Shown here: one piece after another, positions 1 to 39,639 of the stretch | How the letters are laid out: each line of letters begins with the position of its first letter | Numbering within the stretch: the stretch's first letter is position 1 | DNA from: Natronomonas sp. CBA1123 | GTDB lineage: Archaea; Halobacteriota; Halobacteria; Halobacteriales; Haloarculaceae | Reading direction: 5' to 3' | NCBI RefSeq assembly: GCF_009741925.1 | Contig: NZ_WPCC01000029.1 | Location: forward strand, 1 to 39,639 | Length of the DNA: 39,639 nt | Notes under the pieces: generated by a model | Told to the model about the DNA's origin: nothing | The model's input: the letters and a program-made list of their open reading frames with translations, nothing else | Database searches by the model: none | Made by a program: the position numbers and the translations under genes

Positions 1-279
1 GGGGTGACGGTTCTGATGAATCCGCCGTTCGGTGCCCAGACAGGCAACGAGGGCGCCGACCGCGCCTTTCTGGAAACCGCCGTCGATATCGCCGCCGTCT
101 CCTACTCCGTCCACAACGCCGGCAGCGAATCGTTCGTGGAATCGTTCGCCGCCGACAACGGCGGCTCGGTGACCCACGCCTTCGCCGCGGAGTTCGACCT
201 CCCGCGACAGTTCGACCACCACGAGGAGTCGACCCGAAGTATCGACACCGAAGTGTTCCGTATCGAGTGGGGACAGTGA
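1..279 (+). CDS. METTL5-like N6-adenine methyltransferase, C-terminal part (5' end outside window)
   Basis: The reading frame is open from base 1 and ends at TGA 277-279, so only about the last 92 residues are present. The fragment begins just before an NPPFGAQ motif, which is the catalytic motif IV (N/D-PP-F/Y) of N6-adenine methyltransferases. NPPFG followed by a short Rossmann-type tail fits the archaeal METTL5-like family of predicted RNA methylases, which bind S-adenosylmethionine. The SAM-binding motif I would lie upstream of the window. The GTG at 4 is an internal Val codon and not the start. It converges on the rhomboid gene with a 6-bp gap between the two stop codons. The family call is reasonably firm. 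The RNA substrate is inference. Confidence 0.8.
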   Translation, partial: GVTVLMNPPFGAQTGNEGADRAFLETAVDIAAVSYSVHNAGSESFVESFAADNGGSVTHAFAAEFDLPRQFDHHEESTRSIDTEVFRIEWGQ

Positions 280-285
280 GGCAAG

Positions 286-1920
286 TCACCTCGAGCGCTG
301 GGCGATGCGGACGCGCGTCTCGCCGCGTTCGACAAAGAGGTCACGTTCGTCGCGTTCGACGGTGAGGCCGCCGACGGTCGTCTCCGTTCCGTTTGCGGGG
401 ATAGCCGCTCGGCCGAGCGTGTCGTTGTTCCGTGAAACGACGACATCGAAGCGAGCCTCGACTGGCTGAATGGAGACGTTCCGGCCGTCGATGCGGGCAT
501 CGGCGGTGGCTCGTTCGGCCCGGTAAACGACCGACTGTTCGTCGGCCGCGGCGGGGCCGAGACGGACGTTGTACGTCTGGTTGCCACCTGTGACCCGCCA
601 CGTCGTCCGGTTTGCGCGAACGTCTTCGTGCCACGTGAGACCGCCGAGTCGAACCGTCGCCGTCCCACGAGCGGCGAGTCTGCTCTTCGAGACTTCCTCC
701 CACCAGATGTTCCGCTCCTCGGAGACGACGATGACGCCGCTGGCGTTGATTCGGTCCGTCGAGTTTCCGCCCGGGAGCGGGACGGCCGGGATGAACTGGT
801 TTTCGACACCCTCGGCGTAAAAGACGGTGTAGTCGCCGACCTCGGTCGGTTCGGCGTCGTCGATACCGGCGCTGGCGTCGTCGACGGCGAAGAGATTCAG
901 CGGGACGGCGACCAATGCGAGGGCGAACAGCGACGCGAGGACGAGACCGTACGCCGCTTCACGACGCGAGAGGTCGATGCTGGCGATGAGGTCACGCGTC
1001 GAGGCCGCCGCACCGCTTGCGATTAGCGCGGCCAAAAGGAAGACGAGTGCCGTCCCGAGCGCACGGAACAGCCGGAACGTCTCCGAACCCTCGATGATGT
1101 AGACGGCCCACAACCCCCGGTCGACAGCGAAGACGAGCGCGGCGAGCCACAGGTGCGTCGGGTTCGGGCGGATGCTTCGGCGGTAACACAGCGCGATAGC
1201 CAGCGTGACGCCGATGAACAGCCCCAGTGCGTGGCCCTGAATGGCGATGTTGGCCCACCACGGCCGGGAGAACGATTCAGCCGCGGTCTGTTGGAGTGTG
1301 GGGGACCGAAGCGAACTGTACACGAGGCTGACGACGCCGCTGACGAGCACTGCCACGAGCGTCGACAGCGGGTATCGAATCAGTGCGAACCCGACGAAGG
1401 CGAAGACGACGCCGGAGAAGCCGATGACCGGTCCGAGGGCGAACAGCGACGTGAGGACGGTCGCCGCGAACACGCCGCCGGTCCACGCGAGGATGCGCGC
1501 GAAGGGGTTCGTCCGGAGCGACGAAAACGACGAGCGACCGCGCTCGCGGGGGAAGTGACTCCAGGCGTACTCCGCGAGCGTTCCGAACACGAGCGTTCCG
1601 AGCAGATTACCGGTGACATGGCCCAATCCCGAGTGGGCAAACCCCGCCGTGAGCATCCCGGTCGGATAGAAGTACCCCCACGCGCGAAACGGGATGGTAA
1701 CGGGGTTGTAAGGGTTCGCGAGGCCGTCCTGGACGAACAGATAGAACGCCGCGACGACCGCGACGACGAGGAGCGTCCCCCACGGAACGCCCAACACGAG
1801 TCGTTTCCGGGCGAGTCGCCCCCAGCGTCCGCCGGGCCGGGCGAGCGCGATAAGCGTCGAAAGCGAAACGAGAACGCCGACCGCGAGCACGACGTACCAG
1901 GCGACGGCCCAATCTGCCAT
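286..1920 (-). CDS. Rhomboid-family intramembrane serine protease with a C-terminal extracytoplasmic domain
   Basis: This 544-residue polytopic membrane protein has a rhomboid core in its N-terminal half. TM2 carries HVTGN (His101, Asn105), a GFSG motif carries the nucleophile (Ser169), and QGHALG carries the catalytic His (230), so the active-site set is complete. A further transmembrane segment around residues 325-345 is followed by about 190 soluble residues rich in beta structure with several N-x-S/T sequons, which suggests an outward-facing domain. Bacterial rhomboids are usually much shorter. The ATG at 1920 was preferred to an upstream TTG because a TATA-like element (1944-1951) lies 24-31 bp before it, which fits a leaderless transcript. 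It likely cleaves single-pass membrane proteins; no substrate is evident here. Confidence 0.85.
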   Translation of the reverse strand: MADWAVAWYVVLAVGVLVSLSTLIALARPGGRWGRLARKRLVLGVPWGTLLVVAVVAAFYLFVQDGLANPYNPVTIPFRAWGYFYPTGMLTAGFAHSGLGHVTGNLLGTLVFGTLAEYAWSHFPRERGRSSFSSLRTNPFARILAWTGGVFAATVLTSLFALGPVIGFSGVVFAFVGFALIRYPLSTLVAVLVSGVVSLVYSSLRSPTLQQTAAESFSRPWWANIAIQGHALGLFIGVTLAIALCYRRSIRPNPTHLWLAALVFAVDRGLWAVYIIEGSETFRLFRALGTALVFLLAALIASGAAASTRDLIASIDLSRREAAYGLVLASLFALALVAVPLNLFAVDDASAGIDDAEPTEVGDYTVFYAEGVENQFIPAVPLPGGNSTDRINASGVIVVSEERNIWWEEVSKSRLAARGTATVRLGGLTWHEDVRANRTTWRVTGGNQTYNVRLGPAAADEQSVVYRAERATADARIDGRNVSIQPVEARFDVVVSRNNDTLGRAAIPANGTETTVGGLTVERDERDLFVERGETRVRIAQRSR

Positions 1921-1943
1921 ACCCCCGACGAGGAGCGGGGGCG

Positions 1944-1951
1944 TCAAATAA
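1944..1951 (-). promoter_or_regulatory. TATA-like element of the rhomboid gene
   Basis: On the minus strand this reads TTATTTGA and lies 24-31 bp upstream of the ATG at 1920, the spacing expected for a leaderless haloarchaeal mRNA. Confidence 0.5.
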
Positions 1952-1974
1952 CTCGGCGGTTCGCCGAGGCGGTG

Positions 1975-2985
1975 CTACGGCTCGACGACCAGTTTCCCGA
2001 AGGCGTCCCGTTCGAGCATGTCGTCGAAGGCGTCGCCGGTCTCCGAGAGCGCGTATGTATCGCCGACGGGCGGTTCGAATTCGCCGTCGGCGAGCAGTTC
2101 GACGAGCGTCTCCAACTCGGGTTGGGTACCCATCGTCGAGCCGACGATGCGGTGGTGGTTGAGGAAGAACGGCGCGGGCTTGAACTGCGAGGAGCCGGCG
2201 GTCCGACCACAGATGACCATCGTGCCACCGCGGCGGAGGGCTTCGAGGCCGACCTGCGTGTACTCGCCGGAGAGATGATTGACCACCGCATCGACCGGGC
2301 CGAGCGAGCGTACTTCTCGGGTGAGTTCATCGGGGTCCGCCGAGTGAATCGTGTGCTCACAGCCGAGGTCACGTAAGCGTTCGAGTTTGCGCTCGGAGGT
2401 CGAGGTGCCGATTGCCGTCCCACCGAGCACGTCGGTGAGTTGGACCGCGGCGACGCCGACGCCACCGGTCGCGCCGGGGACGAACACGAGGTCCGTCGGC
2501 CCCACGTCGGCCTCCTGGAGCATGTGCCAGGCGGTGAGGTAGGCGGTCGGCAGCGCCGCGGCTTCACGGAACCCCACTCCGTCGGGGAGCTGAATCAGGC
2601 GGCTGGCGTCGACGGCAGCCTGCTCGGCGAGGGCGCCGTGGAACAGCATGAACTGCTCACAGAGGGTTTCGGGCCCCTCCCGGCAGAACTCACACTCCCC
2701 ACAGGTCTGGTTCGGACACAACAGGACGCGGTCGCCCGCCTCGAGTCCGTGTACGTCGTCGCCGACTTCGCTCACGACGCCGGCAGCGTCGAGGCCGGAG
2801 ACGAACGGCAGCGCACCCTCCGGAACCATCGCGGAGTCGCCCTGCAGAATCCAGAGGTCGTGACGGTTGATAGAGCAGGCACGAACGTCGACGACGGCTT
2901 CGTCGGCGGCCGGCGTCGGGTCCGGGCGCTCCTGTAGTTCGACTTCGTCTCCGTCGCCGAAAGCGGTGAACACGGCGGCTTGCAT
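1975..2985 (-). CDS. Zinc-type medium-chain alcohol dehydrogenase/reductase (MDR)
   Basis: This 336-residue protein has the MDR layout: an N-terminal GroES-like domain (1-130) and a Rossmann domain with GATGGVG at about 171-177 for NAD(P) binding. Cys90, Cys95, Cys98, Cys101 and Cys109 form the structural-zinc lobe region. The usual catalytic-zinc GHE motif is replaced by GLD (around residue 64), although Cys37 is kept, so a canonical catalytic zinc is doubtful. It may be a zinc-lobe-containing quinone or enone reductase instead of a true alcohol dehydrogenase. The ATG at 2985 matches the family's conserved N terminus. It is read in the same direction as its neighbours but separated by about 50 bp on each side, so it is probably a single transcription unit. 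The substrate cannot be deduced. Confidence 0.85.
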   Translation of the reverse strand: MQAAVFTAFGDGDEVELQERPDPTPAADEAVVDVRACSINRHDLWILQGDSAMVPEGALPFVSGLDAAGVVSEVGDDVHGLEAGDRVLLCPNQTCGECEFCREGPETLCEQFMLFHGALAEQAAVDASRLIQLPDGVGFREAAALPTAYLTAWHMLQEADVGPTDLVFVPGATGGVGVAAVQLTDVLGGTAIGTSTSERKLERLRDLGCEHTIHSADPDELTREVRSLGPVDAVVNHLSGEYTQVGLEALRRGGTMVICGRTAGSSQFKPAPFFLNHHRIVGSTMGTQPELETLVELLADGEFEPPVGDTYALSETGDAFDDMLERDAFGKLVVEP

Positions 2986-3037
2986 GGACGGGACTGTTCG
3001 GCGGAGGGGTTAGGTGTTCGGGATGCGGTGACAGTCA

Positions 3038-3994
3038 TCACTCCTGGGTCGGCACCGCGAGTCGCCACCCGACCGTCGCCAGTAAGCCGAACCCGAAGGC
3101 GTTCAGCGTGCCGTGAAGCGACACCATTCGGGAGATGCTCAACCCCGCGAACCCGCGTCCGGTGAACGCCGTGAGGCCGTAGACGAGCGCCAAGAGCATC
3201 GAGACGGGAAGCGCCAGCGCCGACGCTGCAAGCAGAACTGCTTGCGGCCGCCGACGGGTCGGAGCAATCCGGAAGGCGATGTACCCGCCGAGCACCGCGA
3301 CCGCGGCAGTGAAGACGCCGACTGCGAGGAGTTCGACGGCCGGGGAAAACGAGATGCCGACGGCGATTATCGCCGGGCCGACCGCGACGACGCCAGCGAG
3401 AGGTCGGTACAGGACGCCGTCGGCGTCGGCGACGGCACACCGGCCGACGAGGCCAGTCGTCACCGGAAGGACGAACCCGGCGTAGTGGAAGTGAACCGCC
3501 GTGAGGAGGACGATGACCGGCGAAAACCACAGCGTCAGACCGAGGTGATACAGGACGAGGGCGGCCGCACCGACCACGGTGTAGGCCAATCCAGCGTCGA
3601 TGACTGTCTCGGCGAGCGGCCACGGCCCGCGGTCGGCGGTCCGGACGGTGGCGACGAGCGCCAACAGGATAGCAACGACCAACCAGGCCGACGCCATCGC
3701 GGCAGCCACAACGTCGGAGTCGACGACGAGCGACCCGGCGAACAGCGCCGCGCCGGCCGGCTGAGAAACGACGGCGGCCGCGTACAATCGGCCCGCGAGG
3801 CCGTCGAACGCCGGCGTCGCGGCGAAGCCGACGCCGAGGGGCACCAACACGAGCGGTGCGAGCGCGAGTGCTCGCTCGATGGGGTCGAGACCCAATCCGA
3901 CGGCGAGGCCGACCCACAGTATCGCGCCGGCTATCGCGCTCAAATCGGTCAACGCGACGCCTCGAACCGACGGAGCGGTTCGATGCCGGGTCAT
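3038..3994 (-). CDS. YndJ-like multi-pass membrane protein
   Basis: This 318-residue, very hydrophobic protein has about ten predicted membrane segments. The segment around LHGTLNAFGFGLLATVGW near the C terminus, with HxxLNAxGF, is the most conserved-looking part and resembles the YndJ family of uncharacterised membrane proteins. The start at 3994 was chosen because its ATG overlaps the TGA of the upstream DUF4166-like gene (ATGA, 3991-3994). The longer open frame upstream of it is Arg/Gly/Pro-rich and is simply the shadow of that gene. The overlap shows translational coupling, and YndJ-like and DUF4166 proteins are, to my recollection, paired in other genomes too. The molecular function is unknown. 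Confidence 0.75.
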   Translation of the reverse strand: MTRHRTAPSVRGVALTDLSAIAGAILWVGLAVGLGLDPIERALALAPLVLVPLGVGFAATPAFDGLAGRLYAAAVVSQPAGAALFAGSLVVDSDVVAAAMASAWLVVAILLALVATVRTADRGPWPLAETVIDAGLAYTVVGAAALVLYHLGLTLWFSPVIVLLTAVHFHYAGFVLPVTTGLVGRCAVADADGVLYRPLAGVVAVGPAIIAVGISFSPAVELLAVGVFTAAVAVLGGYIAFRIAPTRRRPQAVLLAASALALPVSMLLALVYGLTAFTGRGFAGLSISRMVSLHGTLNAFGFGLLATVGWRLAVPTQE

Positions 3995-4662
3995 TCCGGC
4001 GGGAGCGTCCAGAGGCCACGGGTCGGGCGGAGGTCCGCCGGCACCTCGTCCATCGGCTCTCGCTCCTGGGTGAACGCGCCGCGATACGACAGCACCTCTC
4101 CCGCGACCGTTTCGACCACTGCATCGACGTGATAGCTCTCGTCGGTCTCCTCGTAGCGGTCCCGGACTTCGACCGTCGCCGCCAGCGGCCCCGGCATCGG
4201 AAGATAGCGCCCCCGAACGCGGAGCCACTGGCGGCCGCCCTCGACGACGAGTGCGCCGTCCTCGACGCGGGGGTGGAGTTCGGAGACGATGTGGCCGCCC
4301 AAGCCGAGAAAGTCGAGCAGTCGCCCGGCGTCAGCGTCCCAGACGGTCAGCGAATCGAACCGTCGGCGTGTCGATTCGAACTCGAACTCTCGACGAGTGG
4401 TCATCACCTCGTGGCCGGCCTCGTCGCGGTAGGCGACGGTGGTCACCGAGAAGGGAACGTCGTCGCCGGATTCGGGAAAGAGTAGGTTCCGGGTCGGCAT
4501 GGCGTACAGCACCGGGAGGAACTGCACGCCGCGCCGGATGTCCATCTCGCCGCGGCCGACGGTTGCGAACCCGTCTTCGGGGCCGATGCTGTAGCGTTGT
4601 CGCACCTTGGGGTGAAGGTCCTCGGCCTCGGAACCGAGCGCGCGTTCGTACACGCCCGTCAT
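3991..4662 (-). CDS. DUF4166-type protein
   Basis: This soluble, mixed alpha/beta protein of about 223 residues begins MTGVYERALG and ends GLWTLPPE. The tract FLGLGGHIVSELHPRVEDGALVV and the following Arg-rich beta strands resemble DUF4166 proteins. No catalytic motif is visible. The ATG at 4662 is preferred over an upstream GTG because the residues before it look like untranslated sequence and the family starts at this point. Its stop overlaps the start of the YndJ-like gene by four bases, so the two are one operon and may form a soluble-plus-membrane pair. The domain name is from family resemblance and the function is unknown. Confidence 0.65.
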   Translation of the reverse strand: MTGVYERALGSEAEDLHPKVRQRYSIGPEDGFATVGRGEMDIRRGVQFLPVLYAMPTRNLLFPESGDDVPFSVTTVAYRDEAGHEVMTTRREFEFESTRRRFDSLTVWDADAGRLLDFLGLGGHIVSELHPRVEDGALVVEGGRQWLRVRGRYLPMPGPLAATVEVRDRYEETDESYHVDAVVETVAGEVLSYRGAFTQEREPMDEVPADLRPTRGLWTLPPE

Positions 4663-4789
4663 CGGTGGGTTGTCGTGAGGCGAGGAGGTGGAGAAACCGA
4701 TTCGAGGCGTCGGGAGTGAGTCGATGGAGGTACGTCCATAGTGGCCTCTTCGAGCGGCCACGTCAAGAGGATTCCCCGAAGTCGGTGGC

Positions 4790-5872
4790 TTAGAGTTCCA
4801 TCTCGCCGTCGATTATCATCTGAGCCTGTTCGGCGAGTGCAGGGACGCCCTCACGCATCTTCGGGTACATCGGGTCGTCGGAGTTGCCCTCCAGATACCG
4901 CCGGAAGAACATCTCCCCGAGGCCGGCGAGTTTGTAGACGGCGAGCACCCAGTAGAACTTCCAGTTGTCGAACTCGAAGCCGGTCTTCCGCTCGTAGCGC
5001 TCGACGAGGTCGCGGCGGGTGGGGTAGCCCTCGTTGCTCATGAACGTCGAGGCCAGCGTCGGCGTGGGCGGTTCGGGGTCCTTCTCCTCGCGCCAATACG
5101 AGAGCATCCACCCGAGGTCGGTGAAGGGGTCACCGAGCGTCGACATCTCCCAGTCGAAGATGGCCGCGATTTCGGGGTCATCCGAGGGCGCGAACATCAC
5201 GTTGTCGAGTTTGTAGTCGCCGTGGACGAGCGTCGAGGGGTACTCGTCGTCGTCGGGGGCGTTCTCGGTGAGCCACGACATCACGTCGTACAGCGTCTCG
5301 ACTTCGCGTTCCTCGGCGGTGACCTCGAAGGCCCACGTCAACTGCTCGGACCACCGGCGGACCTGCCGTTCGGTAAAGCCCGGTGGATAACCGAAGTCGC
5401 CGTGTTCGAGGCCGACCGATTCGTAGTCTACCTCGTGAATCTCGACGAGTCGGTCGACGAGTTCGTGGCCGATGGCCTCCCGTGCCTTGGGGTTTGCGAA
5501 CCGTTCGGGTTCGGTGTCGCGGAGCACGTCACCGTCGGCTTTCTCCATCCCGTAGAAGTCACAGCCGAGAATCGAGTGGTCGTCGGTCGCAAAGACGGTC
5601 GTCGGGACCCGGACCTCGGTGTCCTGAAGCGCGTCGATGACGCGGTACTCCCGGAGTACGTCGTGGGCGTTCTCGGCGATGTCGCCCGGCGGCGGTCGCC
5701 GGATGACGAGTTCCTGCTCGCCCCACGTGACGAACAGCGTCTCGTTGGAGTGGCCCTCCTGGTGGTGGGAGACCTCGAAGGTCTCGGCGGGGCCGAGTTC
5801 CGATTCGAGGTACGCCTGCAGTTTCTCACGGTCGACGATGCGGTCGAAGTAGTCGGAGCTAGTGTCCGTCAC
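4790..5872 (-). CDS. Aminoglycoside-phosphotransferase-fold kinase, ACAD10/11 or LvaA type
   Basis: This 360-residue protein has the full APH/kinase signature: QEGHSNETL (39-47) as a nucleotide-loop-like segment, VIRRPPPG (56-63) with the ATP-contact region, HGDYKLDN (217-224) as the Brenner catalytic loop, and DWE (240-242) for Mg binding. This subgroup occurs as the N-terminal domain of human ACAD10 and ACAD11 and as LvaA of Pseudomonas putida, enzymes that phosphorylate the 4-hydroxyl of 4-hydroxyacyl-CoA. It is transcribed divergently from an ACAD at 6010, the second half of that fusion. I chose the GTG at 5872 because upstream residues do not resemble the family and a TATA-like element sits 24-34 bp before it. 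The substrate is inferred, not shown. Confidence 0.85.
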   Translation of the reverse strand: MTDTSSDYFDRIVDREKLQAYLESELGPAETFEVSHHQEGHSNETLFVTWGEQELVIRRPPPGDIAENAHDVLREYRVIDALQDTEVRVPTTVFATDDHSILGCDFYGMEKADGDVLRDTEPERFANPKAREAIGHELVDRLVEIHEVDYESVGLEHGDFGYPPGFTERQVRRWSEQLTWAFEVTAEEREVETLYDVMSWLTENAPDDDEYPSTLVHGDYKLDNVMFAPSDDPEIAAIFDWEMSTLGDPFTDLGWMLSYWREEKDPEPPTPTLASTFMSNEGYPTRRDLVERYERKTGFEFDNWKFYWVLAVYKLAGLGEMFFRRYLEGNSDDPMYPKMREGVPALAEQAQMIIDGEMEL

Positions 5873-5895
5873 CAGCCGACACCCTCCGAATTCGC

Positions 5896-5906
5896 TAACA
5901 TTGTAA
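5896..5906 (-). promoter_or_regulatory. Promoter/operator-like element of the phosphotransferase
   Basis: The plus strand reads TAACATTGTAA, palindromic except for one pair. It sits 24-34 bp upstream of the GTG at 5872, where a TATA box belongs. An exact inverted copy of ten of these bases (TTACAATGTT) lies at 5981-5990, at the same place relative to the divergent ACAD. Confidence 0.5.
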
Positions 5907-5978
5907 GGAGTTGTGTGCGACCCTGCCCCAAATATCTGCCGCCGTCGCCGCGACAACGGCCCGGGAGTTCGCCGGTTC

Positions 5979-5990
5979 TTTTACAATGTT
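5979..5990 (+). promoter_or_regulatory. Promoter/operator-like element of the divergent ACAD
   Basis: The sequence TTTTACAATGTT ends 20 bp before the ATG at 6010 and starts 31 bp before it. Its first part can act as a TATA box. The TTACAATGTT part is the exact inverted counterpart of 5897-5906. Confidence 0.5.
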
Positions 5991-6009
5991 GTGCCCTAAA
6001 CGCTCCGGC

Positions 6010-7224
6010 ATGGAGTACCACGACTCCCAGGAAGCGAAGGAACTCGCCGACCGCGCACGCGAGTTCGTCGACGACGTCGTCATCCCGACGGAACGCGAAC
6101 ACCTCGGCGGCGGACCCGTTGGCGAGGACGTCATCGAGGACCTCCGCGAGGAGGCCCGCGAGCGTGACATCTACTGCCCCCAAATCGACGAGGAACACGG
6201 CGGGATGGGGTATGACCTCTCGGACGTGTTGCCGCTGTTCGAGGAGGCCGGGCGTTCCCTTCTTGGCGCGTCGGCGATGCGCGTCGACGCCCCCGACGAG
6301 GGCAACATGCACACAATCGAGTTGGTCGGCACCGAGGCCCAGAAAGAAGAGTGGCTGGAACCGCTGGTCGCCGGCGACATCCGGTCGGCCTTCGGGATGA
6401 CCGAACCGCGGGCCGGCGCCGGTTCGGACCCCAAGATGCTCAAAACGACCGCCGAGAAAGACGGCGACGAGTGGGTCATCAACGGCCACAAGTGGTGGAC
6501 GACGCAGGGCAGCCACGCCGATGTCATCCTCGTGATGGCCGTCACCGACCCCGACGTCCACCCCTACAAGGGCGCCTCCATCATCCTCGTGCCCACCGAT
6601 GCCGACGGCGTCGAGTTCGTCCGCGACATCCCCCATCTCGGTCCGGACCTCGACGGCCACGGCCACGCCGAATTCGAGTTCAACGATGTGCGCGTCCCCG
6701 AGGAGAACCTGCTGGGACAGGAGAACACCGGCTTCGCAATCGCCCAACAGCGACTCGGTCCCGCCCGCCTGACCCACTGCATGCGCTTCTCCGGAATGGC
6801 GACGCGGGCGCTCACCATCGCGAAGGCCTACATGAGCGAGCGGGAGGCGTTCGGCTCGTCGCTGTCGGACAAACAGTCGCTGCGCTACGACATCGCCGAC
6901 AAGGAGACCGAGCTTCACGCCGCCCGGACGATGGTCCGTCACGCCGCCGAGGAAATCGCTCGTGGCGAACAGGCCCGCGTCCCCGTCTCGATGTCGAAGG
7001 TGTTCACCGCCAACGTCGCCCAGGAGACCATCGACCTCGCGATTCAGTGCTGTGGCGGCGCCGGCATCTCCCGTGACCTCCCGCTTGCGGACTTCTACGA
7101 GGGCGTCCGAGCCTTCCGTATCGTCGACGGCGCCGACGAGGTCCACCAGCGCGTCATCGCCCGCGACGCCTTCGAGGGCGCCGAGGAGAACGCCCACGAA
7201 CTGGAGCGAACCCCCACGTTCTAA
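6010..7224 (+). CDS. Acyl-CoA dehydrogenase, ACAD10/11 type
   Basis: This 404-residue flavoprotein oxidises an acyl-CoA to the 2-enoyl-CoA and passes electrons to ETF. Visible motifs are the FGMTEPRAGAGSDP FAD/substrate block (about 128-142), WVINGHKWWTTQG, and the C-terminal REAFGSSLSDKQSLR helix. At the usual YEGT catalytic-base position it has VDGADEVH, with Asp at about residue 373 in place of Glu; I recall the same D-G-x-D-E-V-H pattern in ACAD10/11. It starts at the ATG at 6010, and the Cys-rich extension upstream of it is non-coding. It is divergent from an APH-fold kinase, reproducing as two genes the domain pair fused in ACAD10/11. The ACAD family is certain. The 4-hydroxyacid role is inferred. 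Confidence 0.93.
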   Translation: MEYHDSQEAKELADRAREFVDDVVIPTEREHLGGGPVGEDVIEDLREEARERDIYCPQIDEEHGGMGYDLSDVLPLFEEAGRSLLGASAMRVDAPDEGNMHTIELVGTEAQKEEWLEPLVAGDIRSAFGMTEPRAGAGSDPKMLKTTAEKDGDEWVINGHKWWTTQGSHADVILVMAVTDPDVHPYKGASIILVPTDADGVEFVRDIPHLGPDLDGHGHAEFEFNDVRVPEENLLGQENTGFAIAQQRLGPARLTHCMRFSGMATRALTIAKAYMSEREAFGSSLSDKQSLRYDIADKETELHAARTMVRHAAEEIARGEQARVPVSMSKVFTANVAQETIDLAIQCCGGAGISRDLPLADFYEGVRAFRIVDGADEVHQRVIARDAFEGAEENAHELERTPTF

Positions 7225-7241
7225 ACCCACTTTTTGCACGC
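7225..7241 (+). terminator. T-rich terminator candidate of the ACAD
   Basis: A five-T run lies right after the TAA at 7222-7224, inside the left arm of the inverted repeat. Haloarchaeal termination typically occurs at T-runs. Confidence 0.45.
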
Positions 7242-7251
7242 GAACCCATGT

Positions 7252-7269
7252 CGCGCGCTTCGGCGCGCG
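7252..7269 (+). repeat. GC hairpin with TTCG loop
   Basis: CGCGCGC (7252-7258), TTCG loop, GCGCGCG (7263-7269): a perfect 7-bp stem closed by an extra-stable UUCG-type tetraloop in RNA. Confidence 0.6.
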
Positions 7270-7286
7270 GTAGTCATCGTGCGCTA

Positions 7287-7319
7287 CGGCGACTCGACGG
7301 CTACGCCGTCTCGTCGCCG
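7287..7319 (+). repeat. Two-storey hairpin
   Basis: An outer stem CGGCGAC (7287-7293)/GTCGCCG (7313-7319) and an inner stem GACGGC (7296-7301)/GCCGTC (7305-7310) are separated by symmetric TC/TC internal loops, with a TAC apical loop. Confidence 0.6.
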
Positions 7320-7325
7320 CGAACC

Positions 7326-7344
7326 GTGCTCGCTTCGCTCGCAC
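7326..7344 (+). repeat. Dispersed core repeat, copy 1
   Basis: GTGCTCGCTTCGCTCGCAC. A copy with one change lies at 21235-21253. Both copies are in spacers between convergent genes. Confidence 0.6.
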
Positions 7345-7434
7345 GGACACTCAGAAAAAAGAAAACATCAGAAGCATCCGCGAGCGCCGGAGGCGCGAGC
7401 GTTTTAAGCCCGAAACAAATTATTTGGCTAGCAT

Positions 7435-7472
7435 CCGCCTCGGGGGCGTCCGTCAGGTCGCCCCCGAGGCGG
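7435..7472 (+). repeat. 14-bp perfect hairpin
   Basis: CCGCCTCGGGGGCG (7435-7448) pairs perfectly with CGCCCCCGAGGCGG (7459-7472) around a 10-nt loop. It is the strongest stem in the spacer. Confidence 0.7.
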
Positions 7473-7520
7473 TTCTCCGAGCGCGAACGGAGTGAGCACT
7501 CGGTAGCGCGCGCGGACTGA

Positions 7521-7596
7521 GGCGGCCGGAGGCCGCCGAAGGAGCACGCGCTATTTTTCCCCAAGTTTTTGCCGCGAGGCGCGGCGGAGCCGCGCC
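7521..7596 (+). repeat. Two hairpins with GGA triloops
   Basis: GGCGGCC-GGA-GGCCGCC (7521-7537) and GGCGCGGC-GGA-GCCGCGCC (7578-7596) are both perfect. A shorter third one, GCGCC-GGA-GGCGC, is at 7384-7396. The identical GGA loops suggest related sequences. Confidence 0.6.
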
Positions 7597-7616
7597 GAGC
7601 GTGCAAAAAGTGGGTG

Positions 7617-8396
7617 CTAGAAGGAGAAAAGGTCGATACCGCCGGTGACGCCGATGACCTGTCCAGTGATGTAGTTGGATTGTTCGGAGGCGAGGTAGGC
7701 GACGAGGTTCGAGACGTCCTCTTCCTTGCCGAGTTTCCGCATCGGGGTGGCCTTGGCGATGCGGGCGAAGTGTTCGTCGACCTGTTCGAGTTGGTCGATG
7801 GGGAGGTCCGCGAGTTGGCCGACGACGATGCTGGGGGCGATGATGTTGGAGGTGACGCCGTGTTGGGCGCCTTCGAGCGCGAGCGTCTTGCCGAAGCCGA
7901 TGAGCGCCGCCTTCGTCGCCGAATACGAGAGCTGGCCGAAGCCGCCCTGCCAGCCGGCCATCGAGGACATCGAGATGATGCGACCGAAGCCGCGTTCCTT
8001 CATTCCGGGGTAGACTGCTTGCGTGATGTTGTAGGCGCCGGTGAGGTTGACGGCGATGTCGCGGTCCCAGATTTCGTCATCGAAGTCCTCGACTTTGTCG
8101 CGGGCGTCGACCATCCCGGCGTTGTTGACGAGGATGTCGATACCGCCGGTTTCCTCTTCGAGGGCGGCGACGGTGTCGGCGACGTCTTCGCGGTCGGTGA
8201 GGTCACACTCGACGGCGTGGGAGGTGCCGTCGTAGTCCTCCTCGATTTCGTCGGCGATGTTTTCGGCGGCTTCGTAGTTCACGTCGAGGACGACCACTTC
8301 GGCGCCCTCCTCGGCGAGTACGCGGCAGTCTTCGCTTCCGATGCGTCCGGCACCGCCAGTGACGAGGGCGGTTTTGTCGTCGAGTCCTAGGTCCAT
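7617..8396 (-). CDS. Short-chain dehydrogenase/reductase (SDR), 3-oxoacyl-reductase or 3-hydroxybutyrate-dehydrogenase type
   Basis: This 259-residue classical SDR reads VTGGAGRIG for the dinucleotide-binding loop, ILVNNAG, and a Ser with YSATK as the catalytic Ser-Tyr-Lys set. The C terminus (ITGQVIGVTGGIDLFSF) fits the family. The ATG at 8396 gives MDLGLDDKTALVTGG, the normal SDR start, and a CTTATAG TATA box lies 27-33 bp upstream. It runs convergently towards the ACAD at 6010. Since the levulinate pathway with LvaA/LvaC kinase and dehydrogenase also includes an SDR (LvaD), it could reduce a 4-oxoacyl or related CoA. That link is speculative, because the gene has its own promoter and is separated by the hairpin spacer. 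Confidence 0.88.
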   Translation of the reverse strand: MDLGLDDKTALVTGGAGRIGSEDCRVLAEEGAEVVVLDVNYEAAENIADEIEEDYDGTSHAVECDLTDREDVADTVAALEEETGGIDILVNNAGMVDARDKVEDFDDEIWDRDIAVNLTGAYNITQAVYPGMKERGFGRIISMSSMAGWQGGFGQLSYSATKAALIGFGKTLALEGAQHGVTSNIIAPSIVVGQLADLPIDQLEQVDEHFARIAKATPMRKLGKEEDVSNLVAYLASEQSNYITGQVIGVTGGIDLFSF

Positions 8397-8422
8397 TGCA
8401 ACACAGGTGTCTCCGGGTTTCG

Positions 8423-8429
8423 CTATAAG
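8423..8429 (-). promoter_or_regulatory. TATA box of the SDR at 8396
   Basis: CTTATAG on the minus strand, 27-33 bp upstream of the start codon. Confidence 0.55.
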
Positions 8430-8489
8430 GATTTGGACGGTGATACGAGGGGCGTTTAGTAGGGGTCGTGGCAACGAGCGACGAACGCC

Positions 8490-9179
8490 TCAGTCCGAGA
8501 CGCCGACGACCGCGAGTAACTCCCGCAGGGTTTCGAGTTCGTGGTCGGCCTCTGGGCCCCACCCTTCCTCGCCGTAGCCGGCGGCGGCGATGCCGAGCGC
8601 CGATGCCCCGGCGACGTCGTGGGAGTGGCGGTCCCCGACCATTACCGTCCGTTCGGGGTCCGCTTGGGTTGCGTCGAGGGCGTCTTGGAACATTCGCTCG
8701 TCGGGTTTCGTGTGCCCGACGGCTTCGGAGGTGGTGACGTGGGCGAAACACTCCCGGATGCCGAACGAGTCAAGCATGTTCTCGGCTTCGTGGGTGTCGA
8801 TATCGGAGACGATGGCCTGCTCGATACCGGCGTCGGACAGCGTCTCGATGGTCTCGATTGCACCGTCTTCGGCGCGCAGCGTCGCCGCAGTACAGCGGTC
8901 GAAGGTTGCTCGCCACCCTTCCGGCGGGTCCCCGTCGAACAGCGCGGCCGTCGCCTTCCGGTAGCCCTCGCTTGCGGTTCGGTACTCGGTACCCTCCCGG
9001 CCGCGGAAGTGCTCGCCGAGGGCGGACTTCCAGTCGTCGAGTGCCGATTGGGCGTCGAGTTGGTGCTCGTCGGCGAGTTCGGCGACGAAGGCGGCGTACC
9101 CCTCCCGGACCGATGCGAGTTCGACGATGACGCCGCCGATGTCCCAGAAGACGGTGTCGTAGCGGCGGTCGTCGCTCAC
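8490..9179 (-). CDS. HAD-superfamily hydrolase (phosphatase-like)
   Basis: This 229-residue protein has the HAD motifs in order: FWDIGGVI with nucleophile Asp13, IVSDID as motif II, GHTKPDERMF with the motif III Lys, and GDRHSHD as motif IV. The second motif I Asp (DxD) is Gly here (DIG). This is also seen in YihX-type HADs that remain active phosphatases, so it need not be inactive. A helical cap lies between residues 20 and 100, placing it in subfamily I. The GTG start at 9179 overlaps the TGA of the upstream metallo-hydrolase (GTGA), so the two are translationally coupled. The substrate is unknown; a small phosphorylated metabolite is likely. Confidence 0.85.
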   Translation of the reverse strand: MSDDRRYDTVFWDIGGVIVELASVREGYAAFVAELADEHQLDAQSALDDWKSALGEHFRGREGTEYRTASEGYRKATAALFDGDPPEGWRATFDRCTAATLRAEDGAIETIETLSDAGIEQAIVSDIDTHEAENMLDSFGIRECFAHVTTSEAVGHTKPDERMFQDALDATQADPERTVMVGDRHSHDVAGASALGIAAAGYGEEGWGPEADHELETLRELLAVVGVSD

Positions 9180-10138
9180 GGTTCGTAGTACCGAACGCCG
9201 TCGCGCAGTTCGCTGTCGAGTTCGCCGGTCGCATCGAGGTGGGCGAGCGCGCTCATCGTCTCGGGGATGAGGTACTTCACGTCGCGGTCGCCGGCGATGG
9301 CCATCGCGACGCCGGGGACAGTAGAGTAGCCGTCGGCGACGAGGTCGGTCACGCGTTCGAGGCGGTTATCGAGGCTGCCGCGGTCGCGTTCGACGGCGCC
9401 CGTGAGGTCCGTGTGGACGGCACCGTGTCCGGGATAGACGCGGTCGACGTCGAGTTCGGCGAGGCGGTCGAGAGCGGTGTAGAAGGCGTCGAACGCCTCG
9501 ACGTGGCCGTCGTCGAGACCGTCGTGCATGACGACGGGGCGGAACGGCTGGATGCCCATGTCGCCGCCGAGCAGCACCGACTCGCCGTCGAGTTCGGTCG
9601 GATAGCTCAGGTGGTCGGCCTGGTGGCCGGGGACGTGCACGGCGTCGACTTCGATGTCGCCGATTTCGGTTCTGTCGCCGGGTTCTATCCACACGTCGAC
9701 TGCCGTCGGTGGGAGAAGCTCTCGGTTCCGCTCCAGTGACTCGACGGCCATGTCGACAGCCATCTCCAGTTGCTCGTCGGGGAAGCCGGCCTGGGTGCAG
9801 TTCTCGCGGACGCGGGCTTCGAGGCCGTCCGGGTCCCGATTGAATCGTTCTTCGACGCTCGCGGGCGCGTAGACGGTCGGGTCGCCCTCCTCGAGTACCG
9901 TCGGAACGAGGCCGATGTGGTCGACGTGGGGGTGGGTGACGAGAACGTGTTCGATGTCGCCCGGTTCGTACCCCAACTCGGCGAGCTGTGAGCGAAACGC
10001 CGCTTCGTGGTCCGGGAGCGCGGCGTCGACGAGAATCGGCTCCGACCCCTCGATGAGGTAGCAGGCGACGTGGCCCGGCGGCCAGTCCACGTCGAACTCC
10101 AGTCGGCGGACGCTCCCCTGTTTGCTCCGTGTCTCCAT
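9176..10138 (-). CDS. Metallo-beta-lactamase-fold hydrolase
   Basis: This 320-residue protein carries the metal-binding motif THPHVDH (68-74), a further His in PGHQADH (about 166), GGDMG for the bridging Asp, and YPGHG for the last His ligand, so a two-metal centre is complete. The N-terminal half is the lactamase fold and the C-terminal 80 residues are helical, as in hydroxyacylglutathione-hydrolase and lactonase-like MBL proteins. Thioester or lactone hydrolysis is plausible in this CoA-rich setting but not shown. It starts at the ATG at 10138 with a CTTATG element 26-31 bp upstream, and is the first gene of a two-gene operon with the HAD protein, divergent from the SDR/LLM pair. Confidence 0.88.
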   Translation of the reverse strand: METRSKQGSVRRLEFDVDWPPGHVACYLIEGSEPILVDAALPDHEAAFRSQLAELGYEPGDIEHVLVTHPHVDHIGLVPTVLEEGDPTVYAPASVEERFNRDPDGLEARVRENCTQAGFPDEQLEMAVDMAVESLERNRELLPPTAVDVWIEPGDRTEIGDIEVDAVHVPGHQADHLSYPTELDGESVLLGGDMGIQPFRPVVMHDGLDDGHVEAFDAFYTALDRLAELDVDRVYPGHGAVHTDLTGAVERDRGSLDNRLERVTDLVADGYSTVPGVAMAIAGDRDVKYLIPETMSALAHLDATGELDSELRDGVRYYEP

Positions 10139-10163
10139 TCAGCGGTAGAATGCGACCGTTCGG

Positions 10164-10169
10164 CATAAG
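10164..10169 (-). promoter_or_regulatory. TATA box of the MBL/HAD operon
   Basis: CTTATG on the minus strand, 26-31 bp upstream of the ATG at 10138. Confidence 0.55.
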
Positions 10170-10232
10170 AGTTTGTTTTAATAGTCAGCTGCCACACCTT
10201 CCAATGTTCAATATACTACCGAACGGACTTAC

Positions 10233-10240
10233 CTTTATTA
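10233..10240 (+). promoter_or_regulatory. TATA box of the SDR/LLM operon
   Basis: CTTTATTA lies 30-37 bp before an ATG at 10270 that opens a 16-codon upstream ORF, and 74 or more bp before the SDR start. A CAATGTT motif occurs just upstream at 10202-10208. Confidence 0.5.
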
Positions 10241-10269
10241 ACGCTCCCTCGAAACGGGTCAGGCGTCAC

Positions 10270-10320
10270 ATGACAGCAGCAAACACCGGCGTCCACGCGG
10301 CGCGTGAGTATCGATGTTAG
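10270..10320 (+). CDS. Possible 16-residue leader peptide overlapping the SDR start
   Basis: The ATG at 10270 opens MTAANTGVHAAREYRC and stops at TAG 10318-10320, which overlaps the SDR start codon ATG at 10314 in another frame. Given the TATA box at 10233, this ATG is the one near the predicted mRNA 5' end, so ribosomes may load here and re-initiate on the SDR. No homologue is known to me, and it may be a chance ORF. Confidence 0.3.
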   Translation: MTAANTGVHAAREYRC

Positions 10321-11090
10321 AGCAGTTCAGCGTCGACGGCAAGACGGCCGTCATCACGGGGTCGAGTCAGGGTATCGGCGCCGTCACCGCAAAGCGGTTC
10401 GCCGACGACGGCGCCAACGTCGTCGTCACCTCCCGGACACAGGAGAAAATCGACGAGGTCGCCGCCGAAATCAACGAGAGCGACCGGCCTGGCGAGGCCA
10501 TCGCCGTCGAGTGCGACGTTCGCGACCGCGACAGCGTCGAGGCGCTCATCGAGGCCACCGTTGAGGAGTTCGGCAGCGTCGACTGCATGGTGAACAACGC
10601 AGGTGCCTCCTTCATGGCCGGCTTCGACGACATCTCCGAGAACGGCTGGAAGACCATCGTCGACATCAACCTCCACGGCACCTTCCACGGCGCCCAGGTC
10701 GCTGGCCAGCAGATGCAGAAACAGGAGTCGGGCGGCACCATCATCAACTTCGCCAGCGTCGCCGGGACGATGGGCTCTCAGTACATGAGCCACTACGGCG
10801 CCGCGAAGGCCGCCGTCGTCAACCTCACCACGTCGCTGTCGGCCAACTACGCCGACCACGACATCCGCGTCAACTGCATCGCTCCCGGCCTCGTCGGCAC
10901 GGCAGGCGTCGCCTCCCAGATGGGTATCGACCCCGCGAACGTCGAACGAAGCGACATCGCCAAGGAGATGGGTCTCCCGGAGGAGATAGCCGATATCGTC
11001 CAGTTCCTCGCCAGCGACGCCTCCTCGTACATCGTCGGCGAAACCATTACGGCACAGGGCGTCCCGCCGTTAGAGGACTCCCAACTGTGA
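10314..11090 (+). CDS. Short-chain dehydrogenase/reductase
   Basis: This 258-residue SDR shows TGSSQGIG at 15-22 for cofactor binding, VNNAG, and a Ser-Tyr-Lys active site ending in HYGAAKAA. After the catalytic Lys the IRVNCIAPG tract is normal. It is NAD(P)-dependent and would interconvert a hydroxyl and a keto group; the substrate is unknown. The ATG at 10314 is the only start that gives a standard SDR N terminus (MLEQFSVDGKTAVITG). Only seven bases separate its stop from the LLM oxidoreductase at 11098, so the two are cotranscribed. A short upstream ORF overlaps its start. Confidence 0.9.
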   Translation: MLEQFSVDGKTAVITGSSQGIGAVTAKRFADDGANVVVTSRTQEKIDEVAAEINESDRPGEAIAVECDVRDRDSVEALIEATVEEFGSVDCMVNNAGASFMAGFDDISENGWKTIVDINLHGTFHGAQVAGQQMQKQESGGTIINFASVAGTMGSQYMSHYGAAKAAVVNLTTSLSANYADHDIRVNCIAPGLVGTAGVASQMGIDPANVERSDIAKEMGLPEEIADIVQFLASDASSYIVGETITAQGVPPLEDSQL

Positions 11091-11097
11091 TTCCCCA

Positions 11098-12099
11098 ATG
11101 ACCGAACGCGACGTGTTCCTCCCGGTCGCCGCACAGCCGAGCGTCGACGCGCTCGTCGAGCAGGCCCAACTCGGCGAGGAGTTGGGCTACGACACCGCGT
11201 GGCTCCCCGAGACGTGGGGTCGCGACGCCGTGACGACGCTCACCTGTATCGCCCGCGAGACGGAGACGATAGACATCGGCACCTCGATTATGCCGGTGTA
11301 CTCCCGCTCGCCCGCGCTCATCGGCCAGAGTGCGGCGACGCTACAGGAGGTCTCGGAGGGCCGATTCCGACTCGGGCTCGGCCCCTCCGGTCCCATCGTC
11401 ATCGAGAACTGGCACGGCGCGGAGTTCGGCAATCCCCTCCGTCGGACGCGGGAGACCGTCGACATCGTCAAGCAGGTCCTCTCCGGCGAGGAAGTCGAGT
11501 ACGACGGGGAGTACTTCGACCTCGAAGGGTTCCGACTGCGCTGTGAGGCTCCCGACCCGGTTCCGCCCGTCGAGACGGCTGGAATGGGTCCGAAGGCGGT
11601 CGAACTCGCTGGCCGGTTCGCCGACGGCTGGCACGCGCTGATGTTGACGCGGGATGGTCTCCGGGACCGACTGGAGGACTTCGAACGCGGCTCGGAGATG
11701 GGCGACCGCGACCGTTCCGAACAGCGCGTCACGCTGTCGTTGACCTGTTGTGCCCTGGAGGACGAAGCAGAGGCGAAACGGCTCGCCAAACAGCACGCCG
11801 TCTTCTACCTCGGCGGTATGGGGACGTACTACCGCGACAACCTCGCCCGACAGGGCCACGAGGAGGTCGCCAACGCCATCTACGACAACTACCAGGACGG
11901 CGACCGCGAGGCCGCGATGGAAGCGCTGCCTGACGACCTCCTGGAACAGTTGGTCGTCTGGGGCACGCCCGAGGGGGCCCGCGAACACTTCGATCGATTC
12001 ACCGATGTCGAGGGCGTCGAAGCCGTCTCGGTGTCGTTCCCACGGGCGGCGAATCTCGAACAAATCGAGTCGACGATGCGAGCACTCCAGCCGCGTTGA
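11098..12099 (+). CDS. LLM-family F420-dependent oxidoreductase
   Basis: This 333-residue TIM-barrel protein belongs to the luciferase-like monooxygenase fold. The segments EELGYDTAWLPETWGRD, GTSIMPVYSRSPALIGQSAATL and RFRLGLGPSGP are the conserved barrel elements. As I recall, haloarchaea carry a named equivalog family, the NP1902A-type F420-dependent oxidoreductases, and this protein fits it in length and start. Haloarchaea make coenzyme F420, so hydride transfer from F420H2 or to F420 is the probable chemistry. It follows the SDR by seven bases, suggesting consecutive redox steps on one substrate. An F420 role is known for the family; the substrate is unknown. Confidence 0.85.
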   Translation: MTERDVFLPVAAQPSVDALVEQAQLGEELGYDTAWLPETWGRDAVTTLTCIARETETIDIGTSIMPVYSRSPALIGQSAATLQEVSEGRFRLGLGPSGPIVIENWHGAEFGNPLRRTRETVDIVKQVLSGEEVEYDGEYFDLEGFRLRCEAPDPVPPVETAGMGPKAVELAGRFADGWHALMLTRDGLRDRLEDFERGSEMGDRDRSEQRVTLSLTCCALEDEAEAKRLAKQHAVFYLGGMGTYYRDNLARQGHEEVANAIYDNYQDGDREAAMEALPDDLLEQLVVWGTPEGAREHFDRFTDVEGVEAVSVSFPRAANLEQIESTMRALQPR

Positions 12100-12225
12100 C
12101 GCCCCTCCCGTTCGGCTCTGCCCTTACCGCTGTTTCCCATATCATTCCAAACCCTACCATTGTTCCCCAATAGAGCTGGTTAGTGCGAAACTGTTAGGAA
12201 CTTTTGGATAGTTGAAGATTCACGC

Positions 12226-12240
12226 GGGGTTCTTAACCCC
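12226..12240 (+). promoter_or_regulatory. Palindrome overlapping the TAXI/TRAP promoter
   Basis: GGGGTT-CTT-AACCCC is a perfect 6-bp inverted repeat. Its centre (TTCTTAAC, 12230-12237) lies 23-30 bp before the ATG at 12260, so the palindrome coincides with the expected TATA position. It could be an operator. Confidence 0.45.
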
Positions 12241-12259
12241 GGGGTCGTTTTGCGACTGT

Positions 12260-13348
12260 ATGGCAGACCAAAAGCCACGACAATCGACACGTCGACGGTT
12301 TCTCGCAACGACCGGCCTCGGTGCCGGAGCGTTCGCCCTCGCCGGGTGTACCGGCGGCAACGGCGGAAACGGCGGTAACGGTGGTAACGGCGGCAATGGC
12401 GGCAACAGCGGTCCCGCACCCGGCTCGGACGGCAACCTCGTGATGACCACGTCGGGGTCGAGTACGACGGCCTACGCCGCGAGTCAGGGCCTCTCGGCCG
12501 CCGTCGAGGAGTACAGCGACGGCTCAGTCAGCATCGACGCCCGACCCAGCAACGGGACCGACGCCAACGTCGCTCGACTCGACCGCGAGGAGAGCGACAT
12601 CGCCTACATCCAGAACTGGACGGCGGAGCGACTCCGACAGGGAGAGGCCCCGTTCGACGACCTTGGCTACGACCCCGTACAGGTGTTCCACCTGTACAAC
12701 CTCCCGTGGATTTTCGCCACCGCCAACGCCGACTGGACATCGGTGACCGACATCGAATCCGACAGTCGCGTCGTCCCGACGCCGCGTGGCTCCGGGACCG
12801 CACCGGCACTGGAGCACGGCCTCAGTTTCGCCGTCGACGGCTACGAGCGCGTCAGCGTCGGCTACGGTGAGTTGGGCGGTGCGTTCAGCGAGGGCCGCAT
12901 CGACTCCGCCGCGATTACCATCCTCAACGGCGACATCGAGCCCGGCTGGGTCCAAGAGATGAAGGGCAGCGTCGACCTTCGACTGCTCGGCTGGCCGGAC
13001 GACGCCGTCGAGTCGATGCGTGAGGACCCCGGCCTGCTGATTCAGGACGTGGACATGACCTCCTTCGAGGGCTACGACTACACCCCGGACACCATCCCCT
13101 CTATCACGTTCGCCTACAACTTCATCAGCCGTCACGACCTCGATTACGACGCGGTCTACGCGCTGCTGGAGACGCTGTACGAGAACCGAGAGAACCTCTC
13201 GGAGTACAACGCCCTGCTGGGCTATCACGAAGAACCGGAGTACTGGGTCAGCGACATGTACGAGGGAATCCCGTTCCACCCCGCCGCCGCCGACTTCTAC
13301 CAGGAAATCGGCGTCTGGAAAGACGAGTTCGAACGGTACGAGGAGTAG
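12260..13348 (+). CDS. TAXI-family TRAP transporter substrate-binding lipoprotein
   Basis: This 362-residue protein has a twin-arginine signal (RRRF at 11-14) and a lipobox (LAGC, Cys30), so it is exported folded by Tat and lipid-anchored outside. A Gly-Gly-Asn repeat linker (about 31-50) follows, as is typical of haloarchaeal binding proteins. The remainder matches TAXI solute receptors, with an early GSSTTAYAASQGLSAAVEE segment for ligand binding. The ATG at 12260 is chosen because the Tat motif begins 10 residues later and a promoter-like palindrome lies about 30 bp upstream. The fused TRAP permease starts three bases after its stop. TAXI systems generally take up organic acids; the ligand is not deducible. 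Confidence 0.93.
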   Translation: MADQKPRQSTRRRFLATTGLGAGAFALAGCTGGNGGNGGNGGNGGNGGNSGPAPGSDGNLVMTTSGSSTTAYAASQGLSAAVEEYSDGSVSIDARPSNGTDANVARLDREESDIAYIQNWTAERLRQGEAPFDDLGYDPVQVFHLYNLPWIFATANADWTSVTDIESDSRVVPTPRGSGTAPALEHGLSFAVDGYERVSVGYGELGGAFSEGRIDSAAITILNGDIEPGWVQEMKGSVDLRLLGWPDDAVESMREDPGLLIQDVDMTSFEGYDYTPDTIPSITFAYNFISRHDLDYDAVYALLETLYENRENLSEYNALLGYHEEPEYWVSDMYEGIPFHPAAADFYQEIGVWKDEFERYEE

Positions 13349-13351
13349 GCC

Positions 13352-15385
13352 ATGGAGCGTGAGGCTCCACTCGGCGTCCGCGAGCGACTCGACCGACCGC
13401 CGGTCGAGTTGGGACTGCGGAGCATCATCTACGCCTTCGCCGTCTTCCTGACGCTGTACACCATCTACTACGCCTACACCCTGTTTTGGGTGCGCGTTCG
13501 CTTCGCGAACGTCTTCCTCGGGGTCGGCGTCGCGCTGTTCTACCTCGTCCAACTGCTGGAGAAACACGTCGCCAAACGGAGCGGGGACGGCCTCGTAGCC
13601 GAAACCGACGACACGGAGTCGTCGCTGTTCGAACACGGTCCGTGGAAGGCACTCGACGTGGTCATGCTTCTCGCCGGCGCCGTCGTGGCGCTGGCCTTGG
13701 CGGGATACGTCGAGTTCAACTTCGCACGACTGCTCGAAGACGCACCCATCTTCGGATGGACGACGACCGACTACTACGTCGGCGTCGCCGCGATGGTACT
13801 CGTCACAGACGCGACACGTCGGGCCTACGGCAACGTCATCGCTGGTGTCGTCGTCGCCGGCATCGCCTACGCCTTCGCCGGCCCCTACCTGCCGGGCGTG
13901 CTGTATCACACCGGCATGGACTGGCAACAGGTCGCCCGCAACGGTGCCATCGGCCTCACGGGCGTCTACGGCTTCATCCTCGAGGTCGGTACCACCGCGG
14001 TCGCCATCTTCCTGATGTTCGCCGGCATGGCGAAGGCCTACGGCCTGATGGACCTCGTGTTGAACCTCAGCCGCGAGGTGCGGAACGTCCTCGAGACCGG
14101 CGTCGTCCAAGTCGCCGTCGTCGGGAGCATGATAATGGGTTCAATCACGGGCAGCGCCGCGGCCAACACCGCGACGACCGGGAGCTTCACGATTCCGATG
14201 ATAAAAGACCAGGGCGTCCGCGAGGACTTCGCGTGTGCCATCGAGTCGGTGGCCTCCAGCGGCGGCCAGATGCTGCCGCCCATCATGGGCGTCGCCGCCT
14301 TCCTCATGGCCGACATCCTGGGTATCCCCTACCTCGAAGTCGTCAAAGCCGGCCTCTTTCCGGCGCTTTTGTTCTACTTCAGCGTCGGCGCCGCGGTCCA
14401 TCTCATCATCCACAAGTTCGACTGGACGACCGACGCCGAGGGAACCTTCGACAAGAGCATCCTACTGGACGGCATCCACTACGTCATCCCGCTTGGCGTC
14501 CTGTTGTACACGCTCGTCGTGTTGCGCTTCTCGCCGCTGAGCGCCGGGTTCTACACCATCGTCGCGCTCGTCCCCTCGGCGCTTCTCAAGCGACTCATCG
14601 ACGCCTACCGCGGGGACGATGAGCCAGTCGAGGTCGCGGTCGATTTCACCGTCACGACCTTCGACGGTCTCCGGCAGGGTGCCGTCGACATGGCACCGCT
14701 GGTCGGCATCCTCGCCTCGCTCGGCATCGTCATCACCATGGTCGAACAGACCGGCCTCGGCGCTCGTATCAGTTTCCGGATGCTCGCGTTAGCCGGCGGG
14801 ATTCTCGTCGTCCTCCTGCTGTTGGCGATGGCGACGAGCATCCTCTTCGGACTGGGGATGCCGACACCCGCCGCCTACATCGTCGTGGCAGCACTCGTCG
14901 CGCCGGCACTGACCACGAGCGAGACGTTCACCATCCAACCCCTGACCGCACACATGTTCGTGTTCTACTTCGCGATGCTGTCAGCGATTACGCCGCCGGT
15001 GGCTGTCGCCGTCGCCGTCGGCGCCCGCATCGCCGACTCGGACTTCCTGCAGTCGTGTAAGCAGGCACTCCGCATCGGCGCCCCCGGGTTCGTCATCCCC
15101 TTCGCGTTCGTCGCCAACGACGGCATCATCGTGTGGTCGTCGTCGACGCCCATCGATTTGCTCGTCGTGTTGGCCGGCACCGTCGCCGTCGTCGTCGCGA
15201 CGGTCGGCTACGACGGCGCCAGCGACCTCGGGTGGCCACACCGCATCGTCTACCTCGTCATCGCCGGCGGGGCGATGTTCGGCCCACAGATGGTGCAACT
15301 CGGCACGGCCGGACTGCTCATGCTGACGCTCGCACTCGCGAACACCGGCCGACTGCCGGCCGTCGTCACTCCCTCTCGACAATGA
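13352..15385 (+). CDS. TRAP transporter fused permease (DctQ-DctM type)
   Basis: This 677-residue membrane protein has the fused layout typical of TAXI systems: about four N-terminal helices corresponding to the small DctQ-like subunit, then the large DctM domain of 12 or more helices. Conserved DctM segments include GSMIMGSITGSAAANTATTG, SSGGQMLPPIMG and LGMPTPAAYI, the paired Gly/Pro-rich hairpins of the elevator domain. It works with the lipoprotein at 12260, probably driving uptake with an ion gradient (Na+ in known TRAP systems). Its ATG at 13352 lies three bases after the lipoprotein stop, which shows an operon. It is followed 70 bp later by a TPP-dependent decarboxylase with its own TATA box. 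Confidence 0.93.
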   Translation: MEREAPLGVRERLDRPPVELGLRSIIYAFAVFLTLYTIYYAYTLFWVRVRFANVFLGVGVALFYLVQLLEKHVAKRSGDGLVAETDDTESSLFEHGPWKALDVVMLLAGAVVALALAGYVEFNFARLLEDAPIFGWTTTDYYVGVAAMVLVTDATRRAYGNVIAGVVVAGIAYAFAGPYLPGVLYHTGMDWQQVARNGAIGLTGVYGFILEVGTTAVAIFLMFAGMAKAYGLMDLVLNLSREVRNVLETGVVQVAVVGSMIMGSITGSAAANTATTGSFTIPMIKDQGVREDFACAIESVASSGGQMLPPIMGVAAFLMADILGIPYLEVVKAGLFPALLFYFSVGAAVHLIIHKFDWTTDAEGTFDKSILLDGIHYVIPLGVLLYTLVVLRFSPLSAGFYTIVALVPSALLKRLIDAYRGDDEPVEVAVDFTVTTFDGLRQGAVDMAPLVGILASLGIVITMVEQTGLGARISFRMLALAGGILVVLLLLAMATSILFGLGMPTPAAYIVVAALVAPALTTSETFTIQPLTAHMFVFYFAMLSAITPPVAVAVAVGARIADSDFLQSCKQALRIGAPGFVIPFAFVANDGIIVWSSSTPIDLLVVLAGTVAVVVATVGYDGASDLGWPHRIVYLVIAGGAMFGPQMVQLGTAGLLMLTLALANTGRLPAVVTPSRQ

Positions 15386-15423
15386 TAGAACCCACTAAAA
15401 GCGGCCGACTTCCGACGGAATCA

Positions 15424-15431
15424 ACTATTTA
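15424..15431 (+). promoter_or_regulatory. TATA box of the TPP enzyme
   Basis: ACTATTTA lies 25-32 bp before the ATG at 15456. Confidence 0.55.
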
Positions 15432-15455
15432 CCGACGGCCGCGGCAGGTAGCACC

Positions 15456-17150
15456 ATGACCGACACCTACACGGGCGCCGACCTGTTCGTCGACGCGCTC
15501 GAGCAGTACGGCGTCGAACACGTCTTCGGCAACCCCGGAACGACCGAGTTGCCCATCATGAACGCGCTGTCCGAAAGCGACGTCGAGTACGCCCTCGGAC
15601 TCCAAGAGGACGTTGCGACGGGGATGGCCGCCGGCTACGCCTCGACCCGACGCTACCACGCCGACGACGACCCCGAAATCTGCCCGGTTGGCGTCGCCAA
15701 CCTTCACGTCACCCCCGGACTCGCACACGGCCTCGGCAACGTCTTCGGTGCGATGTACGGCGGCGTCCCGATGGTCGTCACGGCGGGCAACCACGAACTC
15801 GACTTCCGCCACGAGGAACCCATCCTCACCGGCGACTTAGAACAGATGGTCGAGCAGTTCTGTAAGTACTCCGCCGAGGTGACCCACATCGACGCCTTGC
15901 CGATGCTCGTCCGCCGGGCGTTCCGCGTCGCGATGACGCCGCCGACCGGTCCCGTCTTCCTCGCGCTGCCGGCCGACGTGATGATGACCGAGACGGACGC
16001 CGACCCCGAGCGACTCGGCCCGATTCCCGACGCCGGCGGGGGCGACCCGGCTCAAATCGAGGCCGCCGCCGACCAACTCCTCGAGGCCGACCAGCCCGTC
16101 CTCGTGTTGGGCGACCACGTCGCCCGCGCAGGCAAGGACGCCGTCGACGCCGCCGTCCGACTCGCCGAGGCGACCGGCGCACGCGTCCACGGCGAAATCC
16201 TCGCCAGCGAGGTGAACTACCCGACCGACCACCCGCAGTGGATTTCCTTCATCGGGCCCGACGAGGGCATCGCCTCGATGCTGATGGACACCGACACGCT
16301 GGCGCTCGTCGGCACCTCGACCAACACGACGCTGTTGCACCACGAGAACCCGCTCGTCTCCGAGGACACGACGACGATTCATGTCTCCAGCGACCCCTGG
16401 GAGGTCGGCAAGAATCACCCCGCCGACTCGGCAGTCATCGGCGACCCCGGCCGCGTGATGGACGCCATCGCCGAGCGCGTCGAGGACCGTCTCGACGAGG
16501 AGGAGCGGCAGTCCCGCATCGACTACGTCGAGACGATGAAAGCCAGCCTCGAAGCGACGATGAAGGACCTCGGCGAGGACGAGACACCGGAGGGCGACAC
16601 CCGGTCGTCGAAGGCCGAACTCGTCGACAACATGAAAGCCGTCGACCCGGACACCTACATCGTCGACGAGGGCGTCACCTCGAAGTTCGCCCTCCTCACC
16701 CGATTCCCGATGGAACCCGAACAGTACCTCTCGAACAAGGGTGGCGGCCTCGGCTACGGGCTACCCGCCGCCGTCGGCGCGGCCTTCGCCGAATCCCTGC
16801 AGGACGACCCCCGAAACGTCGTCGGCTACATCGGCGACGGGTCGTATCTGTACTACCCCCACTCGATGTACACGGCGGCCCGTCACGACCTCGATATGAC
16901 CGTCGTCGTCCCCGACAACCGCAACTACCGCATCCTCAAGGACAACACCGTGAAGATGATGGGCGGTGAGGAAGACGACTACGAGTTCGTCGGCATGGAC
17001 TTCGAACCCCACGTCGACATCCCGAAGAACGCCGAGAGCCACGGTGCCCGTGGCCACCTCGTCGAGACGCCCGAGGAGTTCCCCGAGGTGTACGAGGAGG
17101 CGCTCGAAAGCGAGGGGCCGGACGTCATCGACGTGTTGGTCCACGACTGA
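15456..17150 (+). CDS. Thiamine-diphosphate enzyme, benzoylformate-decarboxylase-like
   Basis: This 564-residue protein has the three-domain TPP layout. FGNPGTTELPIM (24-35) and catalytic Glu51 (GLQEDVATG) are in the pyrimidine domain, and IGDGSYLYY followed by a PDNRNYR stretch is the PP/Mg motif. The start closely resembles benzoylformate decarboxylase (GNPG-x-x-ELP), and NLH with His84 matches the place of its active-site His70. This supports a non-oxidative 2-oxoacid decarboxylase rather than an acetolactate synthase. The FAD-type middle domain shows no clear flavin site. It lies directly after a TAXI-TRAP importer, which suggests an imported 2-oxoacid or aromatic acid. The exact substrate is inferred. 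Confidence 0.85.
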   Translation: MTDTYTGADLFVDALEQYGVEHVFGNPGTTELPIMNALSESDVEYALGLQEDVATGMAAGYASTRRYHADDDPEICPVGVANLHVTPGLAHGLGNVFGAMYGGVPMVVTAGNHELDFRHEEPILTGDLEQMVEQFCKYSAEVTHIDALPMLVRRAFRVAMTPPTGPVFLALPADVMMTETDADPERLGPIPDAGGGDPAQIEAAADQLLEADQPVLVLGDHVARAGKDAVDAAVRLAEATGARVHGEILASEVNYPTDHPQWISFIGPDEGIASMLMDTDTLALVGTSTNTTLLHHENPLVSEDTTTIHVSSDPWEVGKNHPADSAVIGDPGRVMDAIAERVEDRLDEEERQSRIDYVETMKASLEATMKDLGEDETPEGDTRSSKAELVDNMKAVDPDTYIVDEGVTSKFALLTRFPMEPEQYLSNKGGGLGYGLPAAVGAAFAESLQDDPRNVVGYIGDGSYLYYPHSMYTAARHDLDMTVVVPDNRNYRILKDNTVKMMGGEEDDYEFVGMDFEPHVDIPKNAESHGARGHLVETPEEFPEVYEEALESEGPDVIDVLVHD

Positions 17151-17223
17151 CCGACTCGCTTCGGTCTCCTCTTTGTCACCGCGAAACGCCAGCGATTTCA
17201 CGCGACGACCGTTACTCGATATC

Positions 17224-18126
17224 GTGTCACGGCTCTACGCTACTGCCCTGTTCGCCGCGCTGGCGACGATGTGGGGGCTGTCCTTCCCCGCAATCAGCGT
17301 CGGTCTCGAATTCATCCCGCCGCTGCTGTTCGCCGCCTTCCGCTACGACGTTGCGGCGGTTCTACTGCTCGGCTACGCTATCCTGACGACCGACAGTTGG
17401 CGCCCCGTGGGCCGCAACAACGCCGAGGCCATCGTCGGCGGCGGTCTCTTTCTCGTCGCCGGCAACGGTCTGCTGTTCGTCGGCCAACAGACCGTCCCCA
17501 GCGGCGTCGCCGCCATCCTGCAGGCGCTGGTCCCCATCGCGACGGCGCTGTGGGCGCTCGGCATGCTCGGTGAGCGACTCACCGGCGCCGGAGCCATCGG
17601 CGTCGTTCTCGGATTTCTCGGTATCGGCCTCATTGTCCGACCAGACCCTGGGAACTTGCTCGCCGGCGACACCGTCGGACGGCTCCTCATCGTCGGACAG
17701 GTCGTAAGCGTTGCCCTAGGCGGCGTGTTGGTACAGCGGGCCGGGCCGACGATGGAGCGGGTCGCACTCACCGGGTGGTCGATGCTGCTCGGCGGCGTGA
17801 CGCTGCATCTCGGCAGTCTCGCCGTCGGCGAAGTCCCGACGGGAGCGATTGCCGCCCCGACGGCGCTCGGCGCGGTCGTCTACCTCGGTGTGTTCTCGAC
17901 GGCCATCGCCTTCGTCATCTACTTCACCTTGCTCGAAGAGCGCGGGGCCTTCGAGACGAGCCTCGTCGCCTACCTCGTCCCCGTCGTCGCCACCGTCGCC
18001 GGCGTCGTCCTCCTCGGCGAGACCATCAGTCCGCTCTCTATCGTGGGATTCGCCATCGTGTTCTTCGGCTTCGTGCTGTTGAAACGGCGGGCCCTCGCCG
18101 ACCTCATCGACTCAACCGGAAAGTGA
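17224..18126 (+). CDS. EamA/DMT-family transporter
   Basis: This protein of about 300 residues has ten predicted transmembrane helices as two five-helix repeats. The helix around MWGLSFPAISVGLEFIPPLLFAAFRY and the SGVAAILQALVPIATALWA tract are typical of EamA (drug/metabolite) exporters. The reading frame is open much further upstream over the end of the TPP enzyme, but hydrophobic coding starts at GTG 17224 (VSRLYATALF), so I place the start there. A later start is unlikely because TM1 begins at residue 5. The cargo is unknown; relatives export amino acids and metabolites. It lies 73 bp after the TPP enzyme and may be cotranscribed with it. Confidence 0.85.
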   Translation: MSRLYATALFAALATMWGLSFPAISVGLEFIPPLLFAAFRYDVAAVLLLGYAILTTDSWRPVGRNNAEAIVGGGLFLVAGNGLLFVGQQTVPSGVAAILQALVPIATALWALGMLGERLTGAGAIGVVLGFLGIGLIVRPDPGNLLAGDTVGRLLIVGQVVSVALGGVLVQRAGPTMERVALTGWSMLLGGVTLHLGSLAVGEVPTGAIAAPTALGAVVYLGVFSTAIAFVIYFTLLEERGAFETSLVAYLVPVVATVAGVVLLGETISPLSIVGFAIVFFGFVLLKRRALADLIDSTGK

Positions 18127-18148
18127 GTCCCCTCGCAGGGGTATCGCG

Positions 18149-18352
18149 TCAGTAGTAGCCGCGGACGTTGCTGGAGCCGATAGCCGCCGCCGAACCGAGA
18201 TACCCCAACACCGCACCACACTCTTTACACTCCAGTTGGGTGTGCTGTTGGGCGCCGGCGTCGACGTCGACGTTCCCGTCGAATATCTCTTCGAGCAGTA
18301 TCTGTTTGCCGGCGGGCGTATCGTTGTCGGCGCCGCAGTCGAGACACTTCAT
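18149..18352 (-). CDS. Small zinc-finger protein (67 aa)
   Basis: Residues CLDC near the N terminus and CKEC at about 42-45 form a Cys4 zinc site of the CPxCG-like kind common in haloarchaeal microproteins. The C-terminal VLGYLGSAAA tract is hydrophobic. It starts one base after the stop of the 62-residue gene at 18354 and shares with it the pattern C-x2-C, acidic middle, H-x-QLEC-x2-CxAVLGYL. The two are tandem paralogues in one operon. The function is unknown; small zinc proteins of this type are linked to regulation and protein contacts. Confidence 0.75.
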   Translation of the reverse strand: MKCLDCGADNDTPAGKQILLEEIFDGNVDVDAGAQQHTQLECKECGAVLGYLGSAAAIGSSNVRGYY

Positions 18353-18353
18353 C

Positions 18354-18542
18354 TCAGCCCCCCGCCGCCGCGCCGACGGCCAGATAGCCGAGGACGGCCT
18401 CGCAGTTGGGACACTCCAACTGGACGTGCTCTTGGGCGCTGACGTCGATGTCGCCGGCCTCCTCGCTGAAGAACTCGTCGACGCGAATCGTGGCCGCGTT
18501 CGGTACCTCCATCTCCTCTTGACAGTGCGGACAGTGTGTCAC
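18354..18542 (-). CDS. Small zinc-finger protein (62 aa), paralogue of the next gene
   Basis: CPHC at residues 4-7 and CPNC at about 44-47 give a Cys4 zinc site, with a shared EHVQLECPNCEAVLGYL segment before the C terminus. The GTG start at 18542 places the first Cys at residue 4, and an ACTATACT TATA element lies 23-30 bp upstream (18565-18572). It is the first gene of the tandem pair. No function can be assigned. Confidence 0.75.
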   Translation of the reverse strand: MTHCPHCQEEMEVPNAATIRVDEFFSEEAGDIDVSAQEHVQLECPNCEAVLGYLAVGAAAGG

Positions 18543-18593
18543 GCCCGGGGGAACGGACGCGGTGAGTATAGTGATTGTGCCGACTTCGGCCCG

Positions 18594-19763
18594 TCAGCGG
18601 ACGGCGCCGTCCTCGCGGAGGCGTTCGATATCCTCCTCGGCGAGTCCCGCGGCTTCGAGGAGTTCGTCGGTGTGTTCGCCGTGGCCCGGCGTGTCGACGG
18701 TCGCCGAATGCTCGATATCGGAGCCACACAGCGGGAACCCGACACGTGGGGGGCCGTCGTCGGGCCGTTCGACGTATCCCCGGGCCTCGATTTGGGGGTG
18801 GTCGAAGGCTTCGGCCGGCGAGTAGACGCCGTCGACGGCGGCGTCCACGTCGGCCATCGTCTCGGCCCACTCGTCCCGCGTTCGCTCGGCGAAGATGGCT
18901 TCGAGTTCCTCCCGGACCGCCTGCCGTTCGGCGGGGTCGTTGGTCATGTGCTTGCCGATGAGTTCGGGTCGGTCGACGGCCTCACAGAACGCGCTCCAGA
19001 ACTGCGGTTCGAGCGCGCCCAACGTGACGTACTTGCCGTCGGCGGCCTCGTAGACGTCGTACCACGGGTACTCGCCGGTCAGCGGCGTCTCACCCGGCCG
19101 TGGGTCATCCCCGGCGAGGGCTTGGGGAGCGAGTGCCTGCGAGAAGGAGACGACGGCGTCGGTGAGCGCCACGTCGAGATACTCCCCGCCGGTGTTGCCG
19201 AGTTCCCGCGAGAGCAGCGCCGAACACACCGAGTAGGCGGCGAGCAGTCCCCCCGCCATATCGGCGATTTGATACCCCGGCATCCGCGGTTTCTCCTCGT
19301 CGTCGTCGCGAGTCATGTCAAGCAGGCCCGCCAGCCCGATGTAGTTGAGGTCGTGGCCAGCGATGTCGGCGTGGGGGCCCTCCTGTCCGTACCCCGTCAG
19401 CGAGCAGTACACGAGGTCATCGCGGTGTTCGGTGAGCGTGTCGTAGTCGACGCCGAGGCGTTCGGTGACGCCCGGGCGGAAACTCTCGATAACTACGTCG
19501 GCGTCTTCGACGAGCGCGTAGAACGCCTCGCGGCCGCCCTCGCTTTTGAGGTCGAGGGCGACGCTTCGTTTGCCACGGTTGACGGCGTCGAAGACGGCGC
19601 CGACACCGGCTTCCGTCGTCGGCGGCATGTGCCGTGCGTAGTCGCCCGAGCCGGTGTCCTCAATCTTCACCACGTCGGCGCCGGAGTCGGCGAGCAATTG
19701 CGTCGCGTACGGGCCGGGGAGCAGTCGCGTGAGGTCGAGCACGCGAACGCCATCGAGTCGCAT
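18594..19763 (-). CDS. CaiB/BaiF (class III) CoA-transferase or alpha-methylacyl-CoA racemase
   Basis: This 389-residue protein matches the class III fold: VRVLDLTRLLPGPYATQLLADSGADV at the N terminus and KRSVALDLKSEGG. GHDLNYIGLAGLL is close to the AMACR/MCR signature whose His is catalytic, and the Asp in QIADMAGG matches the second catalytic residue of MCR. This favours a 2-methylacyl-CoA epimerase over a CoA-transferase, whose catalytic Asp I could not assign. ATG 19763 is chosen since it gives the family start MRLDGVRVLDL and has a CTTATG element 24-29 bp upstream. The divergent ACAD would accept the 2S-acyl-CoA such a racemase supplies. That pairing is inferred from position. Confidence 0.85.
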   Translation of the reverse strand: MRLDGVRVLDLTRLLPGPYATQLLADSGADVVKIEDTGSGDYARHMPPTTEAGVGAVFDAVNRGKRSVALDLKSEGGREAFYALVEDADVVIESFRPGVTERLGVDYDTLTEHRDDLVYCSLTGYGQEGPHADIAGHDLNYIGLAGLLDMTRDDDEEKPRMPGYQIADMAGGLLAAYSVCSALLSRELGNTGGEYLDVALTDAVVSFSQALAPQALAGDDPRPGETPLTGEYPWYDVYEAADGKYVTLGALEPQFWSAFCEAVDRPELIGKHMTNDPAERQAVREELEAIFAERTRDEWAETMADVDAAVDGVYSPAEAFDHPQIEARGYVERPDDGPPRVGFPLCGSDIEHSATVDTPGHGEHTDELLEAAGLAEEDIERLREDGAVR

Positions 19764-19786
19764 GGATTCGGGTCGGTGCCTCGCCA

Positions 19787-19792
19787 CATAAG
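19787..19792 (-). promoter_or_regulatory. TATA box of the CaiB-family gene
   Basis: CTTATG on the minus strand, 24-29 bp upstream of the ATG at 19763. It is the same hexamer and spacing as before the MBL gene. Confidence 0.5.
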
Positions 19793-19827
19793 CCTGCCGT
19801 CAGCCGGGAACCGTCCGTGCGTGGTTT

Positions 19828-19835
19828 GTTTAAAT
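19828..19835 (+). promoter_or_regulatory. TATA box of the ACAD at 19889
   Basis: GTTTAAAT lies 54-61 bp before the start codon, implying a leader of about 30 nt. Confidence 0.5.
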
Positions 19836-19888
19836 GCCCCTGCCAGACGGCGCGCAGGGTTCAAGAGGCGGCCGTCGTATGTGGTGGT

Positions 19889-21112
19889 ATGGCAACACAG
19901 GAAGCCCAACCCACGGGCGTCAGTTTCGAGACGGACGAGGAGACGAGTCTCATCCTCTCCAGTCTGGAGGAGTTCATCGAGCAGGAGGTCGAACCCATCG
20001 AGAGCGAGTTGGGCGAGACGTGGTCGAACCCACGGAAGCGACACGAGGACGATGGTCGTCTCGTCCCCGAAGTTCAGGAGGCGATACAGGAGGTCCGCAA
20101 GAAGAGCGCCGACGCCGGCTTCTACGCGATGAACCTCCCCGAAGACGTGGGCGGTGAGGGCGTCTCCAACGTCACGTGGTATCGCGCCATCAAACACGTC
20201 GCTTCCACGGGGCCGGGACTCTCCGAATACGTCCTCGCCGGACCCGAAGGGCCGAAACCGTTGCTCGCACAGGCGGAGGGCGACCAAATCAAGGAGTACC
20301 TCCTGCCCTGCGTTCGCGGCGAGAAATCGACCGCCTTCGCCCAGACGGAGCCCGGCGTCGGGTCGGACTCCCCGAACATGTCGACGACGGCCGAGAAAGA
20401 CGGCGACGAGTGGGTCATCAACGGCTCCAAACAGTGGATTACGAACGCCCCCTACGCCGACTTCGTGCAGGTGTTCGCCCGCACCTCGCCCATCGAGGAG
20501 ATGGGACGGTACGGCGGCATCACCTGCTTCATCGTCGAGGCCGACGAGTACGAGGTCACCTCGATGAACAACGCCGTCGGCATGACGGGGATGCAGGGTG
20601 AAATCTCGCTCGACGACACGCGCATCCCCGAGGACCGCGTCCTCGGCACCGAGGACGGCGCCTTCTACGACGCCATGGAGTTCCTCTCGCTGGGCCGGCT
20701 CGAAATCGGCGGCCGCGCGCTGGGCCACTCGGAATTCCTCCTCGAGAAGGGCACCGAGTACGCCAACGAACGGGAGGCCTTCGGCCGCCCCATCGGGAAG
20801 TTCCAGGGTGTCTCGCACAAACTCGCCCGCGGGAAGGCCGACGCCTTCGCAGCCGACGCCGCCGCGCTCCGACTCGCGTGGCTGATGGACAACGGCGAGC
20901 AGGCGATTCAGGAGTCCTCCATCGTCAAGTATCTCGCCTCGAACGTCATGTTTGACATCGCCGACGACGTGGTGCAGGTCCACGGCGGCAACGGCCTCTC
21001 GGAGGACAACCCCTTCATGAGCGAACTCCAGACAGCCCGTGTCCTGCGTATCGTTGAGGGAACCGACGAGATTCAGTTGAACACCATCGCCAAAGAGTTG
21101 GGCGTCAACTGA
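19889..21112 (+). CDS. Acyl-CoA dehydrogenase
   Basis: This 407-residue ACAD has the FAQTEPGVGSDSP block, WVINGSKQWITNAP, REAFGRPIGKFQ and, near the end, VEGTDEIQ with catalytic Glu390 at the standard YEGT site of short- and medium-chain enzymes. The corresponding helix-G residue is Gly (LGRLEIGG), as expected when the base is at the C-terminal site. The ATG at 19889 is preferred: an upstream in-frame start would add a Cys/Arg-rich stretch unlike the family. It is divergent from the CaiB-type gene, which fits a branched-chain or 2-methylacyl-CoA oxidation route. No ETF genes are in the window, so electrons must leave via ETF encoded elsewhere. Confidence 0.93.
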   Translation: MATQEAQPTGVSFETDEETSLILSSLEEFIEQEVEPIESELGETWSNPRKRHEDDGRLVPEVQEAIQEVRKKSADAGFYAMNLPEDVGGEGVSNVTWYRAIKHVASTGPGLSEYVLAGPEGPKPLLAQAEGDQIKEYLLPCVRGEKSTAFAQTEPGVGSDSPNMSTTAEKDGDEWVINGSKQWITNAPYADFVQVFARTSPIEEMGRYGGITCFIVEADEYEVTSMNNAVGMTGMQGEISLDDTRIPEDRVLGTEDGAFYDAMEFLSLGRLEIGGRALGHSEFLLEKGTEYANEREAFGRPIGKFQGVSHKLARGKADAFAADAAALRLAWLMDNGEQAIQESSIVKYLASNVMFDIADDVVQVHGGNGLSEDNPFMSELQTARVLRIVEGTDEIQLNTIAKELGVN

Positions 21113-21152
21113 CACCGTCGCCGCTCGCTCGGCCCGGTGGCCCTCGTTCGCG

Positions 21153-21206
21153 TTACAACTCCTCGACGGCCTCTTCGACTTCCTCCCGCGGAACCGGGTG
21201 AATCCA
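21153..21206 (-). pseudogene. Ghost 3' end of a second peroxiredoxin-like gene
   Basis: On the minus strand this encodes WIHPVPREEVEEAVEEL and a stop, identical in protein to the end of the gene at 21314. Five codons differ at the DNA level (two Glu, two Pro, one His), all at synonymous third positions. The codon just before Trp reads TAG in frame, and similarity to the intact gene fades there. Nothing upstream can extend it, so it is a remnant. Confidence 0.75.
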
Positions 21207-21217
21207 CTACTTCCGGC

Positions 21218-21283
21218 CTTTTTCTTCGTCGGGTGTGCTCGCTCCGCTCGCACACCTCTCCTCGAAAAACGTCGATGAAAAAG
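21218..21283. terminator. Symmetric T-run spacer between convergent genes, with dispersed core repeat
   Basis: CTTTTTCTTCGTC near 21218 and GTCGATGAAAAAG near 21271 form an imperfect inverted repeat, giving a T-run on each strand. In the middle is GTGCTCGCTCCGCTCGCAC (21235-21253), which differs by one base from 7326-7344. The layout resembles the 7225-7615 spacer and probably ends transcription from both sides. Confidence 0.5.
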
Positions 21284-21313
21284 CGCTCGCTCGGCCCGGT
21301 GGCCTCGCTCGCG

Positions 21314-21784
21314 TTACAACTCCTCGACGGCTTCCTCGACTTCCTCCCGAGGAACTGGATGAATCCACTCTTCGGTGTCCCAAGCGTACTGCACTTCTCC
21401 GTCGCCGTCGATGACGAAGACGGCCCGACGTGGCGTTTTGGTCCCGGCCATCCCCTGCCGTTCGACGAGCAGGTCGAAGGCTTCGGCGGCGTCACCGTTG
21501 AGGTCCGAGAAAATGGAGAACGGACTGTCGAGTTGTCTGAGGAACTCGTTTATCGAGTAGGGGCCGTCCCGGACGATGCCGTAGACGGGAACGGGAAACT
21601 CGTCCCAACCGGCGTCGTCGTAGCGACGCCACCAGTTCTGTGCGATGGCCGAGAAGACGAAGCCGTCGAAGACGAGAACCGCACCGCCATCGAGCGCGTC
21701 GTCGAGTGTTCGAGGACGGAACGTCTCGCCGTCACACAGCAGTGCCTCGAAATCGGGGGCGTCGTCGCCGGCAGATGGTGGCAT
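21314..21784 (-). CDS. Peroxiredoxin-fold (AhpC/TSA-like) protein without peroxidatic Cys
   Basis: This 156-residue protein follows the redoxin fold: DDAPDFEALLCDGE at the N terminus, a strand VLVFDGFVFS, IYSINEFLRQLDSPFSIFSDLNG-like mid segment, and RRAVFVIDGDGEVQYAW. Where peroxiredoxins have F-S-P-V-C, it reads FSAIA (44-48), so Ala48 replaces the peroxidatic Cys. The only Cys is Cys17, outside the active site. It is thus unlikely to reduce peroxides by the normal mechanism and may be a binding or chaperone-like relative. The ATG at 21784 has GTTTAAG (21808-21814) 24-30 bp upstream. It is divergent from a CPYC thioredoxin-fold protein and its 3' end is duplicated nearby. Confidence 0.85.
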   Translation of the reverse strand: MPPSAGDDAPDFEALLCDGETFRPRTLDDALDGGAVLVFDGFVFSAIAQNWWRRYDDAGWDEFPVPVYGIVRDGPYSINEFLRQLDSPFSIFSDLNGDAAEAFDLLVERQGMAGTKTPRRAVFVIDGDGEVQYAWDTEEWIHPVPREEVEEAVEEL

Positions 21785-21807
21785 ACCACGTCAACCGGCG
21801 CCGGACC

Positions 21808-21814
21808 CTTAAAC
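21808..21814 (-). promoter_or_regulatory. TATA box of the peroxiredoxin-like gene
   Basis: GTTTAAG on the minus strand, 24-30 bp upstream of the ATG at 21784. Confidence 0.55.
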
Positions 21815-21881
21815 ACGCCGCCAGTGTCCGGTCGACGCGGGTCGCCGTCGGGTTTTTGCCCTCCCGCGACGAGGTGTGTGT

Positions 21882-22157
21882 ATGACCATCACGCTGTACC
21901 GACTGGAGGGCTGTCCGTACTGTGAGTTCGTCGTCGACAAACTCGAGGAGTTGGACGTACCGTTCGACAGCGTCTGGGTCGAGGGGCCACACTCCAAACG
22001 CGACGAAGTGAAGGCGATAACGGGACAGCGACAGGTTCCCGTCGTCGTCGACGACGATTACGGAGTCTCGATGAGCCAATCGGCGCGCATCTTCGAGTTC
22101 CTGGAGACGACCTACGGCGACGCCGACTCGCCGGCGGAAGTCGACACCGAGTTCTGA
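21882..22157 (+). CDS. Glutaredoxin / GST N-terminal-domain protein
   Basis: This 91-residue thioredoxin-fold protein has a CPYC motif (Cys11-Cys14), the classic glutaredoxin active site, then RQVPVVVDDDYGVSMSQSARIFEFL. The VPVV cis-Pro and the Ser-rich turn resemble GST N-terminal domains. It could run dithiol exchange with haloarchaeal thiols such as gamma-glutamylcysteine; that partner is general knowledge, not shown here. The ATG at 21882 gives MTITLYRLEGCPYC, with a T-rich GGTTTTTG 24-31 bp upstream. The next gene begins two bases after its stop. It is divergent from the Cys-less peroxiredoxin, so the two might be a redox pair. Confidence 0.88.
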   Translation: MTITLYRLEGCPYCEFVVDKLEELDVPFDSVWVEGPHSKRDEVKAITGQRQVPVVVDDDYGVSMSQSARIFEFLETTYGDADSPAEVDTEF

Positions 22158-22159
22158 GC

Positions 22160-22519
22160 GTGTCGCTTGGGGTTACGCATTTCGCCGTCGGTGCGACACT
22201 CACGACACTGCTCGTGACGCTGTTCGTCCCGAACGTCACCTATCCGCGCGTGTGGACGCTCCTCGGCGGTGGATGGGGGATGATTCCCGACATCGGGCAG
22301 GTGTATCCCCACCCCGTTGCGTGGGCGTTTCACGGGAGTCAGTGGGCGGACGTTTTCTGGTTTCACCGGACGCTCGACGTGGTCGACGTCAGTGATTCCG
22401 CGTCGGTCGGGGCGGTCGCGATAGCCGCGTTCATCCTCACCACTGCCGTCGCCGAACACCGGTCGTATCGCGCACTCGATGCGGTTCGAGACCGAGTGGA
22501 GCCGTCGTCGGACGACTGA
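22160..22519 (+). CDS. Small membrane protein, possibly YdjM/DUF457-like
   Basis: This 119-residue protein has about three membrane segments: one near residues 4-23, one around 30-45, and one near 85-103. It includes HFAVG near the start, WGMIPDIGQV and WFHRTLDVVD. The ordered His, Asp-in-IPD and His-Arg resemble the metal-dependent hydrolase-like YdjM/DUF457 membrane family, but the protein is short and the match is weak. The GTG at 22160 lies two bases after the preceding stop, so it is in one operon with the glutaredoxin-like gene. Its stop abuts the convergent cupin stop. I do not assign a function. Confidence 0.6.
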   Translation: MSLGVTHFAVGATLTTLLVTLFVPNVTYPRVWTLLGGGWGMIPDIGQVYPHPVAWAFHGSQWADVFWFHRTLDVVDVSDSASVGAVAIAAFILTTAVAEHRSYRALDAVRDRVEPSSDD

Positions 22520-22921
22520 TTACTCGTCCAGTGAGTGGGGGTCGAGTCCGGGGTCCTCGACCGGCGGCGCGCCGATGGAGAGGACGACACCCTCGTCGTC
22601 GCCGACGTAGCGGTGCCCGTGGCCGATTTTCGGCTCGGCGACCCAGAACGTCCCTGGGCCGGCGTCGACGTACTCCTCTTCGCCGGATTTGCCGAGTTTC
22701 AGCGAGAACTCGCCCTCCATGACGAAGTACAGTTCCTCCTGTTCCCGGTGGGCGTGATACTGAATCTCCTCGCCGGGTTGGAAGTACCAGACGGTCGCCC
22801 GCATCTGGGTGAGGCCGAGTTGGTCGCCGATTGGCTTGATGTCCAGCGTCGGCGGGATGCCGTCGATTTCCGAGAGGTCGGTTATCGGTACGTCGTCGAG
22901 GTCAACGACCTTGTAATCCAT
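22520..22921 (-). CDS. Cupin-domain protein
   Basis: This 133-residue single-domain cupin shows motif 1, G-x5-HAH-x4-E-x6-G (about residues 51-71), and a motif 2 region with GHGHRYVG. The His, His and Glu of motif 1 and a His in motif 2 form the usual metal site. The ATG at 22921 gives MDYKVVDLDDV, a common haloarchaeal cupin start. A longer start would add a Ser/Gln-rich tail. Cupins cover many activities, including isomerases, dioxygenases and sugar binding; none can be chosen here. It shares orientation with the sirtuin but is probably separately expressed. Confidence 0.85.
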   Translation of the reverse strand: MDYKVVDLDDVPITDLSEIDGIPPTLDIKPIGDQLGLTQMRATVWYFQPGEEIQYHAHREQEELYFVMEGEFSLKLGKSGEEEYVDAGPGTFWVAEPKIGHGHRYVGDDEGVVLSIGAPPVEDPGLDPHSLDE

Positions 22922-22969
22922 ACCGACTGACTGCTGGTGGGCCGAGGGCAAAAAGGTACGCCGCCGGCG

Positions 22970-23728
22970 TCACTCCGCGAGCACTTTCTCGACGAGACGC
23001 GGCAGGGCCTCGGTCACGTCGGCCCGGAAGTCGTATTCGGCCTGGCCGGACAGTTCCGTGCGGTCGAGGTTGACGATGACGAGCGTCGCGCCGTTTTCGG
23101 CGGCTACCCGGGGGAGCGACGCCGCGGGTTCGACCGTGAGTGAGGACCCGACCGCGAGGAAGGCGTCGGCGCTCTCGGTAAGCGACTGTGCCTGAAACAG
23201 CGCGTGCTCGGGGAGTTGTTCGCCGAACAGCACTACGTCGGGTTTCAGCACGTCCTCGCAGTCCTCGCAGGTCGGCGGCGCCTCGCCGTCCCGGACTCGC
23301 TCGAAGACGGGGTCGGCATCGAAGCGCCGCTTGCAGCCGGTACAGACGACCCGCTGACCGTTGCCGTGAATCTCGATTGGGTCGTCGCTGCCGGCGTCCT
23401 GATGGAGTCCGTCGACGTTCTGCGTGATGAGGCCGTCGAGGTGGCCGGCAGACTCCAGCTCCGCGAGAGCGTCGTGGGCCGGGTTCGGGTCGACCTCGTC
23501 CCCGAAGAGGTCCTCGACGAGCGTGAGACGGTCGCGCCAAAACCCCTCGGGGTCGGCACGGAACCGACGGACGTGGAAGTCGTTGGGGTCGTACTCGGAC
23601 CAGAGACCGTCCTCCGAGCGGAAATCCGGGATTCCGGAGGCGGTCGAGACGCCGGCACCGGTCAAGGCGACGACAGAGTCGGCGTCGCGTATCGCCGACG
23701 CCGCGAATTCGAGTTCCCGCTCGTTCAT
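22970..23728 (-). CDS. Sir2-family NAD-dependent protein deacylase
   Basis: This 252-residue sirtuin has GAGVSTASGIPDFRS (24-38) for NAD binding, TQNVDGLH (102-109), catalytic His121, and a Cys4 zinc finger (Cys129, Cys132, Cys154, Cys157). GSSLTVEPA and IVNLDRTE complete the Rossmann contacts. It removes acyl groups from protein lysine using NAD. In this region rich in acyl-CoA genes it might control acyl-CoA enzymes, as CobB does for acyl-CoA synthetases in bacteria. That is inference from context. The ATG at 23728 fits the family length. Confidence 0.95.
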   Translation of the reverse strand: MNERELEFAASAIRDADSVVALTGAGVSTASGIPDFRSEDGLWSEYDPNDFHVRRFRADPEGFWRDRLTLVEDLFGDEVDPNPAHDALAELESAGHLDGLITQNVDGLHQDAGSDDPIEIHGNGQRVVCTGCKRRFDADPVFERVRDGEAPPTCEDCEDVLKPDVVLFGEQLPEHALFQAQSLTESADAFLAVGSSLTVEPAASLPRVAAENGATLVIVNLDRTELSGQAEYDFRADVTEALPRLVEKVLAE

Positions 23729-23778
23729 ACCCTCGGGTCGGTCCCGGACGGCAAAAAATCGCTCGGCGCGTTCGGCGG

Positions 23779-24966
23779 TTACTTGTAGGCGCGAACGCCC
23801 GTCAGTTCCTTGCCGACGACCAACTGCTGGATGTCGGTCGTCCCGTCGGGGATAGTCATGGTGCGTGCGTCGCGGTAGTACCGCTCCAGCGGGTAATCCT
23901 TCGAGAGGCCGTTGCCCCCGTGGACCTGCAGCGCCTCGTCGGCCACGTCGACGGATTTCTCACACACCCACCCCTTCGCCAGCGAGGAGTACATTCGGGC
24001 TTCGGGGTCGCCCTCGGCGACCTTCCGGGCGGCCTCGTAGGTGAGCAGTCGACCCGTTTCGAGGCCGGCGCGGATGTTGTAGAGGTGCTCCTGGACGAGT
24101 TGGTGGCCGGCGATGGGACCGCCGAAGACCTCTCGTTCCTTCGAATAGTCCAGGGCCGCCTCGTAGGCGGCCTGCATGATGCCGACCGACATCGCCGCCA
24201 TCCCCGTCCGCATGTAGGCGAACATGGCGTTGAGCGGGTCCCCGGTCTGGAACATCTCGTTCTCGGCGAGGTCCGATTCCCCGGAGGCGAGCATGTTCAT
24301 CACGGCGTTCATCAGTTTGTTGTCCTCGGGGACGCGCACGTCATCGAAGAAAATCTGGCCGGTCGGAGAGCCCTTCCAGCCGAGTTTGTCGAGTTCGCGC
24401 GTCTCGATGTCGTTGGTGACCGTATCGACGATAAAGAAGTCCCGCTGGCCGGCGTCTGTGTCCTGTGCGACGACCAACGCCATGTCCGCGATGGGCGCGT
24501 TCGACACCCACGTCTTCTCGCCGTTGATGACGTACTCGTCGCCATCCTTCTCGGCGGTCGTTCCGGGGTTTGCGGTGTCACTGCCACCGTCGGGTTCCGT
24601 GACGGCCATACAGCCGATACAGGACCCATTTTCGAGTTTGTCTTCGAGGGCGGCGGCCGTCTCCTCGCCCGCATAGGGTGCGAAAATCGTCGGGAACGAC
24701 ATGTTCAGCGTGACATTGAGCGACGGCCACACGCGCGAAATCTCCTCGGAGGTCACCGTGTAGGTCATCGGGTCGGCGAAGCCGTCGCTTTCGGTGTCGC
24801 CGGGGCCGATGCCGAGTTCGCCCAGCATCTGCTGGTACTCGATGGCTTCGTCTTTGGTCATCGGCTTCCGGTCGGCTTCCGGCAGGTCCGGTTCGATTTC
24901 GGCCTCGAGGAACTCCCGGGTGGAGTTCCGAATCATCTCGTGTTCGTCGTCTAGGTGTGCGCTCAT
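23779..24966 (-). CDS. Acyl-CoA dehydrogenase
   Basis: This 395-residue ACAD has CMAVTEPDGGSDTANP, YVINGEKTWVSNAP, KEREVFGGPIAGHQ and ALQVHGGNGLSKDYPLERYYRDAR. At the usual catalytic site it reads PDGTTDIQ, so Asp replaces Glu, and the helix-G alternative is Thr-Gly (MRTGMAAM). No Glu is therefore at either known base site. Asp can serve in some ACADs, so it may have unusual substrates. ATG 24966 is selected over GTG 24975 as it starts the family's MSAHLDDEHEMIRNS-type N terminus. An imperfect palindrome just upstream (24971-24991) may be an operator. The substrate is unknown. Confidence 0.93.
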   Translation of the reverse strand: MSAHLDDEHEMIRNSTREFLEAEIEPDLPEADRKPMTKDEAIEYQQMLGELGIGPGDTESDGFADPMTYTVTSEEISRVWPSLNVTLNMSFPTIFAPYAGEETAAALEDKLENGSCIGCMAVTEPDGGSDTANPGTTAEKDGDEYVINGEKTWVSNAPIADMALVVAQDTDAGQRDFFIVDTVTNDIETRELDKLGWKGSPTGQIFFDDVRVPEDNKLMNAVMNMLASGESDLAENEMFQTGDPLNAMFAYMRTGMAAMSVGIMQAAYEAALDYSKEREVFGGPIAGHQLVQEHLYNIRAGLETGRLLTYEAARKVAEGDPEARMYSSLAKGWVCEKSVDVADEALQVHGGNGLSKDYPLERYYRDARTMTIPDGTTDIQQLVVGKELTGVRAYK

Positions 24967-24970
24967 CGCT

Positions 24971-24991
24971 GTCACACCGTCGTGGTGTCAC
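24971..24991 (-). promoter_or_regulatory. Imperfect palindrome upstream of the ACAD
   Basis: GTCACACC-GTCGT-GGTGTCAC, arms matching at 7 of 8 positions. It ends five bases before the ATG at 24966, where a bound repressor would block initiation. It could also be chance. Confidence 0.3.
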
Positions 24992-25140
24992 CATCAAAGC
25001 GGTTTACCGTGCCATAAGAGGGTATTCAAGAGGCCGTTCGCCCGGTTGCGCGAACGGAGCGGTCCCGCTGTACAGTCCAATATAAACTGCCTCGCATAGG
25101 ACACACAGTAGTCGTAGTCGTCTGTGAGGATTGTCACGCC

Positions 25141-26234
25141 ATGCCAGCCACTCGACACCACAGTTCGGGGGTGCGGACACTCTTGGTGGTGACGGCGGCG
25201 GTCGCGGGCCTCGCCGTTCTCGCCACGCTCGGAACGCCCGTCGCCGCCGACGGCCACACGAAGGCAGAGGCCGACGACTACACCGAGGAGGCGAACTTCA
25301 CGGTGAACTTCCCGTACACGACGGACCACTACCCCGGCGACCAAAACCAGGAGAACGGCAGCATCGAGTACTTCGCGACCGGTGCGGAGGCGGTCCGGGC
25401 GGAAACCGACGAGGAAGGCGTCTACATGGACTACGTCATCCTCGATGCCGACTGGATAGACTACTCCGCCTGCGATATCCCGAACACGGCCGTCTTCGGT
25501 ATCGACCGCGGTAGCAATCTCTCGGGGACGAAAATCGACGAGGACCTCGTCCAGAAACAGAAGAACACGAACTTCCGGGACGACGGCATCACTATCGACT
25601 TCTACGATTGGAGCGACTTCGCGGGGGACCCACCTTACGCGACCCCCCGGAGCCAAATCGTCGCCGCTCAGGGCGCCGGGTCACAGGACGGCACCTGTCT
25701 CACCGTGACGAGCGAACCCGGCTGGTATCAGGTACAGGGGTTCATCAACGGCACCGCCGCCGACAACGGCCGTGGGACGGAGCCCTCCGAGGACGCGAAC
25801 AAAGCGGGAATCAACGCCAAGTCGAACTACCTCTATGTCTGTGAGTGCGACAGCCGCGCCGAGGCCGAAGAGCAACTCGGCCCGGCGCCCGGAAGCGGGG
25901 GGACCGACCCGACGACGACCGCAACGCCCGAGCCGACCGCAACGCCCGAATCCACGCCGACGCCGACGGCAGCGCCCGACGACACGCCGACTCCCACCGA
26001 ACCGCCCGAGGAGACCGCCCCCACCGACCGACGCAAACGACATGCCGACACCCACCGAACCGCCCGAGGAGACGGCTGCACCCACAGCAACCGACGCCAA
26101 CGGGGGGCGGAGGCGGTGGGGGTAACGCGAACACCGGCATGACGCCGACTGCGGGAGACGGCACCGGGTTCGGCTCGCTGGCCGCGCTGCTGTCGCTGCT
26201 GGCGAGTGCGCTCTACCTCCAGCGTCGGCGGTGA
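25141..26234 (+). pseudogene. Secreted, surface-anchored protein with two apparent frameshifts near its end
   Basis: A signal peptide (about residues 10-36, ending VAADG) is followed by a 230-residue domain rich in Asp, Tyr and N-glycosylation sequons and by a TPTPTEPPEETA linker. I recognise no enzyme motif. As it stands, the frame stops at TGA 26140-26142. The linker continues in the +1 frame as MPTPTEPPEETAAPTATDANGG (26042 on), then after a six-G run in a third frame as Gly-rich sequence and GTGFGSLAALLSLLASALYLQRRR, ending at 26234. That tail is a PGF-CTERM-like anchor (membrane helix plus Arg), with TGF in place of PGF. Two single-base-equivalent insertions thus cut the anchor off. They could be real, phase-variable, or assembly errors. 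Confidence 0.75.
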
Positions 26235-26261
26235 ACTCCACGCGGGCTGTTTTTCGACAGG

Positions 26262-27674
26262 TCAGAGGTTCACGCGAACACCCTCGTCTTCGGTTTCTGG
26301 GAACATCTTCCCGGGGTTGAGGATGTCCTTGGGGTCGAGGGCGCGTTTGACCGCCCGCATCGCCTCGACGCCCCCCTTGCCGTGCTCTAACTCGAGGAAC
26401 TTCCGTTTCCCCATGCCGATGCCGTGTTCGCCGGTGGCGGTGCCGCCCCACTCGATTGCCTTCTCGACGATGGCGTCGTATATTTCCTCGGCGACCTCGA
26501 CCATCTCCTCGTCGTCGGGGTCGACCAACGCGACGTAGTGGACGTTACCGTCGCCGGCGTGACCGAAGCAGGGCATGAGGATGTCGTGTTCGTCCGCGAG
26601 TTCCTTGGCGTGGCGGATGATGTCGGGGTACTTGCTGATGGGGACGGTCACGTCGCCGGGGTGTCGGTGTTCCAGGTCGGTATCGTATTGCTGAACTGCA
26701 AAGGCGAGTTCGTCGCGTGCGCGCCAGAGTTCGTCCATCCGTTCGTCTTCGGCCATCTCGAACCGCTCGACATCGTGGGATTCGAAGATGGCCCGACAGA
26801 ACTCGATTTCCTCCTCGATGCCGTGGTTGGCGTGGAACTCGACGAAAATCATCGGTGCGTCCGGGAGGCCAGTGTCGAAGTAGGCGTTGGCCATTTCGGC
26901 GGCAAGCGGGTCGATGAGTTCGATTTTTGCCACGTCGACGCCCGACCGGACGGCATCGAAGACGGCTTCGGCGGCGTCGTCCATCTCCTCGAAGACCGCG
27001 CGACCGCCCTTGATTTGCTCGGGGATGCCCTCCAACTCCAGCGTCGCGCGCGTGACGACTCCGAGGGTGCCCTCGCTGCCGATGATGAGGTTCTTGAGGT
27101 TGTATCCGGAGGAGGTCTTGACGGCCTTACTGCCCGTCTCGATGACCGTTCCGTCAGCGAGGACGACTTCGAGTTCCAGCACCCAGTCGGCGACTTCGCC
27201 GTACTTGACGGTCTTCTGGCCGGAGGCGTCGTTGATTATCATGCCGCCGATAGTCGAGAGGTTCGCCGAGGAAGGCATCGGCGGGAAGAACAGGCCGTGG
27301 TCGACGACCGTCTCGTCGACGACGTTGCCCATCACGCCCGGTTCGACGTCGATTTGGAAGTCATCGGGGCGAACGTCGAGAACATCGTTCATCTTCGTCA
27401 TGTCCATACTGATGCCTTTGAACAGCGGGACGGCGTTGCCCTCCAGCGACGTGCCGGCCGCATAGGGTGTCACCGGTACCTCCCGCTCGTGGGCGGCCTC
27501 GAGGACGGCCGACACGTCGGCGGTCGATTCGGGCCAGACCACGGCGTCGGGGGTGACGCCGAGGCCTGCTTCCTGTGCTACCCAGTCGGCGGCGTGGTTC
27601 TCCCGTGCCGAGTCCCCGAACGACACTGTTCCCTCCAGTGAGATGTCCGAGAGGAACGAACAATCGTACGTCAT
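26262..27674 (-). CDS. FAD-linked oxidase, D-lactate dehydrogenase / glycolate oxidase GlcD type
   Basis: This 470-residue protein has the FAD_binding_4 domain with PYAAGTSLEGNAVP and GGMIINDASGQKTVKYGE, GSEGTLGVVTRATLEL, and the FAD-oxidase C-terminal domain with CFGHAGDGNVHY and GEHGIGMGKRKF. It oxidises a 2-hydroxyacid to the 2-oxoacid, feeding electrons into the respiratory chain. The His in GHAGDGNVHY and the GEHGIG motif are the substrate and metal-site markers of the family. ATG 27674 is used, with GTTTAAG 25-31 bp upstream; the longer frame is untranslated leader. Choice between lactate, glycolate and 2-hydroxyglutarate cannot be made from sequence. No GlcE/GlcF partner is adjacent. 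Confidence 0.9.
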   Translation of the reverse strand: MTYDCSFLSDISLEGTVSFGDSARENHAADWVAQEAGLGVTPDAVVWPESTADVSAVLEAAHEREVPVTPYAAGTSLEGNAVPLFKGISMDMTKMNDVLDVRPDDFQIDVEPGVMGNVVDETVVDHGLFFPPMPSSANLSTIGGMIINDASGQKTVKYGEVADWVLELEVVLADGTVIETGSKAVKTSSGYNLKNLIIGSEGTLGVVTRATLELEGIPEQIKGGRAVFEEMDDAAEAVFDAVRSGVDVAKIELIDPLAAEMANAYFDTGLPDAPMIFVEFHANHGIEEEIEFCRAIFESHDVERFEMAEDERMDELWRARDELAFAVQQYDTDLEHRHPGDVTVPISKYPDIIRHAKELADEHDILMPCFGHAGDGNVHYVALVDPDDEEMVEVAEEIYDAIVEKAIEWGGTATGEHGIGMGKRKFLELEHGKGGVEAMRAVKRALDPKDILNPGKMFPETEDEGVRVNL

Positions 27675-27698
27675 ACCCAGAGGGGATGGCCGTATCCG

Positions 27699-27705
27699 CT
27701 TAAAC
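27699..27705 (-). promoter_or_regulatory. TATA box of the GlcD-like gene
   Basis: GTTTAAG on the minus strand, 25-31 bp upstream of the ATG at 27674. It is identical to the element before the peroxiredoxin-like gene. Confidence 0.55.
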
Positions 27706-27867
27706 CTATTTGCGTCCAACGGGGGCGGTTTATCGGTGAAGCCGAGGTTCGTTTATGTTCCTACCCTAATACAGTATCAGGTGTACGAACACCCTCGTGG
27801 AAAGGTTTTAGTTGGTCGTATCGAGTTCGTATAGCGTGAGTAGTAAACGTACGTCACGGGATAAGTC

Positions 27868-27877
27868 GTATATAAAG
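27868..27877 (+). promoter_or_regulatory. TATA box of the NAD synthase gene
   Basis: GTATATAAAG lies about 80 bp before the start codon, implying a leader of about 55-60 nt. The 280-bp divergent spacer 27675-27954 is AT-rich and otherwise shows only short palindromes such as GGTGTACGAACACC. Confidence 0.65.
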
Positions 27878-27940
27878 ACGAAAGCCGAGTTGCATGCAAT
27901 AGAAGGCAATGAACGAAAACCTCGGTCAGTGAGGATTTCC

Positions 27941-27948
27941 GGAGGTGA
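27941..27948 (+). promoter_or_regulatory. Strong Shine-Dalgarno sequence setting the NAD synthase start
   Basis: GGAGGTGA matches the anti-SD of 16S rRNA at all eight bases and ends six bases before GTG 27955. This is unusual here, where most starts look leaderless, and it decides for the GTG over ATG 27976. Confidence 0.75.
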
Positions 27949-27954
27949 GGGTCG

Positions 27955-28827
27955 GTGATAGCTGCCGTCGACGGGATGCCGGACGTGACGTTCCGAACGG
28001 AGGAGTCCGAACTGGAGTCCCTCCGAGCGGACGTACTCGACTTCGTTCGCGAAACGGTGACTGACGCCGGCGCCGACGGCGTCGTCGTCTGTTTGAGCGG
28101 CGGTATCGACTCGACGCTGACCGCCCACCTCTGTGTCGAAGCACTCGGTCCGGAGCACGTCACCGCGTTGGTGTTGCCCTGTCACCTCACCGACGCGGTG
28201 GATACCCTGGATGCCCACTCGGTCGCTCGGGACCTCGGCGTCGACCCGACGATGGTGCAACTGCAGCCGTTGCTGGATATGTTCGAGGACAGCGTGGCGC
28301 CGACCATCGACGAGGAAGTCGACCGGGTCGCGCTGGGCAACGCCATCGCCCGCCTTCGAATGAGCGTCGCGTACTACGCCGCCAACGTGACCGGCCGACT
28401 CGTCTGTGGGACCTCCAACCGGACGGAACTCCTGTTGGGGTACTTCACGAAACACGGCGACGGGGCTGCAGACCTCCGGCCCCTCGCGGACCTCTACAAG
28501 ACGGAAGTGAAGGCGCTCGCCCGTCACGTCGGCGTTCCCCAAAAAATCGTCCAGAAGACGCCCACTGCGGGACTGTGGGCCGGACAGACCGACGAGGATG
28601 AACTCGGCGCGCCGTACGGACTCCTCGACGTGTTACTGTACGGTCTCGTCGACGAGAACCTCGGCGTCGGGGGGACCGCCGACGAGTTGGGAATCGACCC
28701 CGAAACCGTCCGCGAGTACGCCGAACTGTATCTGAAAACCGAACACAAACGCCAGCCTGTGCCGAAACCAGAAACGGACCGAACCAACGCCGAGGGCCTG
28801 TTCTGTGAACTCGAAGGCCGGCTCTGA
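27955..28827 (+). CDS. nadE: NAD synthase (NH3-dependent type)
   Basis: This 290-residue protein contains the N-type ATP pyrophosphatase loop SGGIDST (48-54), GTSNRTELLLGYFTKHGDG and DLRPLADLYKTEVKALARHVGVP, which define NAD synthetase. It adenylates nicotinic acid adenine dinucleotide and amidates it to NAD. There is no glutaminase domain, so ammonia or a separate amidotransferase supplies nitrogen. The GTG start at 27955 is backed by a perfect SD. A 7-codon ORF (ATG 27909 to TGA 27932) lies in the leader. It is a housekeeping gene between catabolic neighbours and probably stands alone. Confidence 0.95.
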   Translation: MIAAVDGMPDVTFRTEESELESLRADVLDFVRETVTDAGADGVVVCLSGGIDSTLTAHLCVEALGPEHVTALVLPCHLTDAVDTLDAHSVARDLGVDPTMVQLQPLLDMFEDSVAPTIDEEVDRVALGNAIARLRMSVAYYAANVTGRLVCGTSNRTELLLGYFTKHGDGAADLRPLADLYKTEVKALARHVGVPQKIVQKTPTAGLWAGQTDEDELGAPYGLLDVLLYGLVDENLGVGGTADELGIDPETVREYAELYLKTEHKRQPVPKPETDRTNAEGLFCELEGRL

Positions 28828-28912
28828 GCCTCATCGGTCGCTGCAGCGCAGACCTGCTTCCTGCTGCCAAGCGTCTTAACACTCTTCCGCCAATCATAGT
28901 TTTCGGTTAACA

Positions 28913-28920
28913 TTGATAAG
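28913..28920 (+). promoter_or_regulatory. TATA box of the quinone-oxidoreductase-like gene
   Basis: TTGATAAG lies 27-34 bp before the ATG at 28947. It overlaps an AACATTG motif (28909-28915) shared with other promoters in the window. Confidence 0.45.
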
Positions 28921-28946
28921 GCCAGGGCGCGCACGTCGACAGTACG

Positions 28947-29918
<972 letters not shown>

Positions 29919-29955
29919 CCCCTCGGATTCGGCACGGTGAGTCTCCACCAACCGT

Positions 29956-29964
29956 TTTATATTT
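29956..29964 (+). promoter_or_regulatory. TATA box of the pilin gene
   Basis: TTTATATTT lies 19-27 bp before GTG 29983, so the mRNA should begin at or very near the start codon. Confidence 0.6.
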
Positions 29965-29982
29965 TTTGGCCGAACGTGGTGT

Positions 29983-30990
29983 GTGGATTCCGAGCGCCGC
30001 CTCCAGCGGTTGTACGCCGACGACAGCGGCATGTCGCCAGTCGTCGGTGTGGCGCTCATGATTGCGATTACCGTCGCGCTCGCAGCCGTCACCGTCGCGA
30101 TGTTACTCGGCGTCGCCGACCCCGGCATCGCCCCGACACAGGACACCGCCGTGAGTCTCGATTCGACCAACGCCGGAACGGCGCTCGTACCGGAGGTCAC
30201 CGGAAGCAACGACGTCGACGTTCGACTCAACGGCGAGTCGATTGCGACCGTCGACGGCAACGCGACCGGTCGTGAGATATTCCTCCCGACGGCACCGGGC
30301 GACGAGGTGATGCTCGTCACGGAAAACGAGGACGCGACCGTCCTCGTCCGCGAGCAGTTCGAAGCCGGCGAAGCCGGCGACTTCGTGGCGTATTATCCAT
30401 TCACTGGGGGCGGCACGACAGTAGAAGACCACTCGCGGAACGGCAACGATGGGACGTTTCAAAATTCCCCACAGTGGGTCGAAACCGGACAAGGGTCAGC
30501 ACTAGAGTTCGATGGGTCCGACGATTATGTCGCGGTCGACGACCTGAAGACTGCCGGGGTTGGCGATGTCGAAGAATTCACCGTCGCAGTCACGTTCGAA
30601 GTCGACAGCAACGGAGACGTTCAACAGCTCGTCGAACACAACAGCGGTTCCGAGGAGTGGCACATCGAGACGACGAACGACGATGCCCTCCAGTTCGCGG
30701 TGAACTGGGAAGACGGACATAAGATTCGAACGGCGGACGACATCATCGAACCCGACAAAACGTACGTAGCCGTGGGAACCTACGATGGCGAAACGTATCG
30801 ACTCTATCTCAACGGTACCGAAGTCGCCAACGCGACGTACACGTCGGACGTGAACATGGGAGAGATGCAGTTAGGGAAGAACGACCCCGATGACATACAG
30901 TACTTCGACGGCCGCATGTACGAGTTCCGGCTGTACTACACCGCCTTCGATGACCACCAAGTCGAGATGCTGACGCGCGTTTTGGAGTGA
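29983..30990 (+). CDS. Archaeal type IV pilin-like protein with C-terminal LamG-like domain
   Basis: This 335-residue protein begins with a class III signal: a charged leader up to DDSG, then MSPVVGVALMIAITVALAAVTVAMLLG, the hydrophobic helix by which archaeal pilins assemble after prepilin peptidase cleavage. Residues 45-125 are the short haloarchaeal pilin beta domain. From about 132 (FVAYYPFTGGGTTVEDHSRNGNDG) a LamG/concanavalin A-like beta sandwich runs to the end, with FDGSDDYVAV, VAVTFEV, GTYDGETYRLYLNGT and FDGRMYEFRLYY. LamG-like domains bind sugars or proteins, so it may be an adhesive pilin or a surface protein with a pilin anchor. The C-terminal domain's DNA is visibly less GC-rich than the N-terminal part. 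Confidence 0.85.
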   Translation: MDSERRLQRLYADDSGMSPVVGVALMIAITVALAAVTVAMLLGVADPGIAPTQDTAVSLDSTNAGTALVPEVTGSNDVDVRLNGESIATVDGNATGREIFLPTAPGDEVMLVTENEDATVLVREQFEAGEAGDFVAYYPFTGGGTTVEDHSRNGNDGTFQNSPQWVETGQGSALEFDGSDDYVAVDDLKTAGVGDVEEFTVAVTFEVDSNGDVQQLVEHNSGSEEWHIETTNDDALQFAVNWEDGHKIRTADDIIEPDKTYVAVGTYDGETYRLYLNGTEVANATYTSDVNMGEMQLGKNDPDDIQYFDGRMYEFRLYYTAFDDHQVEMLTRVLE

Positions 30991-31026
30991 TTGGCCCTCG
31001 CCACTGGGCGATTGTATCCCTCCTTC

Positions 31027-31263
31027 CTATTCCTCGTCCTGATAGAGTGGCGACTCCGTCGTCGTACACTCCGGACGCCCACAGACACCGGCATCGGCGC
31101 CGGCGCGCTCGACGCCGGACGCAAGCGAGGGGAGTTCCCACGTCGCTTCGTGGCCCGTCTCCGTTCGGTGTGTCTCGATGAACTCCCGGGCCGTTCCGAG
31201 CGTTTCGAACGTCTCCGTTCGGTCACACGCCCGACAGGAGACTGTGACGTGCTTTTTCGTCAT
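31027..31263 (-). CDS. Small zinc-finger-like protein (78 aa)
   Basis: CRAC at residues 10-13 and CGRPEC at about 61-66 supply four Cys, with His in HRTETGHEA between, so one zinc site is likely. The N-terminal pattern (HVTVSCRACDRTETFETLGTAREFIETH) is a CxxC knuckle plus helix seen in small haloarchaeal proteins. The ATG at 31263 has GTAAATG 23-29 bp upstream (31286-31292). It converges on the pilin gene with a 36-bp gap. No function can be given. Confidence 0.75.
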   Translation of the reverse strand: MTKKHVTVSCRACDRTETFETLGTAREFIETHRTETGHEATWELPSLASGVERAGADAGVCGRPECTTTESPLYQDEE

Positions 31264-31577
31264 TGGTTACGGTAGCGGTGTCAGGCATTTACCGCTAGCG
31301 CTTCTTTGGGGACTCCAGCCAGCGCGTTCCGGGGCCTGTTTTCGTCCTGTTCGTGGGGCTTTCGGTCGGCGCTGGATTGAGCCCGCCGACGCGCTACTTC
31401 GTCAGACAGCGGGTTCTGGACGCCGGCGGTCGACACACCCGGCCGGCCAGACCAAGCGCTCTTGGTTGTGGCGTCCGCCTGTCTACGTATCCACATCGCG
31501 GTGGCCGCCTCATCGACGACGACGGCGACCTCAACGGAAGCGCGGCCCACGGACGACCACCGGATACACGCCTACGC
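31264..31577. other. 314-bp spacer without a convincing gene
   Basis: Apart from the TATA element at 31286-31292 this stretch has no recognisable gene. Open frames in it are Arg/Ala-rich and lack a family resemblance or good start. No tRNA fold, repeat or T-run stood out. It could be a decayed gene or the promoter region of the UbiD unit, whose TATA box I could not identify. Confidence 0.5.
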
Positions 31578-32072
31578 ATGTCGAACCACTATCTCACCTC
31601 CGAGGAACATCTTCCCGAGGAGCCAGGGACCGAGACGACCCTCCAGATAACCGACGCCGAGACGAAACGCATCTTCGAGGCGCGGGTGCGCATCGCCCGC
31701 GAACCGGACGAGCTCACCGACCCGTCTCGGCTGACGGTCGTCGCGGGACCACACGAGAGCGTCCGAAAGGAGTGGTACGTGGAACTGCTCGACGAGGTCG
31801 ATGCGGCTGGTATCAACGAGGACCTGCTCCGCCGGCTTGCCGACGAGCAGGCCTCGACCTCGAACATCATCAACACGCGCTCGAACGACCTGAAGGTGGT
31901 GCTGCGGTATCTCGTCGAGTCGGGACAGTACGAGTCGACCGCGGCCGCACTCCGGGAAATCGCCTTCGAACAACTCGCAGCCGAACGGCCAGCCTTGCTT
32001 GAGGCCTACGAGAGCGTCCGGACCGAGTTCGAGAGCGACCCGCTCCGGGATGCGCTCTCGGAGCGTGAGTGA
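31578..32072 (+). CDS. 18-kDa protein with RHH-like C-terminal region, first gene of the UbiD unit
   Basis: This 164-residue acidic protein is of unknown family. Residues 18-60 look like beta strands (TTLQITDAETKRIFEARVRI). From about 100, NDLKVVLRYLVESGQYESTAAALREIAFEQL follows the ribbon-helix-helix pattern of a strand/helix, a Gly-x-Tyr-x-Ser turn and an Ala-Leu-Arg-Glu helix, so it might bind DNA. ATG 31578 is selected; the frame upstream is Arg-rich and non-coding in character. Its TGA shares its last base with the ATG of the UbiD gene at 32072, so translation is coupled. It may be the unit's regulator or a small subunit. Confidence 0.7.
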   Translation: MSNHYLTSEEHLPEEPGTETTLQITDAETKRIFEARVRIAREPDELTDPSRLTVVAGPHESVRKEWYVELLDEVDAAGINEDLLRRLADEQASTSNIINTRSNDLKVVLRYLVESGQYESTAAALREIAFEQLAAERPALLEAYESVRTEFESDPLRDALSERE

Positions 32073-33574
32073 TGGCGGTCGATTCGTTCCGCGCGTACCT
32101 CGACCGACTGGCCGACGGCGGCGACCTCGCGGAGTTCGAGGCGAGCGTCTCCTGGAACCTGGAGGCGAGTGCGATTACGATGCTCGCCAACCAACGCGAC
32201 GGTCCGATTCCGGCGTTTCGGTCGATAGCGGAATCGGAGACGGACGCCGTCCTCGTGGGAGACCCCTACCGTGGCTCCCGCGAGCGACCGTGGGACCGTA
32301 TCGCCCACTCACTCGGGATGGCGAGTGACCTGAGCGGCGCCGACTACTACGCGGCCGTTATCGACCGGCTCTCCTCGCCTCGGGAGCCACGCGTCGTCGA
32401 CCGTCCGGCCGCACCGTGCAAGGAGGTCGTCAAGACCGGCGGCGACGTCGACCTCCTGTCGTTCCCGTGGCCCTACATCCATCAGGGCGACGGCGGCCGC
32501 TACTCGAACCTCCAGACGCTTGTCGCGCCGGCACCCGACAGCGAGTGGGGCCGCTGGTCGAGCCATCGCATGATGCTCCACGACGAGACGCAGGCGAGTC
32601 TGCTCCTGTTGGCCGGCGAGCAGGTGCCGAACCTCTATTACTACCAGTACGAGCGTCGCGACGAGCCGATGCCGGTCGCCGCTGTCGTCGGCGCCGAACC
32701 CGCCGTCGAGTACAGCGCCGACATGTGGATTCCCAGCGGACGGAGCGAGGCGACCTTCGCGGGCGGGCTGAAAGAAGAGCCCGTCGACCTCGTTACCTGT
32801 GAGACGAGCGACCTCTTGGTGCCGGCGTCGGCAGAGCTCGTCATCGAGGGGCGCGTACTGCCCGGCGAACGCCTCGACGAGGGGCCGTTCGGCGATTACT
32901 TCGGCTACATGAACGGGCCGCGCCGGTCGATGCCGACGTTCGAAATCGACGCGATTACCCACCGGAGGGCGCCGCGTGTCCCCTTCTGTGTCGAAGGGTC
33001 GGGCGTGGGCTACGACCGGAACTCCAGTAGCACGCTTGAAGTCGCCGCCGCCGGCCCGGACGCGACGCTGGGGCTCCGGGCGGCGGGGTTCGACGTCGAG
33101 TTCGCGGTGCCGTGGCGGTTCACCTCTCGGACGGTCTGGGTCATCGCCACCGACTGTCCCTACCCGGGCTATCTTCACGAACTCGCCAACTTCGTTTTCA
33201 CGACGTGGGGGATGCTCCACATCGACTTTTTCGTCTTCGTGGACGCCGACGTCGACCCCTTCGAACCTCGGGCGGTCCTGACGGCGGTCGCCCTCGAGGC
33301 TGACCCCGACGAGGATTTCCACCAGTTCGGCGTCGAGCGCATGCCGAAGGTCCCGCTCAACATCTATCAGACCCCGGATGAGAAGGAGGGCGCCGACGTG
33401 GGGACGTCGAAGGCCAAGACGGCGAAGGCCTACGTCGACGCGACGACCGACGGCGAGTGGGTACGGCGTCACGCCGACGAAGAGCTACGGAAGCGGGCAC
33501 GGGCGGTTCTCCGGGAGGCAGGCGTCTCAGGGGCCGAGTTCGGCTCCGACGAGTCGAGGGGTGAGACCGAGTGA
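32072..33574 (+). CDS. UbiD-family prenylated-FMN decarboxylase, catalytically complete
   Basis: This 500-residue protein has the UbiD three-domain architecture. WSSHRMMLHD supplies the active-site Arg (about 166), and DEGPFGDYFGY supplies Glu270 and Asp275, the E-GPFG-D/E motif of the catalytic triad; Asp at the last position is also found in E. coli UbiD. FPWPYIHQGDGGRYSN is the metal/prFMN phosphate region. It should decarboxylate or carboxylate an aromatic or unsaturated acid using prenylated FMN, which requires a UbiX prenyltransferase not present in the window. It starts at ATG 32072 overlapping the previous stop, and its end overlaps the next gene by four bases. Confidence 0.9.
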   Translation: MAVDSFRAYLDRLADGGDLAEFEASVSWNLEASAITMLANQRDGPIPAFRSIAESETDAVLVGDPYRGSRERPWDRIAHSLGMASDLSGADYYAAVIDRLSSPREPRVVDRPAAPCKEVVKTGGDVDLLSFPWPYIHQGDGGRYSNLQTLVAPAPDSEWGRWSSHRMMLHDETQASLLLLAGEQVPNLYYYQYERRDEPMPVAAVVGAEPAVEYSADMWIPSGRSEATFAGGLKEEPVDLVTCETSDLLVPASAELVIEGRVLPGERLDEGPFGDYFGYMNGPRRSMPTFEIDAITHRRAPRVPFCVEGSGVGYDRNSSSTLEVAAAGPDATLGLRAAGFDVEFAVPWRFTSRTVWVIATDCPYPGYLHELANFVFTTWGMLHIDFFVFVDADVDPFEPRAVLTAVALEADPDEDFHQFGVERMPKVPLNIYQTPDEKEGADVGTSKAKTAKAYVDATTDGEWVRRHADEELRKRARAVLREAGVSGAEFGSDESRGETE

Positions 33575-34998
33575 TTCCCTTCGCGGATTATCTGCGCGGC
33601 CTACGGCGCGACGACGACTTGGTAGCCGTCACCGACGGTCAACGGGGCGACGTTCCGGTGGACGTCCTCGCGGCGGAGGCGCTGGATGGAAACGGTCCGG
33701 CACTCCGGTTCGAGCGAGACGACGGCGTCGACCTGGCAAGCGGGGTTTTCAGCGGTCCGGACCAGATGCACTGCCGTGAGTCCGCCCCGTGGTCGCGGCT
33801 GTCGCTCGGTCTCGGCCTCGATGCGGAGGCGCCGCTCGTGGACTTGCTGGATACCGTCGTCGGCCTCGGGCCGACCGGGACCCCTGGGAAAACTACCTAC
33901 ACCCCACAGGCGGCCTCGCGGACACTGGAGGACCTGCAGGCGCTTTCGTTCCCGCGTGGTGTCGACGACACGTGGCCGGTCATCTCCCTCGGTGTCGCCT
34001 CGATTACGACCGACGCCGGCACACACTGGGCGCCGGTCTACGGCGTCGTCGTGGGTACCGACACCCTCCGGGTTCGCGTGCCCGCGTCGCTGGCGTCGCT
34101 TTCCGACGACGGTGACACCGTTGCCATCGCACTCGGCGTTCCCCCCGCCGCCATCACTGCGGCGTACCTGCTGGCGGTCGCCGACCGGGTCGAATCCCCC
34201 ATCCGGAAGACCGGTGTCGAGGGTGCGGTACCGCTCGTGCCGACCAACGGCGGTCGCGTCCCGAGCGCGACGGAGGTCGTCGTCGAGGCGACCGTCGCGG
34301 ATTCCCAGCCCGATTTCGAACCCGACCGACGGGAAGCCTGGGAGCACGCCGTCGCGGGAGCGTCCCTCGCCCTCGACGTGACCCGCGTCGTCGCGACCGA
34401 GGACCCGGTCGTCCCCGTTTCGCCGGTCGGGCGGCCGATGGCGGACGACTTGCAGTTGACCGGACTGACGACGGCGGCCCACCTCTATCACCGCGTCAAC
34501 AACTACTGGGGCATCTCCCCGGTCGAGTGGCTCCTGCTTCCGCCGTCGACGGAGCTCGGGGTCTGTTTCGTGGCGAGCGACGTACTTTACGCCGGCTTCG
34601 AGTGGCAACTCGCCAACATCCTGTTTTCCTTCTCGTCGCTGTTCGATACGGTCGTCATCGTCGACGGCGACGTCCCATCGTGGGATTTCGGCCGCGTGTT
34701 GAGCGACATCTGGGTGAAGGCCCACCCCTCCCGGGACTGGCTGTTCAGCGAACCGGACGCGCCTGCGGCGAAACGCCCCAACTACCGACAGGATGGGACG
34801 ACAGGCGCCAGACTGTACGTGGACGCGACGTGGGACCCCCGCTGGGACGACTCCTATCTCGCCCCGCGAGTGACTTTCGAGGAGTCCTTCCCCGAATCGG
34901 TCCGTGAACTTGCTCGGGAGTTCTGGTCGGCCCGAGGGTTGGAACCGGCCGACTGCGACCCGATATCTGATGGCCTCGACGGCGGGCCACCGGAGTGA
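33571..34998 (+). CDS. Degenerate UbiD-family paralogue
   Basis: This 475-residue protein follows the UbiD fold end to end: an N-terminal RGLRRDDDLVAV segment, PWSRLSLGLGLDAEAPL, LSFPRGVDDTWPVISLG in place of FPWPY, and a C-terminal LYAGFEWQLANILFSFSSLFDTVVIVDGDV matching YPGYLHELANFVFTTWG of its neighbour. Yet the Arg motif reads APVYGVVVGTD, and the E-GPFG-D motif is gone (PSATEVVVEATVADSQPDFE in its place). It should therefore not bind or use prFMN normally. GTG 33571 overlaps the upstream TGA (GTGA), so it is made in step with the active UbiD. A structural partner is the natural inference, as in carboxylases with two UbiD-like subunits. Confidence 0.8.
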   Translation: MIPFADYLRGLRRDDDLVAVTDGQRGDVPVDVLAAEALDGNGPALRFERDDGVDLASGVFSGPDQMHCRESAPWSRLSLGLGLDAEAPLVDLLDTVVGLGPTGTPGKTTYTPQAASRTLEDLQALSFPRGVDDTWPVISLGVASITTDAGTHWAPVYGVVVGTDTLRVRVPASLASLSDDGDTVAIALGVPPAAITAAYLLAVADRVESPIRKTGVEGAVPLVPTNGGRVPSATEVVVEATVADSQPDFEPDRREAWEHAVAGASLALDVTRVVATEDPVVPVSPVGRPMADDLQLTGLTTAAHLYHRVNNYWGISPVEWLLLPPSTELGVCFVASDVLYAGFEWQLANILFSFSSLFDTVVIVDGDVPSWDFGRVLSDIWVKAHPSRDWLFSEPDAPAAKRPNYRQDGTTGARLYVDATWDPRWDDSYLAPRVTFEESFPESVRELAREFWSARGLEPADCDPISDGLDGGPPE

Positions 34999-35136
34999 AA
35001 CCCTCACCAAAACGAAGATAAGAAATATTATATTTCGAAAACGGAAGCGTTTACGCAGTACGTCAACCGTGAACTATCCGTTTATTCTTCGTTCGTACCC
35101 TCTTTCAAATAATATCTGAGTAAAAATAATAGGGAG

Positions 35137-35146
35137 TTTTTATATA
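35137..35146 (+). promoter_or_regulatory. Strong TATA box of the acyl-CoA synthetase operon
   Basis: TTTTTATATA lies 26-35 bp before the ATG at 35172. The whole 173-bp gap (34999-35171) is strikingly AT-rich compared with its surroundings. Confidence 0.7.
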
Positions 35147-35171
35147 TTGGTTTGCTATCCGAGCAGACTGT

Positions 35172-36854
35172 ATGGTTGAGAGCCACAATCTCCCGGACTA
35201 CGAGTCAGTGCGTGCGGAGTTCTCGTGGGACGATATCTATGCGGAGGCGGACTGGGATGCACCCGAAGAACTGAACGTCGGACACGAAGTAGCCGACCGT
35301 CACGCCACCGACCGCGAGAAGGTGGCGCTGTATCAGGTCGGCACCGACGGCGAACTGAACAAACTGACGTTCTGGGAACTGGCCAACCGGTCGAGCCAGT
35401 TCGCGAACGTCCTCGAAGACCTCGGTGTCGAGGAGGGCGACCGTGTCTTCTCGTATATGCCGCGGATTCCCGAACACTACGTCGCCCTCGTGGGAACGCT
35501 CAAGCGCGGCGCCGTCTGGGGGAGCGTCAACGAGCGATTCGGCCCCGACGGCATCTCCTATCGGCTCGACGACTGTGACGCGAAAGTCGTCGTCACGACC
35601 ACCGACAACCGCGACACCGTCGCCGACGCCCTAGATGACGCGCCGACGGTCGAACACGTCATCACCGTCGACCGTGGCACGGGCGCCCCCGCCGAGGATG
35701 TCGTCTTCAACACGGCACTGGACGACGCGAGCACCGAGTACGACGCCGCCGAGACCGGCGGCGAAGACGACGCAATGTTGTACTACACCTCCGGGACGAC
35801 CGGACTGGCGAAGGGCGTCCTGCATAAACACCGCTGGATTGCGGGCGTCGCAGCCACGCAACGCTACACCGTCGACCTCCAGGAGGGTGACCTCTACTGG
35901 TCGACGGGCGACCTCGGCTGGCTGACCGGGGCCATCAACACCCTCGGTGCGTGGTTCTGGGGGAGTTCGCTGTTCACCTACGAGGGCGAGTTCGACCCCG
36001 AGGAGTGGGCCGACCTCCTCGACGAGTACCCCATCACCGTGCTGTTTTCGGTGCCGACGGCCTACCGGATGCTCCGCGAACACGAGGAGGTCCTCGACGG
36101 CGTCGACCTCGACCTCCGACACGCGCTGTCCATCGGCGAACCCCTCTCTGCGGGCGTCGTCGAGTGGGGCGAGGAGTCGCTGGGCGTCACCATCCTCGAC
36201 ACCTACGGCCAGACCGAGACGGGCAACATGATTATCAACAACTACCCGACGATGGAACTCCGTCCCGGCTCGATGGGCAAACCCCTGCCGGGCATCGAAG
36301 CCGACATCGTCGACCCCGAGACGGGCGAGGTGCTCGGGCCGGGCGAGACCGGCGAAATCGCCGAGCGCGGTGAGTACCCCTGCTTCTTCGACGAATACTG
36401 GCAAAAGCCCGAGAAGACCGCCGACTGCTTCATCGACGGCCCGGACGGCGAGTGGTATCTCTCCGGGGACCTCGCACACAAAGACGAGGACGGCTACTTC
36501 TGGTTCGAAGGACGGGCCGACGACGTCATCCTCTCGTCGGGCTACCGAATCGGCCCCTTCGAGGTCGAGAGTTCACTCGGCGAACACGAAGCCGTCGCCG
36601 AGACCGCTGTCGTCCCCAAACCCCACCCCGAGCGGGGCAACATCGTCAAGGCCTACGTCGTGCCCAGTGAGGGTGCCACCCCCTCGGAGGACCTGAAGGA
36701 GACCGTCAAAACCCACGTGAAGGAGGAACTGTCCGCCCACGAGTATCCCCGCGAAATCGAGTTCGTCGAGGAACTGCCCAAGACGGTGACCGGGAAGATT
36801 CGACGGACCGAACTGCAAGACGAGGCCGAAGAAGAGGCCGAAGTGAGCGCCTGA
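35172..36854 (+). CDS. AMP-forming acyl-CoA synthetase (ACSM/acetyl-CoA-synthetase type)
   Basis: This 560-residue adenylating enzyme shows the P-loop-like YYTSGTTGLAKG (204-215), the A5 motif TYGQTETG, GEWYLSGDLAHKDEDGY, GRADDVILSSGYRIGPFEVE, and PKTVTGKIRR with the C-terminal catalytic Lys. It activates a carboxylic acid to acyl-AMP and then acyl-CoA. The sequence is nearest to the medium-chain/acetyl (ACSM) group, so short or medium acids are expected. It is the first gene of a probable operon with an ACAD (78 bp downstream) and a biotin carboxylase. Lys acetylation of the PKTVTGK site by such enzymes is a known sirtuin target, and a Sir2 gene lies at 22970. Confidence 0.92.
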   Translation: MVESHNLPDYESVRAEFSWDDIYAEADWDAPEELNVGHEVADRHATDREKVALYQVGTDGELNKLTFWELANRSSQFANVLEDLGVEEGDRVFSYMPRIPEHYVALVGTLKRGAVWGSVNERFGPDGISYRLDDCDAKVVVTTTDNRDTVADALDDAPTVEHVITVDRGTGAPAEDVVFNTALDDASTEYDAAETGGEDDAMLYYTSGTTGLAKGVLHKHRWIAGVAATQRYTVDLQEGDLYWSTGDLGWLTGAINTLGAWFWGSSLFTYEGEFDPEEWADLLDEYPITVLFSVPTAYRMLREHEEVLDGVDLDLRHALSIGEPLSAGVVEWGEESLGVTILDTYGQTETGNMIINNYPTMELRPGSMGKPLPGIEADIVDPETGEVLGPGETGEIAERGEYPCFFDEYWQKPEKTADCFIDGPDGEWYLSGDLAHKDEDGYFWFEGRADDVILSSGYRIGPFEVESSLGEHEAVAETAVVPKPHPERGNIVKAYVVPSEGATPSEDLKETVKTHVKEELSAHEYPREIEFVEELPKTVTGKIRRTELQDEAEEEAEVSA

Positions 36855-36932
36855 GCGCCCACACCGGCTACGGTAACGCGACGGCCGCTGCCGTCGAACC
36901 GCTGTTCGCTGTTTCCATCCACACTACAACCC

Positions 36933-38099
36933 ATGAATTTCGAAACCACACAGGAGCGTTCGATGATACGCTCGACCGCCGAGGATATCGCGGGCGAGTA
37001 CGGACCGGAGTATTGGCGTGAGAAAGAAGAAGACGGCGAGTTCGCCCAGGAGTTCTGGGACGAACTCGGTGCGGCCGGCTTCCACGGCCTGCTGGTGCCC
37101 GAGGAGTACGAGGGCGCCGGCATGGGCATGCAGGAGATGGGCCTTGCCATGGAGACGCTGTGTGCGGAAGGCTGTGGCATGGCCGGCACCTGGTATCTGG
37201 TGTTGACCGCCGGGATGGCCGCCGTCGGCATCCGCGAGCACGGCACCGACGACCAGAAAGAGCGGTACCTGCCCGACATCGCGGCCGGCGACCGGAACTT
37301 CTCTATCGGCATCACCGAACCGGAAGCGGGCACGAACACGCTCAACGTCGCGACCCGTGCCGAGAAGGACGGCGACGAGTACGTCCTCAACGGGAACAAG
37401 GCGTGGATTACCTTCTCCGACCGGGCCGACAACATGATTCTCGTCACGCGGACGACCCCTCGCGAGGAGGTCGACCGCGGCGTCGACGGCATCAGCCTGT
37501 TCGTCGTCGACATGGACGACCCCGGCATCGACGTCTCGCCCATCCCCAAACACGGCATCAACTACTCGAAGTCCTGTGAGGTCTTCATCGAGGACGTCCG
37601 CGTCCCCAAGGAGAACCTGCTGGGCGAGAAAGACAGCGGCTGGTGGACGCTGGTCGACATGCTCAACCCCGAGCGTATCGGCTTCGCCGCCGCTGGGACC
37701 GGAATCGGCAAACTCGCGGCCGATACCGCCATCGAGTACGCCAACGACCGCGAGGTGTTCGACGCACCCGTCGGGAGCCATCAGGGCGTCTCCTTCCCCA
37801 TCACCCAGGCCTACGCGGAGATGGAGACGGCGACGCTCATGCGCGAGAAGGCCGCCTGGCTCTACGACCACGGCGAGGACTGCGGCTACGAGACCAACGT
37901 CGCGAAGGCGACGGCCGTCAACGCCGGCATCGAGGCGGTCAAACAGTCGATGCAGGCCTTCGGCGGCTGGGGCTACGCCAAGGAGTACGACGTCGAGCGC
38001 TGGTGGCGGGAAATCAACCTCACGCGACTGGCGCCGGTGTCCCAGCAGATGGCGTACAACCACATCAGCCAGCAACTCGGCTTCCCGAAGTCCTACTGA
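36933..38099 (+). CDS. Acyl-CoA dehydrogenase, isovaleryl-CoA-dehydrogenase-like active site
   Basis: This 388-residue ACAD has [28 protein letters not shown] and [15 protein letters not shown]. The C-terminal catalytic site reads [10 protein letters not shown], with no Glu. In helix G, however, it has [11 protein letters not shown] with Glu247, the location used by isovaleryl-CoA and long-chain dehydrogenases. With a biotin carboxylase two bases downstream, isovaleryl-CoA oxidation followed by methylcrotonyl-CoA carboxylation is a good hypothesis, although propionyl or longer branched substrates are possible. The ATG at 36933 begins [14 protein letters not shown], a regular ACAD N terminus. 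It belongs to the synthetase operon. Confidence 0.92.
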
Positions 38100-38101
38100 C
38101 C

Positions 38102-39639
<1,538 letters not shown>

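Follow-up and report, generated by a model that had tools for sequence, protein, structure and literature searches.

Three overlapping genes in a haloarchaeal genome encode a UbiD-family protein with a complete catalytic network (P1), a UbiD-fold paralog stripped of the acidic pair of that network (P2), and a small ribbon-helix-helix (RHH) protein (P3). The same trio recurs across the haloarchaea, in genomes that contain no UbiX, and is a real, conserved, and unusual variant of the UbiD system. We propose, with confidence that is evenly balanced, that the trio encodes a heteromeric enzyme of the UbiD type, either a C-C lyase or a carboxylase, which does not depend on prenylated FMN (prFMN) produced by UbiX and in which P2 is a pseudo-subunit.

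The window, that is, the whole 39,639-nucleotide stretch of DNA analyzed, carries the three genes on the same strand near its end, at 31578-34998. The P3 gene (31578..32072, +) runs from the ATG at 31578 to the TGA at 32072 and encodes 164 amino acids, with an N-terminal beta domain and a C-terminal ribbon-helix-helix. It is followed by the gene for P1 (32072..33574, +; ATG start, 500 amino acids), a UbiD family protein with the signature R166-Xn-E270-X4-D275, and by that for P2 (33571..34998, +; GTG start, 475 amino acids), the paralog without the catalytic acidic pair. An earlier, sequence-only reading of this DNA had described the three genes as overlapping, and the coordinates bear this out, with overlaps of 1 nucleotide (P3/P1) and 4 nucleotides (P1/P2). 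The gene row continues with an AMP-forming acyl-CoA synthetase (35172..36854, +; Pfam AMP-binding, E 7e-77), an acyl-CoA dehydrogenase (36933..38099, +), and the biotin carboxylase subunit of an acyl-CoA carboxylase (38121..39637, +; start approximate), an open frame that is cut by the contig end. In relatives, the biotin carboxylase gene is followed on its 3' side by those for a carboxyltransferase and a MaoC-type hydratase. Two other features of the window were recorded. Just upstream of the trio, at 29983-30990 (+), an archaeal pilin N-terminus is fused to a LamG/ConA-like domain, and a gene row at 11098-17150 (+), encoding a luciferase-like monooxygenase, an NMT1-like solute receptor, a DctM (TRAP-type) permease, and a TPP enzyme, is possibly a separate catabolic island.

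P1 scored above the Pfam cut-offs for UbiD (212.7 bits, E 4e-63), UbiD_C (51.2 bits, E 2e-13), and UbiD_N (32.2 bits, E 1e-7), and, among solved structures, PA0254 and Fdc1 are closest to it (E 1e-62). The catalytic network of Fdc1 consists of R173-E277-E282, in the arrangement R-Xn-E-X4-E/D (PMC5818171). Its counterparts in P1 are R166, E270, and D275; this Arg/Glu/Asp triad, already recognized in the sequence-only reading, is invariant in all 46 aligned P1 sequences. In canonical UbiDs, Asp also occurs at the last network position. Against the alpha/beta equivalog models of phenylphosphate carboxylase, TIGR02723 and TIGR02724, P1 reached 153.9 bits (cut-off, 564.6) and 100.8 bits (cut-off, 469), respectively.

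P2 aligns with UbiD along its length and is, as had been claimed, a full-length UbiD-fold paralog. UbiD_C is matched by P2 (E 5e-11) and by all 18 P2 family members, the central UbiD domain lies at the curated cut-off (23.1 versus 23.3 bits; 25.2 bits in another run), and the scores against TIGR02723 and TIGR02724 are 22.2 and 18.4 bits. The P1 and P2 profiles were aligned by hhalign over 438 columns (99.5%, E 5e-23). The AlphaFold model of P2, in which the C-terminal part (residues ~379-440) is of low confidence, had PA0254 and Fdc1 as its top Foldseek matches (E 8e-21). The further claim that P2 has lost all three network residues holds for the window protein, which has Tyr157 at the Arg position and no acidic pair; family-wide, it holds for the acidic pair but not for the Arg. 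The position of Fdc1 E282 is gapped in 46 of 46 P2 sequences and that of E277 has no conserved acid, being mostly Ser, whereas the Arg position is occupied by R in 22 and by H in 19 sequences (R or H in 41 of 46). Residues E250 and E255 of the window P2, which hhalign pairs with E270 and D275 of P1, are not conserved; a Trp-Glu pair is invariant in an alignment of 18 P2 sequences. P2 diverges faster than P1, with identities to the window protein of 38-70% versus 56-76% in most loci. In the tree, P1 and P2 form one clade each, with similar internal groupings, and the tree gives no decision as to whether the two clades are sisters (support for the canonical group, 81/52).

Among 292 Halobacteria genomes, P2 was found in 66, after the removal of two weak matches to ordinary UbiDs (in G218 and G285) from an initial 68, and P3 was found in the same 66. 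We also scanned the genomes of 84,980 species with two short P2 peptide patterns, a search that covers pattern-bearing loci, and retrieved 63 loci, all from haloarchaea (Natrinema, Haloarcula, Halorientalis, Natrialba, Halorubrum, Haloferax, Haladaptatus, and others). As far as these two patterns reach, the trio appears to be confined to haloarchaea as a strict haloarchaeal unit. The order P3-P1-P2 was observed in 63 of the 63 named loci and in nearly all of 46 fetched loci, mostly with 4-nucleotide overlaps, and every fetched full locus had P1 and P2 paired in overlapping genes. The trio that the sequence-only reading had proposed to look for in other genomes is thus present there, with P2 strictly paired with P1. 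Seventeen plasmid records carry the trio. In one genome (G195), it spans both ends of a 140,615-base contig (C16; loci L090 and L091), which suggests a circular plasmid.

The literature presents co-expression of UbiX, the flavin prenyltransferase, as an obligate requirement for UbiD and one conserved UbiX as the companion of UbiD enzymes (PMC10865409). We scored UbiX by TIGR00421, UbiD by PF01977, and the flavoprotein family by PF02441. UbiX was detected in 23 of the 292 genomes, none of which has the trio, and the 89 genomes with UbiD consist of the 66 trio genomes and these 23, with no others. The pattern was replicated in 69 further genomes (12 with the trio, 7 with UbiX, and 19 with UbiD), in which the trio and UbiX sets were again disjoint and together made up all genomes with UbiD. 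In total, 361 Halobacteria genomes contained 108 with UbiD, and UbiX was found in 0 of the 78 trio genomes and in 30 of the 30 other UbiD genomes (Fisher p = 8e-4 when all 361 genomes are counted, for an expected overlap of 6.5, and 2e-27 within the UbiD genomes; these values ignore shared ancestry). The switch between trio and UbiX occurs inside genera, since three of them (g16, g17, and g31) each hold both kinds, and in the non-trio genomes UbiX lies ≤4 kb from UbiD in 26 of 30 cases. Missing sequence is not the cause of the absence, because a number of trio genomes are assembled into 1-5 contigs. A hidden UbiX homolog in the genome of the window was also rejected, as its only PF02441 frame has 402 amino acids; each of 65 trio genomes gave a single strong PF02441 match, whose frame spans ~400 amino acids or more, as would be expected for CoaBC. 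Of all features of the system, this absence of UbiX is the most surprising. It was missed by the sequence-only reading, which proposed an activity assay with prFMN.

Since UbiX is absent, the cofactor would be either not prFMN or prFMN from another source. With slightly less than even probability, P1 would be a UbiD-fold enzyme that retains the Arg-Glu-Asp network but has given up prFMN altogether, relying on FMN or F420 as an alternative flavin or on no organic cofactor, and P2 would be its obligatory UbiD pseudo-subunit. The Mn/phosphate ligands of Fdc1, which we take to be N168, H191, and E233, correspond in the window P1 to R161, Q184, and E226. Across the 46 P1 sequences, E233 is kept in all, H191 is replaced by Gln in all, and N168 is Asn in only 2 and lost in 44; Fdc1 A172 and P226 are replaced by His and Trp, respectively, in 46 of 46. 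A His in the metal-ligand loop is absent from every P1 and present in 12 of 16 canonical haloarchaeal UbiDs, in Escherichia coli UbiD, in Fdc1, and in PA0254; its placement varies among other UbiDs. The loss of two of the three ligands may be a sign of a cofactor change but is suggestive only, because PA0254, which has Ser at the position of the Asn ligand, still binds prFMN with Mn2+ (PMC7976604). We regard it as rather unlikely that P1 is an ordinary prFMN-dependent UbiD supplied by an unrecognized, nonhomologous flavin prenyltransferase or by scavenging within the community. P1 does keep the complete catalytic network for prFMN chemistry (PMC5818171) as well as the E233 ligand, but two of the three metal ligands are replaced, the other UbiD-containing haloarchaea all have a normal UbiX while the trio genomes have none, and no prenyltransferase-like gene was found among the conserved neighbors of the trio.

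The heteromeric (de)carboxylase suggested in the sequence-only reading is plausible, because P2 has a UbiD fold and strictly co-occurs with P1 in overlapping genes. It is common for UbiD proteins to form homo-oligomers, and P2 may have an active site of its own, as judged from the invariant Trp-Glu pair and the R or H in 41 of 46 sequences; P1 and P2 could then be separate homo-oligomers that are linked by a pathway only, P2 having its own function. We consider this improbable, given that P1 and P2 are strictly paired, with overlapping genes, in all full loci fetched. Moreover, phenylphosphate carboxylase (Ppc) uses several UbiD-type subunits (PMC6114531), as does naphthalene carboxylase, judged by gene content (PMC12016498). 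It also speaks against the preferred reading of a UbiX-independent complex that co-occurrence in an operon can reflect a shared pathway instead of a complex, and that the two operon contexts described below share no obvious single substrate.

P3 is composed of an N-terminal beta domain (strands within residues 4-74) and a C-terminal RHH domain (about residues 95-140), in agreement with its earlier description as RHH-like. Structural alignment with VIA-align gave SegB (Z 6.6, over residues 80-153, and Z 6.0) and ParD (Z 4.5), the ParD model was matched by 4 of 18 P3 members, the CdrS model was also matched, and ParD/CopG chains were the sole, weak matches in a PDB profile search. No trustworthy match was obtained for the N-terminal domain. 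A role as an LpdD- or Vdc-type chaperone was rejected for P3, since no such model matched and the VIA-align hits listed with Z > 4 were the RHH proteins SegB and ParD only. There is an even chance that P3 is a transcriptional autoregulator only and not part of the enzyme, which would be compatible with a P1/P2 complex. The RHH domain, of a DNA-binding type, and the position of P3 as first gene of the operon argue for this; on the other hand, the association of P3 with the trio is roughly as tight as that of P2, and within 140 bp upstream of P3 we found no shared palindrome, with TATA-like elements in some genera only. In one genome (G213), a P1-P2 pair lacks a neighboring P3, another copy has a P3 that is shortened and divergent, and an intact P3 homolog stands alone elsewhere; features were noted in it at L058:9475-9972 (-) and L059:11546-11953 (-).

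The trio occurs in two recurrent contexts, both of acyl-CoA catabolism, and stands at the entrance of CoA-ester catabolism. (i) In context A, that of the window, it is accompanied by the acyl-CoA synthetase, which has the same place in other context A loci, the acyl-CoA dehydrogenase, the biotin carboxylase, the carboxyltransferase, and the MaoC-type hydratase; by inference, this set resembles a branched-acid (isovalerate/leucine-like) module. (ii) In context B, it is found with an MBL-fold hydrolase, a thiolase, an HMG-CoA-synthase-like protein, an aldehyde dehydrogenase, and phenylacetyl-CoA epoxidase genes. Because the two contexts differ, no single substrate is supported, and its assignment from operon content was rejected: a branched-acid-like carboxylase module and phenylacetate have none in common. 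The MBL hydrolase was also rejected as an obligatory fourth gene, as its placement beside the trio is largely a feature of the phenylacetate context. The genome of the window contains, on another contig (G000:C67:3286-4191; L173 and L175), a 51%-identical copy of this hydrolase between two AMP-ligase genes and an acyl-CoA dehydrogenase. Phenylacetyl-CoA epoxidase (PaaC-type) genes lie on yet another contig (G000:C28:50224-52138), the trio itself being in the carboxylase context.

In the mechanism we propose, P1 would be the catalytic subunit, using Arg166-Glu270-Asp275 on a carboxylate that is either its substrate or its product, and P2 would be a dedicated subunit that pairs with P1 in a structural, allosteric, or substrate-shaping role. 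P3 would be accessory, most likely with a part in autoregulation or assembly. The carboxylic acid that the reaction makes or uses would stand at the start of acyl-CoA catabolic routes, namely, those of the ligase, dehydrogenase, and biotin carboxylase in the window and the phenylacetate pathway in other haloarchaea. UbiD has been described as obligately tied to UbiX and prFMN (PMC10865409), and the trio clade departs from this in 78 genomes. A catalytic network without UbiX implies either a second route to prFMN or UbiD chemistry without prFMN, and either one would change the understanding and engineering of the family. In addition, the stripped partner P2 offers a clean test of the role of second UbiD subunits in multisubunit (de)carboxylases.

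We found no paper on the trio in the literature on haloarchaeal UbiD, and compared it with four types of known systems. (i) Like the trio, the phenylphosphate carboxylase PpcABCD of Thauera aromatica has two UbiD-type subunits (about 54 and 53 kDa) plus small subunits and is linked to a CoA-ligase route (PMC6114531). However, its 18-kDa delta subunit is an HAD-type phosphatase and its gamma subunit has 10 kDa (PMC6114531), and P3 was rejected as either, because it has an RHH domain and matches no Ppc or Vdc subunit model; the analogy drawn earlier for the small protein is thus not supported. It is very improbable that the trio is an ordinary Ppc-like enzyme, known in kind. In favor are the two UbiD-type proteins and small protein in one operon and the matches of P1 to TIGR02723 (154 bits) and TIGR02724 (101 bits), but these scores are far below the equivalog cut-offs, neither an HAD-type phosphatase nor a Ppc gamma gene was found in the conserved neighborhood clusters, and the trio genomes lack UbiX; membership in Ppc was therefore rejected. 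(ii) Naphthalene carboxylase and the anaerobic benzene carboxylase (AbcA) share with the trio several UbiD-like subunits per cluster and, as a parallel to its setting, carboxylation followed by CoA ligation; they differ in coming from anaerobic bacteria, with four UbiD-like subunits and prFMN as the proposed cofactor, and the available part of the source mentions no RHH protein (PMC12016498). (iii) PA0254/HudA and Fdc1 have the same R-Xn-E-X4-E/D network as P1 but are single-subunit prFMN decarboxylases that need UbiX and keep the metal-ligand His. We know of no stripped partner for either. (iv) The hydroxyarylic acid decarboxylases VdcBCD and LpdBCD likewise combine a UbiD with a small accessory protein. 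In contrast to the trio, their B subunit is a UbiX homolog; no UbiX-like B was found in the trio genomes, and P3 matches no D-type family. LpdD is a beta-sandwich prFMNH2 chaperone with the metal site H35-H61-D63 (PMC10865409), whereas P3 carries an RHH domain.
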